Part shown: positions 1 to 49,621 of the stretch, in pieces
Layout: each line of letters begins with the position of its first letter
Position numbering within the stretch: the first letter of the stretch is position 1
Translations under genes and position numbers: made by a program
Origin: Apilactobacillus kunkeei
GTDB taxonomy: Bacteria > Bacillota > Bacilli > Lactobacillales > Lactobacillaceae
DNA length: 49,621 bases
Assembly (NCBI RefSeq): GCF_001308195.1
Contig: NZ_JXDF01000004.1
Coordinates: forward strand, 1-49,621
Reading direction: 5' to 3'
The notes under the pieces: generated by a model
Seen by the model: only the letters and a program-made list of their open reading frames with translations
The model's database searches: none
What the model was told of the DNA's origin: nothing

Positions 1-3000
1 CTATCTGACCAAAAATCTAATGCGAAGTCCCAATTGGATGCTGAAGCAACCAAGGTCAAACAAGAAATTGATGCTGACAATAGTTTAACTAGCTCAGAAA
101 AAGCAACTCAAAAATCTAATGTAGATAGTGAAAAGTCAACTTATCAAGGTAAGATTGACGAGGCCACCAATGCTGATGATATCAAAACGGCATCTCAACA
201 AGGTATCAAAGACATCGATGCTCAATACGTTGCAGGTAAGACATCAGTAGCCGATCAAAAATCCAATGCAAAAGCCCAACTGGATGCTGAAGCAACCAAG
301 GTCAAACAAAAAATTGATGCTGACAATACTTTGACTAGTGATGAAAAAGCAAAGCAAAAGGCCAATGTTTACAGCACTAAATCAATTGATCAAACTGCTA
401 TTGATATGGCAACCAATGCTGATGATATTAATACTGCATGGCACAAAGGCATCCAAGATATTGATAATCAATACATTCCTGGTAAGACATCTCTAGCGGA
501 CCAAAAGGCTAATGCTAAGAGTCAATTAGATGCGCAAGCAGCCAAGATTAAGAGTGATATCGAAAATGATGCAACATTAACGCAAAATCAAAAGAATGAC
601 CAAATGAATCAGTTAGCAGCTCATAAAGTTGCTGCTGAGCAAGCAATTGATAATGCTGCTGATGCTGATGGCATTAATAAAGCATTGGATGATGGTAATT
701 CAAATATGGCAGAAGACCATCAACCTGGCCAGGCAATTGATAATCAAAAGGCATCTGCAAAACAAGCTATTCAAGCTGAGGCCAACAAGGTAAAAGCTGC
801 TATTGCTGCCGATTCCAGTTTGACTAGTGAAGAAAAAGATAATCAAAATAGTGCTGTAGATTCAGCTTTTGCCGCGGCCCAAAGTAATATTGACCGTTTA
901 ACAAATGCCGACGATATCAATACAGCAAAGAAGCAAGGTATAACAGACGTTGATGGCAAACACGTATCAGGTACACCATTAGATACGCAAAAATCTACCG
1001 CTAAGTCACAAATTACTAATGAAGCAAACAAGATTAAGCAAGACATCGCAAACGATGCAACATTAACTCAAGCGCAAAAAGATGCTCAAACTGCTAAGGT
1101 AAATGCCGACGCAGATGCCGCATCAAAGGCAATTGATAATGCAAGTGATGCCGACAGTGTTAATAAAGCAATCAGTGATGGAACAAGCAACATTGATGCT
1201 GATCACACTTCCAAGGCACCAGTAGACAGTCAAAGATCAGATGCTTTAAACCAATTAGATGAAAAAGCAGCTAAGGTTAAACAAGACATCGCAAACGATG
1301 CAACATTAACTCAAGCGCAAAAGGATGCTCAAACTGCCAAGGTAGACGCCGACGCAGCCGCTGGTAAACAAGCAATCCAAAACGCTACTGATGCTGATAG
1401 CATCAACAAGGCACTAAGTGATAACAGTGGTCAAATCGCTAAAGACCATCAACCAGGAAGCTCAGTTGATAATCAAAAGGATTCTAACAACACTAACTTG
1501 GATGCTGAAGCAACCAAGGTTAAGAACCAAATCGATGCTGACGTTTCATTAACTGGTAAAGAAAAAGACCAACAAAAGAGTAATGTGGAAAGCGTAAAGG
1601 CAGCTGCTGAAGCTAAGATTAATGCTGCAACTAATGCTGATGGTATTAAGGCTGCATACGACCAAGGTATCAAAGATATTGATGCTCAATATGTTCCAGG
1701 AAAGACTTCATTACCTGACCAAAAGGCTAATGCAAAAGCTCAATTAGATGCCCAAGCTGCCAAGATTAAGCAAGACATCGCAAACGATGCCACATTAACC
1801 CAAAGTCAAAAAGATGCCCAAATGGCCAAGGTTGATGCTGATAGACAATCAGCTGAATCAGCAATTGACAATGCTAAAGATGCCGATGGTGTTAACCAAG
1901 CAATTAGCGATTGGAATGGAACTATTGAAAAAGATCACCAACCAGGTAAGCCAATTGCTGATCAAAAAGCTGACGCTAAGGCAGCTATTCAAGCTGAAGC
2001 TGACAAGGTTAAAGCGGCAATCGATGCAGACCCAACTTTAACTAGTGATGAAAAGGCTGATCAAAAGAACAAGGTTGATAGTGTAAGCTCTGCTGAACAA
2101 GCTAAGATTGATGGTTTAACAAATGTGGATGACATCCATAACCAAATCACTCAAAGTGTGTCCGACATTGATGATGTACACCAATCAGGTGAGAGTTTAG
2201 CCGACCAAAAGGCAGCTGCCAAGTCACAATTGGATGCTCAAGCAGCTAAGATTAAACAAGACATCGCAAATGATGTGACATTGACTCAAGCTGATAAGGA
2301 TGCTCAAAGCGCCAAGGTTGATGCAGATACAAATGCCGGCAAACAAGCAATCGACAACGCAGCTGATGCTGATAGCATTAACAGCTTGATTAAAGACAAC
2401 AAAGATAAGATTGCTGCCGACCACGTTTTACATGCATCGGTAGATGACCAAAAGGCAAGTAATAAGAAGACATTGGACGACCAAGCAGCCAAAGTTAAAC
2501 AAGATATCGCAAACGATAACACATTGACTCAAGCTGAAAAGGATGCTCAAACTGCTAAGGTAGAAGCTGATAAGGAAGCTGCTGAAAAGGCAATCGACGC
2601 TGCCTTAGATGCTGAAGGTGTCAAGAAAGCCACTGATGCTGGTAACGATAAAATCAATGGTGACCATGTACCAGGTGAATCAGTTGATGATCAAAAGGCT
2701 GCTGCTAAGAAGCAATTGGATGACCAAGCAGCTAAGATTAAACAAGACATCGCAAACGATACAACATTAACTCAAGCTGAAAAAGACGCCCAAAGCGCAA
2801 AGGTTGACGCTGATAGAGACGCTGGCGAAAAGGCCATTGATGGCGCAATTAATGCCGATGACATCAACAAGTTAATCAGTGACACTACAGGTAAAATCAA
2901 TGTTGACCACACTTCAGGCCAAGCAGTAGCTGATCAAAAGACAGCTAAGAAGAATGACCTAGATACAGAAGCGAACAAGGTTAAGGCAGCTATTGATGCT

Positions 3001-6000
3001 GACAACACCTTAAGTCAAGCCGAAAAGGATGCTCAAAAGGCAGCCATTGATGCTGATGTTAACGCTGGTAAGAAGGCTATTGACGCTGCTTCCAACGCAG
3101 AAGGTATCAAACAAGCCGTAGACAGTACCAACCAAAAGATTGATGGTGAACACCATTCAGGTAAGTCTGTGGCTGACCAAAAGAATGATGCTAAGTCACA
3201 AATGGATGCTGAAGCCGATAAGGTTAAGGCAGCTATTGACGCTGATGACACTTTGACCGGTGCCGAAAAAGCACAACAAAAGAAGAATGTTGATGATGCT
3301 AACAAAGCTGCCCAAGCTAAGATTGATGATGCTTCAAATGCAGATGAAATTAACGGTGCAATCAAAGATGGTAATACTAATATTGATGGTCAACATAAAT
3401 CAGGTACATCAGTTAAGGATCAACAAGATGCTGCTAAGAAGCAATTAGATGATCAAGCAGCTAAGATTAAGAATGATATTCAAAATGATGTAACATTAAC
3501 TTCTGACCAAAAGAAGGAACAAACAGATAAGGTAGATGCAGACAAGACTGCTGCTGAAAAAGCTGTATCTGCTGCTACAAATGCAGACGATATTAATAAG
3601 GCAATTAGCAATGGAAACGATAAAATTTCTAATGACCATCAATCAGGGACATCATTAGATAAGCAAAAATCTGACGCCAAAAATGCGGTTGATGCTGCAG
3701 CTAAAAGTACAAAAGATAAAATCGATTCTGATAACACCTTAACCAGTGCAGAAAAAGAAGCACAAAAGAACAAGGTTGATAGTGAAGCAGAAGATACTAA
3801 GAAGAACATTGATGCAGCAACTAATGCAGACGATATCAATGATTTATCTGACAGAATGATTGGAAATGTTGATAACAACTATGCACCAGGAACACCATTG
3901 TCAGATCAAAAATCTGCTGCTAAGAAACAACTATCTCAAAAATTAGATGATTTAATTAAACAAATCTTCGATGATGACACATTAACTACCGACCAAAAGA
4001 ATGCTCAAAAAGCTCAAGCAACTTCAGATATGAATGAAGCTTCAAATGCAGTTGATAACGCCAAAGATGCAGATAGCATTAACAAAGCAGTTAGTGATGG
4101 TAACGGTAAGATTAATGCTGATCATAAACCAGGCACATCAGTAGATGATCAAAAGTCTGCCGCTAAGCAACAATTAGAAGCACAAGCTGCTAAGACTAAA
4201 CAAGACATCCAAAACGATGCCACATTAACTCAAGCACAAAGGGATGCCCAAGTTGCTAAGGTAGATGCAGACAAGACTGCTGCTGAAAAAGCGGTTGATG
4301 ATGCCACAGATGCTGATTCCATTAACAAGGCAATTGCTGATGGAAACAACAATATTTCTAACGATCATCAATCAGGAACTTCAGTAGATACTCAAAAGGA
4401 CAACGCCAAAGCTCAACTAGATGCTGAAGCAACCAAGGTTAAGAGTGATATCGACGCAGATAACTCCTTAACCAGTGATGAAAAAGACGTTCAAAAGGCT
4501 AAGGTTGATGCCGATGTCAAAGCCGGAAAAGAAGCTATCGACAATGCCACAGAAGCTGATAACATCAACAAAGCAGTTAGTGATACTAACGCTCAAGTTG
4601 ATAAGGAACACGTACCAGGCACACCAGTAGATAGTCAAAAATCTGTTGCTAAGAAACAATTGGAAGACCAAGCTACTAAGATTAAGCAAGACATCACAAA
4701 TGACGCCACATTGACCCAAGCAGAAAAGGAAGCACAAATCGCTAAGGTTGAAGCTGACAAGACTGCTGGAGAAAAGGCAATTGATGATGCCAAGAACGCG
4801 GATACAATTAACCAAGCATTGGTTGATAGCAATAACTCTATCGTTTCTGATCACGTTCCAGGTAAGTCACTAACTGACCAAAAGGACGCAGCTAAGAAGC
4901 AACTAGATGCTGAAGCTGACAAGACCAAGGCAACCATTGATGCTGACAAGACATTGACTAGTGCTGAAAAAGCACAACAAAAGGCTAATGTGGATGCCAA
5001 GAACAAGGCAGCCCAAGACAATGTTGATGCTCAAACTAATGCTGACAACATCAATGCAATGACTGCTCAAGGTGTTGAAGAAATTGATGCTCAATATGTA
5101 CCAGGTAAGGTTTCATTGAGTGATCAAAAGACTAATGCCAAGGCTAAACTTGAAGGAGAAGCTACTAAGGTTAAGAACGATATCTTAAATGACGCCACAT
5201 TAACTAAGGCAGAAAAGGATACCCAAATGGCTCAAGTAGATGCTGATAAGGCCGCTGGAGAAAAGGCTATCGAAGATGCTTTAGATGCTGATGGTATTAA
5301 CCAAGCAGTCAGTGATAGCAATGCCAAGATGGATGCCGATTACGTTCCAGGCAAGACTTCACTACCAGACCAAAAGAGCAACGCCAAGGCTCAATTAGAT
5401 GCCCAAGCTGCCAAGATCAAGAATGACATCGCAAATGATGCCACTCTAACCCAAGCAGAAAAGGATGCTCAAATGGCTCAAGTAGATGCTGATAAAGCTG
5501 CCGCTGAACAAGCCATCGACAACGCACCAGACGCTGACAGCATTAACCAAGCTATCAGCAATGGTAATACTAAGATTGCTTCTGACTATGTTCCAGGCAA
5601 ACCAGTTGATGACCAAAAGAGTGCCGCTAAGGCTGACCTAGATGCCAAGGCCGCTAAGGTTAAGAATGACATCGCAAACGATGCCACATTGACTCAATCT
5701 GAAAAGGATACTCAAATGGCCAAAGTTGACGCTGATAAAGCAGCCAGTGAACAAGCTATTGATAATGCAACTAATGCTGATAGCATTAACCAAATCATCA
5801 GCGACACCAACGCAAAGATTGATGCAGATCATGTTGCCGGTCAATCATTGGATGCTCAAAGATCAGCTGCAAAGGCAAGAATTGAAGAAGAGGCCAACAA
5901 GGTTAGAGCGGCAATTGATGCTGATAAAACATTGAGCAGTGCTGAAAAGGCACGTCAAAAGAAGAATCTTGAACGTGCCAAGGTCAATGCTGAAGCAGAA

Positions 6001-6063
6001 ATTGATTCATCAAGAAATGCAGATACCATTAAAGCTAGGATTTTGCCACAATTACACATCTTG
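1..6063 (+). repeat. 25 tandem DUF1542-like repeats, 81-82 codons each
   Basis: Counting the conserved D-Q-K start gives 25 units; the first five are spaced 246, 246, 243 and 243 bases. Each unit has a Q-K start, an AK(I/V)K helix, a turn of type DATLTQ or DNTLTS, an A(I/V)D(N/A)A-DAD-IN helix, and a linker of type DHxPG or QYVPGK. Two unit types are mixed: one with IDAD..LTS and one with ANDATLTQ. Unit 17 is divergent (IFDDDTLTTDQ) and unit 25 leads into the C-terminal modules. Most bases differ between units, so this is an old, in-frame protein repeat rather than a fresh DNA expansion. Confidence 0.9.
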
Positions 6064-7059
6064 GATATTCAACATGTTAAGAAACAAAACAACGGAAGTG
6101 GTCCTGAACAAACTATTCCACGTAATGTTTACATGGTTAAGAACTTCTACAGATACCTAAGCACTACCTTCACTAAGAAGAACCGTGTTCAAGGTTACAA
6201 GGCTACATCCCGTCCAAACGCTGTAATGTTTAGAATCATCGGTGAAACTACCAACAAGAACGGTGTAAAGAGATACAAGGTATACCAAATCGTTGTTAAG
6301 AAGAACGGCTCATTCAAAGTGGACCGTAAGAAGTGGGGTTACATCACCGCTAAACCTTCTTACATGAGACCTTTGTACTACCGTAGCAACGTTCAACAAA
6401 TCAAGGTTATTGGTAAGGGAATCCGTGAATACAAGAACGTTAAGTTAAGTAAGGCTGTGAAGGGCTACAAGCACGGTACTGTTTTGAAGGTCAAGGCAGT
6501 CAAGAAGTACGGTAGCACATACAGATTACAATTAACTAACGGTCACTACATTACCGCTAACAAGAACTTGGTTCGTAAGCAAACAACACCACGTAACGTC
6601 TACATGGTTAAAGGATTCTACAGATACTCAAGTGTTAACTTCAGTCACAAGAACAGAATCCAAGGTTACAAGAAGCAAGCTCGTCCAAACGCTGTGATGT
6701 TCAGAATTGTTGGCGAAACTACCAACAAGAATGGACTAAAGAGATACAAGGTATACCAAATCGTTCGTAACAAGAAGGGACTATTTAGAGTAGATCACAA
6801 GAAGTGGGGTTACATCACCACTAAGCCTTCATACGTAAAACCTTTGTACTACAGCAGCAAGGTACGTTCGGTTCGCGTAATCGGTTCTAGAATCCGTGCC
6901 TACAAGAACGTTAAGTTAACTAAGTCTGTTAAGTCATACAAACGCGGAACTGTTTTGAACGTTAAAGCAGTGAATAAGATTGGTACTACTTACAGATTGC
7001 AATTAACTAATGGTAGTTACATCAGTGCTAACAAGAACTTAGTTCAAAAAATTAAATAA
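1..7059 (+). CDS. Giant DUF1542-repeat surface protein, 5' end outside window
   Basis: The reading frame is open from base 1 (the first codons read LSDQKSNAKSQ), so the true start, signal peptide and N-terminal domain lie upstream; about 2,352 codons are visible. The visible part is 25 tandem repeats of about 81 residues that resemble DUF1542 (three-helix rods of Ebh- and FIVAR-type cell-wall proteins of staphylococci and lactobacilli). They are followed by two basic modules of about 157 residues, which look like the DUF5776-type C-termini of Lactobacillales surface proteins. There is no LPXTG motif and no C-terminal membrane segment. The gene ends in a Lys/Arg/Tyr-rich tail, so attachment is probably non-covalent, to wall polymers. 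The likely role is a long rod-like adhesin or envelope-spanning protein. Codon use is strongly biased (AAG, CAA, GAC, GCT), as in the other surface genes here. The family is fairly sure; the ligand is unknown. Confidence 0.85.
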   Translation, partial: LSDQKSNAKSQLDAEATKVKQEIDADNSLTSSEKATQKSNVDSEKSTYQGKIDEATNADDIKTASQQGIKDIDAQYVAGKTSVADQKSNAKAQLDAEATKVKQKIDADNTLTSDEKAKQKANVYSTKSIDQTAIDMATNADDINTAWHKGIQDIDNQYIPGKTSLADQKANAKSQLDAQAAKIKSDIENDATLTQNQKNDQMNQLAAHKVAAEQAIDNAADADGINKALDDGNSNMAEDHQPGQAIDNQKASAKQAIQAEANKVKAAIAADSSLTSEEKDNQNSAVDSAFAAAQSNIDRLTNADDINTAKKQGITDVDGKHVSGTPLDTQKSTAKSQITNEANKIKQDIANDATLTQAQKDAQTAKVNADADAASKAIDNASDADSVNKAISDGTSNIDADHTSKAPVDSQRSDALNQLDEKAAKVKQDIANDATLTQAQKDAQTAKVDADAAAGKQAIQNATDADSINKALSDNSGQIAKDHQPGSSVDNQKDSNNTNLDAEATKVKNQIDADVSLTGKEKDQQKSNVESVKAAAEAKINAATNADGIKAAYDQGIKDIDAQYVPGKTSLPDQKANAKAQLDAQAAKIKQDIANDATLTQSQKDAQMAKVDADRQSAESAIDNAKDADGVNQAISDWNGTIEKDHQPGKPIADQKADAKAAIQAEADKVKAAIDADPTLTSDEKADQKNKVDSVSSAEQAKIDGLTNVDDIHNQITQSVSDIDDVHQSGESLADQKAAAKSQLDAQAAKIKQDIANDVTLTQADKDAQSAKVDADTNAGKQAIDNAADADSINSLIKDNKDKIAADHVLHASVDDQKASNKKTLDDQAAKVKQDIANDNTLTQAEKDAQTAKVEADKEAAEKAIDAALDAEGVKKATDAGNDKINGDHVPGESVDDQKAAAKKQLDDQAAKIKQDIANDTTLTQAEKDAQSAKVDADRDAGEKAIDGAINADDINKLISDTTGKINVDHTSGQAVADQKTAKKNDLDTEANKVKAAIDADNTLSQAEKDAQKAAIDADVNAGKKAIDAASNAEGIKQAVDSTNQKIDGEHHSGKSVADQKNDAKSQMDAEADKVKAAIDADDTLTGAEKAQQKKNVDDANKAAQAKIDDASNADEINGAIKDGNTNIDGQHKSGTSVKDQQDAAKKQLDDQAAKIKNDIQNDVTLTSDQKKEQTDKVDADKTAAEKAVSAATNADDINKAISNGNDKISNDHQSGTSLDKQKSDAKNAVDAAAKSTKDKIDSDNTLTSAEKEAQKNKVDSEAEDTKKNIDAATNADDINDLSDRMIGNVDNNYAPGTPLSDQKSAAKKQLSQKLDDLIKQIFDDDTLTTDQKNAQKAQATSDMNEASNAVDNAKDADSINKAVSDGNGKINADHKPGTSVDDQKSAAKQQLEAQAAKTKQDIQNDATLTQAQRDAQVAKVDADKTAAEKAVDDATDADSINKAIADGNNNISNDHQSGTSVDTQKDNAKAQLDAEATKVKSDIDADNSLTSDEKDVQKAKVDADVKAGKEAIDNATEADNINKAVSDTNAQVDKEHVPGTPVDSQKSVAKKQLEDQATKIKQDITNDATLTQAEKEAQIAKVEADKTAGEKAIDDAKNADTINQALVDSNNSIVSDHVPGKSLTDQKDAAKKQLDAEADKTKATIDADKTLTSAEKAQQKANVDAKNKAAQDNVDAQTNADNINAMTAQGVEEIDAQYVPGKVSLSDQKTNAKAKLEGEATKVKNDILNDATLTKAEKDTQMAQVDADKAAGEKAIEDALDADGINQAVSDSNAKMDADYVPGKTSLPDQKSNAKAQLDAQAAKIKNDIANDATLTQAEKDAQMAQVDADKAAAEQAIDNAPDADSINQAISNGNTKIASDYVPGKPVDDQKSAAKADLDAKAAKVKNDIANDATLTQSEKDTQMAKVDADKAASEQAIDNATNADSINQIISDTNAKIDADHVAGQSLDAQRSAAKARIEEEANKVRAAIDADKTLSSAEKARQKKNLERAKVNAEAEIDSSRNADTIKARILPQLHILDIQHVKKQNNGSGPEQTIPRNVYMVKNFYRYLSTTFTKKNRVQGYKATSRPNAVMFRIIGETTNKNGVKRYKVYQIVVKKNGSFKVDRKKWGYITAKPSYMRPLYYRSNVQQIKVIGKGIREYKNVKLSKAVKGYKHGTVLKVKAVKKYGSTYRLQLTNGHYITANKNLVRKQTTPRNVYMVKGFYRYSSVNFSHKNRIQGYKKQARPNAVMFRIVGETTNKNGLKRYKVYQIVRNKKGLFRVDHKKWGYITTKPSYVKPLYYSSKVRSVRVIGSRIRAYKNVKLTKSVKSYKRGTVLNVKAVNKIGTTYRLQLTNGSYISANKNLVQKIK
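6118..7056 (+). repeat. Two tandem basic C-terminal modules (DUF5776-like)
   Basis: Module 1 (6118-6588, 157 codons) and module 2 (6589-7056, 156 codons) both begin PRNVYMVK and share NAVMFRI.GETTNKNG, KRYKVYQIV, KKWGYIT.KPSY and a closing YRLQLTNG.YI.ANKNLV. They are rich in Lys, Arg and Tyr. The second half of each (YKNVKL..VK.YK.GTVL.VKAV) is the part that resembles DUF5776. The inferred role is binding to the cell wall, because no sorting signal is present. Confidence 0.75.
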
Positions 7060-7088
7060 CATTTGCTTAAAATGATTTAGGCAAACGA

Positions 7089-7127
7089 AAAAACGACTCG
7101 CCAGTAATTGGTGGGTCGTTTTTTATA
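7089..7127 (+). terminator. Rho-independent terminator of the giant surface-protein gene
   Basis: A 12-bp stem, AAACGACTCGCC (7091-7102) with GGTGGGTCGTTT (7110-7121) including G-U pairs, has a 7-base loop and is followed by a T run. It sits 30 bases after the stop codon. Confidence 0.85.
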
Positions 7128-7133
7128 TTTATT

Positions 7134-7165
7134 TTGACAAACTAGGAAAATCCACTTAGTATAAT
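7134..7165 (+). promoter_or_regulatory. Promoter of the BacA-like gene
   Basis: TTGACA lies at 7134-7139. TAGTAT follows at 7157-7162 with 17-base spacing; the overlapping TATAAT at 7160-7165 would have 20-base spacing. Transcription would start near 7170, about 35 bases before the gene. Confidence 0.6.
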
Positions 7166-7204
7166 TAATTATTAGAAAACGATTAGAGAAATTGAGTGAT
7201 GACG

Positions 7205-7753
7205 ATGAAGATTATCAATACATTGGGCCCTAAGCAGACCGATAGCTATCAAGCCGCCCAGTATCTTGCAGAAAGACAAGAAGTGGATATCAGACTACAC
7301 GCTAGTTTTGATGATATTTATAGTGACCTAGCAAAACTAAAAGGGCAATATATGTTGGTACCAGTGGCTTTCCGCAGTGCGCAAAGTAATGATAACTGGG
7401 TCGATAATAACTACAAATACGTCGATCAACTAAAGATTATCGATACTTTTTTCCTACCGACCATGCCGATGATTTTGGTGCATAATCTACACCAAGATAA
7501 TCAAAAAGTCGTTTTACACCCTGCTACATCAGCGTTCTTACATGATTTTGACGTCGATTTAATCCATGACTACGTTTCCAGTAAACCAGAAGCACTGAAA
7601 AATTTTTTACGCGGTGATTATGCCTATGCGATTGTCAGTGAGGAATGGTTTGAAAGCTCGACGAATCAAGGGATTGACGGTAGTCAGTTTGAAGTGATTA
7701 AACGTTTTTCTCCTACCATGATTTGGTGTCTGTATAAAATAATTGGCAAATAA
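7205..7753 (+). CDS. BacA / prephenate-dehydratase-like protein
   Basis: This 182-residue protein opens with INTLGPKQTDSYQAAQYL, the start of prephenate-dehydratase folds (GPxGTxSxxAA). Throughout its length it resembles BacA, the prephenate decarboxylase of bacilysin synthesis, as I recall that sequence. Shared features are NTLGP, LHxxF, a VPxA stretch, an HP motif before an F.....DL(V/I) segment, and a C-terminal (T)MxW(C/S)L stretch. The Thr-Arg-Phe catalytic motif of true prephenate dehydratases is not visible, and there is no ACT domain. It may therefore convert prephenate in a BacA-like way or be a divergent dehydratase. The start at 7205 is preferred because TTGAGTGA at 7192-7199 is the only ribosome-site-like sequence; 7199 is an alternative. 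It has its own promoter and lies directly upstream of the aromatic operon. The fold is fairly sure, the reaction is not. Confidence 0.6.
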   Translation: MKIINTLGPKQTDSYQAAQYLAERQEVDIRLHASFDDIYSDLAKLKGQYMLVPVAFRSAQSNDNWVDNNYKYVDQLKIIDTFFLPTMPMILVHNLHQDNQKVVLHPATSAFLHDFDVDLIHDYVSSKPEALKNFLRGDYAYAIVSEEWFESSTNQGIDGSQFEVIKRFSPTMIWCLYKIIGK

Positions 7754-7756
7754 ACG

Positions 7757-7785
7757 TTGACAATTATTGCGTTTAGAATTATGCT
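7757..7785 (+). promoter_or_regulatory. Promoter of the aromatic operon
   Basis: A consensus TTGACA at 7757-7762, 17-base spacing and TATGCT at 7780-7785 begin three bases after the stop codon of the BacA-like gene. The transcript would start near 7792, giving a leader of about 350 bases before the MFS gene. Confidence 0.75.
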
Positions 7786-7841
7786 TTCTCTAATGATAAT
7801 TTAATGATATTTTAATTTAAAACCGAAGGAGGATGTAATTT

Positions 7842-7892
7842 ATGAAGAACTTAGCAGCCAGTTATTATAGCAACTATTGGTACTTTATGTAG
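7842..7892 (+). CDS. Aromatic leader peptide (16 aa)
   Basis: The reading frame MKNLAASYYSNYWYFM has an excellent ribosome site (AAGGAGG at 7826-7832, 9 bases before ATG) and ends with TAG. Six of the last nine residues are aromatic: four Tyr, one Trp and one Phe. This is the design of attenuation leader peptides such as TrpL and PheL, where scarcity of charged tRNA stalls the ribosome on the regulatory codons. All three aromatic amino acids are represented, which fits an operon of the common chorismate branch. The coding sequence at 7865-7875 is complementary to 7944-7954, so ribosome position could change the RNA fold. It lies between a strong promoter and a strong terminator upstream of the MFS-aro genes. 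I infer a regulatory rather than a cellular role for the peptide itself. Confidence 0.8.
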   Translation: MKNLAASYYSNYWYFM

Positions 7893-8090
7893 TGCTTGCA
7901 TTTGATTTGTTGGATGCAAGCACATGATGCTTGTATCTAACGAAGTTGCTATAACAAATTCGATTAGATACCTGTAAAGTCTAATCGAGTTGCTGTTAAG
8001 TGGGAGTTCGCCCGAATACTAACCGTTCGATTAGATGATTAACTAAAAAATCTAGTCGAAGGTATAACCATAAATTATATTCTTTTAGAA

Positions 8091-8127
8091 AACGTCGACT
8101 AGATTTTGTCTAGTCGGCGTTTTTTTA
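8091..8127 (+). terminator. Attenuator terminator before the MFS-aro operon
   Basis: AACGTCGACTAGA (8091-8103) pairs with TCTAGTCGGCGTT (8109-8121), 13 bp with one G-U, and is followed by a run of T. It ends 18 bases before the MFS start codon and lies inside the transcript, so it must be conditional if the operon is expressed from the 7757 promoter. Confidence 0.85.
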
Positions 8128-8145
8128 CTTCAGGGGGAATTAAAA

Positions 8146-9348
8146 ATGGAAATGATTAATGAGGATCACAATATTCATATTACAAGTAAGAAGAGATTAT
8201 CTTTAGCGTTATTCATCAATTACTTCGTGCATGGCATGGTATTGGTAATCTTGATGCAAAACATGTTGTCACTGGCACATAGCTGGTCAACTTCCATCGC
8301 AGTCGTGTCATACGTAATTTCCGGTATCGGAATTGGCCGTCTGATTGCATACCCAATCACAGGAATCCTATCCGATCGACTAAACAGAAAGACATTCGTA
8401 TTAATTGGCATGATTTTATACATCATCTTCCTATCTGCGATGCCATTTGCTAGCAACATTGTATTCGCGTACATATTAGCAATCTTGGCAGGTGTTGGGA
8501 ACTCAGCATTGGATGCTGGAACCTACACCACTTTGGTTGAAATTAACAATGGTTCAGGTAAGTCGACAGTGTTAATCAAGGCCTTCATGTCAGCGGGGGA
8601 TTTCATCCTACCACTACTAGTCTTTTTCCTAGATAGCAGACATTTATGGTTTGGAATTTCATTCATTCTTCCTGCGACCATCTTGATTTTGAACTTAGTC
8701 AACATCCTAAGTATCAAGTTCCCAGACATTCAACAAATTAACGACAGCATGGAAATGATTAGTTCATCTATCAGCAAGGTAAAGAAGATTTTTGCCACTA
8801 TCGGATTACTGGTATACGGATACACTTCAATGGCTTTAATGCTTATCTTCACCCAATGGATTACTTTGTACGGCCTAAAAGTGCTTCACCTAAGTGCGAT
8901 TACCTCACACTTCCTACTTTCCTTGTACAGTATCGGATCAATTACCGGGGTGTTAGTAATTTCATTTATTTTGAAACAAAAATCATGTGAAGAACTACTA
9001 GTCGTTATCTTGAACTTGACCGCTTTATTAGCACTTGTCGTGATTAACCTAGCAACAACAACGCTAGTCGTTGAAGCGGCCAGTCTAGTATTTGGCTTCT
9101 CAGCAGCTGGAGGGGTAATGCAAACTGGTCTAACAATCTTCATGAAACTATTCCCTAAGCACAGAGGCGCCATCACCGGAATCTTCTACTTCTTCGGTAG
9201 TATCGCTTCACTAACCGTCCCATTGGTAACTGGTTTCCTATCAACCAAGGGCATTGGTTTAGCATTCAACTTCAGCATCCTAATCTCACTAATCAGCTCA
9301 GTCTTCGTGATTTTAGTAATGATAATTATGAAATCCAACAAGGAGTAG
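8146..9348 (+). CDS. MFS transporter, first gene of the aromatic operon
   Basis: This 400-residue, highly hydrophobic protein has about 12 membrane segments. It carries the MFS loop 2-3 signature GILSDRLNRK at about residues 73-82. A central hydrophilic stretch near residues 198-215 probably marks the junction between the two six-helix halves. The start is set by GGGGG at 8133-8137. It is the first gene after the attenuator and lies four bases before the chorismate mutase gene, so it is co-expressed with three shikimate-pathway genes. It could import an aromatic precursor such as shikimate, or export an aromatic product, perhaps one made with the BacA-like protein. The sequence alone does not decide substrate or direction. 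Confidence 0.8.
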   Translation: MEMINEDHNIHITSKKRLSLALFINYFVHGMVLVILMQNMLSLAHSWSTSIAVVSYVISGIGIGRLIAYPITGILSDRLNRKTFVLIGMILYIIFLSAMPFASNIVFAYILAILAGVGNSALDAGTYTTLVEINNGSGKSTVLIKAFMSAGDFILPLLVFFLDSRHLWFGISFILPATILILNLVNILSIKFPDIQQINDSMEMISSSISKVKKIFATIGLLVYGYTSMALMLIFTQWITLYGLKVLHLSAITSHFLLSLYSIGSITGVLVISFILKQKSCEELLVVILNLTALLALVVINLATTTLVVEAASLVFGFSAAGGVMQTGLTIFMKLFPKHRGAITGIFYFFGSIASLTVPLVTGFLSTKGIGLAFNFSILISLISSVFVILVMIIMKSNKE

Positions 9349-9352
9349 GGCC

Positions 9353-9592
9353 ATGCAAGAAATCAGAAAACAAATTACCGACATTGATAACGAGATTATC
9401 AAGTTGTTAGAACAACGCTTTGAACTATGTAAGAAGGTTGGCGAGATTAAGCGTGCAAACAATCTCCCAATCTTAGACGAAAAAAGAGAACAAGAGGTTC
9501 TAGCGGGGATTGAATCCACCGCAACAAAGTACGGCGAAGAAATCAAAATCGTCTTTGAAGAAATCATGCAACAAGCTAAAAATATCGAATAG
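9353..9592 (+). CDS. Chorismate mutase, AroQ class
   Basis: This stand-alone 79-residue chorismate mutase converts chorismate to prephenate in the cytoplasm. The active-site residues line up with those of the E. coli AroQ domain at the same spacing: R5, R22, K33, D42, R45, E46 correspond to R11, R28, K39, D48, R51, E52. A C-terminal Gln pair (Q74/Q75) could supply the last ligand. The protein should be the usual all-helical dimer. It starts four bases after the MFS stop codon and is followed 11 bases later by aroC, so it is in the same operon. Its product, prephenate, is the expected substrate of the BacA-like protein encoded just upstream of the operon. Confidence 0.9.
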   Translation: MQEIRKQITDIDNEIIKLLEQRFELCKKVGEIKRANNLPILDEKREQEVLAGIESTATKYGEEIKIVFEEIMQQAKNIE

Positions 9593-9603
9593 GAGAATCA
9601 ACT

Positions 9604-10770
9604 ATGAACTTTATCACAGCAGGAGAATCACACGGACCGCAATTAACTGGAATCTTAGAAGGTGTTCCAGCAGGATTAAAACTAGATATCGACGCGATTA
9701 ACGATCAACTAGCCAAACGCCAAGGTGGTTACGGTCGTGGTAACCGCCAGGCCATAGAACACGATGTTGTTCAAATTACCGGTGGGGTTCGCCACAAGAT
9801 TACCTTGGGTTCACCAATTTCATTAACCGTGATGAACAGAGACCACAAGCACTGGAACGAAATCATGGACCCAACTGCAGAAGAAACCGCGGAAAACTCA
9901 GTCAGAAAGGTGACTCGTCCCCGTCCTGGTCATGCCGACCTAGTTGGTGGGATGAAGTACAACCACCGCGATTTTAGAAACGTTTTGGAACGTTCATCCG
10001 CCAGAGAGACCGCTATGCGTGTCGCTATCGGTGCCATCTGCAAACAACTACTAGAACAATTAGGCATCAACATTGTGGGCTACGTCAAACAAATTGGCCA
10101 AGTTAACGCCGACGTTGACCATCTACTACCGGTAGCTGAAATCGAAGACAAGATTAAGAACAATGACCTACGCGTTTTAAATGAAGACAAGGTCGATGAA
10201 GTCCACGCCATGATTGATCAAACCAAACGTGATGGTGATACCCTTGGTGGAATTATCAAGGTCGTTGCCGAAAACGTCCCAGCTGGTTTGGGTAGCTACA
10301 CTGGGTGGAATCAAAAATTCGATGCCCGTCTAGCGTTCGCCGCAATGGGTGTGAATGCCATGAAGGGGGTCGAAATCGGTGAAGGATTCGCAGCGGCTAC
10401 CAAGTTTGGTAGTCAGGTAATGGATCCAATCGACTGGAACGAAGAAAAGGGTTGGTTTAGAGACTCCGACAATCTTGGTGGGTTCGAAGGTGGAATGACC
10501 AACGGAATGCCAATTATTGTCCAAGCCGCAATGAAGCCAATTCCAACACTATACAAACCTTTAAAGAGTGTCGACGTTAACAGCAAGGAAGTCAGCAAGG
10601 CCAACATCGAACGTTCAGACGTAACGGCGATTGTTCCGGCTTCCATCGTGATTGAAAGTGTAATTGCGATTGAAATTGCCAATATCATTACCGAAACTTT
10701 CGACGGCAGCAACATGGAAAGATTAACCAGACAACTAAAGGATTACAGACAAGAAATTAAGGAATTCTAG
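9604..10770 (+). CDS. aroC: Chorismate synthase
   Basis: This 388-residue enzyme removes phosphate from 5-enolpyruvylshikimate-3-phosphate to make chorismate, using reduced FMN. Family signatures are clear: GESHGPQLTGILEGVPAG near residue 7, GYGRGNRQ at about 39-46, RPRPGHADL at about 102-110, and RNVLERSSARETA at about 122-134. The length is normal for Gram-positive AroC. The ribosome site AGGAG lies seven bases before ATG, and the gene is 11 bases downstream of chorismate mutase. It is expected to be controlled by the upstream leader-peptide attenuator. Confidence 0.97.
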   Translation: MNFITAGESHGPQLTGILEGVPAGLKLDIDAINDQLAKRQGGYGRGNRQAIEHDVVQITGGVRHKITLGSPISLTVMNRDHKHWNEIMDPTAEETAENSVRKVTRPRPGHADLVGGMKYNHRDFRNVLERSSARETAMRVAIGAICKQLLEQLGINIVGYVKQIGQVNADVDHLLPVAEIEDKIKNNDLRVLNEDKVDEVHAMIDQTKRDGDTLGGIIKVVAENVPAGLGSYTGWNQKFDARLAFAAMGVNAMKGVEIGEGFAAATKFGSQVMDPIDWNEEKGWFRDSDNLGGFEGGMTNGMPIIVQAAMKPIPTLYKPLKSVDVNSKEVSKANIERSDVTAIVPASIVIESVIAIEIANIITETFDGSNMERLTRQLKDYRQEIKEF

Positions 10771-10781
10771 GAGGAAAAGCG

Positions 10782-12071
10782 ATGAAAAAATTAGTAGTAA
10801 ATCTGAATACTGGTTTGCATGGCGACCTAGCAGTTCCAGGTGACAAAAGCATTTCTCACCGCAGTGTCATCCTGTCTTCCATCAGTGAGGGCACCAGTCA
10901 CATTCATCACTTCCTAGCTTCCGACGACTGTATTTCCACCATCAATGCCTTCCGTGAAATGGGCGTAAAAATTGATTTAGCTGGGGATGAACTAACTGTA
11001 GACGGCGTCGGTTTGAATGGATTACAAGCACCGCAAACTAAGTTAGACATGGGGAACTCCGGAACCACCACCCGTTTACTATCAGGCCTATTGGCCGCCC
11101 AAAAGTTCACCACAGAATTGATTGGTGATGACTCATTATCCAAACGACCGATGAAACGCGTGAGTGAACCGTTATCAATGATGGGTGCCTCAATTGAAAC
11201 TACCGACGGCCACTTACCAATGACCATTAATCCTGGGTATATCAAGGCGGTGAAATACGACTTACCAATTGCGAGTGCGCAGGTCAAAAGTGCGATTATC
11301 CTGGCTGCTTTAAATGCCGATGAGGACAGTGTCATTATCGAACCACAGGTGACCAGAGATCACACCGAAACGATGCTGAATCAGTTTGGTGATAGTGTGA
11401 TTGAAAGACACGGCAATGCAATTACTGTTCATCACCAACCTAAATTAACCGCACAGGACCTCAATGTTACTGGCGATATCTCATCAGCCGCATTCTTCTT
11501 GGTCGCCGCCACATTGGTACCAAACTCACACATTGTGTTGAAAAACGTCGGCATTAATCCCACTAGAACTGGGATTTTAGACGTATTAATCAAAATGGGT
11601 GCTAACATAAAACTACTTAATCAAACCAACGGCAGTGAACCAACCGCCGACATTGAAGTGACATACACACCGGATTTAAAACCAATCGAAGTGAATGAAG
11701 AAAGTATCCCATTGATGATTGATGAGTTACCCTTGGTGGCCTTATTGGCTGCTAGAGCTAATGGTCATAGCACCATCACCGGTGCCGAGGAACTGCGTTT
11801 TAAAGAAACTGACCGCATCAAGACGGTGGTAGAAGAACTTAGCAAAATCGGCATTCACATTGAAGAACTACCCGATGGTTTTTCAATCGATGGTGCCAAG
11901 GATTGGCAGGTAGTCGATTCCTCATTGGACAGTCACGGTGATCATCGAATCGGGATGACTTTGGCGGTGGCAGCACTGTTATTAGATACTGACGTGCAAT
12001 TGAATGGCGAAGATGCGATTAGCATTTCCTACCCACAATTCTTCGACCACTTACAAAATTTATCAGACTAG
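10782..12071 (+). CDS. aroA: 3-phosphoshikimate 1-carboxyvinyltransferase (EPSP synthase)
   Basis: This 429-residue EPSP synthase joins shikimate-3-phosphate and phosphoenolpyruvate. Visible motifs are PGDKSISHR at residues 19-27, GNSGTTTRLLSG near residue 90, SSAAFFLVAA in the middle, EELRFKETDRI with the catalytic region, and DHRIGMTLAV near the C-terminus. The GNSGTT(T)RL form is the one seen in Gram-positive class II enzymes. The ribosome site GGAGG precedes the start, 11 bases after aroC. It is the third enzyme gene of the operon. Confidence 0.97.
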   Translation: MKKLVVNLNTGLHGDLAVPGDKSISHRSVILSSISEGTSHIHHFLASDDCISTINAFREMGVKIDLAGDELTVDGVGLNGLQAPQTKLDMGNSGTTTRLLSGLLAAQKFTTELIGDDSLSKRPMKRVSEPLSMMGASIETTDGHLPMTINPGYIKAVKYDLPIASAQVKSAIILAALNADEDSVIIEPQVTRDHTETMLNQFGDSVIERHGNAITVHHQPKLTAQDLNVTGDISSAAFFLVAATLVPNSHIVLKNVGINPTRTGILDVLIKMGANIKLLNQTNGSEPTADIEVTYTPDLKPIEVNEESIPLMIDELPLVALLAARANGHSTITGAEELRFKETDRIKTVVEELSKIGIHIEELPDGFSIDGAKDWQVVDSSLDSHGDHRIGMTLAVAALLLDTDVQLNGEDAISISYPQFFDHLQNLSD

Positions 12072-12082
12072 GAGGTGTCGGG

Positions 12083-12577
12083 ATGGACGCAATTATTATT
12101 GGATTCATGGGCAGTGGTAAGACCACCGTCACCCAGTTATTAGCCGAGAAGTTAAACGTGAAATTCATGGACTTGGATAGTCTGATTGTCGACCACATTG
12201 GCCAATCGATTAGCGACTTCTTCGAAGACAATAGTGAAGAAAAGTTTCGAGAAGTTGAGACCAAGGTTTTAAAACAATCGGTTAGTCTAAACGGCATCTT
12301 AGCGACTGGTGGAGGTACGCCAATCTACAACGTTGATGTCATCAAGAACATGGACTTGCCGGTCTTTTTATTGGATGCCAAAGACGAGACCATCCAACGT
12401 CGGCTAAGTGAAAACGAGGGCCGTCCACTAGTAGATAAGCACGGGTTAAATGGGATTATCGAGTTGAAGCATGAACGAGACGTCATCTACAACGAGCTAT
12501 CCGACCACACTATTTTTACCGATGACAAGACACCCTTAGAGGTGGCAGACGAAATACTAAATATCCTAAGCAAATAA
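12083..12577 (+). CDS. aroK: Shikimate kinase
   Basis: This 164-residue kinase phosphorylates shikimate with ATP. It has a Walker A loop GFMGSGKTT at residues 7-15, shikimate-binding Asp32 (in MDLDSL) and Arg56 (KFREVE), the GGG turn at 76-78, and lid Arg114 (NEGRPL). The ribosome site GGAGGTG lies seven bases before ATG, 11 bases after aroA. It is the last gene of the operon and is followed by a bidirectional terminator. It is the earliest pathway step encoded here; no genes for DAHP synthase, AroB, AroD or AroE lie in the window. Confidence 0.95.
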   Translation: MDAIIIGFMGSGKTTVTQLLAEKLNVKFMDLDSLIVDHIGQSISDFFEDNSEEKFREVETKVLKQSVSLNGILATGGGTPIYNVDVIKNMDLPVFLLDAKDETIQRRLSENEGRPLVDKHGLNGIIELKHERDVIYNELSDHTIFTDDKTPLEVADEILNILSK

Positions 12578-12611
12578 AAAAGACTGCTCAAACGAGCAGC
12601 CTTTTTATTTT
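12572..12611. terminator. Bidirectional terminator between aroK and the convergent MFS gene
   Basis: The stem ACTGCTC / GAGCAGC has a 3-base AAA loop plus flanking A and T runs on both sides, so it can serve both strands. The same 40 bases occur identically at 26710-26749. Confidence 0.85.
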
Positions 12612-12612
12612 G

Positions 12613-13908
12613 TTATTGAATCGATGTTTTCTTTGTTTCTGGACCAAAAATCGCGATGAATAGTGAAGCAAAGATGGCAATCGCAGAGATAGCGATGAAT
12701 AGGGATGTAACCCCATGAGCCTTAATAATCCAAAGAACAAAGTAAGGGGAAAGTGTCGTCAATAGTTTAGCAACACCGTTTGCATAACCATTTCCTCTGA
12801 ATCGAAAGTCAGTGGTAAATAGTTCAGGAGCATATACGGAGATGTTGCTGGCCATTGATAGGTACATAAGCATGGTTAGTACAAAACCATTAATCAAAAT
12901 ACCGGCACTAGTAGTTTCAAAAGCATACATAATTCCGGCAACCGCAATAAGTACAAAAGAAGGAACAATTGTCTTCTTTCTACCAATCACATCGACTAGG
13001 ATTACTCCCATCAATGCACCAAGGGGAGCACCTGTCATCATGATGGTGGAGAACCACATTGAGTGAACGATGTTTAGTCCACGACTCAATAACAAGGTTG
13101 GTACCCATGATGTGAACATGTATTGGCAAAGCAAAGTAGCGGACACACCGACAGTAGCGATGATGGTACCTTTGAAGCGACTGATGTGACCGTTGTCGTT
13201 TTTCTTCATTTGGTTCTTATCATAGTGGCCATTCTTTTCTAGTTGGTTGATAATGACGTTTGCTTTCTTGTCATCATGATGACTGATTAGCCAACGTGGT
13301 GACTCTGGTAGATTACGACGCATGAACCAAACAATTAGCGCGAATACACCTAAAACGATGAACATTGAGCGCCAACCGAATCGACTTATCAAAATAGTAG
13401 ACAAGAAGAAACCAAAAGGTGCCCCCAGGTTGGCAATCACTGAGGCAAAGCCACTCCATTTACCTCTGTTTTTAACGGGAGCAAATTCGCTAACCATCGC
13501 AAACCCGGTAACGACTTCCGCACCTAATCCGATTGCAGCAATGAAGCGCATAAAGATTAGGAAATAGATGTTAGGAGAGAAGGCAGCAATTAATGTTGCG
13601 AACCCAAAGATTAATAGATTCCATTGAAATGCACTGCGTCTACCAAAGTAATCACCGATAAATCCAGTAATAATTGATCCGATAAATAAACCAAAAAATC
13701 CGGCAGATAAGAACATTGAACCCTGTGTCAGGCTAGCAAAGTGGGTGGTAACAATTGATGAGTTAACATTGCTTGCCATATAAACGTCTGAGCTATCCAG
13801 CAGTAGTCCGACTCCGACTAAACTAAACACCTTAAAAAACAAAGGTGATTCTTTTGCAGAGTCCATTCTTTCGCCAAGATTATTCTGGCTATCAATCATA
13901 TTGATCAT
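12613..13908 (-). CDS. MFS transporter, metabolite:H+ symporter type
   Basis: This MFS protein of about 431 residues has about 12 membrane segments, a loop 2-3 signature GDYFGRRSAF and the PESPRWL motif after helix 6. That combination occurs in sugar porters and aromatic-acid or metabolite:H+ symporters. The N-terminal LLDSSDVYMASNV matches the first helix of that group, with acidic residues. The start is placed at 13908: the site AAAGGA in the message is eight bases before that ATG, whereas the ATG at 13914 is only two bases from it. The gene stands alone with its own promoter and converges on aroK. Its place beside the shikimate genes makes an aromatic or organic acid a reasonable substrate guess, but this is not proven. 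Confidence 0.75.
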   Translation of the reverse strand: MINMIDSQNNLGERMDSAKESPLFFKVFSLVGVGLLLDSSDVYMASNVNSSIVTTHFASLTQGSMFLSAGFFGLFIGSIITGFIGDYFGRRSAFQWNLLIFGFATLIAAFSPNIYFLIFMRFIAAIGLGAEVVTGFAMVSEFAPVKNRGKWSGFASVIANLGAPFGFFLSTILISRFGWRSMFIVLGVFALIVWFMRRNLPESPRWLISHHDDKKANVIINQLEKNGHYDKNQMKKNDNGHISRFKGTIIATVGVSATLLCQYMFTSWVPTLLLSRGLNIVHSMWFSTIMMTGAPLGALMGVILVDVIGRKKTIVPSFVLIAVAGIMYAFETTSAGILINGFVLTMLMYLSMASNISVYAPELFTTDFRFRGNGYANGVAKLLTTLSPYFVLWIIKAHGVTSLFIAISAIAIFASLFIAIFGPETKKTSIQ

Positions 13909-13982
13909 AAGCATTATCCTTTCGTGATAAAAAAATGTTGGATTTATCCCATTTATCCATGACCATTCATAATTTCAGACTG

Positions 13983-14011
13983 AGTATATTCCTCGAGTTT
14001 TTTTATTTCAA
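13983..14011 (-). promoter_or_regulatory. Promoter of the minus-strand MFS gene
   Basis: Read on the minus strand, TTGAAA (14006-14011), 17-base spacing and TATACT (13983-13988) give a near-consensus promoter about 75 bases before the start codon. Confidence 0.65.
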
Positions 14012-14245
14012 ATTAAAATTGGTCTAAATCATGTGAATTATTTGTTTATAACCATTCTAAATAAAACGAAAAAGGGCGTGAAATCGGTGTTAAAACAAGT
14101 TTTAGACAGTATGTCTATAAAGTGAAAGTTTGTGAAAAGTGAAGGGATATAAAATTTGCTTATTCTACCATTAGAAAGTTTAATATAAGGGGTATTTTTG
14201 ATCATTGACACGCTACAAACGTTTATTTAATAGGATTTAAATTCT
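14012..14245. other. Intergenic AT-rich stretch, no gene seen
   Basis: The DNA between the MFS promoter and the leu promoter is AT-rich and carries no convincing reading frame. A TTGACA at 14205-14210 lacks a good -10 partner at normal spacing (the nearest is a TAATAG-like hexamer at 14228). I see no terminator or tRNA here. Confidence 0.5.
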
Positions 14246-14274
14246 TTTACAACTTGTACTATTATATCTAGTAT
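14246..14274 (+). promoter_or_regulatory. Promoter of the leu-suf operon
   Basis: TTTACA at 14246-14251, 17-base spacing and TAGTAT at 14269-14274. The transcript would begin near 14281, giving a leader of about 425 bases before leuA. Confidence 0.6.
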
Positions 14275-14328
14275 GACTTTTAAACTTTTCTCGGGGTGTT
14301 ATTCTATTCACAATCTCAGAGGCGCAAA

Positions 14329-14343
14329 CAATAATCATTATCA
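14329..14343. promoter_or_regulatory. Possible Fur-family box inside the leu leader
   Basis: CAATAATCATTATCA matches the 7-1-7 Fur-family consensus TGATAATNATTATCA at 12 of 14 defined positions. It lies about 50 bases downstream of the predicted start of transcription. The operon it precedes encodes Fe-S proteins, the SUF system and an NRAMP-type transporter, which makes a metal regulator plausible. In AT-rich DNA a chance match is also possible. Confidence 0.35.
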
Positions 14344-14627
14344 TTTTAAAATAATGATAAATTGATAACGCCGAAGAGCATTCTAAAATATGTGATCTAA
14401 TTTACCGAGAAATTAGACTTAAGTTTTTTAAAGAGAGCATTGGTTGCTGTGACAATGCATTAACTTAAATCGAAAAGTCGATATTATGATGAATTTTTTT
14501 CGAGAAATTCTGGTGCGACTACCATTATCAATGTCTGAGTATATATCTGGTGAATGTGAATTCGAGAAAGTACTCAATGAGGCTGGTTATGTGAGTAATC
14601 AGCGAATAAAGGTGGTACCACGTTAGG

Positions 14628-14680
14628 CGTCCTTTCTATTCTGACCATTTAAATGGTTTGGGATAGTTAGGACGTTTTTT
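14628..14680 (+). terminator. T-box-controlled terminator before leuA
   Basis: CGTCCT (14628-14633) pairs with AGGACG (14669-14674), with an inner stem built on CTATT / GATAG and ACCAT / ATGGT, then a T run. It directly follows the T-box motif, whose GGACC-like bases would compete for the 5' arm. Confidence 0.8.
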
Positions 14681-14707
14681 ATTTATAGATGAAATGGAGG
14701 AATTGTT

Positions 14708-15883
14708 ATGACAAAAGAGGATAAGAAGATTCAGATTTTTGATACATCACTAAGAGACGGTGAACAAACCATTGGAGTGAACTTTTCCATTGATCAAAAA
14801 GTAAAGATTGCTCAACAAATGGAAAAATGGGGAGTCGACGTCATTGAAGCTGGTTTTCCAGTCGCTTCAAAGGATGACTTTAAAGCCGTGAAGGCAGTAG
14901 CGGAGAGTGTTAATCGAGTTTGCGTCACTGGTTTAGCCAGAGCCAAACAAGGCGACATCGATGCATGTGTGGAAGCAACCAAGAATGCTAAGCACAAACA
15001 AATCCATGTCTTTATCGGGACTAGCCCAATTCACCGTGAATACAAATTGAACATGACCAAAGAAGAAAACTTAGCTGCCATTCATAAATGGGTTAGCTAT
15101 GCTAGACAATTCTTCGACATCGTTCAATTCTCACCTGAAGATGCAACCAGAACTGAACCTGACTACTTAGTAGAAGCAATCAATACAGCCATCGATGCTG
15201 GCGCAAGTGTTATCAACATTGCAGACACCGTTGGATATACCAATCCAATCGAGTTTGGCCAGTTATTCGATTACTTAAGAGCAAACGTTGAACGTTTTGA
15301 CGACGTAGTCTTCTCCGTTCATTGTCATGATGATTTAGGAATGTCGGTCGCAAACGCAATCGCCGGAGTTCAACACGGTGCCTCAAGAATTGAAGGAACC
15401 GTCAACGGAATTGGTGAACGTGCTGGAAATACAGCGCTAGAAGAAATTGCGGCGGCATTCATGGTCAGAAATGATTACTACCATTTCACCACTAACATTA
15501 ATTTAAAAGAAACTAAAAAAACTGCAGATATGATCAGTGAATTTACTAAGATGGCGATTCCAAACAATAAAGCGGTGATTGGAAACAATGCATTCTCACA
15601 TGAATCGGGAATCCACCAAGACGGGATGTTAAAGAATCGCAGCACCTACGAAATCTTAACTCCACAATCTGTTGGAATGGATGCGACCCACATCGTTTTA
15701 GGTAAACTATCTGGTTCACACGCGGTCATGCAAGAATTACAAAATATCGGTTTCGATGTTTCAAAAGAAGAAATGAAGAAGATTTTTCCAGTCTTCAAAA
15801 GTGTTGCCGACCATAAAGCAATTATTGACGACAACGACTTAAAAATAATTATGAAAAGAGTAGGAGTGATGTCTCATGCCTAA
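14708..15883 (+). CDS. leuA: 2-isopropylmalate synthase, short form without regulatory domain
   Basis: This 391-residue enzyme condenses 2-oxoisovalerate and acetyl-CoA. The TIM-barrel signatures are present: DTSLRDGEQT at residues 12-21 (R16, D17 catalytic and metal), HCHDDLG near residue 205 (metal His pair), NGIGERAGN near 234, and FSHESGIHQDG near 300. The usual protein is about 510 residues; here the sequence stops shortly after the linker helices (DNDLKIIMKRVGV). The C-terminal LeuA dimerisation domain that binds leucine for feedback inhibition is therefore missing. The end is clean, because leuB starts eight bases before the stop with no frameshift debris. The AGGAGG site precedes the start. 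Control by leucine may rest mainly on the T-box. Confidence 0.9.
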   Translation: MTKEDKKIQIFDTSLRDGEQTIGVNFSIDQKVKIAQQMEKWGVDVIEAGFPVASKDDFKAVKAVAESVNRVCVTGLARAKQGDIDACVEATKNAKHKQIHVFIGTSPIHREYKLNMTKEENLAAIHKWVSYARQFFDIVQFSPEDATRTEPDYLVEAINTAIDAGASVINIADTVGYTNPIEFGQLFDYLRANVERFDDVVFSVHCHDDLGMSVANAIAGVQHGASRIEGTVNGIGERAGNTALEEIAAAFMVRNDYYHFTTNINLKETKKTADMISEFTKMAIPNNKAVIGNNAFSHESGIHQDGMLKNRSTYEILTPQSVGMDATHIVLGKLSGSHAVMQELQNIGFDVSKEEMKKIFPVFKSVADHKAIIDDNDLKIIMKRVGVMSHA

Positions 15884-16910
15884 TCAGATTACAGTACTAA
15901 AGGGTGACTACATTGGCCCTGAAATTATGAATGCCGGACTAAAAGTCTTAGAAGCCATTGCTAATAAATATGGATTCGATTATCAGATTGTTGAAGCCCC
16001 TTTTGGTGGCGAAGCGATTGATGAATGCGGTGATCCACTGCCGCCCAAAACCATCGAAAAATGCCAATCAAGTGATGCTGTCCTACTATCAGCGATTGGC
16101 GGACCGAAATGGGACCACGCTGAAAAAAGACCGGAACAAGGATTGTTACAGATTCGATCAAAGCTGAACCTATACAGCAACATCCGACCTACCAACATTT
16201 CTGAAGCGATGACGCAATATTCACCAATTAAGAATGCAAATGATGTCGACTTCGTTATTGTCAGGGAATTAACCAGTGGGATTTACTTTGGCACTCCACG
16301 TCATAAGGACGACTTCCAAGCCTTAGATACGATGTATTACACCAGAGAGGAAATCAAACGAGTTACCAAAATCGCGTTTGATATGGCGGAAAGAAGACGC
16401 CATCACGTGACGTTAGTTGATAAATCAAACGTCTTAGATACTTCCAAGTTCTGGCGAGAAGTTGTCGCAGAGGTTGCCAAGGATTACCCGGATGTGACAT
16501 TAGATTACTGCTACGTTGATGCTGCTTCGATGAAGATTATCAGTAACCCTGGTCAATTCGATGTCATCTTAACCGAGAACTTATTCGGTGACATCTTAAG
16601 CGATGAGGCGGCACAAATTACCGGATCATTAGGAACCATTCCATCAATGAGTATCGGGGATGGCGGTCCGGCCTTATACGAACCAATTCATGGTTCAGCA
16701 CCAGACATTGCCGGATTAGGCGTTTCCAATCCATTTTCAATGATTAATTCGGTGGCAATGATGTTAGCCAACTCGTTTAACCGCAACGACTTAGCACAAA
16801 AGATTTATCAAGCAATCAATCAAGTGATTACAGATGGCGCTGTTACACCGGACTTAGGTGGACACTACAAGACAGAACAAGTTACTGATGCAGTCATCGA
16901 TAACATATGA
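15876..16910 (+). CDS. leuB: 3-isopropylmalate dehydrogenase
   Basis: This 344-residue NAD-dependent dehydrogenase oxidises and decarboxylates 3-isopropylmalate. It shows GGPKWD near residue 75, [10 protein letters not shown] near 130, the catalytic Lys region [14 protein letters not shown] near 187, DAASM and [17 protein letters not shown] near 230-250, and HGSAPDIAG near 272. The N-terminal loop reads GDYIGPEI where most family members have GDGIGPE. It overlaps the end of leuA by eight bases, and leuC follows at once, so translation is probably coupled. Confidence 0.95.
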
Positions 16911-16924
16911 AAGAGGGAATCAAA

Positions 16925-18298
16925 ATGGCTAAAACAATGATTGATAAGATTTGGGATCAACACGTGATTAAAGGAAAAGAGGGTGAACCGCAATTATTAT
17001 ATGTAGATTTGCACTTACTTCATGAAGTTACCTCACCCCAAGCCTTTGAAGGTTTAAGGGAAAATAACCGTCCGGTCAGAAGAACCGATAAGACATTTGC
17101 CACCATGGACCATAATGTTCCAACCGTTGATATCTTCAACGTTAAGGACATGATTTCCAAGAAACAAATTGAAACATTAGGTCAAAACTGTAAGGACTTT
17201 GGCGTCCGCGTTGCCGACATGGGCCATGCCGACCAAGGAATCATTCATGCAATTGGACCACAGTTAGGTTTGACCCAACCAGGAATGTTAATTGTCTGTG
17301 GTGATTCACATACTGCCACCCACGGTTCATTTGGATCCATCGCTTTTGGGATTGGGACCAGTGAAGTCGAACACGTTTTAGCTACCCAGACTTTATGGCA
17401 AAACAAACCCAAGAAGATGGGAATTCGCGTTCACGGGAAGTTACCTAAGGGTGTCTATGCCAAGGACGTCATCATGGGCGTGATTGCCAGAGAAGGGGTT
17501 GCCTTTGGAACTGGATACGGTGCCGAATTCTACGGTGACACCATCAGAAACATGGAAATGGAAGAACGCATGACTTTATGTAACATGGCCATCGAAGGTG
17601 GTGCCAAGATGGCATGTGTCGCTTCTGATGAAAAGACATATGAATATGTTCGCGGTCGTAAATACGCACCAAAGAACATGGAAAAGGCGATTGCCCACTG
17701 GAAACAATTCTACACAGATGACGAAAGTGCATACGACAAAATCATCGACTTGGATGCTACCAAATTAGCACCATTTGTCTCATGGGGAACCAACCCAGGA
17801 ATGGCCATCCCAATTGATAAGACCACTCCAGAGATTAAGAACGCAGATGATCAAAAGGCTTACGACTATGTACATTTACAACCGGGTCAATCACTTAAGG
17901 ATGTCGATTTGAAATGGATATTCTTTGGTTCTTGTACCAACGGTAGATTATCCGATTTGAAGATTGCGGCCAGCATTTTAAAGGGTCGCCATATCGCTGA
18001 AGGCATCACCGCCTGGGTGGTTCCAGCATCTAGAACGATTAAGGAAACCGCTGAAAAGTTAGGCATCGATAAAATCTTCAAAGATGCTGGTTGTGAATGG
18101 CGTGAGCCAGGATGCTCGGCTTGTCTAGGGATGAACCCCGACCATGTTCCTGCCGGCATCCATTGTGCATCGACTTCGAACCGTAATTTTGAAGGACGCC
18201 AAGGGGTTGGTTCAATTACCCATTTAGCAAGTCCCGCAATGGTTGCTGCCGCAGCGATTCACGGTCACTTTATCGACATTAGAAAGGAAGCGATTTAG
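16925..18298 (+). CDS. leuC: 3-isopropylmalate dehydratase large subunit
   Basis: This protein of about 457 residues, an aconitase-family [4Fe-4S] enzyme, isomerises 2- to 3-isopropylmalate together with LeuD. The three cluster cysteines are visible in GSCTNGR and in GCSACLGMN (two Cys, CxxC). [13 protein letters not shown] and the substrate-binding region near residue 130 are also typical. I place the start at 16925 ([11 protein letters not shown]), where AGAGGG lies seven bases upstream and the family normally begins. An in-frame ATG at 16907, overlapping the leuB stop, is the alternative. The neighbouring suf genes could supply its cluster. Confidence 0.95.
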
Positions 18299-18883
18299 AT
18301 GGATGCCATCAAAATTTTCTCAGCCAGATCAGTGCCATTAATGAATGACAACATTGATACTGACCAAATTATTCCAAAGCAATTCCTAAAGAACATCTTA
18401 AAGACTGGTTTTGGGAAGGACTTATTATACGATTGGCGTTATTTAAAACCCAACGTTCCTAATCCTGACTTTGTGTTAAATAAACCAGAAAGACAGGGTG
18501 CGCAAATTTTAGTCACCGGTGAAAACTTTGGTTGTGGTTCATCTAGAGAACACGCTGTTTGGGCTTTAAAGGACTACGGATTTAAGGTCATCATTGCTGG
18601 TGGATACAGTGACATCTTCTATATGAATAGTACTAAGAACGGGGTCTTAGCAATTAAATTACCTAAGGATCAACGCGAATACTTAGCAAACGTTCCACCA
18701 GAACAAAAAATTACCGTTAACTTAATCGATCAAAAGGTTCAAATCAACGACAAGGAATTTTTCTTCGACATTGATGAACGAATCAAATACAAACTAGTGA
18801 ACGGATTAGATGATATCGCCATCACGATGAACATGATGGATGAAATTAAAGAATACGAAAGTCACATTCCTGACTTTAACTAA
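18299..18883 (+). CDS. leuD: 3-isopropylmalate dehydratase small subunit
   Basis: This 194-residue swivel-domain subunit pairs with LeuC. Typical motifs are NIDTDQIIPKQFLK at about residues 18-31, FGCGSSREHAVWAL near 79-92 and NSTKNGVL near 115. ATG follows the leuC stop codon with no gap, and the ribosome site lies inside leuC (GGAAG). The next gene, sufC, begins only 17 bases after its stop with no terminator between. Confidence 0.96.
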   Translation: MDAIKIFSARSVPLMNDNIDTDQIIPKQFLKNILKTGFGKDLLYDWRYLKPNVPNPDFVLNKPERQGAQILVTGENFGCGSSREHAVWALKDYGFKVIIAGGYSDIFYMNSTKNGVLAIKLPKDQREYLANVPPEQKITVNLIDQKVQINDKEFFFDIDERIKYKLVNGLDDIAITMNMMDEIKEYESHIPDFN

Positions 18884-18900
18884 TATTGGAGGCGTTTATT

Positions 18901-19698
18901 ATGACCACACTTGAAGTAAAAGATTTACACGTAAGTTTCATTGACGAGGAAGAAGAAACATCCAAAGAGATTTTAAAGGGAGTCAACCTAACCATTAGAA
19001 CCGGGGAAACCCATGCCATCATGGGACCCAATGGGACCGGTAAATCTACTTTATCCGAAACCATCATGGGTAATTCCAACTACACCATCACCCAAGGGGA
19101 CATCTTAATCGATGGGGAAAGCATCTTAGATAAGACCGTCGATGAAAGAGCACGTGCTGGTTTATTCTTAGCCATGCAATATCCGGCAGAAATCAAAGGA
19201 ATTACCAATGCGGAATTCATTCAAGCAGCGGTCAACGCCAGAAGAAGTGAAGACAACCCAGTGCCGGTTGGTGAATTCATCGATGAATTAGACCACAGTT
19301 TGAAAATCTTAAACATGAGCCAAGAAATGGTGGATCGTTACTTAAACGAAGGATTCTCCGGTGGTGAAAAGAAGCGTAACGAAATTCTCCAAATGATGAT
19401 GATTAAACCTAAGTTTTCAATCTTAGACGAAATCGATTCAGGACTAGATATTGATGCACTCCAAGTTGTCTCACGTGGTGTTAATTCCATGGATAACAAG
19501 GAATTAGGAACATTAATGATTACCCACTACCAAAGAATCTTAAACTACATCAAACCAGATTTCGTTCACGTCATGATGGGCGGACGAATCGTTAAGACCG
19601 GTGACTCTAGCTTAGCTGCCGAACTAGAAAATAATGGATATGCCTCACTTAGAGACGAACTTGGATTAGACATTAATCTTACCGATGAAGATGTCTAA
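18901..19698 (+). CDS. sufC: SUF Fe-S assembly ATPase
   Basis: This 265-residue ABC-type ATPase drives the SufBCD scaffold. It has Walker A GPNGTGKST near residue 42, signature FSGGEKKRNE near 150, and Walker B FSILDEIDSGLD near 172. The start at 18901 is chosen because GGAGG lies nine bases upstream; an in-frame TTG at 18886 precedes that site and is rejected. It follows leuD by 17 bases with no terminator or evident promoter, so the leu transcript should run into it. It opens the standard Firmicutes order sufC-D-S-U-B. Confidence 0.96.
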   Translation: MTTLEVKDLHVSFIDEEEETSKEILKGVNLTIRTGETHAIMGPNGTGKSTLSETIMGNSNYTITQGDILIDGESILDKTVDERARAGLFLAMQYPAEIKGITNAEFIQAAVNARRSEDNPVPVGEFIDELDHSLKILNMSQEMVDRYLNEGFSGGEKKRNEILQMMMIKPKFSILDEIDSGLDIDALQVVSRGVNSMDNKELGTLMITHYQRILNYIKPDFVHVMMGGRIVKTGDSSLAAELENNGYASLRDELGLDINLTDEDV

Positions 19699-19718
19699 TA
19701 AATAAGGGGGATTGGCCA

Positions 19719-21002
19719 ATGATAAAAGATAAATTCATGCGTCAAATGAGTCCGGAAATGATCGAAGATTCAACATTTGATCAAGAACCAGAATGGATGA
19801 CTGATTTCCGTCGTGACGCCTTTGAAAAGATGGCAACTAAGCAGTTACCACAAATTGATAAGATGGATTATCACGCTTGGAAGTTCATCAGCACTAATAA
19901 CGATGACAAGAATCAAGAACAGGTGATTGATAATCACATCGAAAAAGAAATCGCTAACTACAGCATTACTACCATGGGAACCAAGACGATTGGGATGCAC
20001 CCAAATGATGAAATGATTCAAAACAAAGTGATCTGTTGTGACTTTAAGACAGCGATTAGCAAGTATCCGGAAATTGTTCAAGAATACTTCACTAAGAACG
20101 AAGCGATGCAAAACAACCGCTTAAGCTGCCTTGAAAGCTCCATGATTAATAATGGAATCTTCATTTATGTACCCAAGAACGTTGAGTTAAAGGAACCCAT
20201 CAGTGTCTACATGATTGAAAATAATTACCAAACCAAGTCTACCTTTAGCAGATTAATCGTTGTCGGAGATCAGAATAGTAAGTTCGATGTTGTCCAAAAA
20301 TTAGGCAGTGTCGGTAGCAACAAGAAGGTCTCACACGTCAACATCGATGTCTACGCCAAGGACGATAGCAACGTTCAATTCTTCGCATTAGATGCCATGG
20401 GTGAACAAAATATCACCTACGTGATGCGCCATTCAGACGTTGGTAGAAAGGCGAAGATGAACTGGATGATTGGTTCATTCAATGATGGAAATACCATTTC
20501 AGACGTTTCCACCGATTTAAACGGTGAAGGCTCGAAGGGTAATACCAGAATCGTTTCATTAGCTAATGGCCGTCAACAACAAGGCATCAACACCAGAGTG
20601 ACTAACTATGGTAAACATTCTGATGGTGAAATTAGCCAACGAGGCGCCATCTTAGATCGTGCCAAGATTGTGTTTAACGGAATCGGGAAGGTTGCCCATG
20701 GTGCTCATGGTGCCAACAACCAACAAGAAAACAGTGTTTTGATGTTATCAGATGAAGCGACAGGTGATGCTAACCCAATCTTATTAATTGATGAAAACGA
20801 CGTAATTGCCGGTCACAAGGCCAGCATCGGTAAGATTGATGAACGTCAATTGTACTATCTAATGAGTCGCGGGATTAAACCCGAGGTAGCAAAGAAATTG
20901 GTAATTAGAGGTTTCCTAGGAATCATTCTTTCTCACATTCCATCAGAAGCCATTAAGGACCAAATGATTAATATCATTGAAGGAAAACTAGCCAATGGAT
21001 AA
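19719..21002 (+). CDS. sufD: SUF scaffold protein SufD
   Basis: This 427-residue beta-helix protein is the partner of SufB in the SufBC2D complex. The N-terminal helical part includes PEWMTDFRRDAFEKM. A repeated-strand core is followed by the C-terminal [20 protein letters not shown] motif, shared with SufB and containing the conserved His. The ribosome site GGGGG lies 11 bases before ATG. It ends overlapping sufS by eight bases. Confidence 0.94.
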   Translation: MIKDKFMRQMSPEMIEDSTFDQEPEWMTDFRRDAFEKMATKQLPQIDKMDYHAWKFISTNNDDKNQEQVIDNHIEKEIANYSITTMGTKTIGMHPNDEMIQNKVICCDFKTAISKYPEIVQEYFTKNEAMQNNRLSCLESSMINNGIFIYVPKNVELKEPISVYMIENNYQTKSTFSRLIVVGDQNSKFDVVQKLGSVGSNKKVSHVNIDVYAKDDSNVQFFALDAMGEQNITYVMRHSDVGRKAKMNWMIGSFNDGNTISDVSTDLNGEGSKGNTRIVSLANGRQQQGINTRVTNYGKHSDGEISQRGAILDRAKIVFNGIGKVAHGAHGANNQQENSVLMLSDEATGDANPILLIDENDVIAGHKASIGKIDERQLYYLMSRGIKPEVAKKLVIRGFLGIILSHIPSEAIKDQMINIIEGKLANG

Positions 21003-22245
21003 ATCTTCAATAAGAGAAGATTTCCCAATCTTGAGTCGTCGCATTAACGACGCACCGATGATCTATCTTGATAGTGCCGCTACCACACAAAAACCCCAAG
21101 TGGTTATCGACAAGATTACTGATTATTACACCAACACTAACGCCAATGTACATCGCGGTGTCAGCAGCATCTCGGTTCAAGCAACCGATGAGTATGAACA
21201 AGCCAGAGGAAAAGTCGCCAAGTTCATCCATGCTGAATCAGATCGCCAAATCGTTTTTACCAGATCAACAACCGAATCATTAAATTGGATTGCTAATGGA
21301 TACGCGAAAGACAGATTAATGCCTGGCGATGAAATCGTCATCAGCGTGGCCGAACACCACAGTAATATCATTCCGTGGCAACAGGTTGCCGCAAGCACGG
21401 GAGCCAAATTAAAGTACGTCCAGGTCAATGATGATGGCCAAATCGACTTACACGATACCGAACGTCAGATTACTGACAAGACCAAGATCGTATCGATGGC
21501 GATGGTATCAAATGTCATGGGTGCCACCAATCCAGTTAAAGAGGTTACTAAGATGGCCCAGGCTGTGGGTGCCAAGATGATAGTCGACGCAGCCCAAGCC
21601 GCACCACACATGCCAGTGGATGTAACCGATATTGATTGCGATTTCTTAGCATTCTCCGGACACAAGATGTTAGCACCAACTGGCATTGGTGTCCTATACG
21701 GCAAGATGGATGTCTTAGACGAGATGGACCCAGTTCAGTTTGGCGGTGAAATGATTGATATTGTCTCAAGACAATCCGCAACTTTTCAACCGGTGCCACA
21801 TAAGTTTGAAGCTGGGACACCCAACATTGCCGGAGCGATTGCCTTAGGCACAGCGATTGATTACCTAAATTCAATCGGGATGGACAACGTCCATGAATAC
21901 GAGGAAGAACTTACGCAGTCCTGCATGCAAGAGATGCAAAAGATAGATGGAATCACGATTTATGGATCAGATGATTTCAAACATCATAACGGCATTATCA
22001 CATTTAACATCAAAGGAATTCATCCCCACGATGTAGCAACCGGCCTTGATTTACAAGGCATCGAAGTAAGAGCGGGTCATCATTGCGCGCAACCATTGAT
22101 GGACTACTTGGAAGTGGAATCCACCGTCCGAGTTAGCTTTTACTTCTACAACAATCAAGATGATGTCAAAAGGTTCATTGAAGCCTTAATCAACGTAAAG
22201 GAGTTCTTTGCCAATGGGAATCGACAGGATGAATCAATTATATAA
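20995..22245 (+). CDS. sufS: Cysteine desulfurase SufS
   Basis: This 416-residue PLP enzyme removes sulfur from cysteine for Fe-S assembly. Key features are DSAATTQKP near residue 23, AEHHSNIIPWQ near 118, the PLP lysine in FSGHKMLAPTG near 224, and the persulfide-forming Cys in RAGHHCAQPL near 362. The gene overlaps the end of sufD by eight bases, with its ribosome site (AAGGAA) inside sufD. SufU, its sulfur acceptor, follows directly. Confidence 0.96.
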   Translation: MDKSSIREDFPILSRRINDAPMIYLDSAATTQKPQVVIDKITDYYTNTNANVHRGVSSISVQATDEYEQARGKVAKFIHAESDRQIVFTRSTTESLNWIANGYAKDRLMPGDEIVISVAEHHSNIIPWQQVAASTGAKLKYVQVNDDGQIDLHDTERQITDKTKIVSMAMVSNVMGATNPVKEVTKMAQAVGAKMIVDAAQAAPHMPVDVTDIDCDFLAFSGHKMLAPTGIGVLYGKMDVLDEMDPVQFGGEMIDIVSRQSATFQPVPHKFEAGTPNIAGAIALGTAIDYLNSIGMDNVHEYEEELTQSCMQEMQKIDGITIYGSDDFKHHNGIITFNIKGIHPHDVATGLDLQGIEVRAGHHCAQPLMDYLEVESTVRVSFYFYNNQDDVKRFIEALINVKEFFANGNRQDESII

Positions 22246-22672
22246 ATCCGTTATCTTCGATCATTCAATGCACCCTAGAAACTTTGGTTCTTTGGATAAT
22301 TGCACCGGTTCCGTTGAACTAAGAAATCCTAGCTGCGGAGATATTATTAAGGTTTTCGTCAATATTGAAGACGACGTGATTAAAGATATTAAGTACACAT
22401 GCGTTGGCTGCACCATTTCTAAGGCCTCGACTAGCATCATGTCTCAAGAGATTAAGGGGAAAAACGTCGACGACGCCAAAAAAATCATCAAGGCCTTTTC
22501 CGACAACATCATCAAAAAAGATATCGATGATGCCGATAAGAAGATGCTGGGGGATGCCAGATTATTAAGTGATTTGGCGAAGTTTCCCACCAGAATCAGA
22601 TGCGCGACATTAGGATGGCATGCCACAGACAAACTAATTAATGACTATAAAGGAGTGATTTCATATGACTGA
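22214..22672 (+). CDS. sufU: Sulfur-relay protein SufU
   Basis: This protein of about 152 residues accepts sulfur from SufS. The Zn/sulfur ligands of the family are visible: NPSCGD (Asp and Cys), a Cys pair CVGC in the region where homologues have a single GC, and RIRCATLGW near the C-terminus. I place the start at 22214 because AAGGAG at 22199-22204 gives normal spacing; TTG at 22208 and ATG at 22229 are alternatives. It overlaps sufS by about 30 bases and sufB by eight bases. Confidence 0.93.
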
Positions 22673-24068
22673 TATCGCTGAAGTTCTACCCGATAAAGAT
22701 TATGAATTTGGTTTCCATGATGATATCAAACCATTCTTCTCAACAGGTGAAGGAATCAATGAAGATATTATCAGACAGATTTCCAAAGAAAAAAACGAGC
22801 CCGAATGGATGTTAGATTACCGCCTAAAGTGTTATCAAACATATCTAAAAATAGAAGATCCACCATTTGGTCCTGACTTAAGCGGTCTTGATTTGGAACA
22901 CATGAAGTACTACCAAAAGCAGACCGATAAGAAGTACCGTGATTGGAATGATGTTCCAGATAAGATTAAGGAAACATTCGATAGATTAGGGGTTCCGGAA
23001 GCGGAAAGAAAGTACTTAGCTGGTTCATCAGCTCAATACGAATCAGAATCCGTCTACCATCACATGAAGGATGAATTAGACAAACAAGGGGTCATCTTCA
23101 CCGACACCGATACCGCATTACAGAAGTATCCAGAGCTATTCAAGAAGTGGTTCGGTAAGTTAATCAAACCAACCAACAACAAGTTTGCCGCATTAAACGG
23201 AGCCGTTTGGTCGGGTGGAACCTTCATCTATGTACCAAAGGGGGTCACAGTATCAGCACCGATTCAAACCTACTTTAGAATCAATGCTGCTAAGTCAGGT
23301 CAGTTCGAAAGAACATTAATCATCGTTGATGAAGGCGCCCATCTGGAATACGTCGAAGGATGTACTGCACCTACCTATAATGCCGACAGTCTTCACGCCG
23401 CCGTGGTGGAAGTAAACGTATTACCACATGCATATTGTCGATACACAACAATTCAAAACTGGTCAAACAACGTTTACAGTCTTGAAACCAAGCGTGCGCA
23501 AGCGCTAGAAGATGCCGTCATGGAATGGGTTGATGGAAACTTAGGCTCAAAGGTTACCATGAAATACCCATCAGTATATCTAAACGGTCGTGGTGCTAAG
23601 GGAACCATGCTATCAATTGCGGTTGCTGGTAACAACATTCGCTCAGATACAGGAGCTCAAATGATTCACAACGCACCGGAAACTTCTTCATCAATCATTT
23701 CAAAGTCCATCGCAAAAGATGGTGGCTCCGTTGATTACAGAGGAAAGGTTCGCTTTGCCAAGGAAAGTGCTGGATCACATTGTCACGTTGAATGTGACAC
23801 CATCATCATGGATGACAAATCAACCAGTGACACAATTCCTTATAACGAAATTTATAACAGTGACGTTTCAATGGAACACGAAGCCAAGGTTTCCAAGATT
23901 TCAGAAGAACAATTGTACTACTTGATGTCTAGAGGAATTACCGAACAAAAGGCGACTGAAATGATTATCATGAGTTTCATTGAACCTTTCACCAAGGAAC
24001 TTCCAATGGAATACGCTGTTGAATTGAACCGCCTAATTAGTTTTGAAATGGAAGGTTCAATCGGTTAG
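22665..24068 (+). CDS. sufB: SUF scaffold protein SufB
   Basis: This 467-residue core scaffold builds the Fe-S cluster. It has the N-terminal [13 protein letters not shown] helix, the [16 protein letters not shown] strand region, [28 protein letters not shown], and the C-terminal [19 protein letters not shown] shared with SufD. Length and order are normal. The AGGAGTG site lies inside sufU. The sufT-like gene follows nine bases later. Confidence 0.97.
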
Positions 24069-24077
24069 GAGGAGCAA

Positions 24078-24383
24078 ATGGAAATCAAAAGAAATAAATA
24101 CATTGATGCTTTAGAAAGCGTCATCGACCCTGAATTATATATCGATATCGTGAACTTAGGTTTAATCTATCGAGTCGAAGTCGATGACAACAAACAATGT
24201 GTGGTCACCATGACATTAACAATCATGGGCTGCCCATTAAGTGACTATTTATTCGATCAAATTAAGGAACAACTAATTGGGTTTGAAGAAATTGATGACG
24301 TCAAAGTTAATCTAATCTTCGAACCTGCCTGGACCATAGATAACATGTCCAGGGAAGCAAGATTACAACTTGGAATACACTAA
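24078..24383 (+). CDS. sufT: SufT / MIP18-family (DUF59) Fe-S maturation factor
   Basis: This 101-residue single-domain protein has the DUF59/MIP18 hallmarks: SVIDPELYIDIVNLGL near residue 14, TMTLTIMGCP near 49 (with the conserved Cys), and a C-terminal EPAW. Such proteins assist delivery of Fe-S clusters. The GGAGG site precedes the start, nine bases after sufB, so it belongs to the SUF operon. Confidence 0.9.
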   Translation: MEIKRNKYIDALESVIDPELYIDIVNLGLIYRVEVDDNKQCVVTMTLTIMGCPLSDYLFDQIKEQLIGFEEIDDVKVNLIFEPAWTIDNMSREARLQLGIH

Positions 24384-24417
24384 ATTTTAAAAATGACCAT
24401 AGAAGGGAAGTGGTGGT

Positions 24418-25704
24418 ATGAGAGCAAGTGCAGTAACTAGTGAAGCAATGAATACAAACATTGCAGTAAAGGCAAGCAGCTGGGTGGATAAACTAAAGAA
24501 ATGGATGATGGTGGTGGGACCAGGTTTAATTGTGATGCTAGCCGACACTGATGCTGGTTGTTTGATTACTGCCGCACAATCGGGAGCAACCTATGGCTAT
24601 GCCATGGTATTGCCACAGATTGCATTGATTCCGATTCTTTTCATGGTTCAAGAAATCACAGTAAGATTAGGAATCATCACCAAGAAGGGTCATGGTGAAC
24701 TAATAAGACAATATTTCGGTAGATATTGGGCCTATATTTCAGCTATTACACTAATGATTTCCTGTATTGGCGCATTGTTGACAGAGTTCATTGGAATTGC
24801 CGGTGTCGGAGAACTATTTGGAATCTCCAAATTCGTCACCGTTCCAATGAGTACCGCTGTATTGATTCTAATCGGATTCGCTGGAAGCTATCGTCGCGTT
24901 GAAAAGATTGGAATTCTATTCGGCATTTTCGAACTAACCTTCATCATTGGAATCTTTATGGTTCATCCTAATATGGGTTCGTTTATGCAAGGAATTCAAT
25001 CAGTTCCAATTCATGATTCTTCCTACGTTTATCTAATTGCTGCAAACGTTGGATCCGTGATTATGCCCTGGATGATTTTCTATCAACAAAGTGCCGTCGT
25101 CGACAAGCACCTAAAACCAAGCATGATTAAAAAAGAACAAACTGACACATTTGTTGGAACATTCATTACCCAAGGCATCATGATTGGTTTTGTTGTATTG
25201 TTCGCTGCTACCGTCTTCACAACACACATGAAGGCCAGTGAAGATACAGTCAGTGACTTGGTATATTCGATGGGTAACTTTATCGGCATTCAAAATGCAA
25301 AGGCGATACTAGGTTCCAGCATATTGGGTGGAGCGCTAGTAGCTGCAATCGTCGTTGTACTTGCCGGAACATGGGGCATGACCGAAGTATTGAACTGGCG
25401 CCATTCTTTGAATGAAAGAGTAAATAAGAGCAATATTGGTTTTTACACAATGTATGCCATTACCCTAATGATTAGTGCCGGGCTAGTATTGTTCAATAAG
25501 AATCTTGTTTCTACAGCGATTACTGTTGAAGTGGTAAATGCATTGATGATTCCAATCGTACTTGGTTTCCTACTAGTTCTAGAAAGCAAAGCACTACCAA
25601 AACAATTTAGAATGAAGGGCATCTACAAGTTTTTGACGATTGCCTTTTCACTAATCGTAATGGGATTTGGAGTATATATGGTTGGACCGGTCTTCGGTCT
25701 ATAG
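24418..25704 (+). CDS. NRAMP-related divalent metal transporter, atypical TM1 site
   Basis: This 428-residue membrane protein of the NRAMP/SLC11 fold has about 11-12 helices. The TM1 metal motif, normally DPGN in Mn/Fe transporters, reads DTDAGC at residues 43-48. The TM6 motif, normally MPHN, reads MPWM (VIMPWMIFYQQSA). These are features of the NRAMP-related branch, some members of which are reported to carry Mg2+ rather than Mn/Fe. The sequence HGELIRQYFGRYW after TM2-3 is also typical of that branch. It lies 34 bases after sufT with no terminator, so it is probably in the leu-suf transcript. A metal substrate is likely; which metal is uncertain. Confidence 0.8.
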   Translation: MRASAVTSEAMNTNIAVKASSWVDKLKKWMMVVGPGLIVMLADTDAGCLITAAQSGATYGYAMVLPQIALIPILFMVQEITVRLGIITKKGHGELIRQYFGRYWAYISAITLMISCIGALLTEFIGIAGVGELFGISKFVTVPMSTAVLILIGFAGSYRRVEKIGILFGIFELTFIIGIFMVHPNMGSFMQGIQSVPIHDSSYVYLIAANVGSVIMPWMIFYQQSAVVDKHLKPSMIKKEQTDTFVGTFITQGIMIGFVVLFAATVFTTHMKASEDTVSDLVYSMGNFIGIQNAKAILGSSILGGALVAAIVVVLAGTWGMTEVLNWRHSLNERVNKSNIGFYTMYAITLMISAGLVLFNKNLVSTAITVEVVNALMIPIVLGFLLVLESKALPKQFRMKGIYKFLTIAFSLIVMGFGVYMVGPVFGL

Positions 25705-25730
25705 ATTGAGAGTTTTGGAGATGAGTAGAT

Positions 25731-26711
25731 ATGAGTATGCAAACAAAGGCGATGGAAATTCTAAATATAGAATATCCCATCATTCAAGGACCAATGTCGT
25801 GGATCACAAACGCTGATTTTGTCAGCAGAATTTCAAATGCTGGTGGACTAGGAGTATTAGGCGCAAATGCAGGTCAACACCAAAGAGCTGATAACGCTTC
25901 AGATGCTGCTAGAAAGATGCAGATCGAGATTCAAAAAGCTAAGAAGCTAACCGATAAATCATTTGCAATCAACATTGTTATGCATGATGCAATGGATGAC
26001 ATTACAGATTACGTGCAAAAAATGTTGGAAGTTTCTTTTGCGGAGGACATCAAGTACTATGTGACGGTTGGCGTACCGAATAAAATAGTGTTTGATGAAA
26101 TTAAGCATCATGGCGGAATTATAATTCACCGTCCAATTACCCCAACTATTGAAAACATGATGCAAGCAGAAGCAAACGGAGCTGATATCTTAGTGGCTAC
26201 CGGATGTGAGGCCGGTGGATCACTTCCACAACAACAATTAACGACAGCTGAAATCATCAAACGAGTGATTCCACACATCCACGTTCCTTTATTTGCGGCA
26301 GGTGGTATTAATAGCATCGATGATATTAATGCACTTAGTTCATATCAAATTGGTGGTTTGTTCATGGGAACATTATTCATTGCCACCAAAGAATCACCAA
26401 TCTCAGAGTCTGCTAAAGACCTAATTATTAGCTCCAAATCAGGCGATTTGATTAGTGTTTCATCTAAACTTCGTTCAATTAACACATCAAAAGCTCAACA
26501 ACTACATAATATTTATGTTGATAAGGGTAATCCCATTGATGTAAACACAGAGATTAAAAAGCTTTGTGGTATGAAGACAGGGATGCTTGATGGAAATATT
26601 GAAGGTGGAATTATCTCCGTGAATAATCATATTGATAGCATCTCCAAGCGCGTGTCTGTCGATGAGATTATTGCGGAATTTGGTGAATACTTGCGAGAAA
26701 GAATTAGTTAA
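25731..26711 (+). CDS. Nitronate monooxygenase / FabK-like flavoprotein
   Basis: This 326-residue FMN TIM-barrel protein belongs to the nitronate monooxygenase / enoyl-ACP reductase II group. It has YPIIQGPMSWITNADF near residue 15, AGGLGVLGANAG near 37, a His-containing mid region, GCEAGGS near 160 and the FMN-phosphate motif AAGGINS near 188, then GGLFMGTLFIAT. The family includes nitronate oxidation and enoyl-ACP reduction and I cannot separate them here. It starts 26 bases after the NRAMP-type gene and ends at a strong terminator, so it closes the operon. Confidence 0.8.
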   Translation: MSMQTKAMEILNIEYPIIQGPMSWITNADFVSRISNAGGLGVLGANAGQHQRADNASDAARKMQIEIQKAKKLTDKSFAINIVMHDAMDDITDYVQKMLEVSFAEDIKYYVTVGVPNKIVFDEIKHHGGIIIHRPITPTIENMMQAEANGADILVATGCEAGGSLPQQQLTTAEIIKRVIPHIHVPLFAAGGINSIDDINALSSYQIGGLFMGTLFIATKESPISESAKDLIISSKSGDLISVSSKLRSINTSKAQQLHNIYVDKGNPIDVNTEIKKLCGMKTGMLDGNIEGGIISVNNHIDSISKRVSVDEIIAEFGEYLRERIS

Positions 26712-26749
26712 ATAAAAAAGACTGCTCAAACGAGCAGCCTTTTTATTTT
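26710..26749. terminator. Bidirectional terminator ending the leu-suf operon
   Basis: Stem ACTGCTC / GAGCAGC with an AAA loop and A/T runs on both sides. It is identical over 40 bases to the terminator at 12572-12611. It also serves the small minus-strand gene that ends at 26743. Confidence 0.85.
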
Positions 26750-26913
26750 TTATGACGATCTCTAATCCATAAAATAACGGTGGTGAATAAAGCGATAATT
26801 ATGATTATGTGAAAGATAGTACCGGAAGGAGTGTGCGGTAGGATATCGTTACTAATTAGCGCTAAATTGATTAATAATAGGACAATCATCATGATTGTGT
26901 TCATGTTTTTCAT
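26743..26913 (-). CDS. Small two-helix membrane protein (56 aa)
   Basis: A 56-residue reading frame on the minus strand has a good ribosome site: GGAGGG in the message (plus-strand 26922-26927), eight bases before ATG. It begins MKNMNTIMMIVLLLINLALI, a first hydrophobic helix. A polar loop (SNDILPHTPSG) follows, then a second very hydrophobic helix (IFHIIIIIALFTTVILWI) and a basic tail RDRHKK. The positive C-terminus suggests it faces the cytoplasm. It stands alone between the leu-suf operon and the CsbD-like gene, overlaps the terminator at its end, and I do not recognise a family. The ribosome site and the composition make it a likely real gene. Confidence 0.65.
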   Translation of the reverse strand: MKNMNTIMMIVLLLINLALISNDILPHTPSGTIFHIIIIIALFTTVILWIRDRHKK

Positions 26914-27085
26914 TGGGGGAACCCTCCAAATATATTTGTCTTTATTATATCTTTAAACGAGCAACTTTACCAATTCCAAAATTGTAACATAATCTTAGTA
27001 AAATCTTTACCACTATTACAGGTGAAATGTTCTATGATAGGGGCAGATAAAGGAATTTATCCAATCTATATCTTGAGGTGATATT

Positions 27086-27277
27086 ATGAATTTGGAAAAT
27101 ACAAAAGACAAGATTGTAGGTAAAGCAACCGAACTAAAAGGTAAGGCCACCGGTAGCAAGCTAGATGAATTAAAGGGTAAGGCACAAAACTTCTTCGGTA
27201 AGGCTAAGGACAGCTTCGATGAAGCTCGTCGCAAGTCAGAAGAACGTCGTAGCCAACGTGAAAATGAAAACAAGTAA
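27086..27277 (+). CDS. CsbD-like stress protein
   Basis: This 63-residue, charged, helical protein has the CsbD-type pattern of KxKIVGKATELKGKATGS and LKGKAQNFFGKAKD, with a basic/acidic tail (RRKSEERRSQREN). CsbD-like proteins are abundant small stress proteins of unknown mechanism. GAGGTGA at 27075-27081 is the ribosome site. The gene is monocistronic and ends at its own terminator. Confidence 0.8.
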   Translation: MNLENTKDKIVGKATELKGKATGSKLDELKGKAQNFFGKAKDSFDEARRKSEERRSQRENENK

Positions 27278-27284
27278 ACATAAT

Positions 27285-27316
27285 AAAAAAGACGCCATTG
27301 CGGCGTCTTTTTTATT
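27285..27316. terminator. Bidirectional terminator between the CsbD-like and ROK genes
   Basis: GACGCC / GGCGTC stem with a 5-base loop, flanked by AAAAAA and TTTTTT, between convergent genes. Confidence 0.88.
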
Positions 27317-28206
27317 TATCTAATGTCTTCTGAGTAGAATTGTTGTTTTGCTAAAGCAAGGTTACCAATGATTGATAACTTGTCAGCGTCTTGACTAGGA
27401 AGGGTGATGTATTGATCGATATCACCGACATCAAGGTAGCCATCGAATAGCTTCTTGAATTGTTCCTTAATCTTGCCTAATTCTATTTCGTTTAAAATAC
27501 TACCACCTAAGATAACCTTTTGTGGTCTGATGAAGACAGTGGTTTGAATTACGGATTGTGCGATGTAGAACGCCACAGTATCCCATAGGGGGTTAAACAT
27601 TGAGATTTCTTGTGGGCGTTGGTGAGTTCTGGCTTCGATGGCCTTGGTTGATACAAGTCCTTCTAAACAGTCACCTTGATATGGACAGGTTCCCTTGAAG
27701 TCTTGGTCGTTAACGTTTCTTTGGGGGATGATATGACCAATTTCAGGGCTTCCCATGTGTCCAACAAACTTTCCATCGTTTACAATTCCGACACCGACAC
27801 CATCACTGATTGTGATGTATGCCAGACTCAAGATAGGATCATCTTTTAGAATCGAGCTAATGTACTCTCCATAGGCACGGCTGTTAACATCAGTTGTAAA
27901 TGAGATTGGAATATTGAAATGATGTTTGAATGTGCCCAATAGGTTAATATTTTGCCAGTTAGGGCGGGAGGATTCTTTAATATAACCGTATTGAGAAGAG
28001 TAAGTACGAAGTTCCAAAGGACCGAATGATGAGATACCAATAGCTGCTAAATCGTCAAAACCTTTGAAGTAGTCGATAGCTTTTTTCAAAGTTTCTTGAG
28101 GTTCAGTTAAATCAATTACAATCCAGTCTGAGATATTGCACTTACCGTCACCAACAGCACAAACCATTTGGTTGTGATCAGTGGTACAGAGACTCCCTAA
28201 TAACAT
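27316..28206 (-). CDS. Degenerate ROK-family paralogue of fructokinase
   Basis: This protein of about 296 residues aligns along its whole length with ScrK encoded at 29596-30492 (shared SSFGP(I/L)E(L/V)RT, DFKG.CPY...CLEGL, FIRPQKVILGG). Key kinase residues are changed. The N-terminal phosphate loop GSIEAGGTK of ScrK is GSLCTTDHNQ here, and the GTGVGAG motif is SDGVGVG. The catalytic-region TDVNGSAYGEY is TDVNSRAYGEY, with the Asp kept. The His/Cys zinc-site residues (GH, C, C) are kept. It may therefore be a fold-keeping sugar-binding or regulatory protein without normal kinase activity. The start at 28206 fits GAGG eight bases upstream. It is the last gene of the scrK-pgi operon. Confidence 0.75.
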   Translation of the reverse strand: MLLGSLCTTDHNQMVCAVGDGKCNISDWIVIDLTEPQETLKKAIDYFKGFDDLAAIGISSFGPLELRTYSSQYGYIKESSRPNWQNINLLGTFKHHFNIPISFTTDVNSRAYGEYISSILKDDPILSLAYITISDGVGVGIVNDGKFVGHMGSPEIGHIIPQRNVNDQDFKGTCPYQGDCLEGLVSTKAIEARTHQRPQEISMFNPLWDTVAFYIAQSVIQTTVFIRPQKVILGGSILNEIELGKIKEQFKKLFDGYLDVGDIDQYITLPSQDADKLSIIGNLALAKQQFYSEDIR

Positions 28207-28221
28207 ATTCAACGCCTCTTT

Positions 28222-29577
28222 TTAGTGAAATTTTTCGTTATCTTGTTCTTGAATTTCCTTACGTCTTTCTTCGTATCCTGGTTTACCAAGTAGGGCAAAC
28301 ATGTTTTGCTTGTAGTCTTCAACACCTGGTTGGTTGAATGGGTTAATACCGTTTAGGTAACCTGAAACTGCAATCGCAAATTCGAAGAAGTAGATTAAGT
28401 AACCTAAAGTAGCTTCACTGTTGTCTTCAGCGGTTACCAACATGTTTGGTACGCCACCGTTTGTGTGGGCGATAACAACGGCTTCTCTTGCAGTCTTGTT
28501 AACTTCGTCCATCGTAGTGTTTTCCAAGTACTTTAGACCATCTAAGTTTTCTTCGTTGGCAGGAATACCTAGGTTTGAAGCAGGTTGTTTGATTTCAACA
28601 ACTGTTTCCATTAGGTTACGCATCCCTTCTTGGATGTATTGACCTAATGAGTGTAAATCAGTACTGAAGATAGCTGAACTAGGGTAGATACCCTTGTAGT
28701 TCTTTCCTTCGGTTTCACCCGCAAGTTGTTTCCACCATTCGGCTAGGAAACGAAGATGTGGTTCGTAACTTTCAAGGATTTCATTAGTGTAGCCCTTACG
28801 GTATAAGATGTTTCTGTAAGCAGCGTATAGAAGTGAGTCGTTTTCATATAAAGGAGCGTCCTTTAATGCAACTTGAGCTTCGTGTGCACCGTCCATTAAA
28901 TCATCGATGTTAGCACCTGATGCGGCGATTGGAAGAAGACCAACCGGAGTTAGTACTGAGTATCTTCCACCAATTCCATTAGGGATTACGAAACTAGTGT
29001 AGCCTTGATCGATTGCTTCATCGTGTAAAGCACCTTTCTTAGCGTCGGTAGTTACGTAAATACGCTTGTTAGCTTCTTCTTCACCGTATTTTTCAATTAA
29101 CTTTTCTTTGAAGATTCTAAATGCCATTGCTGGTTCAGTAGTGGTACCTGACTTAGAAATAACGTTAACTGAGAAGTCGCGATCACCGATTACACGTAGT
29201 AAGTCGGCAGTGTAAGCAGGGCTAATTGTGTTACCTGCGAAGAAGATTTGAGGGTGCTTGTCAGTACCTTCTAAGTTGAAGAAACTGCCGTGTAGGAAAT
29301 CTAATGCCATCTTGGCACCTAGGTATGAACCACCAATACCGATAACAACTAGGACATCTGATTTTTCTTGAATGTCTCTGGCAGCGTCTTTAATACGGTC
29401 GAATTCAACGGGATCGTATTCGTCTGGTAAGTTTACCCAGTCACCCATTTTGGCTTCAACACCGGTTCCGTGAACTAATAAGTCACGGGCGGTTTGTACC
29501 ATTGGGGCGATTTCCTTTAATTCATTTGATTGCACAAAGGACTTTAGACCTTTGGTGTCTAATTCAACTCGTTTCAT
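28222..29577 (-). CDS. pgi: Glucose-6-phosphate isomerase
   Basis: This 451-residue enzyme interconverts glucose-6-phosphate and fructose-6-phosphate. Signatures are [13 protein letters not shown] near residue 76, [12 protein letters not shown] near 139, and the catalytic Glu/His/Lys region [15 protein letters not shown]-type helix and [16 protein letters not shown] near 415. The start is at 29577 because GGAGGAACATAAA precedes that ATG; the ATG at 29592 sits inside that ribosome site. It lies between scrK and the ROK paralogue, so phosphorylated fructose can enter glucose-6-phosphate pools, useful for a phosphoketolase-type heterofermenter. Confidence 0.96.
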
Positions 29578-29595
29578 TTTATGTTCCTCCATCGA

Positions 29596-30492
29596 TTAAT
29601 CAATTTTAACGATGTTTTCTTTGTAGTATTGTCTTGATGCTAATGCGAAGTTACCGATTGTAGCTGAACCGTTGTCTTCACATGCTGGCATAGTGATGTA
29701 GTAGTCTAAGTCGCCAACTTCAACGTAGTCGTTGAACATTTCCTTGAATTGTTCACGAACTTTCTTGATAACTGGTTCTGAAATTACTCCACCACCTAAA
29801 ATAACTTTTTGTGGACGGATGAATAGGGTAGCTTGCATTACTGCTTGGGCAATGTAGTAAGCCATGATGTCCCATACAGGATCATCCATAGGAACATCTT
29901 TACCTTTCTTACCACAACGAACGTCAAAAGTAGGACCAGCTGCTAGACCTTCTAGACAGCTGTGGTGGTATGGACATAATCCCTTAAAGTCTAAATCGTC
30001 TGGGTGGCGTTTTAGATAAATGTGTCCAGCTTCAGGGTGACCTAGAGAACCAATGAATGAGCCTTCATTGATAATTCCGGCTCCAACACCAGTACCGAAA
30101 GTGTAGTATACCAGTGTTTGTAATGGATTATGATTTCTAATTGATGTAATGTATTCACCATAAGCGGAACCATTAACATCAGTAGTCCAAAAAATAGGAA
30201 TATCGAAATGTTTCTTCATTGTTCCTAAGAAGTTAGTGTTGGACCAGTTTGGTTTTGGTGTGTCTGTTATATAACCATATTTTGGTGAGTCTGTGCGCAC
30301 TTCGATGGGACCAAATGACGCAATACTCATGGCGGTTAAGTCGTCGAATTTTTCGAAGTATTCAATACATTTGCTTAATGTTTCATCAGGAGTGGTGGTA
30401 GGAATTCTCACACTGTCAAGAATTTCATAGTTTTCATTACCTACGGCGCAAACAAATTTTGTTCCGCCTGCTTCAATGCTACCAAATTTCAT
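29596..30492 (-). CDS. scrK: ROK-family fructokinase
   Basis: This 298-residue kinase phosphorylates fructose. It has the phosphate loop EAGGTK at residues 7-12, ASFGPIEVR near 59, the catalytic Asp in TTDVNGSAYGEY near 104, GTGVGAG near 131, and the zinc-binding GHPEAGH...CPYHHSC typical of ScrK-type fructokinases. GGAGATT lies before ATG. It is the first gene of the minus-strand operon with pgi and diverges from scrB, giving a sucrose-use module. Confidence 0.92.
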   Translation of the reverse strand: MKFGSIEAGGTKFVCAVGNENYEILDSVRIPTTTPDETLSKCIEYFEKFDDLTAMSIASFGPIEVRTDSPKYGYITDTPKPNWSNTNFLGTMKKHFDIPIFWTTDVNGSAYGEYITSIRNHNPLQTLVYYTFGTGVGAGIINEGSFIGSLGHPEAGHIYLKRHPDDLDFKGLCPYHHSCLEGLAAGPTFDVRCGKKGKDVPMDDPVWDIMAYYIAQAVMQATLFIRPQKVILGGGVISEPVIKKVREQFKEMFNDYVEVGDLDYYITMPACEDNGSATIGNFALASRQYYKENIVKID

Positions 30493-30754
30493 AGTTGAAT
30501 CTCCTTTAACCTTTTTCTATGGGGAGTATTAGTTTTTGAATGCGCTCCCAATTTTTATTATGGACCCGATTTTTCTAAATACAAGTAAAAAATAGTTAAA
30601 AAAAGGTTAAGAATTTAAAAATCAATTGTCATGGATATATAACTACAATGGCGGGCTTTTTAAAGATTTTATAAAGATAATGTAAACGGTTTCATTTAAC
30701 CCGTAAACCTGCTACAATTAGACACAATAATACGAAAAAAGTGAGGCTAGAGAA
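30493..30754. promoter_or_regulatory. scrK-scrB divergent regulatory region with cre site
   Basis: TGTAAACGGTTTCA at 30681-30694 matches the CcpA cre consensus TGWAANCGNTNWCA exactly. A LacI-type ScrR operator is an alternative reading. It overlaps the likely -35 of the scrB promoter (TTTCAT 30690-30695, 17-base spacing, TACAAT 30713-30718), so binding would repress scrB. On the minus strand a weaker promoter for scrK may be TTGTAT (30579-30584) with CATAAT (30557-30562). Confidence 0.75.
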
Positions 30755-32161
30755 ATGGATACAAAGTACTGGAATATCGATCGATTAGGTCGATTATACA
30801 AAGATTGGGACCCAGAAGTGTTAAATAAATTGGAAACAAAGATTGCTAAATCTCACTGGCGTCCTGGATACCACATTACTACTCAAACCGGTTTATTGAA
30901 TGACCCCAACGGTTTTTCATACTTCAATAACCAATGGCACTTGTTCTACCAAGCATTCCCATACGGTGCTGTTCATGGACTAAAGAGTTGGCAACACATG
31001 GTGTCAGATGACTTAGTTCACTGGAAGTTCATCGACAATCCAATGGTGCCGGACTTATATTCTGACCGTAATGGATGTTATTCCGGTAGTGCCATTAACG
31101 TTGACGACAAGCTATTCTTGATGTACACCGGAAACACATTTGAGGGTGAAGAGATGGCCAGACATCCTTACCAATTAGGTGCTTGGATGGATGACGATAA
31201 TAATATCTCAAAACTAGATCACCCATTGATTGAAAGTGAACCAACTGGAGTTACCGGTCACTTCAGAGACCCCCAAGTCATTAAGAACGGCGACTACTAC
31301 TACGCATTCTTGGGTGCCCAAACCGTCGATAATGCCGGTGAAATTCTAACCTACCGCACTAAAGACATTGAAAACGGCTGGGAACTATACAAGAAGTTAG
31401 ATCTTGGAACTGACAACCTAGGCTACATGGCTGAATGTCCAAATGTTGGTTTCATCGATGGAAAAGTCGTAGTAATCTTCTGCCCACAAGGTGCCGACAA
31501 ACACGAATTCCATTATGACAACGTTCACCCAAACGCATACATTGTTGCGGATGACTTGGATTTCGAAGAAATGAAATTGATTAATCCTTCGGAAATGAAA
31601 CAACTTGATGAAGGTTTCGACTACTACGCCACTCAAGTATTGAATGCTCCCGATGGTCGCTTGCTATCTGTCGGTTGGATTGGTTTGCCTGATACCGAAT
31701 ACCTATCCGATCAAGAAGGTTGGGAAGGTGAACTTTCAATGGTAAGGGAATTACACATTGAAGATGGTGACTTAACTCAACGCCCAGTTCAAGAATTCAA
31801 ACAATTAATCGAAGAAGATGAAGCAAGTAACACTGATTTACAAAAACACATTGAAGCGGCACCATTTGATGAACACTTCAATTTGAACTTGGAATCAGAA
31901 GATAGCTATCTTCGTTTGTCATACGATGAAAGTGACCAAGAATGGACATTGAAACGCAAGAATGTCGGTGAAGATACTTCAATGCGCACATTCAAGGGTG
32001 AAGCTTCATCAGTTGATTTTTATTTAGACAACACAGTATTTGAAATCTACATCCTAGGCGGCAAGATTACCATGACCGGACAATTCTTCCACGACGGGAA
32101 TGAAGTCAGGGTTAATAGTGAAAATATGAGTGTTAAACAAAACAAGATTGGTAATATGTAA
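30755..32161 (+). CDS. scrB: Sucrose-6-phosphate hydrolase (GH32)
   Basis: This 468-residue cytoplasmic glycoside hydrolase of family 32 has no signal peptide. The nucleophile motif is NDPNG (Asp50), the transition-state motif FRDP (FRDPQVI near residue 170), and the acid/base motif ECPN near 228. A C-terminal beta-sandwich follows. With scrK diverging, the expected job is cleavage of sucrose-6-phosphate to glucose-6-phosphate and fructose. No sucrose transporter is in the window, so action on free sucrose or fructo-oligosaccharides cannot be excluded. GTGAGG is the ribosome site. Confidence 0.93.
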   Translation: MDTKYWNIDRLGRLYKDWDPEVLNKLETKIAKSHWRPGYHITTQTGLLNDPNGFSYFNNQWHLFYQAFPYGAVHGLKSWQHMVSDDLVHWKFIDNPMVPDLYSDRNGCYSGSAINVDDKLFLMYTGNTFEGEEMARHPYQLGAWMDDDNNISKLDHPLIESEPTGVTGHFRDPQVIKNGDYYYAFLGAQTVDNAGEILTYRTKDIENGWELYKKLDLGTDNLGYMAECPNVGFIDGKVVVIFCPQGADKHEFHYDNVHPNAYIVADDLDFEEMKLINPSEMKQLDEGFDYYATQVLNAPDGRLLSVGWIGLPDTEYLSDQEGWEGELSMVRELHIEDGDLTQRPVQEFKQLIEEDEASNTDLQKHIEAAPFDEHFNLNLESEDSYLRLSYDESDQEWTLKRKNVGEDTSMRTFKGEASSVDFYLDNTVFEIYILGGKITMTGQFFHDGNEVRVNSENMSVKQNKIGNM

Positions 32162-32164
32162 GAA

Positions 32165-32200
32165 AACTGCAACTAGTTATATTTCTGGTTGCCTTTTTTA
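32165..32200 (+). terminator. Terminator of scrB
   Basis: GCAACTAG (32169-32176) pairs with CTGGTTGC (32185-32192), then a T run. Confidence 0.8.
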
Positions 32201-32276
32201 TTTTTATCGACTTAATCAATACTTAATAATATAATCATAATAGAGTTTTAATAATTACGTATCGGGGGATACATTT

Positions 32277-32783
32277 ATGAAGCTGAAAAGCATTATCGAA
32301 TTGATAGTGTTAATAATGTTTGCATTCATTGCCGTTAGTTTTTCAACCACCAAAGCCTCAGCGCAAGTCCAATACATTAGATCTAATCCAAAGAGCATTC
32401 GTGGAACCTGGTATGGTGAAAAAGAAATTGATGGTCAAGATTATCACATGTCGATTTCCTTTGATAAAAAGAAGGCCGTTTTCGTGGATGGTAACGGATC
32501 AGAAACCGGAAGCAAGATTTATAGTATTAACGCCAAGAATGTCAAAGTGCGTAAAGGAGCGTTTTTTACTCCGGTCTACAGCGGATACTACAGACAAAAC
32601 GGTCACAATGAATACTTCTCAAAGCCATGGGGGACCAGCAAGTCGACCGACCCAGAGACGACTTATGGATATGGTGAGTACAGAGGACATGAAACATTAG
32701 TGATGCTAAACAATAATACCGGAGATAAGGTTGGCTTTTTTAGAACAGAAAAATTAGCCGATAAATACTCAGACCGGTTTTAA
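32277..32783 (+). CDS. Small secreted protein of unknown function
   Basis: This 168-residue protein has a clear signal peptide: basic start MKLK, hydrophobic helix to residue 22, and likely cleavage after ASA at residue 29. The mature part includes SIRGTWYGEKEIDGQDYHMSISF, a beta-rich lipocalin-like start often seen in lactobacillar secreted proteins, and no Cys. I do not recognise a function. The site GGGGGAT precedes the start. The gene is monocistronic between two terminators. Confidence 0.75.
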   Translation: MKLKSIIELIVLIMFAFIAVSFSTTKASAQVQYIRSNPKSIRGTWYGEKEIDGQDYHMSISFDKKKAVFVDGNGSETGSKIYSINAKNVKVRKGAFFTPVYSGYYRQNGHNEYFSKPWGTSKSTDPETTYGYGEYRGHETLVMLNNNTGDKVGFFRTEKLADKYSDRF

Positions 32784-32787
32784 ATGA

Positions 32788-32825
32788 AAAGCAGCTAGAT
32801 TAAATTTCTAGTTGCTTTTTTTATT
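32788..32825 (+). terminator. Terminator of the secreted-protein gene
   Basis: GCAGCTAGA (32791-32799) pairs with TCTAGTTGC (32807-32815), then a T run. Confidence 0.85.
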
Positions 32826-32830
32826 TTTGT

Positions 32831-32857
32831 ATAATATTATATGTCATATAATATAAT
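32831..32857. promoter_or_regulatory. Large palindrome upstream of padR, likely operator
   Basis: Two 13-base arms (32831-32843 and 32845-32857) are inverted copies with one mismatch around a single central T. The palindrome contains TATAAT-like sequences, so it overlaps the promoter. Autoregulation by the PadR protein encoded 26 bases downstream is a natural guess. Confidence 0.5.
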
Positions 32858-32882
32858 TTGAAATATAACTGGAGATGTTCAA

Positions 32883-33188
32883 ATGGCCATTAAAGTAGCA
32901 ACAAAGCTATTAGATGGTTGTGTCTTGGGTCTATTGGAACAAGAAGAGATGTATGGATATGAACTTACTAAGCGAGTTCAAGAGTCCATTAATGTTTCTA
33001 ATTCGACAATGTATCCGGTCATGCGCCGTTTAAAATCAGAAGGATTGGTCGACACATACGACGAATCGTTTGAAGGCCGTAACCGCAGATATTACCGGAT
33101 TACTGAAGCAGGAAAGACACAGCTAGAAGAAGTAAAGACAGAATGGATGACGTTTAAGACCGGCATCGATGATTTAATGGGGGGATAA
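32883..33188 (+). CDS. PadR-family transcription regulator
   Basis: This 101-residue winged-helix protein has the PadR signature GLLEQEEMYGYELTKRV near residue 18, SNSTMYPVMRRLKSEGLV near 40, and GRNRRYYRITEAGK near 62. The short C-terminal helix is for dimerisation. It is followed two bases later by the DUF1700 gene; the trio PadR-DUF1700-DUF4097 is a common Firmicutes envelope-response module. GGAGATG is the ribosome site. Confidence 0.92.
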   Translation: MAIKVATKLLDGCVLGLLEQEEMYGYELTKRVQESINVSNSTMYPVMRRLKSEGLVDTYDESFEGRNRRYYRITEAGKTQLEEVKTEWMTFKTGIDDLMGG

Positions 33189-33190
33189 AA

Positions 33191-33799
33191 TTGAATCAGT
33201 ATATCGAGGAACTGACTCAACACTTGAAGAAACTTAGCGAACAAGATGCGATGGACGCTATCAGCTACTACACCGACTATCTAACTGACGGGAATTTAAA
33301 TACATACGAGGAATGTGTGAAGGAATTGGGCGCACCGAAGCGTTTAGCACTACAAATTCGTGCCGATATTTCTATCAACAATTCAGATAGTTCAACACCA
33401 CAAAAGTTCTGGGAATTACCATCAATTGTGATCTTGGCATTGTTTGCCAGCCCACTATTAATTCCAGTCGTAATTAGTCTAATCCTAGTGATTTTTGGTG
33501 CTGTTTTGGCAGCCAGCCTAATGGTGCTTGCGGTGGTATTAGTATTAATTTTGAGCTTTATCGTTTTTCTATGTGCAACGGTATGGGGTGTGACCAACAT
33601 CACAGGTCACTTGTTTGAAAGCATCATGGTATTAGGGATGGCACTATTCTCCCTTGGTCTATCCATGGAATTATATCCATTATCAAAATGGTTAGTGAAA
33701 AGATTGGCCAACTGGATTCAACACGTCACAATCTGGACATACAAGAAGTGCCTAAGATATGGCAATGATGAAGGGAGAGTCAACAATGAAGAAATTTAG
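33191..33799 (+). CDS. DUF1700-family membrane protein
   Basis: This 202-residue protein starts with the DUF1700/HAAS helical domain (MNQYIEELTQHLKKL, then DAISYYTDYL and ECVKELGAPKRLA). Several membrane helices follow between about residues 75 and 170. The start codon is TTG at 33191, supported by the GGGGGG site 5-10 bases upstream; it follows padR by two bases. It ends overlapping the DUF4097 gene by 14 bases. The family acts with PadR and DUF4097 proteins in envelope regulation, mechanism unclear. Confidence 0.85.
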   Translation: MNQYIEELTQHLKKLSEQDAMDAISYYTDYLTDGNLNTYEECVKELGAPKRLALQIRADISINNSDSSTPQKFWELPSIVILALFASPLLIPVVISLILVIFGAVLAASLMVLAVVLVLILSFIVFLCATVWGVTNITGHLFESIMVLGMALFSLGLSMELYPLSKWLVKRLANWIQHVTIWTYKKCLRYGNDEGRVNNEEI

Positions 33800-34640
33800 T
33801 CTAATCGGATTAGGTCTAATCGTTGCTGGAGGAATCGTCTTTTCAATCGGATACGCTAAGTCCGACCAAAGTATCACCGATATTTTCTTTAGTCGTAATA
33901 TGGATAAGACATACACCAAACCGGTGAAGGCATACGATAAGATTAGCGCGTATGGAAACATCAACCTAACAATAAAATCCGGTAGTGAGTTTACCATCAC
34001 ATCCACTGATTCAAAGGATCATCCACTAGTATATAAGGTGCAAAATGGGACTTTGGAATTACGCCAGGACAATAACGAAAGTAGCTTCTCAACCAACTTT
34101 CAAATGGGTGAACTATCAAGACTATCGTTTGTGACAGTGACTGTGCCTAGTCACCAATTGACTAAGGTTGATGGTTTAGATAATCGTTTCAGTCTAAAAC
34201 TAAAACACTACAGTAATAAGTCACCATTGGATGTTACCGGATGGGGGAACGTCAAAATCAAGGACGTTAATGCTAAATCCATTCGCGTACGCGGCATTGA
34301 AGACCGTGTCTCAATCGCCGATAGTACATTCAATGGGGATGCTAGCCAAATTGATGCCGGAGACAACTACGTTGATCTACACAATAGTAGTTTTAAATCA
34401 TTAGCAATCAAGTCAACTACAGGGGATGTCAATATCGACAGACCAACAATTGAAAGCCATCTTTCAGTTAATACCGACACTGGTAACATCTTTGCACAGC
34501 TAAAGAAATCTGAAGATGCCAGACTAGATGTGAATACATCAGGTCCTAAACCAACTGTGAAAACAGCGGTAAAGGCGGTTAATACCGACAAGCAATACCA
34601 ATTCAAGTCCAATACAGGGACAATTACGGTGTTAGAATAA
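33786..34640 (+). CDS. DUF4097-family membrane-anchored beta-repeat protein
   Basis: This 284-residue protein has one N-terminal membrane helix (MKKFSLIGLGLIVAGGIVF) and then an extracellular beta-helix-like DUF4097 domain, with repeated short strands such as GNVKIKDVNAKSIRVRG and TTGDVNIDRP. I choose ATG 33786 because GAAGGGAG lies nine bases upstream; in-frame starts from 33759 would extend it inside the previous gene. It is the third gene of the PadR operon and probably presents at the cell surface. Confidence 0.85.
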   Translation: MKKFSLIGLGLIVAGGIVFSIGYAKSDQSITDIFFSRNMDKTYTKPVKAYDKISAYGNINLTIKSGSEFTITSTDSKDHPLVYKVQNGTLELRQDNNESSFSTNFQMGELSRLSFVTVTVPSHQLTKVDGLDNRFSLKLKHYSNKSPLDVTGWGNVKIKDVNAKSIRVRGIEDRVSIADSTFNGDASQIDAGDNYVDLHNSSFKSLAIKSTTGDVNIDRPTIESHLSVNTDTGNIFAQLKKSEDARLDVNTSGPKPTVKTAVKAVNTDKQYQFKSNTGTITVLE

Positions 34641-34729
34641 TCATTTTACGATATAGCATATAAATTTATTAGCAAATATAGTAAAATTATAAGTATAATA
34701 ATGTAAATCATATCAGGAGGGACAATAAC

Positions 34730-35017
34730 GTGTTTAACGATAAAATCGTTTTTAATTACATGTATAATTTATGGGTAGCTGTCTACTCAGACTTAAGTGA
34801 CGCTGACGTCGAAGAGATTGGCCAAGTGCTATTAAAGAATAGTAAGGAAGAATACAACAGCCAAAATGATCAAAATATCACCGACGACGACTTCATTGAT
34901 ATGATTTCCGAATACTCAGAAGACATTCGTGAACAAGCTGTAAGTGAAGCTGAAGAAGATATTAAAAAGCACCGTGCACCTAAGTTCAAAAAGGTAGACG
35001 GTAAGTGGAATATTTAA
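34730..35017 (+). CDS. Small acidic protein of unknown function
   Basis: This 95-residue protein is rich in Asp, Glu and Ser, with mostly helical stretches (DADVEEIGQVLLKNSKEEY, then DIREQAVSEAEEDIKKH) and no membrane segment or signal peptide. The start codon is GTG at 34730; AGGAGGG at 34715-34721 lies eight bases upstream, which decides it. It is monocistronic, with a TATAAT at 34694-34699 and a strong terminator after it. I do not recognise a family. Confidence 0.75.
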   Translation: MFNDKIVFNYMYNLWVAVYSDLSDADVEEIGQVLLKNSKEEYNSQNDQNITDDDFIDMISEYSEDIREQAVSEAEEDIKKHRAPKFKKVDGKWNI

Positions 35018-35021
35018 AGAA

Positions 35022-35055
35022 TAAGACCGACTCGATTGAGTCGGTCTTTTTTTGT
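35022..35055 (+). terminator. Terminator of the small acidic-protein gene
   Basis: AAGACCGACTC (35023-35033) pairs perfectly with GAGTCGGTCTT (35038-35048) with a 4-base loop and a T run. Confidence 0.92.
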
Positions 35056-35167
35056 GCGTATGTATAGGTGATGATAATACCTATTAATAATCTATTAAAA
35101 AATTAATAAATATAATATAATTATATTATAATGAAAAATTAATTTATTTTTTAGGGGGATTTTTTGT

Positions 35168-37267
35168 ATGAAGGGAAGTAATATTAGCAATTTATTAAAG
35201 AAAGCACTGTTTATGCCTGTTCTTTTGTTAAGTGTATCCGTTAGTATGCAGTTTGCAAACTCGGTACATGTTCATGCGGACGGAGTAGATGAGACATCTA
35301 CAGGTAATGTGGATGAGTATCCTATTAATCAAACCTTTTATTTGAATTCTAGTGAACATAACGATTATAATGCTGAAGTTCACTTTAACGATATCACTCC
35401 ATCACAGGGGCAATATGTTTCGGGGGCTAATCCGCATATTAATGATTTAGTTATTAAGGGATATAAAAACAGACCAATTGATATGAGAAATGCAAAAATT
35501 AAATTATCAGATCTTGGGTTTGATTCATCATCTATTCCTGATACCTATACACCAACAGGTGATAGTTATACATTTAATGTAGAGCCAATCGGATTTAAAC
35601 AAATGGAAGCAGACAAATCAACTAAGTTTAAATACCTATTCACTGCTATCGACCAAAACTATAACTTGGTTAAAAGCTATACAGAATATAGTAATAATGA
35701 TACAGAAAGTAGCTCTAAAAGTTGGCCATGGATAAAGAATGATGGGTATTTATTAAATCCACTTATGTATCTTGATGGTGATGAGATTCCAGAAATAGAA
35801 ATTCCAACATCCAATGATTATGATTATGACAATGGTTACGGCGAAGGTAATATTCCACAATATTCTCAGGATTATGAAGTAACCTACGCTAACGTAGTAG
35901 TTCCCACACACACTTTGAAAATAAACTATATTGATCAAAACAACAATATTGTTTTCTCCACTCAAAGACAAGTTACATCTTATGGTCATACAAGTTTTTA
36001 TAGCGATGAATCTTTGTTAAATAAAAACGGAATTACCATAAACGATGGACAAACATTCATTCCTAACACTGATACAACAGCAAATATTAATGTAACCTCA
36101 TCTGGGAAAAGTGGCTATGACTCATTTTATGACTATGGATACCCACAGCCAGTCTATGATCTTGGAGTAGGTCATGATAATCCATTAAGGACGGGATATC
36201 ATACAGAAGTTGATTTAATCGGAAGCGATGGCCAGAACATTTTATCGGAGATAGCTGGTAGCTCACAATCTCAAATAGTTGATTCTAAAAATTTCTTTGA
36301 AGCATTTTTTGAAAATCAAAATAGAAATAACTATACAATCACAGGACTACCTAAACTTATGGACTTAACGAAGGGTCCTTATACAGCATATACGAACCTA
36401 ACATATAGAGATCTATTTCCAGGTGCATCAGACTCTGGTAATTCATCACAAACAAATGGCAATGATACACAACAATCAACATCTCAAACTACTAAAGGTG
36501 ATACAGATTCTTCACAATCAACTTCAACACCTTCAAACTCAAATCAACAACAAGCCCAAAACAATTCACAACAAACTGAACCTCAAACTACTAAGAGTGA
36601 TGTGAATTCTTCTCAACCGGCTCAAAGTAATCAACAACAATCAGCTGCTGAACCTGCTAAGAGTAGTACACAACCAGCACCAACACCAGCTCCGGTTGTT
36701 CAATCACACGCAACTGCTGCACCAGTAACTTCTACAGAGAAAGCAACACCAGAACCTGCACAAGCACCAAAGCAAACACAATCTCCAGCACCACAACCAG
36801 CAGTTAAAACAACTTCACAATCTGCTAAGCCGGTTGTTAAAGCTAAGGCTGATAGTTCAAAACCAACTAAAGTACAATTAAAAGCTATTACTAAAACATA
36901 CAAAAAAAGTGAACATGTTGTTAAAACTGATACTTCAAAACTTAAAGCTTTGAAGAAAAAGATGAAGAAGCATGCCACAAAGAAACAAAAAGCGACTTAC
37001 AAGAAACTTCAAACAAAATTAGCCGCTGAAAAGAAAGCATTTAATTCAGTAAAAACTCGAGAAGGAAAAATTACTAAGTACTTCAAGAGTGTTTCAACTA
37101 TCAATCACGAAAGTAAACAAATTAAGTCATTAACTGCTCAAATTAAAAAGCTAAAGAAAAAGCATTCTAAGACAAGTAAGAAATTGTACAAAAAAGACTT
37201 GAAAGCCTTAAAGAAAGCTAACAAAACATTGAAAGCAGCAACTAAATTTGTAAAGAACTACAAATAA
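35168..37267 (+). CDS. Surface protein A with Lys-rich C-terminal domain
   Basis: This 699-residue secreted protein has a signal peptide ending near VHA (residue 37). A beta-rich module contains GF...SIPDTYTPTGDSYTF near residue 120, followed by a PTHTLKINYIDQNNNIVF segment near 248, which resembles the strand units of MucBP-type adhesin domains. Next come a Gln/Ser/Thr-rich and Pro-rich linker (about 420-560) and a Lys-rich, Ala-containing helical domain of about 133 residues (KKKMKKHATKKQKATYKKL and similar) to the end. There is no LPXTG. It is the first and most divergent of three tandem paralogues (next: 37422, 39541). Attachment to anionic wall polymers through the basic domain is an inference. 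Confidence 0.8.
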   Translation: MKGSNISNLLKKALFMPVLLLSVSVSMQFANSVHVHADGVDETSTGNVDEYPINQTFYLNSSEHNDYNAEVHFNDITPSQGQYVSGANPHINDLVIKGYKNRPIDMRNAKIKLSDLGFDSSSIPDTYTPTGDSYTFNVEPIGFKQMEADKSTKFKYLFTAIDQNYNLVKSYTEYSNNDTESSSKSWPWIKNDGYLLNPLMYLDGDEIPEIEIPTSNDYDYDNGYGEGNIPQYSQDYEVTYANVVVPTHTLKINYIDQNNNIVFSTQRQVTSYGHTSFYSDESLLNKNGITINDGQTFIPNTDTTANINVTSSGKSGYDSFYDYGYPQPVYDLGVGHDNPLRTGYHTEVDLIGSDGQNILSEIAGSSQSQIVDSKNFFEAFFENQNRNNYTITGLPKLMDLTKGPYTAYTNLTYRDLFPGASDSGNSSQTNGNDTQQSTSQTTKGDTDSSQSTSTPSNSNQQQAQNNSQQTEPQTTKSDVNSSQPAQSNQQQSAAEPAKSSTQPAPTPAPVVQSHATAAPVTSTEKATPEPAQAPKQTQSPAPQPAVKTTSQSAKPVVKAKADSSKPTKVQLKAITKTYKKSEHVVKTDTSKLKALKKKMKKHATKKQKATYKKLQTKLAAEKKAFNSVKTREGKITKYFKSVSTINHESKQIKSLTAQIKKLKKKHSKTSKKLYKKDLKALKKANKTLKAATKFVKNYK

Positions 37268-37302
37268 TAAAAAAGCAGATCTAAATAGGTCTGCTTTTTT
37301 GT
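37268..37302 (+). terminator. Terminator of surface protein A
   Basis: GCAGATC / GGTCTGC stem with a TAAATA loop and T run. Nearly the same hairpin follows each of the three paralogues. Confidence 0.85.
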
Positions 37303-37339
37303 ATGTTTATACGAAAAATAATAACCCTATGTAATCTGA

Positions 37340-37369
37340 TTGTTAAATTTTGATTAAAAGTATTATAAT
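37340..37369 (+). promoter_or_regulatory. Promoter of surface protein B
   Basis: TTGTTA at 37340-37345 and TATAAT at 37364-37369 with 18-base spacing. The -10 region and 5' untranslated sequence up to GGGGAGATATTGT are almost repeated before surface protein C. Confidence 0.6.
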
Positions 37370-37421
37370 GAGATTATAGTTTAATAAATTCTTAATATTT
37401 TATATTTAGGGGAGATATTGT

Positions 37422-39386
37422 ATGAAGGAATCAAATGATAATAGTTTAAAAGTTTCTAACTATTGGAAGAAAGCGTTGTACTCATCAGTTGTACTGGGTG
37501 CGTTTTTTGTTGGTGGACAATATGTAAGTACAGTTCACGCAAGTGCAGATACTACTCAAAAAGCCAATCAACCAGTTCCATCAAAAGTTATTTTTGATGA
37601 TGTAGCTAACAACAACAATCTTCAACATCCTATTGTTAAAGGCTATGTTGGACAACAATCAAGCTTAGTAAATGCTAAAATCAGACTTCAAGATTTAGGA
37701 TATGATGTATCAAACATTCCAGATACATATACTCCCACAGGTTCTGATGCGAAGATTTATTCTGTTACACCAATCGGCGTTAAAAATGAACCCAGCACCC
37801 TTAGTGGTCAATACAAACTAATCTTCGAAATTAAGGATCAAAACGGTAATTACATTGAATCTAAGTACGATAGTACAAACAATAGTGATAATTATGATTC
37901 AACTGCAATTGTTAATGAATTAAAACAAGAAAAAGATAAGTTTACGCTTAATGGCAATAGTACTGATAATGGAAAGATTGATACACCAAGTCTTCAAACA
38001 GGAGATAACGTTATTACGGTTAGTGTAACTGCACCAACCCATACATTATCAATTAACTATGTTAACCAAAACAATGTGACTGTTTTTAAGACTACTAGAC
38101 AAGTTACTAACTATGGTCACACTAACTTTTATGACGACCAAAAAAACTTTGGTGAAGATAACGCAGGAATTCAAATCAACTCTGATCAACCTTATGTTGC
38201 AAATGATCAATCAACGGCAACTGTTAATGTAACAACAAATCAAGCATTCCAAATTCCTACTGACCCAACTCAAGTTGGTTCATATAATTATGCTTTTCCA
38301 GATCCAGATGATGTTACTACTGTAAGTGATGCAAACGGTTCACAAAATCCAAATGGGGATGCGTATTACACAACTGTAAGCTTTGTAGGTGCGGATGGAA
38401 AGAACATCGTATCCTTAATTGTAGGTAGCAATCAATCTCAAACTGTAAGGACTGAAAACTTAGATCCAGATGACAGTGATTACGATTCACTTATCGATTT
38501 TGATAATGTAACAGACCTACCTGCAAACATTGATTTGACCAAAGGTCCATATACTTTCCACAGTACAGATACATTATCAGGGCTACAAGCCGCTCAATCT
38601 AGTGCAGCAGCACAAAGTCAAGCAGCTGCTGAGCAACAAGCAGCTTCATCAGCTCAAGCTTCTCAATCAACTTCATCCTCAGTTCCAGTTGTTCAACAAT
38701 CATCTGCACAACCAACTTCAGCTTCTGCAACTCCAAAACCTGTCCCATCGGCACAATCATCCCAAAGTAGTGCACCACAACAAACCGTTGAACCTGCAAA
38801 GAGTAGTGCACAACCAGCACCAACACCAGCTCCAGTTGTTCAATCACATTCAAGCGCTGCACCTGTTGCTTCTACAGCAAAATCAACACCAGCACCTGCA
38901 CCAAAGCCAACACCAGCTCCAGCACCAAAACCAGTAGTCAAACCGACTCCACAGCCTGCTAAGCCGGTTGCTAAAGCAAAACCAACTAAGACTCAATTAA
39001 AAGCAATTACTAAATCTTTCAAGCAAGCTAAGCATGCAGTTAAGAGTGACACCGCCAAACTTAAAGCTATGAAGAAAAAGATGAAGAAGCATGCCACAAA
39101 GAAACAAAAGGCAGCTTATAAGAAACTTCAAACAAAATTAGCTGCAGAAAAGAAAGCATTTAATTCAGTAAAAACTCAAGAAGGAAAACTATCTAAGTAC
39201 TTCAAGAGTGTTGCAACCATCGGTCGTGATAATAAGCAAATTAAGTCATTAACTGCCCAAATGAAGAAACTAAAGAAAAAGCATTCTAAGGCAAGTAAGA
39301 AGAAATATTCCAAGGACAAAAAGGCTTTAAAGAAAGCAAATAATTCATTGAAAGCAGCTACTAAGTTTGTAAAGAACTACAAGTAA
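37422..39386 (+). CDS. Surface protein B with Lys-rich C-terminal domain
   Basis: This 654-residue protein is closest to surface protein C: both begin MKESNDN.LKVS.YWKKALYSS, with cleavage expected around residues 40-42. Its modules, in order, are LGYDVSNIPDTYTPTG near residue 100, PTHTLSINYVNQNNVTVFKT near 205, a YTTVSFVGADGKNIVS unit near 320, an Ala/Ser/Gln-rich stretch, a Pro-Ala-rich linker (PAPKPTPAPAPKPVVKP), and the final Lys-rich helical domain of about 133 residues. There is no LPXTG. GGGGAGAT is the ribosome site. It is probably an adhesin-like protein held non-covalently at the wall. Confidence 0.8.
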   Translation: MKESNDNSLKVSNYWKKALYSSVVLGAFFVGGQYVSTVHASADTTQKANQPVPSKVIFDDVANNNNLQHPIVKGYVGQQSSLVNAKIRLQDLGYDVSNIPDTYTPTGSDAKIYSVTPIGVKNEPSTLSGQYKLIFEIKDQNGNYIESKYDSTNNSDNYDSTAIVNELKQEKDKFTLNGNSTDNGKIDTPSLQTGDNVITVSVTAPTHTLSINYVNQNNVTVFKTTRQVTNYGHTNFYDDQKNFGEDNAGIQINSDQPYVANDQSTATVNVTTNQAFQIPTDPTQVGSYNYAFPDPDDVTTVSDANGSQNPNGDAYYTTVSFVGADGKNIVSLIVGSNQSQTVRTENLDPDDSDYDSLIDFDNVTDLPANIDLTKGPYTFHSTDTLSGLQAAQSSAAAQSQAAAEQQAASSAQASQSTSSSVPVVQQSSAQPTSASATPKPVPSAQSSQSSAPQQTVEPAKSSAQPAPTPAPVVQSHSSAAPVASTAKSTPAPAPKPTPAPAPKPVVKPTPQPAKPVAKAKPTKTQLKAITKSFKQAKHAVKSDTAKLKAMKKKMKKHATKKQKAAYKKLQTKLAAEKKAFNSVKTQEGKLSKYFKSVATIGRDNKQIKSLTAQMKKLKKKHSKASKKKYSKDKKALKKANNSLKAATKFVKNYK

Positions 39387-39420
39387 TAAAAAAGCAGATC
39401 TAAATAGGTCTGCTTTTTAA
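39387..39420 (+). terminator. Terminator of surface protein B
   Basis: GCAGATC (39394-39400) and GGTCTGC (39407-39413) form a stem with a T run, the same hairpin as after surface protein A. Confidence 0.85.
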
Positions 39421-39540
39421 TTTGCTTTTACGATATTAATAATCTCGACATAATCCGATTTTTAAATTCTGATTAAATATATTATAATACAGTTATAATT
39501 TAATAAATTCTTAACAATTTATATTTAGGGGAGATATTGT

Positions 39541-41565
39541 ATGAAGGAATCAAATGATAATAATTTGAAGGTTTCTAGATATTGGAAAAAAGCATTGTAC
39601 TCATCTATTTTACTTGGTGCAATTTTTATCGGGGGACAATATGTAGAATCAGTTCAAACAAAGGCAGACACAGTTTCTGATACACAAAGCTCAAGTCAAT
39701 CAGATCAAGTTAGTATCTTATTTGTCAACGCAGAAGACCATAGTGAAGCTATTCCAGACTTTGTAAATGGGAATATTGGAAAACCAATAAATCTTGTTTA
39801 CTACAAAACAAAACTTCAAGATCTAGGATATGATGTCTCAAATATTTCAGATACATATACACCGACAACGCAAGAAAATGCCCAAAATCCAGACGCAAAT
39901 ACTTTTTATGTTAATTTAACGGGGGCAGAACAAGAACCTAATGACTTGAATGGTAGTAATAAGCTTATTTTTGAAATTAAGGATCAAAATTATAACTATA
40001 TTGAGTCTAAGTATTCCAGCACTGATAGTAACAAGTATGATTTTAATACTAGCAATAATCCAGACTATCAAAAAATTATGAATGATTTAAATCAAGAACA
40101 AACTAAGTACAAATTAAACATTGTAAGTAATGGTGCACCAATGACCTATGATTCAACAATCAACACGAATATTGGAGCTCCTACTGAGTTACATAAGGGG
40201 GATAATGTTTTTTACATTTTTGTAGTAGCACCAACCCATGCTTTAACTATTAATTATGTTAATCAAAATAATGTAACGGTTTTTAAGACGATTAGACAAG
40301 TCACAAACTATGGACATACTAATTTTTATGACGATGCATCTAAGTTTAACGACAATGGAATTTCTATTAACCCAGGACAACAATATGTATCAAATAACCA
40401 AGATACAGCAACCATTAATGTGACTACTGATAGTACATTCGTTGCCCCAACAAATCCAAGTGATGTTAAAACATATGACTACGGCTATGCAAGTCCAGAC
40501 GTTTCAGATGCCTCACAAACGATCCCTAGTGATGGGTACTACACTACCGTTAATGTCGTAGGAGCGGACGGTAATAATATTGTATCTTTACTTGTAGGTA
40601 GTTCAGAATCACAATTGGTTAGCACAAATAACTTAGGCCCTGAAAATCAAGACTATACTTCACTTGTTAATTTTAATAACGTTAAAGACTTGCCATCATT
40701 TATTGATCTAACCAAGGGTCCATACACATTCCACAGTACGGATACATTATCAGGTCTACAAGCATCAAGTGCAGCAGCAAAGAGTCAAGCAGCTGCAGAA
40801 CAACAAGCATCTTCATCTGCTCAGTCTTCACAATCAAATCAACCACAACAAGCAGCTCCGCAATCATCTGCATCACAACCAGCTGTAGAATCTGCAAAGA
40901 GCAGCGCAGTAGTTTCATCTGCATCACAACCATCAATTGAACCAGCAAAAAGTAGTGCACAACCATCATCTGTGCCAGCCGAACAACCTGCTGCCCCAGC
41001 TGTTCAATCACACTCAACCGCTTCTCCAGTTGTTTCTACAGCGAAATCAACACCAGCGCCCGAAACAAAGAAAACACCGGCTCCAGCACCAAAACCGGTA
41101 GTAAAACCCGCTCCACAAACTGCCAAACCAGTTGTGAAAGCTAAGACTGAAAATGCCAAACCAACCAAAGAACAACTAAAAACGATTACTAAGACATACA
41201 AACAAAGTGAACATGCTGTTAAGACTGATACAGCTAAATTGAAATCTTTGAAGAAAAAGATGAAAAAACATGCTACCAAAGAACAAAAGACGACTTACAA
41301 GAAACTTCAAACAAAATTAGCCATTGAAAAGAAAGTACTTAAATCAGTAAAAGTAAAGGAAGAAAAGGTTACTAAGTACTTCAAGAGCGTTTCAACTATC
41401 AATCACGATAGCAAACAAATTAAGTCATTAACTGCTCAATTGAAGAAACTAAAGAAGAATCATTCAAAGGCCAACAAGAAGAAAGCCGCTAAAGTTCAAA
41501 AAGCTTTAAAGAAAGCTAACAATTCATTGAAAGCAGCTACTAAGTTTGTAAAGAAATATAAGTAA
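39541..41565 (+). CDS. Surface protein C with Lys-rich C-terminal domain
   Basis: This 674-residue paralogue of surface protein B has a nearly identical start, the same LGYDVSNISDTYTPT and PTHALTINYVNQNNVTVFKT modules, a YTTVNVVGADGNNIVSLLVGS unit, a Ser/Gln/Pro-rich linker carrying repeated PAKSSAQP-like pieces, and the Lys-rich C-terminal domain (about residues 540-674). The promoter (TATAAT at 39483-39488) and the GGGGAGATATTGT leader match those of surface protein B, showing duplication of the whole gene unit. There is no sorting signal. Confidence 0.8.
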   Translation: MKESNDNNLKVSRYWKKALYSSILLGAIFIGGQYVESVQTKADTVSDTQSSSQSDQVSILFVNAEDHSEAIPDFVNGNIGKPINLVYYKTKLQDLGYDVSNISDTYTPTTQENAQNPDANTFYVNLTGAEQEPNDLNGSNKLIFEIKDQNYNYIESKYSSTDSNKYDFNTSNNPDYQKIMNDLNQEQTKYKLNIVSNGAPMTYDSTINTNIGAPTELHKGDNVFYIFVVAPTHALTINYVNQNNVTVFKTIRQVTNYGHTNFYDDASKFNDNGISINPGQQYVSNNQDTATINVTTDSTFVAPTNPSDVKTYDYGYASPDVSDASQTIPSDGYYTTVNVVGADGNNIVSLLVGSSESQLVSTNNLGPENQDYTSLVNFNNVKDLPSFIDLTKGPYTFHSTDTLSGLQASSAAAKSQAAAEQQASSSAQSSQSNQPQQAAPQSSASQPAVESAKSSAVVSSASQPSIEPAKSSAQPSSVPAEQPAAPAVQSHSTASPVVSTAKSTPAPETKKTPAPAPKPVVKPAPQTAKPVVKAKTENAKPTKEQLKTITKTYKQSEHAVKTDTAKLKSLKKKMKKHATKEQKTTYKKLQTKLAIEKKVLKSVKVKEEKVTKYFKSVSTINHDSKQIKSLTAQLKKLKKNHSKANKKKAAKVQKALKKANNSLKAATKFVKKYK

Positions 41566-41569
41566 TAAT

Positions 41570-41601
41570 TAAAGCAGACCTGAATAGGCCTGCTTTTTAG
41601 T
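41570..41601 (+). terminator. Terminator of surface protein C
   Basis: GCAGACCT (41574-41581) with AGGCCTGC (41586-41593), one mismatch, then T run; a diverged copy of the hairpins after surface proteins A and B. Confidence 0.75.
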
Positions 41602-41724
41602 TTGCCCTTAAAAACTTTGTAACCTTTTTTAAAAAAGAGTAAAAATCACTGCATTAATATACACTTTGTTCAAAAAGCTCCTAGAATAGAATTGTAAAAA
41701 GAAATAGGAAAGAAGCTGTGTATT

Positions 41725-42921
41725 ATGACTAAATTCAATAATACTAAGAAATGGGTATATGCCGCAGCCATGACTGGGGTATTATTTGCTGGAGCCCAAT
41801 ATGCTAATTCATCCAGTAACTATTTAGCTAAGGCGGATACCACAAACAATACGTCTCAACATCAATACAAATACAATTCAACAATTAACTTCCAAGATCA
41901 AAACAAGAACTCACTTGGTGGCGTAACTGCTTCAAGTGATAGCAACAACTTCCAAAAGTCACGTCTTTCATACACTTTGCACTACAACAACAAGACATAT
42001 GACTTCACTGACCAAATCAAGAACGACAAGGATATCCCTGACACCATTGATTTAAGCAAGTCAGAATACAACTACACCTTGAATCAACCAACTCACACTT
42101 TGACAGTTAACGTCATTGATAAGGATACCGGTGCCGTTCTTGCCACCAAGGGATACACTGTAACTGACTTTGGTACAACTGACATCAAAAACTTAGTTGA
42201 GCCATTCTCAAACGACTACAGCTACAGTTACACAGATCCATTTAACTATGAATACCAATACAACGTTGAAGTATCAAAGGCTAACGTATCAAGCGCTAGT
42301 GGTACTACTATTCATGGTCAAACTTCCGCATCTTACGATAACGAAGGCAAACAAAGTGCTTCAACCACTACATCATCAGCTGCTGCTTCAACTGGAACTA
42401 ACACTAATGAAAGCTCTACTTCAAGTGAAAGTTCATCAGCTGAAACATCAAGCGCCGCTAGTTCAAGTCAATCCAGCGAATCTTCAAGTGCTGAAAGTTC
42501 AAACGCATCAAGCGCAGAAAGCTCAACACAAAGCTCAGCTGAATCTTCAAAGGCTAGCCAAAGCAGTGAAGAAGCTTCAAGTGAAGCAACTACCTCATCA
42601 CAAGCTGAAAACCAAAGTTCTGAAGCCGCAAACACATCATCAGCTGAATCATCTGTTGCTTCATCTGTAGCGTCATCAATGGCTGAAAAGAAGTCAGAAG
42701 CTAACAATGAAAATGAAAAGACATCAGTCATTTATGATCCTGTAAACCCAGGTGCAGAAAAGGCTGGTAACAATGCTGGTGAACCTGCAAAGGCTGAAGC
42801 AAACAAGTTGCCACAAACTGGTGACAAGACTAACCAACAAGCAATTGCCGGTGTTGGTATCATCGCAATGATTGTTGGTGCTGTTCTTGGATTCTTTGGA
42901 TTAAGAAGAAAGAATAGATAA
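41725..42921 (+). CDS. LPQTG-anchored Ser-rich surface protein D
   Basis: This 398-residue protein has a signal peptide with KKWVYAAAMTGVLFAG and likely cleavage after AKA near residue 37. A small folded region contains DIPDTIDLSKSEYNYT and PTHTLTVNVIDKDTGAVL, the same module pair as in the other surface genes here. A long Ser/Ala/Glu stalk (about residues 212-320) follows, then the sortase signal LPQTG at about 362-366, a hydrophobic helix and the GLRRKNR tail. Sortase A should attach it to peptidoglycan. The Ser-rich stalk could be glycosylated, but no glycosyltransferase is nearby. It has its own terminator. Confidence 0.9.
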   Translation: MTKFNNTKKWVYAAAMTGVLFAGAQYANSSSNYLAKADTTNNTSQHQYKYNSTINFQDQNKNSLGGVTASSDSNNFQKSRLSYTLHYNNKTYDFTDQIKNDKDIPDTIDLSKSEYNYTLNQPTHTLTVNVIDKDTGAVLATKGYTVTDFGTTDIKNLVEPFSNDYSYSYTDPFNYEYQYNVEVSKANVSSASGTTIHGQTSASYDNEGKQSASTTTSSAAASTGTNTNESSTSSESSSAETSSAASSSQSSESSSAESSNASSAESSTQSSAESSKASQSSEEASSEATTSSQAENQSSEAANTSSAESSVASSVASSMAEKKSEANNENEKTSVIYDPVNPGAEKAGNNAGEPAKAEANKLPQTGDKTNQQAIAGVGIIAMIVGAVLGFFGLRRKNR

Positions 42922-42936
42922 TCTATCTATAAATAC

Positions 42937-42969
42937 GAAAAGAAGACCCGGTTGGGTCTTCTTTTTTTA
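42937..42969 (+). terminator. Terminator of surface protein D
   Basis: AGAAGACCC (42941-42949) pairs perfectly with GGGTCTTCT (42954-42962), loop GGTT, then T run. Confidence 0.92.
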
Positions 42970-43075
42970 TTTAAAATAAGACAAAAAGTACATAAAAAAG
43001 TCAAAAAGAATATATAATGATTAAAGAAAGTTAATTCTATTGTAATTAAATTTTTATACAGAAGAGAGATGTTGC

Positions 43076-44320
43076 ATGATGAAGTTCGATAAGAAAGGTT
43101 CAAAACTATTAAAGAACACTAAAAAGGTCGTTTACGTTTCAGCAATTACAGGGGTATTGTTGACTGGAACACAAGTAGGCCAATTTGCGCCAACATACTC
43201 AGTGCATGCGGATGAAACTGGGCAAACGTCAAAAGTAGTAATTACATTTGTTAACCAATTCGGCTCTCAAATTGAGAAGCCAGCTGATGGTAACGAATTT
43301 TCGTTAGCTAGTTATGCTTATCAAGTTCAACCCGTAAAAGTTAATAGAGACCAAATTCTTTCAACTTTAGCAAGCTTTCCTGGTATTAGTAAGGATACAA
43401 ATGATGTTCCAGATGCTTTAGATATGAGTAAACCTGGAAATTATACTTTCCATTTGACGCAACCTGCTCATAAACTAACAATCAACTTAGTTGATCAAAA
43501 CGGTAATATTGTTTATACAGAAGTTAAACCAGAAGTAACTCAGTACACTCGAACTAGTACAAAGGAATTAAGTGAATGGGCCCAATCAAATAGATATTCA
43601 TACACAGACTTCCCAGCAACTGTTGATAATGGATTAACGACTTTTAATATTTCCGTAATTGCACCAACAACAGTTCAAAAGGCTGAACAACAGAATATCT
43701 CTACTTCAGAATCAAATACAAAGCCAACAACCACAACTAACACTCAACCGACTTCCGATGCTTCAAGCACACAAGGTCAATCAAGTTCATCAGCTCAATC
43801 ATCTTCATCAAGTGATGACAAAAAGGAAAGTGCTTCAGTAAGTGAATCTACTAAAACGGTTGAACAATCAAGTGCGGCAACAACCACTGTTCAGCAATCA
43901 GGTGAAGTTACCCAATCATCACAATCAAGTGACTCAACTGAGCAGTCAAGCGCAGCAACTCAAAACGTAAAATCAGAAGCTGCTTCTTCAGTTGCTACAT
44001 CAGAAAATGCATCATCAACTACAGCTACTTCAACTGAAAGTTCAGCACAATCATCAACCGCTTCATCATCTGCATCACAAGCTCCAAAGAGTGATGAAAA
44101 GACAATGGTGATTGTTGATCCTGCAAACAAGGGTGAAGCAAAGAAGGCTGCTGCAAAGGAAACTAAACAAACTCCAGTTGCAGAAAAGAAGGACGTTCGT
44201 GCTAAATTACCACAAACTGGCGATAACACTAACCAAGCTAGAGCAATCGCATTAGGCGTTGCTACCATTGCACTAGGTCTAGGTTTTGTTTATTTCGGTC
44301 TAAGAAGAAAGAACAAATAG
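43076..44320 (+). CDS. LPQTG-anchored Ser/Thr-rich surface protein E
   Basis: This 414-residue protein starts with KKVVYVSAITGVLLTG and cleavage is likely after VHA near residue 45. The folded region again has DVPDALDMSKPGNYTFHL and PAHKLTINLVDQNGNIVYTE. A Ser/Thr/Gln stalk (about 210-340) follows, then LPQTG at about 378-382, a membrane helix and GLRRKNK. It is the same design as protein D but with a different stalk. A second ATG at 43079 is also possible; AGAGAG precedes both. Confidence 0.9.
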   Translation: MMKFDKKGSKLLKNTKKVVYVSAITGVLLTGTQVGQFAPTYSVHADETGQTSKVVITFVNQFGSQIEKPADGNEFSLASYAYQVQPVKVNRDQILSTLASFPGISKDTNDVPDALDMSKPGNYTFHLTQPAHKLTINLVDQNGNIVYTEVKPEVTQYTRTSTKELSEWAQSNRYSYTDFPATVDNGLTTFNISVIAPTTVQKAEQQNISTSESNTKPTTTTNTQPTSDASSTQGQSSSSAQSSSSSDDKKESASVSESTKTVEQSSAATTTVQQSGEVTQSSQSSDSTEQSSAATQNVKSEAASSVATSENASSTTATSTESSAQSSTASSSASQAPKSDEKTMVIVDPANKGEAKKAAAKETKQTPVAEKKDVRAKLPQTGDNTNQARAIALGVATIALGLGFVYFGLRRKNK

Positions 44321-44350
44321 GTTAAACGTTTCAATTTTATATAAATATTA

Positions 44351-44389
44351 AGACGATGAAATTACGTATGTAATTTCGTCGTCTTTTTT
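44351..44389 (+). terminator. Terminator of surface protein E
   Basis: AGACGATGAAATTA (44351-44364) pairs with TAATTTCGTCGTCT (44371-44384), one wobble, then T run. Confidence 0.9.
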
Positions 44390-44871
44390 GCATTTTTTTG
44401 GCAAAAAACGTTTAACAATTATCTAAAATTGACATTAAATTCGTTTAATTAATTGTACTTTTTATCCAAAAAACCTAACCATAAACTTATTTTTAGTCAG
44501 TAAAAAGTGACGTTTTTAGCCGTAAATTGCTAAAAATATTTAAAATTTTATGCAAGAAAATCGATCAACAAGCTTAATTGCACTTTATATTTAAAACGTT
44601 GATATAACAGCTTTTGTATCTTATAGCTTTTAAAGAGTTCTTTTGCAAAAACACCTTGAAATCATTGATATAAAAGCCATTAAAAGCAGTTTTTTAATTT
44701 TTCTAAATTTTTCCTTAATTTTCTTATAAAAAGATTAAAATGATTAGCTAAATATTAAGTTAGTTAAGAATGGTTTAAAATCAATCAAATCGGGTACAAA
44801 TTAAAATTTTTTAGCCTTATAATCTAATTCGTAATAAGACAGATAGTTTAAATTTTGATTTCGGAAAGAGG
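44390..44871. other. AT-rich intergenic region before the largest LPQTG gene
   Basis: About 480 bases without a convincing gene. It is very AT-rich, with recurring AAACGTT(T) words (near 44407, 44511 and 44597). A TATAAT at 44818-44823 with a weak -35 (TACAAA, 44795-44800) could start the transcript of the next gene. The long AT-rich stretch may bind a repressor or nucleoid protein, but nothing specific is seen. Confidence 0.45.
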
Positions 44872-44883
44872 ATGTGGAGAATT

Positions 44884-47800
44884 ATGAAACAATCTTTTGA
44901 CAATAATAAAAATTCAAATAGATCTAAGATTTCTAAAAAGTGGATCTACGCAGCAGCAGTTACCGGTGTGTTAATCACTGGTGCTAAAGCAGCACAAAAT
45001 ACTGACAATAGACCTATCGATGTAAAGGCCGCAACAACGAACAATAATAACAATACATCAAACACAAGCAACAACTCAGCTTCACAAAGTAGTACAACGA
45101 GTTCCGACAATGGAACATCAAGTGCAAGCAGTAACTCAACTGCTCAAGGTAGCACCTCTAACAGTGGTTCATCAAATTCAACTTCAAGTAATGATGCAAA
45201 CGCAACTAAAACAGTTAAGGTAGTTGTGTACAATGTGATGAACCCATCAGATTATGTTCCTTTTGATGTCACAGTTCCTTATGATAGTACTGTCTTGGAT
45301 TTAAAGAAAATCCCTTACCCTAATCAAAACTCTGGTAACTCAAGTATCTATGATTTCATGATTAGCAACTGGGGTGTTGATCCAGAAAGTATTTCAACCA
45401 ATCCAACCATTGAAGACGATGGTAATGGTAACTACAGTGCTAGATTCTCTGATTACCACATCAAAACAGATAAAACATTTAACTTTGTCGATTCAAATCA
45501 AAATGTTGCATATTCTAAAACAATTCAGGCTAATAATGATGCGCCATACGATATTTCAGATGTGCTTAATTCAGTTCCTAGCTATTTAGTACTAGATCCT
45601 ACAAATGACATGGTTAAAACTCATTCATTTAGAGCTCAAGAATCAGCACCAGAAACATACACTATCAATGTTAACTATCAAAAAACTTTATCTATCGACG
45701 ACGATAATAACAATCCTACCGGAATGAAAGCCAGATTCACAAGTAATTCATCAACATTGACTGCTGATCAATTCAAGGCAAGACTAGCTGGTCAAGGTTT
45801 CCAAGTTGTAAATCCAAATGACCTTCCGGACCCTATTAATTTTGCAAACAGTGATAGTTATGCAATCAAGTTAATCAAGAACTCTCTACCAATTTCATTT
45901 ATTGACCAGCACGGAAACGTTGTGTACTCAACAAACCTACCATCTTCAGCAATTAACCAACCGGTTTCAATTAAGGATGTTTTGAACACTGTAACTAAGA
46001 AGGGTGTTACTCCAGATTCAAATAACTCAATCGTATCAAACCAAGCTGTTCCAGCATTCTACAAGGATCAATCAGTTAAGATTAACGTTAATGCTCCAGT
46101 TTCAAACTTAACAATTAACTTTGTTGATAAGAGTACTGGTAAGATTGTTGACTCACTTCAAAAAGATAGTGTGACTGATTTTGACAACATCTCAATCGCT
46201 GACAAGGTTAACTCATTAAAGAGCCAAAATTATGCTCCAGAGCTTTCATCATTATCAAGTCAATTTAACTCACAAACTTACGATAACTTCCAAGCACAAT
46301 ACGTGTTAAACCCAGCTATTAAAGATGAAGGTAACGGTAATCACGTTGCTACAATCTACGTTGATAGCACAGTTGCAACACCTTCTAACACTAACAAGAC
46401 TGGTGAAGGATACGCAATGAAGTTCAAGGATGCTAACGGTAACCCAATCGCATTAACTGTTAATAGTGCTAACCCAACAATTGCTCCTAAAGAACTACAA
46501 AAGGCTTTAGCAGATCAAGGTTACACACTATCACAAGATGATATTAACAAGTTAGGTGACACTCTGGTTGATTTAACCAAGAACAATGGTGACACTGGTT
46601 TGACAATTGCTCCTAACGCTAACTCAAACAGCGTATATCCTAAGACTGTTAGTTTTGTAGATGCCGATGGAACAACTAAGACTGCTATTGTAAATATTAA
46701 GAGTGACAATCCTAGCATGGATACTAACGCTTTAGCTAAAGCTTTAGCAGATCAAGGTTACACTTTGACAGATGCTGAAAAAGCTAAATTAGGTCAAAAC
46801 ACTGACTTAAATTCAACTGATCCAATTGAAGTTACTCCAAATGCTGACGCAACAAAAACTAAGAGCTATCCACAATCATTAACCTACACTGATGGCAATG
46901 GCCAAACTCATGATGTATCAGTAAGCATCAACAGCAAGACACCAACTATGTCTAAAGATGACTACATCAAGGCATTAGAAGACAAGGGCTACAAACTAAC
47001 TGATGACCAAAAGAACAAGCTATCAGATTCAGTCGACTTGAGTGCAATTACTACTCCATTAGTAATTGCTAACCCTAATGCACCAACTAGTTACCAACTA
47101 ACAGTTGTACTTCCAGATGGTACAAATTCTAAGGTTAACATCAACTCTAAGTCATCAACTATCGATAAAGACGACCTAGCTAAGGAATTAGCTGCCCAAG
47201 GTTACGCTTTAGCTGATAACGCTGGTGTGACTTACCCACTTGATTTAACTAAGGACAACTCAATTAATGTAAAACCAAATGCGCAAGCTGTTACTAACTA
47301 CCCACAAACTGTGAAGGTAGCTAACGAAGACGGTACATTCACTAACAAGACTGTATACGTTCCTTCAGCTAACGGTTCACTTTCAGCATCAGAATATGTA
47401 AAGGCAATGCTAGACAATGGTTACACTGTTGCGAACCCATCAGCATTAAGCGATCCTTTAAGTGTTGCAGTTGATAACGTTAACCCAGTGGTTATTCCAA
47501 ATGCTTCTGCTCATGCTGTTCAACTAAACGTTAAACAAAGTGACGGTACTACTAAGGAAATCACTGTAAACGTTGGTTCACAAAATTCATACCTAAACAA
47601 GTCTGACTTTGTTAACGCTGTTTCAGCACAAGGTTACACAATTTCAGATATGGATTCACTACCAGCATCAGTTGACCTAAGTGCTGGTAAGGCTTACGAT
47701 GCTACACCAAATGCATCAAGCTACACTAACACACTAAACAGTAGTGACGGTAATAAGTCACCAGTAGTTAAACACGATACTCCACTTATCACTAAGCAAG

Positions 47801-49509
47801 ATTTAATCAAGCAATTAAAGGATCAAGGACTAAACGTTTCTGATACTGATAAGTTAAACGATGTATTGAACTTAACTAACTCAGATGACATGAAGAAGGT
47901 TGCTTCATTAATCGAAGGTTTTACAACTTACAAGATGAACGTCGGTGTTGTTGGTACTGGTGACACTATTTCAGTGAGCGGAAACAGCAAGACTATCTCA
48001 AAACAAGACTTCATCAACAGGGTTGAAGCAGATGGTTACAAGCTAATGAACCCAGATGCTTTGAATGATACCCTAGACTTGACTAACCCAGACGATTTCA
48101 AGGGACTAATCATTGCTAAAGCCGGAAACGTTGAAGGCAATAGGAATGAAAGCAACACTAGCTACTCACAAGATGTTAAGATTGCCGGTTCAAACGATAC
48201 TGTTAAGGTTGAAAGTCAAAACAAGACTATGACAAAAGACGAATTTGTTAAGTACTTGGATGCTAAGGGCTACAAGGTAGCAGACGAATCAAAACTACCA
48301 GAAACAATCGACCTAACTAAGCCACTTAGCGACATTGAACTTGTATCAAACAAGGATCAATCATCAAGCAACAATGATGCTGATAAGAACCAAGCATCTA
48401 ACGACAACGATGCGGACAAGGGGCAAGCAAGCATAACTTATGCACAAGATTTTAAGGTTGCCGGTTCAAACGATACCATTAAGGTTGAAAGTCAAAACGA
48501 GACTATGACAAAAGACGAATTTGTTAAATACTTGAACGACAAGGGTTACAAGGTAGCAGACGAATCAAAACTACCAGAAACAATCGACCTAACTGAGCCA
48601 CTTAGTGACATCGAATTGGTATCAAACAAGGATCAATCAGAAAACAACAATGATGCTGATAAGAACCAATCATCAAACAACAGCGATGCAGACAAGAACC
48701 AAGCATCAAGCAACAATGATGCTGATAAGAACCAAGCATCAAACAACAGCGATGCAGACAAGAACCAAGCAGCACAAACTTACGCACAAGACGTTAAGGT
48801 TGCTGGCTCAAACGATGTTGTTAAGGTTGAAAGTGCAAACAAGACCATGACAAAGGATGAATTTGTTAAGGAATTGGATGACAAGGGTTACAAGGTAGCA
48901 GATGAATCAAAACTACCGGAAACAATCGATTTAACTAAGCCAGTTAGTGACATCGAAGCCGTTTCAAACAACACTCAATCATCAAGCAACAACGATGCAG
49001 ATAAGAACCAAGCATCAAACAAGACTGATGTTGACAATAACCAAGCATCAAGCAAAACTGATGCAGACAAGAACCAAGCAAACAAAGTTTACGTTCAAAA
49101 CGTTAAAGTTGCTGGATCAAACAAGACTATTAAAGTAGAAAGCTCAAAGAAGACAATGACTAAGGCAGAATTTGTTAAGTACTTGGCTTCTAAGGGTTAC
49201 AAGGTAGCAGACGAATCACAATTACCATCAACAATTGACCTAACTAAGTCACTTGGCGATATCAAGGTTGTTGCAAAGAAGGCTGCTTCTAAGAAGACTA
49301 CTAAGACATCAAACAAGGAAACTGAAAAGAATGCTTCAGCTAAGGAAGTAAATGGTCATCGTGGCCAAGTTGCTGACAAGAAAGAAGCAGGTAAGTTACC
49401 TCAAACTGGTGATGAAACTAACCAACGTAACTTATTCGGTTTCGGTCTAATCTCAATGGTGCTAGGATTCATCTTGTCAATCTTTGGATTAAGAAGAAAG
49501 AACAAGTAA
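44884..49509 (+). CDS. Large LPQTG-anchored repeat surface protein F
   Basis: This 1,541-residue protein has a signal peptide KISKKWIYAAAVTGVLITG with cleavage after VKA near residue 49. A Ser/Asn/Thr-rich stretch follows, then a long series of modules of about 70-100 residues with the shared core (L)A.QGY.L.D...L.D..DLT and following strands with PNA. Four near-identical C-terminal copies (48151-49290; core KVAGSNDT.KVES..KTMTKDEFVKYL) are separated by DADKNQASNN-type linkers. LPQTG lies at about 1505-1509, then a helix and GLRRKNK. The start at 44884 is preferred over an in-frame ATG at 44872, which touches the GAGG site. It is a probable long adhesin fixed by sortase. Confidence 0.9.
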   Translation: MKQSFDNNKNSNRSKISKKWIYAAAVTGVLITGAKAAQNTDNRPIDVKAATTNNNNNTSNTSNNSASQSSTTSSDNGTSSASSNSTAQGSTSNSGSSNSTSSNDANATKTVKVVVYNVMNPSDYVPFDVTVPYDSTVLDLKKIPYPNQNSGNSSIYDFMISNWGVDPESISTNPTIEDDGNGNYSARFSDYHIKTDKTFNFVDSNQNVAYSKTIQANNDAPYDISDVLNSVPSYLVLDPTNDMVKTHSFRAQESAPETYTINVNYQKTLSIDDDNNNPTGMKARFTSNSSTLTADQFKARLAGQGFQVVNPNDLPDPINFANSDSYAIKLIKNSLPISFIDQHGNVVYSTNLPSSAINQPVSIKDVLNTVTKKGVTPDSNNSIVSNQAVPAFYKDQSVKINVNAPVSNLTINFVDKSTGKIVDSLQKDSVTDFDNISIADKVNSLKSQNYAPELSSLSSQFNSQTYDNFQAQYVLNPAIKDEGNGNHVATIYVDSTVATPSNTNKTGEGYAMKFKDANGNPIALTVNSANPTIAPKELQKALADQGYTLSQDDINKLGDTLVDLTKNNGDTGLTIAPNANSNSVYPKTVSFVDADGTTKTAIVNIKSDNPSMDTNALAKALADQGYTLTDAEKAKLGQNTDLNSTDPIEVTPNADATKTKSYPQSLTYTDGNGQTHDVSVSINSKTPTMSKDDYIKALEDKGYKLTDDQKNKLSDSVDLSAITTPLVIANPNAPTSYQLTVVLPDGTNSKVNINSKSSTIDKDDLAKELAAQGYALADNAGVTYPLDLTKDNSINVKPNAQAVTNYPQTVKVANEDGTFTNKTVYVPSANGSLSASEYVKAMLDNGYTVANPSALSDPLSVAVDNVNPVVIPNASAHAVQLNVKQSDGTTKEITVNVGSQNSYLNKSDFVNAVSAQGYTISDMDSLPASVDLSAGKAYDATPNASSYTNTLNSSDGNKSPVVKHDTPLITKQDLIKQLKDQGLNVSDTDKLNDVLNLTNSDDMKKVASLIEGFTTYKMNVGVVGTGDTISVSGNSKTISKQDFINRVEADGYKLMNPDALNDTLDLTNPDDFKGLIIAKAGNVEGNRNESNTSYSQDVKIAGSNDTVKVESQNKTMTKDEFVKYLDAKGYKVADESKLPETIDLTKPLSDIELVSNKDQSSSNNDADKNQASNDNDADKGQASITYAQDFKVAGSNDTIKVESQNETMTKDEFVKYLNDKGYKVADESKLPETIDLTEPLSDIELVSNKDQSENNNDADKNQSSNNSDADKNQASSNNDADKNQASNNSDADKNQAAQTYAQDVKVAGSNDVVKVESANKTMTKDEFVKELDDKGYKVADESKLPETIDLTKPVSDIEAVSNNTQSSSNNDADKNQASNKTDVDNNQASSKTDADKNQANKVYVQNVKVAGSNKTIKVESSKKTMTKAEFVKYLASKGYKVADESQLPSTIDLTKSLGDIKVVAKKAASKKTTKTSNKETEKNASAKEVNGHRGQVADKKEAGKLPQTGDETNQRNLFGFGLISMVLGFILSIFGLRRKNK
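48151..49290 (+). repeat. Four C-terminal repeats with DADKNQ minirepeats
   Basis: Four copies of a module of about 65 residues (core TMTKDEFVKYLD.KGYKVADESKLPETIDLT) are joined by hydrophilic linkers of DADKNQASNN units of 30 bases. The linkers hold about two, four and three units in turn (near 48360-48430, 48645-48770, 48980-49085). High DNA identity marks this as recently expanded, unlike the older modules upstream. Confidence 0.85.
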
Positions 49510-49574
49510 CATTAAAAAAGAAGACTCCAGGGAACTGCAACTATTATTTTGAACAAATAAATAAAAGCAGCTTT

Positions 49575-49621
49575 CTAACTCTTTAATTGGGCAACTGATT
49601 TTCTGTATTCTACAGGGGATT
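49575..49621 (-). pseudogene. C-terminal end of an IS3-type transposase, cut by the window edge
   Basis: Read on the minus strand, the sequence encodes SPVEYRKSVAQLKS followed by TAG. SPVEYR near the end is the usual C-terminus of IS3-family OrfB (integrase-core) transposases. Only 14 codons are visible, so whether the gene is intact outside the window is unknown. The bases at about 49535-49574 would then be the element's end. Its type label is provisional because the rest is not visible. Confidence 0.55.

Follow-up and report, generated by a model that had tools for sequence, protein, structure and literature searches.

The RNA element ahead of an aromatic amino acid operon in the window, i.e. 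the whole 49,621-nt stretch of DNA that was analyzed, is very probably a ribosome-mediated transcription attenuator. We propose that it senses charged tRNA-Tyr and tRNA-Phe, and here also tRNA-Trp, via the codons of a leader peptide; there are no experimental data for it. We observe a reading frame with conserved codons, two sets of stems that both show compensatory changes, a stop codon placed at P2, the first stem of one set, and an exchange of leader codons on one and the same RNA scaffold. It is also likely that a single ancestral attenuator of the Lactobacillales underlies these elements. Its scaffold after the stop codon would have been kept and its specificity rewritten by codon swap (Tyr/Phe, Phe alone, Tyr alone or Ile/Leu/Val) as it spread over genes for synthesis and uptake of aromatic and branched-chain amino acids. 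The chain of stems can gain two steps, as in Apilactobacillus, with its sense unchanged, and a proposed aromatic riboswitch and the small RNA sRNA_2410 would be members of the family.

The leader and its operon

The leader peptide ORF at 7842-7892 (forward strand, as are all features below unless stated otherwise) has 16 codons, from the ATG at 7842 to the TAG at 7890-7892, with the translation MKNLAASYYSNYWYFM. Its control codons are Y8, Y9, Y12, W13, Y14 and F15, and six of its last nine residues are aromatic, as a preliminary description of this DNA had pointed out. The good ribosome site of that description is the Shine-Dalgarno sequence AAGGAGG at 7826-7832, 9 nt 5′ of the ATG. The promoter that had been claimed upstream stands on weaker ground. 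A putative sigma-70 promoter, TTGACA-17-TATGCT, is present at 7757-7785 (TTGACA at 7757-7762, TATGCT at 7780-7785), and the three Apilactobacillus relatives, like the window, have TTGACA 5′ of their leaders. However, five promoter-like sites were found, compared with 4.2 ± 2.0 in shuffled sequences, so that the match alone is not above chance. The folding energy of the leader RNA (7792-8135) is −127 kcal/mol, compared with −69.2 ± 4.8 for 100 shuffles (z −12.1). The terminator expected 3′ of the leader is found as a stem, P9, in which 8087-8104 pairs with 8108-8125, with a T run to 8126.

The controlled operon has the gene order given in the preliminary description. It starts with the gene for an MFS transporter at 8146-9348 (Pfam MFS_1, E 1.5e-32), followed by chorismate mutase of the AroQ type at 9353-9592 (Pfam CM_2, E 8.4e-22), aroC for chorismate synthase at 9604-10770, aroA for EPSP synthase at 10782-12071 and aroK for shikimate kinase at 12083-12577 (Pfam SKI, E 6.3e-36). 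The MFS protein is 79, 77 and 68% identical to those of the named relatives A. kunkeei, A. nanyangensis and A. timberlakei, respectively, which assigns the window to Apilactobacillus.

Firmicutes are usually described as controlling such genes by T-boxes and TRAP, and both classes were considered and rejected for this leader. The T-box model (RF00230) has 33 matches in the genome, none of them at 7757-8126. A TRAP target consists of about 11 (G/U)AG triplets in a row, spaced 2-3 nt apart; 12 such triplets occur in 7786-8125, and the longest run with these spacers is 1. With 33 T-box matches in the genome, T-box and leader-peptide systems coexist. Elsewhere in the window, at 14397-14637, a T-box-like RNA that scores 63.3 bits, short of the gathering score of 93, precedes a 2-isopropylmalate-synthase-like gene at 14708-15883.

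Other genes near the operon were also noted. Upstream of the leader, 7196-7753 encodes a 185-aa protein weakly similar to prephenate dehydratase (Pfam PDT, E 1.1e-4, below the cut-off). No leader was seen before this gene in the window. Its homologue at one of our loci, L324 (33% identity), has a Phe leader read by eye as MQKHNTQFNFSFFR, and a second leader, MNNLLGNINKNFEDNFAYFI, lies immediately 5′ of the copy in A. timberlakei. Further upstream, 34-7059 encodes a 2341-aa protein with many similar repeats, which by eye is probably a surface protein. A second MFS transporter gene, at 12613-13914 on the reverse strand, is convergent with aroK; its nearest relative is the aromatic acid/H+ symport subfamily, with a score below that subfamily's cut-off.

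Conservation of the leader peptide

Matches to the MFS protein were found in 167 of 397 Lactobacillaceae genomes, and 110 of these loci were examined (30 returned and 80 chosen, mostly the best). A leader was counted when it had a Shine-Dalgarno sequence, 11-40 codons and at least five aromatic residues among its last 10. Upstream of the MFS orthologue this filter matched at 82 of the 110 loci, compared with 0 of 110 for the reverse complement and 7 of 110 for the reversed sequence. A named set, the best 80 of 119 MFS loci found, has leaders in Limosilactobacillus, Liquorilactobacillus, Lentilactobacillus, Secundilactobacillus, Levilactobacillus and Fructobacillus. The leader of Lactiplantibacillus plantarum is MTQFNTTAYYYGFAYFR. 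In Sporolactobacillus, which we take to belong to a family other than Lactobacillaceae, 10 of 11 loci have a leader. The script found none in 38 of 190 loci (the 110 and the 80 named, sets that overlap in part). Some of the filter-negative loci have a leader under looser criteria (L035/L193, L036, L127 and L269) or by eye (L084), and others are MFS genes in other contexts.

Among 93 distinct leader ORFs, a count that excludes three groups in which the script picked the wrong ORF (L107/L231, L239 and L120/L255), the last nine codons are 66% aromatic, compared with 4.6% for the preceding codons. These percentages are inflated because the filter itself demands aromatic residues. The strand controls, the codon changes and the test with model R2 (below) do not depend on the filter in the same way. 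Between close pairs we counted 563 synonymous changes where 330 were expected and 699 non-synonymous changes where 932 were expected; the pairs are not independent. The preliminary description would have been contradicted by a lack of conservation of the short frame or its aromatic codons in relatives, and the 82 of 110 loci and the synonymous excess bear it out on both. A short ORF with a ribosome binding site near the 5′ end is present, and its control codons match the amino acid that the regulated genes handle and are conserved as codons.

Tyr is present in all 93 ORFs and Phe in the last nine codons of 91. Trp occurs in the last nine codons of only 20 and anywhere in the peptide in 31. The combination of all three aromatic amino acids that had been proposed is thus real in the window leader but is not a general rule. 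In Apilactobacillus the window species shares the Trp codon with A. nanyangensis and A. kunkeei, and A. timberlakei has Phe-Ala instead of Tyr-Trp. Judged from these sequences alone, Trp is an extra of the lineage.

The leader is not tied to a position directly before the MFS gene. In at least eight named loci the MFS gene lies inside the operon and the leader is 1.87-1.92 kb upstream (L234, L241, L238, L245, L261, L263, L267 and L268). Taxa with such a distant leader and other genes before MFS are Fructobacillus, A. ozensis, A. xinyiensis and Lactobacillus sp. Sy-1, and at L281 (inferred to be A. xinyiensis) the leader is directly 5′ of aroE. A separate chorismate mutase-aroC unit in Lentilactobacillus (genus inferred) has its own Tyr/Phe leader in three of three loci (L167-L169).

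Two loci, L044 and L119, carry what by eye are decayed leaders, with the aromatic codons lost and the stems remaining; at L044 the pairing P1 seems to be kept through changes on both arms. A DNA pattern for YY.FAYF was rejected as a means of finding leaders, having matched in 82 of 395 genomes with many matches outside leaders and in a backward control as well. It nonetheless served to find second leaders near chorismate mutase-aroC genes.

A chain of alternative stems

The leader RNA can form nine stems, eight of which make up a chain. P1 pairs the control codons (7865-7875) with 7944-7954. P2 pairs 7892-7901 with 7914-7923, its 5′ arm starting at the final base of the leader stop. P3 pairs 7906-7922 with 7928-7944, P4 pairs 7933-7940 with 7964-7971, and P5 pairs 7957-7969 with 7979-7991. 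P6 (7979-7990 with 8025-8036) and P7 (8026-8036 with 8050-8060) are found in Apilactobacillus only, among the leaders compared. P8, the antiterminator, pairs 8047-8059 with 8095-8107, and the terminator P9 completes the series. Each stem from P2 to P9 has one arm in common with the next, so adjacent stems are mutually exclusive and the RNA can adopt either P2-P4-P6-P8 (ON, with the antiterminator) or P3-P5-P7-P9 (OFF, with the terminator).

The proposed switch builds on the placement of the leader stop. That the leader is translated, that ribosomes stall on it, that polymerase reads through and that the stems fold in the order given are all inferred. A ribosome of the usual dimensions, assumed here, would occlude the 5′ arm of P2 when at the stop and leave it free when stalled at Tyr12 or Trp13. 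When the tRNAs for Tyr, Phe and Trp are charged, the ribosome would reach the stop and cover this arm; P3 would form, then P5, P7 and P9, and the operon would be off. A ribosome stalled on Tyr or Trp codons would leave the arm free, so that P2 blocks P3. P4, P6 and P8 could then form, and polymerase would enter MFS-chorismate mutase-aroC-aroA-aroK. Without translation the off state would be held by P1 together with P3.

In an alignment comparison the stems are retained across four Apilactobacillus species. A. kunkeei keeps 8 of 10 pairs of P2 and 13 of 17 of P3 in the alignment register, with the others nearly complete. For A. timberlakei the register leaves 6 of 13 pairs of P5 and 6 of 12 of P6, low counts that arise because indels shift the register; its own sequence forms all nine stems, with 12 pairs in P1 and 16, 13, 8, 16, 14, 12, 16 and 15 in P2 to P9, respectively. 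When read by hand, leaders of L. plantarum and Lentilactobacillus lack P6 and P7, which gives a chain of six steps, compared with eight in Apilactobacillus. The two extra steps leave the sense of the switch unchanged. An automatic search for stem chains in 46 leaders found no terminator in six, the window among them, and no chain in seven. Among the remaining 33, 24 of the 30 outside Apilactobacillus allow six steps, six allow only shorter chains and none allows eight; eight-step chains were found only in the three Apilactobacillus relatives, alongside shorter alternatives. That the longer chain is peculiar to Apilactobacillus therefore rests on a rough search.

Two wider alignments bear on the pairing. 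In A5, which comprises 43 leaders of many other genera with stems defined on one member (L206), pairing is found in 94.8% of cells for the off stems P1, P3, P5 and P9 and in 96.1% for the on stems P2, P4 and P8, compared with 25-40% when the structures are slid by 1-3 columns. P1 is the weakest helix (88.4% paired). Both sides have changed in 15 of 41 off pairs (shuffled mean 6.7) and in 10 of 27 on pairs (shuffled mean 6.1). The number of pair types in the on stems of A5 is not above that of shuffles, since 74 of 500 reach the observed value. In A8, which comprises 25 leaders mainly of other Lactobacillales families, P2 and P4 are 97.6% paired and P3 with part of P5 98.6%, compared with 19-50% for slid versions. 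The antiterminator and the terminator exclude each other, and both are conserved through compensatory changes, as expected of an attenuator.

Folding with ribosome positions

Equilibrium folding was computed with a ribosome placed at each codon and several transcript ends. For window transcripts ending at 7995 or 8064, the off stems win at all ribosome positions tried. For a transcript ending at 8040, the on stems are predicted with stalls at Ser10, Tyr12 and Trp13, and not at Tyr9, Tyr14 or Phe15. For one ending at 8107, stalls from Tyr8 to Tyr14 give P8 a predicted value of 0.89-0.92, regardless of whether P2 leads, and a ribosome at the stop still gives 0.36. In A5, with the ribosome at the stop, P2 beats P3 in 0 of 43 leaders, and P8 beats P5 in 12 of 43. 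P2 beats P3 in 16 of 27 leaders for a stall at a Phe five codons before the stop, in 19 of 43 for a Tyr eight codons before it and in 0 of 11 for a Trp three codons before it. The calculations are partly supportive, in that equilibrium folding agrees with the switch for some transcript lengths and stall sites only. Because of this restriction, the order in which the stems fold must decide the switch, with co-transcriptional timing assumed.

A family across the Lactobacillales

A covariance model, R1, was built from 38 Lactobacillaceae leaders, none from Apilactobacillus. R1 leans to aromatic leaders because the last codons of the leader are included. It matches the window with 50.9 bits (E 3.4e-7 within its own genome). 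At E 0.001 it has matches in 53 of 395 Lactobacillales genomes; a stricter filter for many genomes missed the window itself. A weak second match in the same genome (C18:55703-55820, E 0.06), before a gene that by eye encodes ribosomal protein S13, was rejected as chance because no aromatic leader is present there.

The R1 loci examined (49 of the 59 matches listed) have 48 leader ORFs, 46 of them Tyr/Phe and two Ile/Leu; L285 has no clear start codon, and the leader ORFs at L323 and L324 were assigned by eye. Downstream genes were classed by comparison with reference proteins typed by Pfam. At 46 loci they encode 24 binding proteins of the PF04392 type, eight AroE, three NhaC-type antiporters, two APC permeases, two SBP_bac_3 and two LivJ-type proteins, one PheA, one prephenate-dehydratase-like protein, one D-2-hydroxyacid dehydrogenase and two proteins that this comparison left unassigned, by eye a chorismate mutase and an MFS protein. 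The remaining three loci (L273, L282 and L293) have MFS downstream. One of the PF04392 proteins is nearest to NCBIfam TrpX, below the TrpX cut-off.

Two types of leader among these loci were noted separately. At L283, L287 and L288, Tyr-rich leaders (KYYRNYAYFA and alike) precede the NhaC-type antiporters, which hints at a link of these antiporters to tyrosine. At L323 a Phe leader, by eye MAQVKLHNAVFFNSNFR, precedes the D-2-hydroxyacid dehydrogenase gene.

At three R1 loci (L299, L321 and L322) the Rfam family RF02863, sRNA_2410, overlaps the R1 match on the same strand. At E 0.001, RF02863 has matches in 157 of 295 genomes, 71 of them above its own cut-off. None (0 of 14) of the control genomes, Lactococcus lactis among these, has one, so that not all members of the order carry the family. 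We examined 40 RF02863 matches, chosen to cover seven families and including some near-identical pairs. All 40 have a Tyr/Phe leader at the 5′ end, with one (L339) in which the script ranked another ORF first and the aromatic ORF at the match start was used. The same-strand genes downstream are 28 of the PF04392 type, ten aroE, one aroF and one SBP_bac_3. The window leader itself has no match at the gathering score in an Rfam scan, and the RF02863 model does not match the window at the gathering score or even at E 1. The window is tied to the RF02863 family solely via models R1 and R2. On comparison of sequences, without functional data, the Enterococcus ‘sRNA_2410’ belongs to the attenuator family.

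As RF02863 is filed, the element could instead be a trans-acting small RNA that lies upstream of these genes by chance. A 195-nt sRNA_2410 was indeed detected by RNA-seq and Northern blot (PMC5593968), but a terminated leader would give the same signal, and the leader ORF ahead of same-strand genes in all 40 matches examined speaks against this reading. We regard this explanation as most improbable; a role in trans of the terminated product is not excluded. As for the attenuator, the preliminary description had placed it in Lactobacillaceae and before an aromatic operon of this type. That restriction does not hold, as the scaffold is found in several Lactobacillales families, before aroE or aroF, pheA and transporter genes.

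Codon exchange on one scaffold

A second model, R2, was trained on only that part of 23 sequences which follows the leader stop (21 from Tyr/Phe leaders and two from Ile/Leu leaders, with no Apilactobacillus or MFS leader). As the training sequences start after the stop, R2 is free of any leader codon. It matches the window at 7893-7988, starting one base past the stop, with 31.6 bits (E 0.0029 over ten loci); among the ten, L196 was missed and L226 was found only at E 0.05. At E 0.01, R2 has matches in 139 of 246 genomes.

We examined 70 R2 loci (30 returned and 40 chosen), 11 of which were training loci. All 70 contain a short ORF whose stop falls between −4 and +6 relative to the point where the match begins; in two (L415 and L418) the script ranked another ORF first, and the aromatic ORF at the match start was used. 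The leader codons are Tyr/Phe-rich in 63 and Ile/Leu/Val-rich in seven, and none of the seven was in the training set. The genes after the 63 Tyr/Phe leaders are 34 of the PF04392 type, 25 aroE, three SBP_bac_3 and one ABC permease gene. The seven Ile/Leu/Val leaders precede ilvB (acetolactate synthase), ilvA (threonine ammonia-lyase), two ilvE (branched-chain aminotransferases) and three genes for LivJ-type binding proteins. The codons thus change with the amino acid of the downstream gene, which fits codon sensing and would not be expected of ligand binding.

These results bear on the possibility that the RNA is an aromatic amino acid riboswitch that binds Tyr, Phe or a precursor directly. 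Such a reading could draw on the good conservation of the RNA part and on the short terminated and long read-through forms that arise from one start site in elements of S. agalactiae, probably related to ours (PMC4448216). It does not account for an ORF stop at the same RNA position in 70 of 70 loci, nor for the change to Ile/Leu/Val codons before ilvA, ilvB, ilvE and livJ-type genes on the same scaffold. Moreover, synonymous codon variation exceeds expectation, and a binding pocket is not expected to track a reading frame. We consider a riboswitch extremely unlikely.

A nascent-peptide arrest leader like TnaC, in which the peptide (often ..YFSYFR or ..GFAYFR) would stall the ribosome near the stop with a free aromatic amino acid, also seems improbable. 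The C-terminal residues are conserved in many leaders, including non-aromatic ones and a final Arg, which speaks for such a peptide. However, the Apilactobacillus MFS leaders (..YFM, ..YFN and ..YFI) lack this Arg, and leaders with Ile as control codons retain it. It therefore looks like a feature of the RNA or of the stop context rather than a part of the sensor, and the middle residues may be explained by the P1 pairing. Arrest at the stop would in any case cover P2 and favor the terminator, and would not replace the sensing of starvation by the attenuator.

In a number of leaders the stop lies three codons further on (..YFRSCL and like), with the ORF entering the 5′ arm of P2 (L336, L338, L339, L361, L364-L366, L369, L385, L391, L414, L416-L418, L424, L427, L433-L436 and L443).

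Discussion

In an order rich in bacteria from food, the gut and clinical settings, classical ribosome-mediated attenuation appears to serve in the control of genes for aromatic amino acids. The analysis offers a function for a family that Rfam lists merely as a small RNA, and an alternative, based on codons, to a proposed riboswitch. With codons exchanged while the scaffold stays the same, nature provides a test of codon sensing; the exchange suggests that the leader could be re-addressed by a change of codons alone. Transporters of uncertain substrate, namely the MFS family of the operon, the PF04392 ABC systems, the NhaC-type antiporters and the APC permeases, are linked to Tyr or Phe.

The class of attenuator is known; within the literature searched, this very widespread form in the Lactobacillales was found undescribed as such. 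In the open-access literature, without subscription papers and supplements and to the extent that the texts were available, no leader-peptide reading of these Lactobacillales elements was found. Leader peptides as such are known in Firmicutes (PMC9413887) and include those of leu-ilv in Lactococcus lactis and of ilv in Staphylococcus aureus and Listeria (PMC6123439), and His leaders are known in bacilli (PMC2965389). These are likewise leader peptides for amino acid genes, but for other amino acids.

The closest precedents were interpreted differently. Two S. agalactiae elements, gbs2033 and gbs1262, were identified by RNA-seq and found to be conserved in Lactobacillales, the gbs2033 type also occurring before aroFBC-tyrA of E. 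faecium; both were proposed to be aromatic amino acid riboswitches (Rosinski-Chupin et al., 2015; PMC4448216). The term ‘leader peptide’ is absent from its main text. Like our element, they are 5′ elements with terminators ahead of operons, there of ABC transporters; unlike it, they were taken to bind a ligand. From its position and gene, and not from its sequence, we infer that the gbs2033 element probably belongs to the attenuator family. The RF02863 RNA, sRNA_2410, was reported by Sinel et al. (2017; PMC5593968) and differs in being filed as a small RNA gene. The uORFC-13-1 motif before aroF in Acholeplasma, for which a uORF with Phe codons ahead of a terminator was proposed (PMC8632094), resembles our element in its control codons within a uORF, its terminator and its shikimate gene. 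It differs in being known from 24 sequences of one genus and environmental samples.

The his, trp, leu and pheA operons of enterobacteria are controlled by leader-peptide attenuators, and the E. coli his leader likewise uses a chain of segments. With these systems the element shares a short ORF with codons for the regulated amino acid, mutually exclusive stems and an intrinsic terminator. Attenuation by the his leader peptide has been described in general terms (PMC9413887). The Lactobacillales elements differ from the enterobacterial attenuators in having six steps (L. plantarum and Lentilactobacillus) or eight (Apilactobacillus), together with P1, which pairs the control codons with RNA beyond P3.
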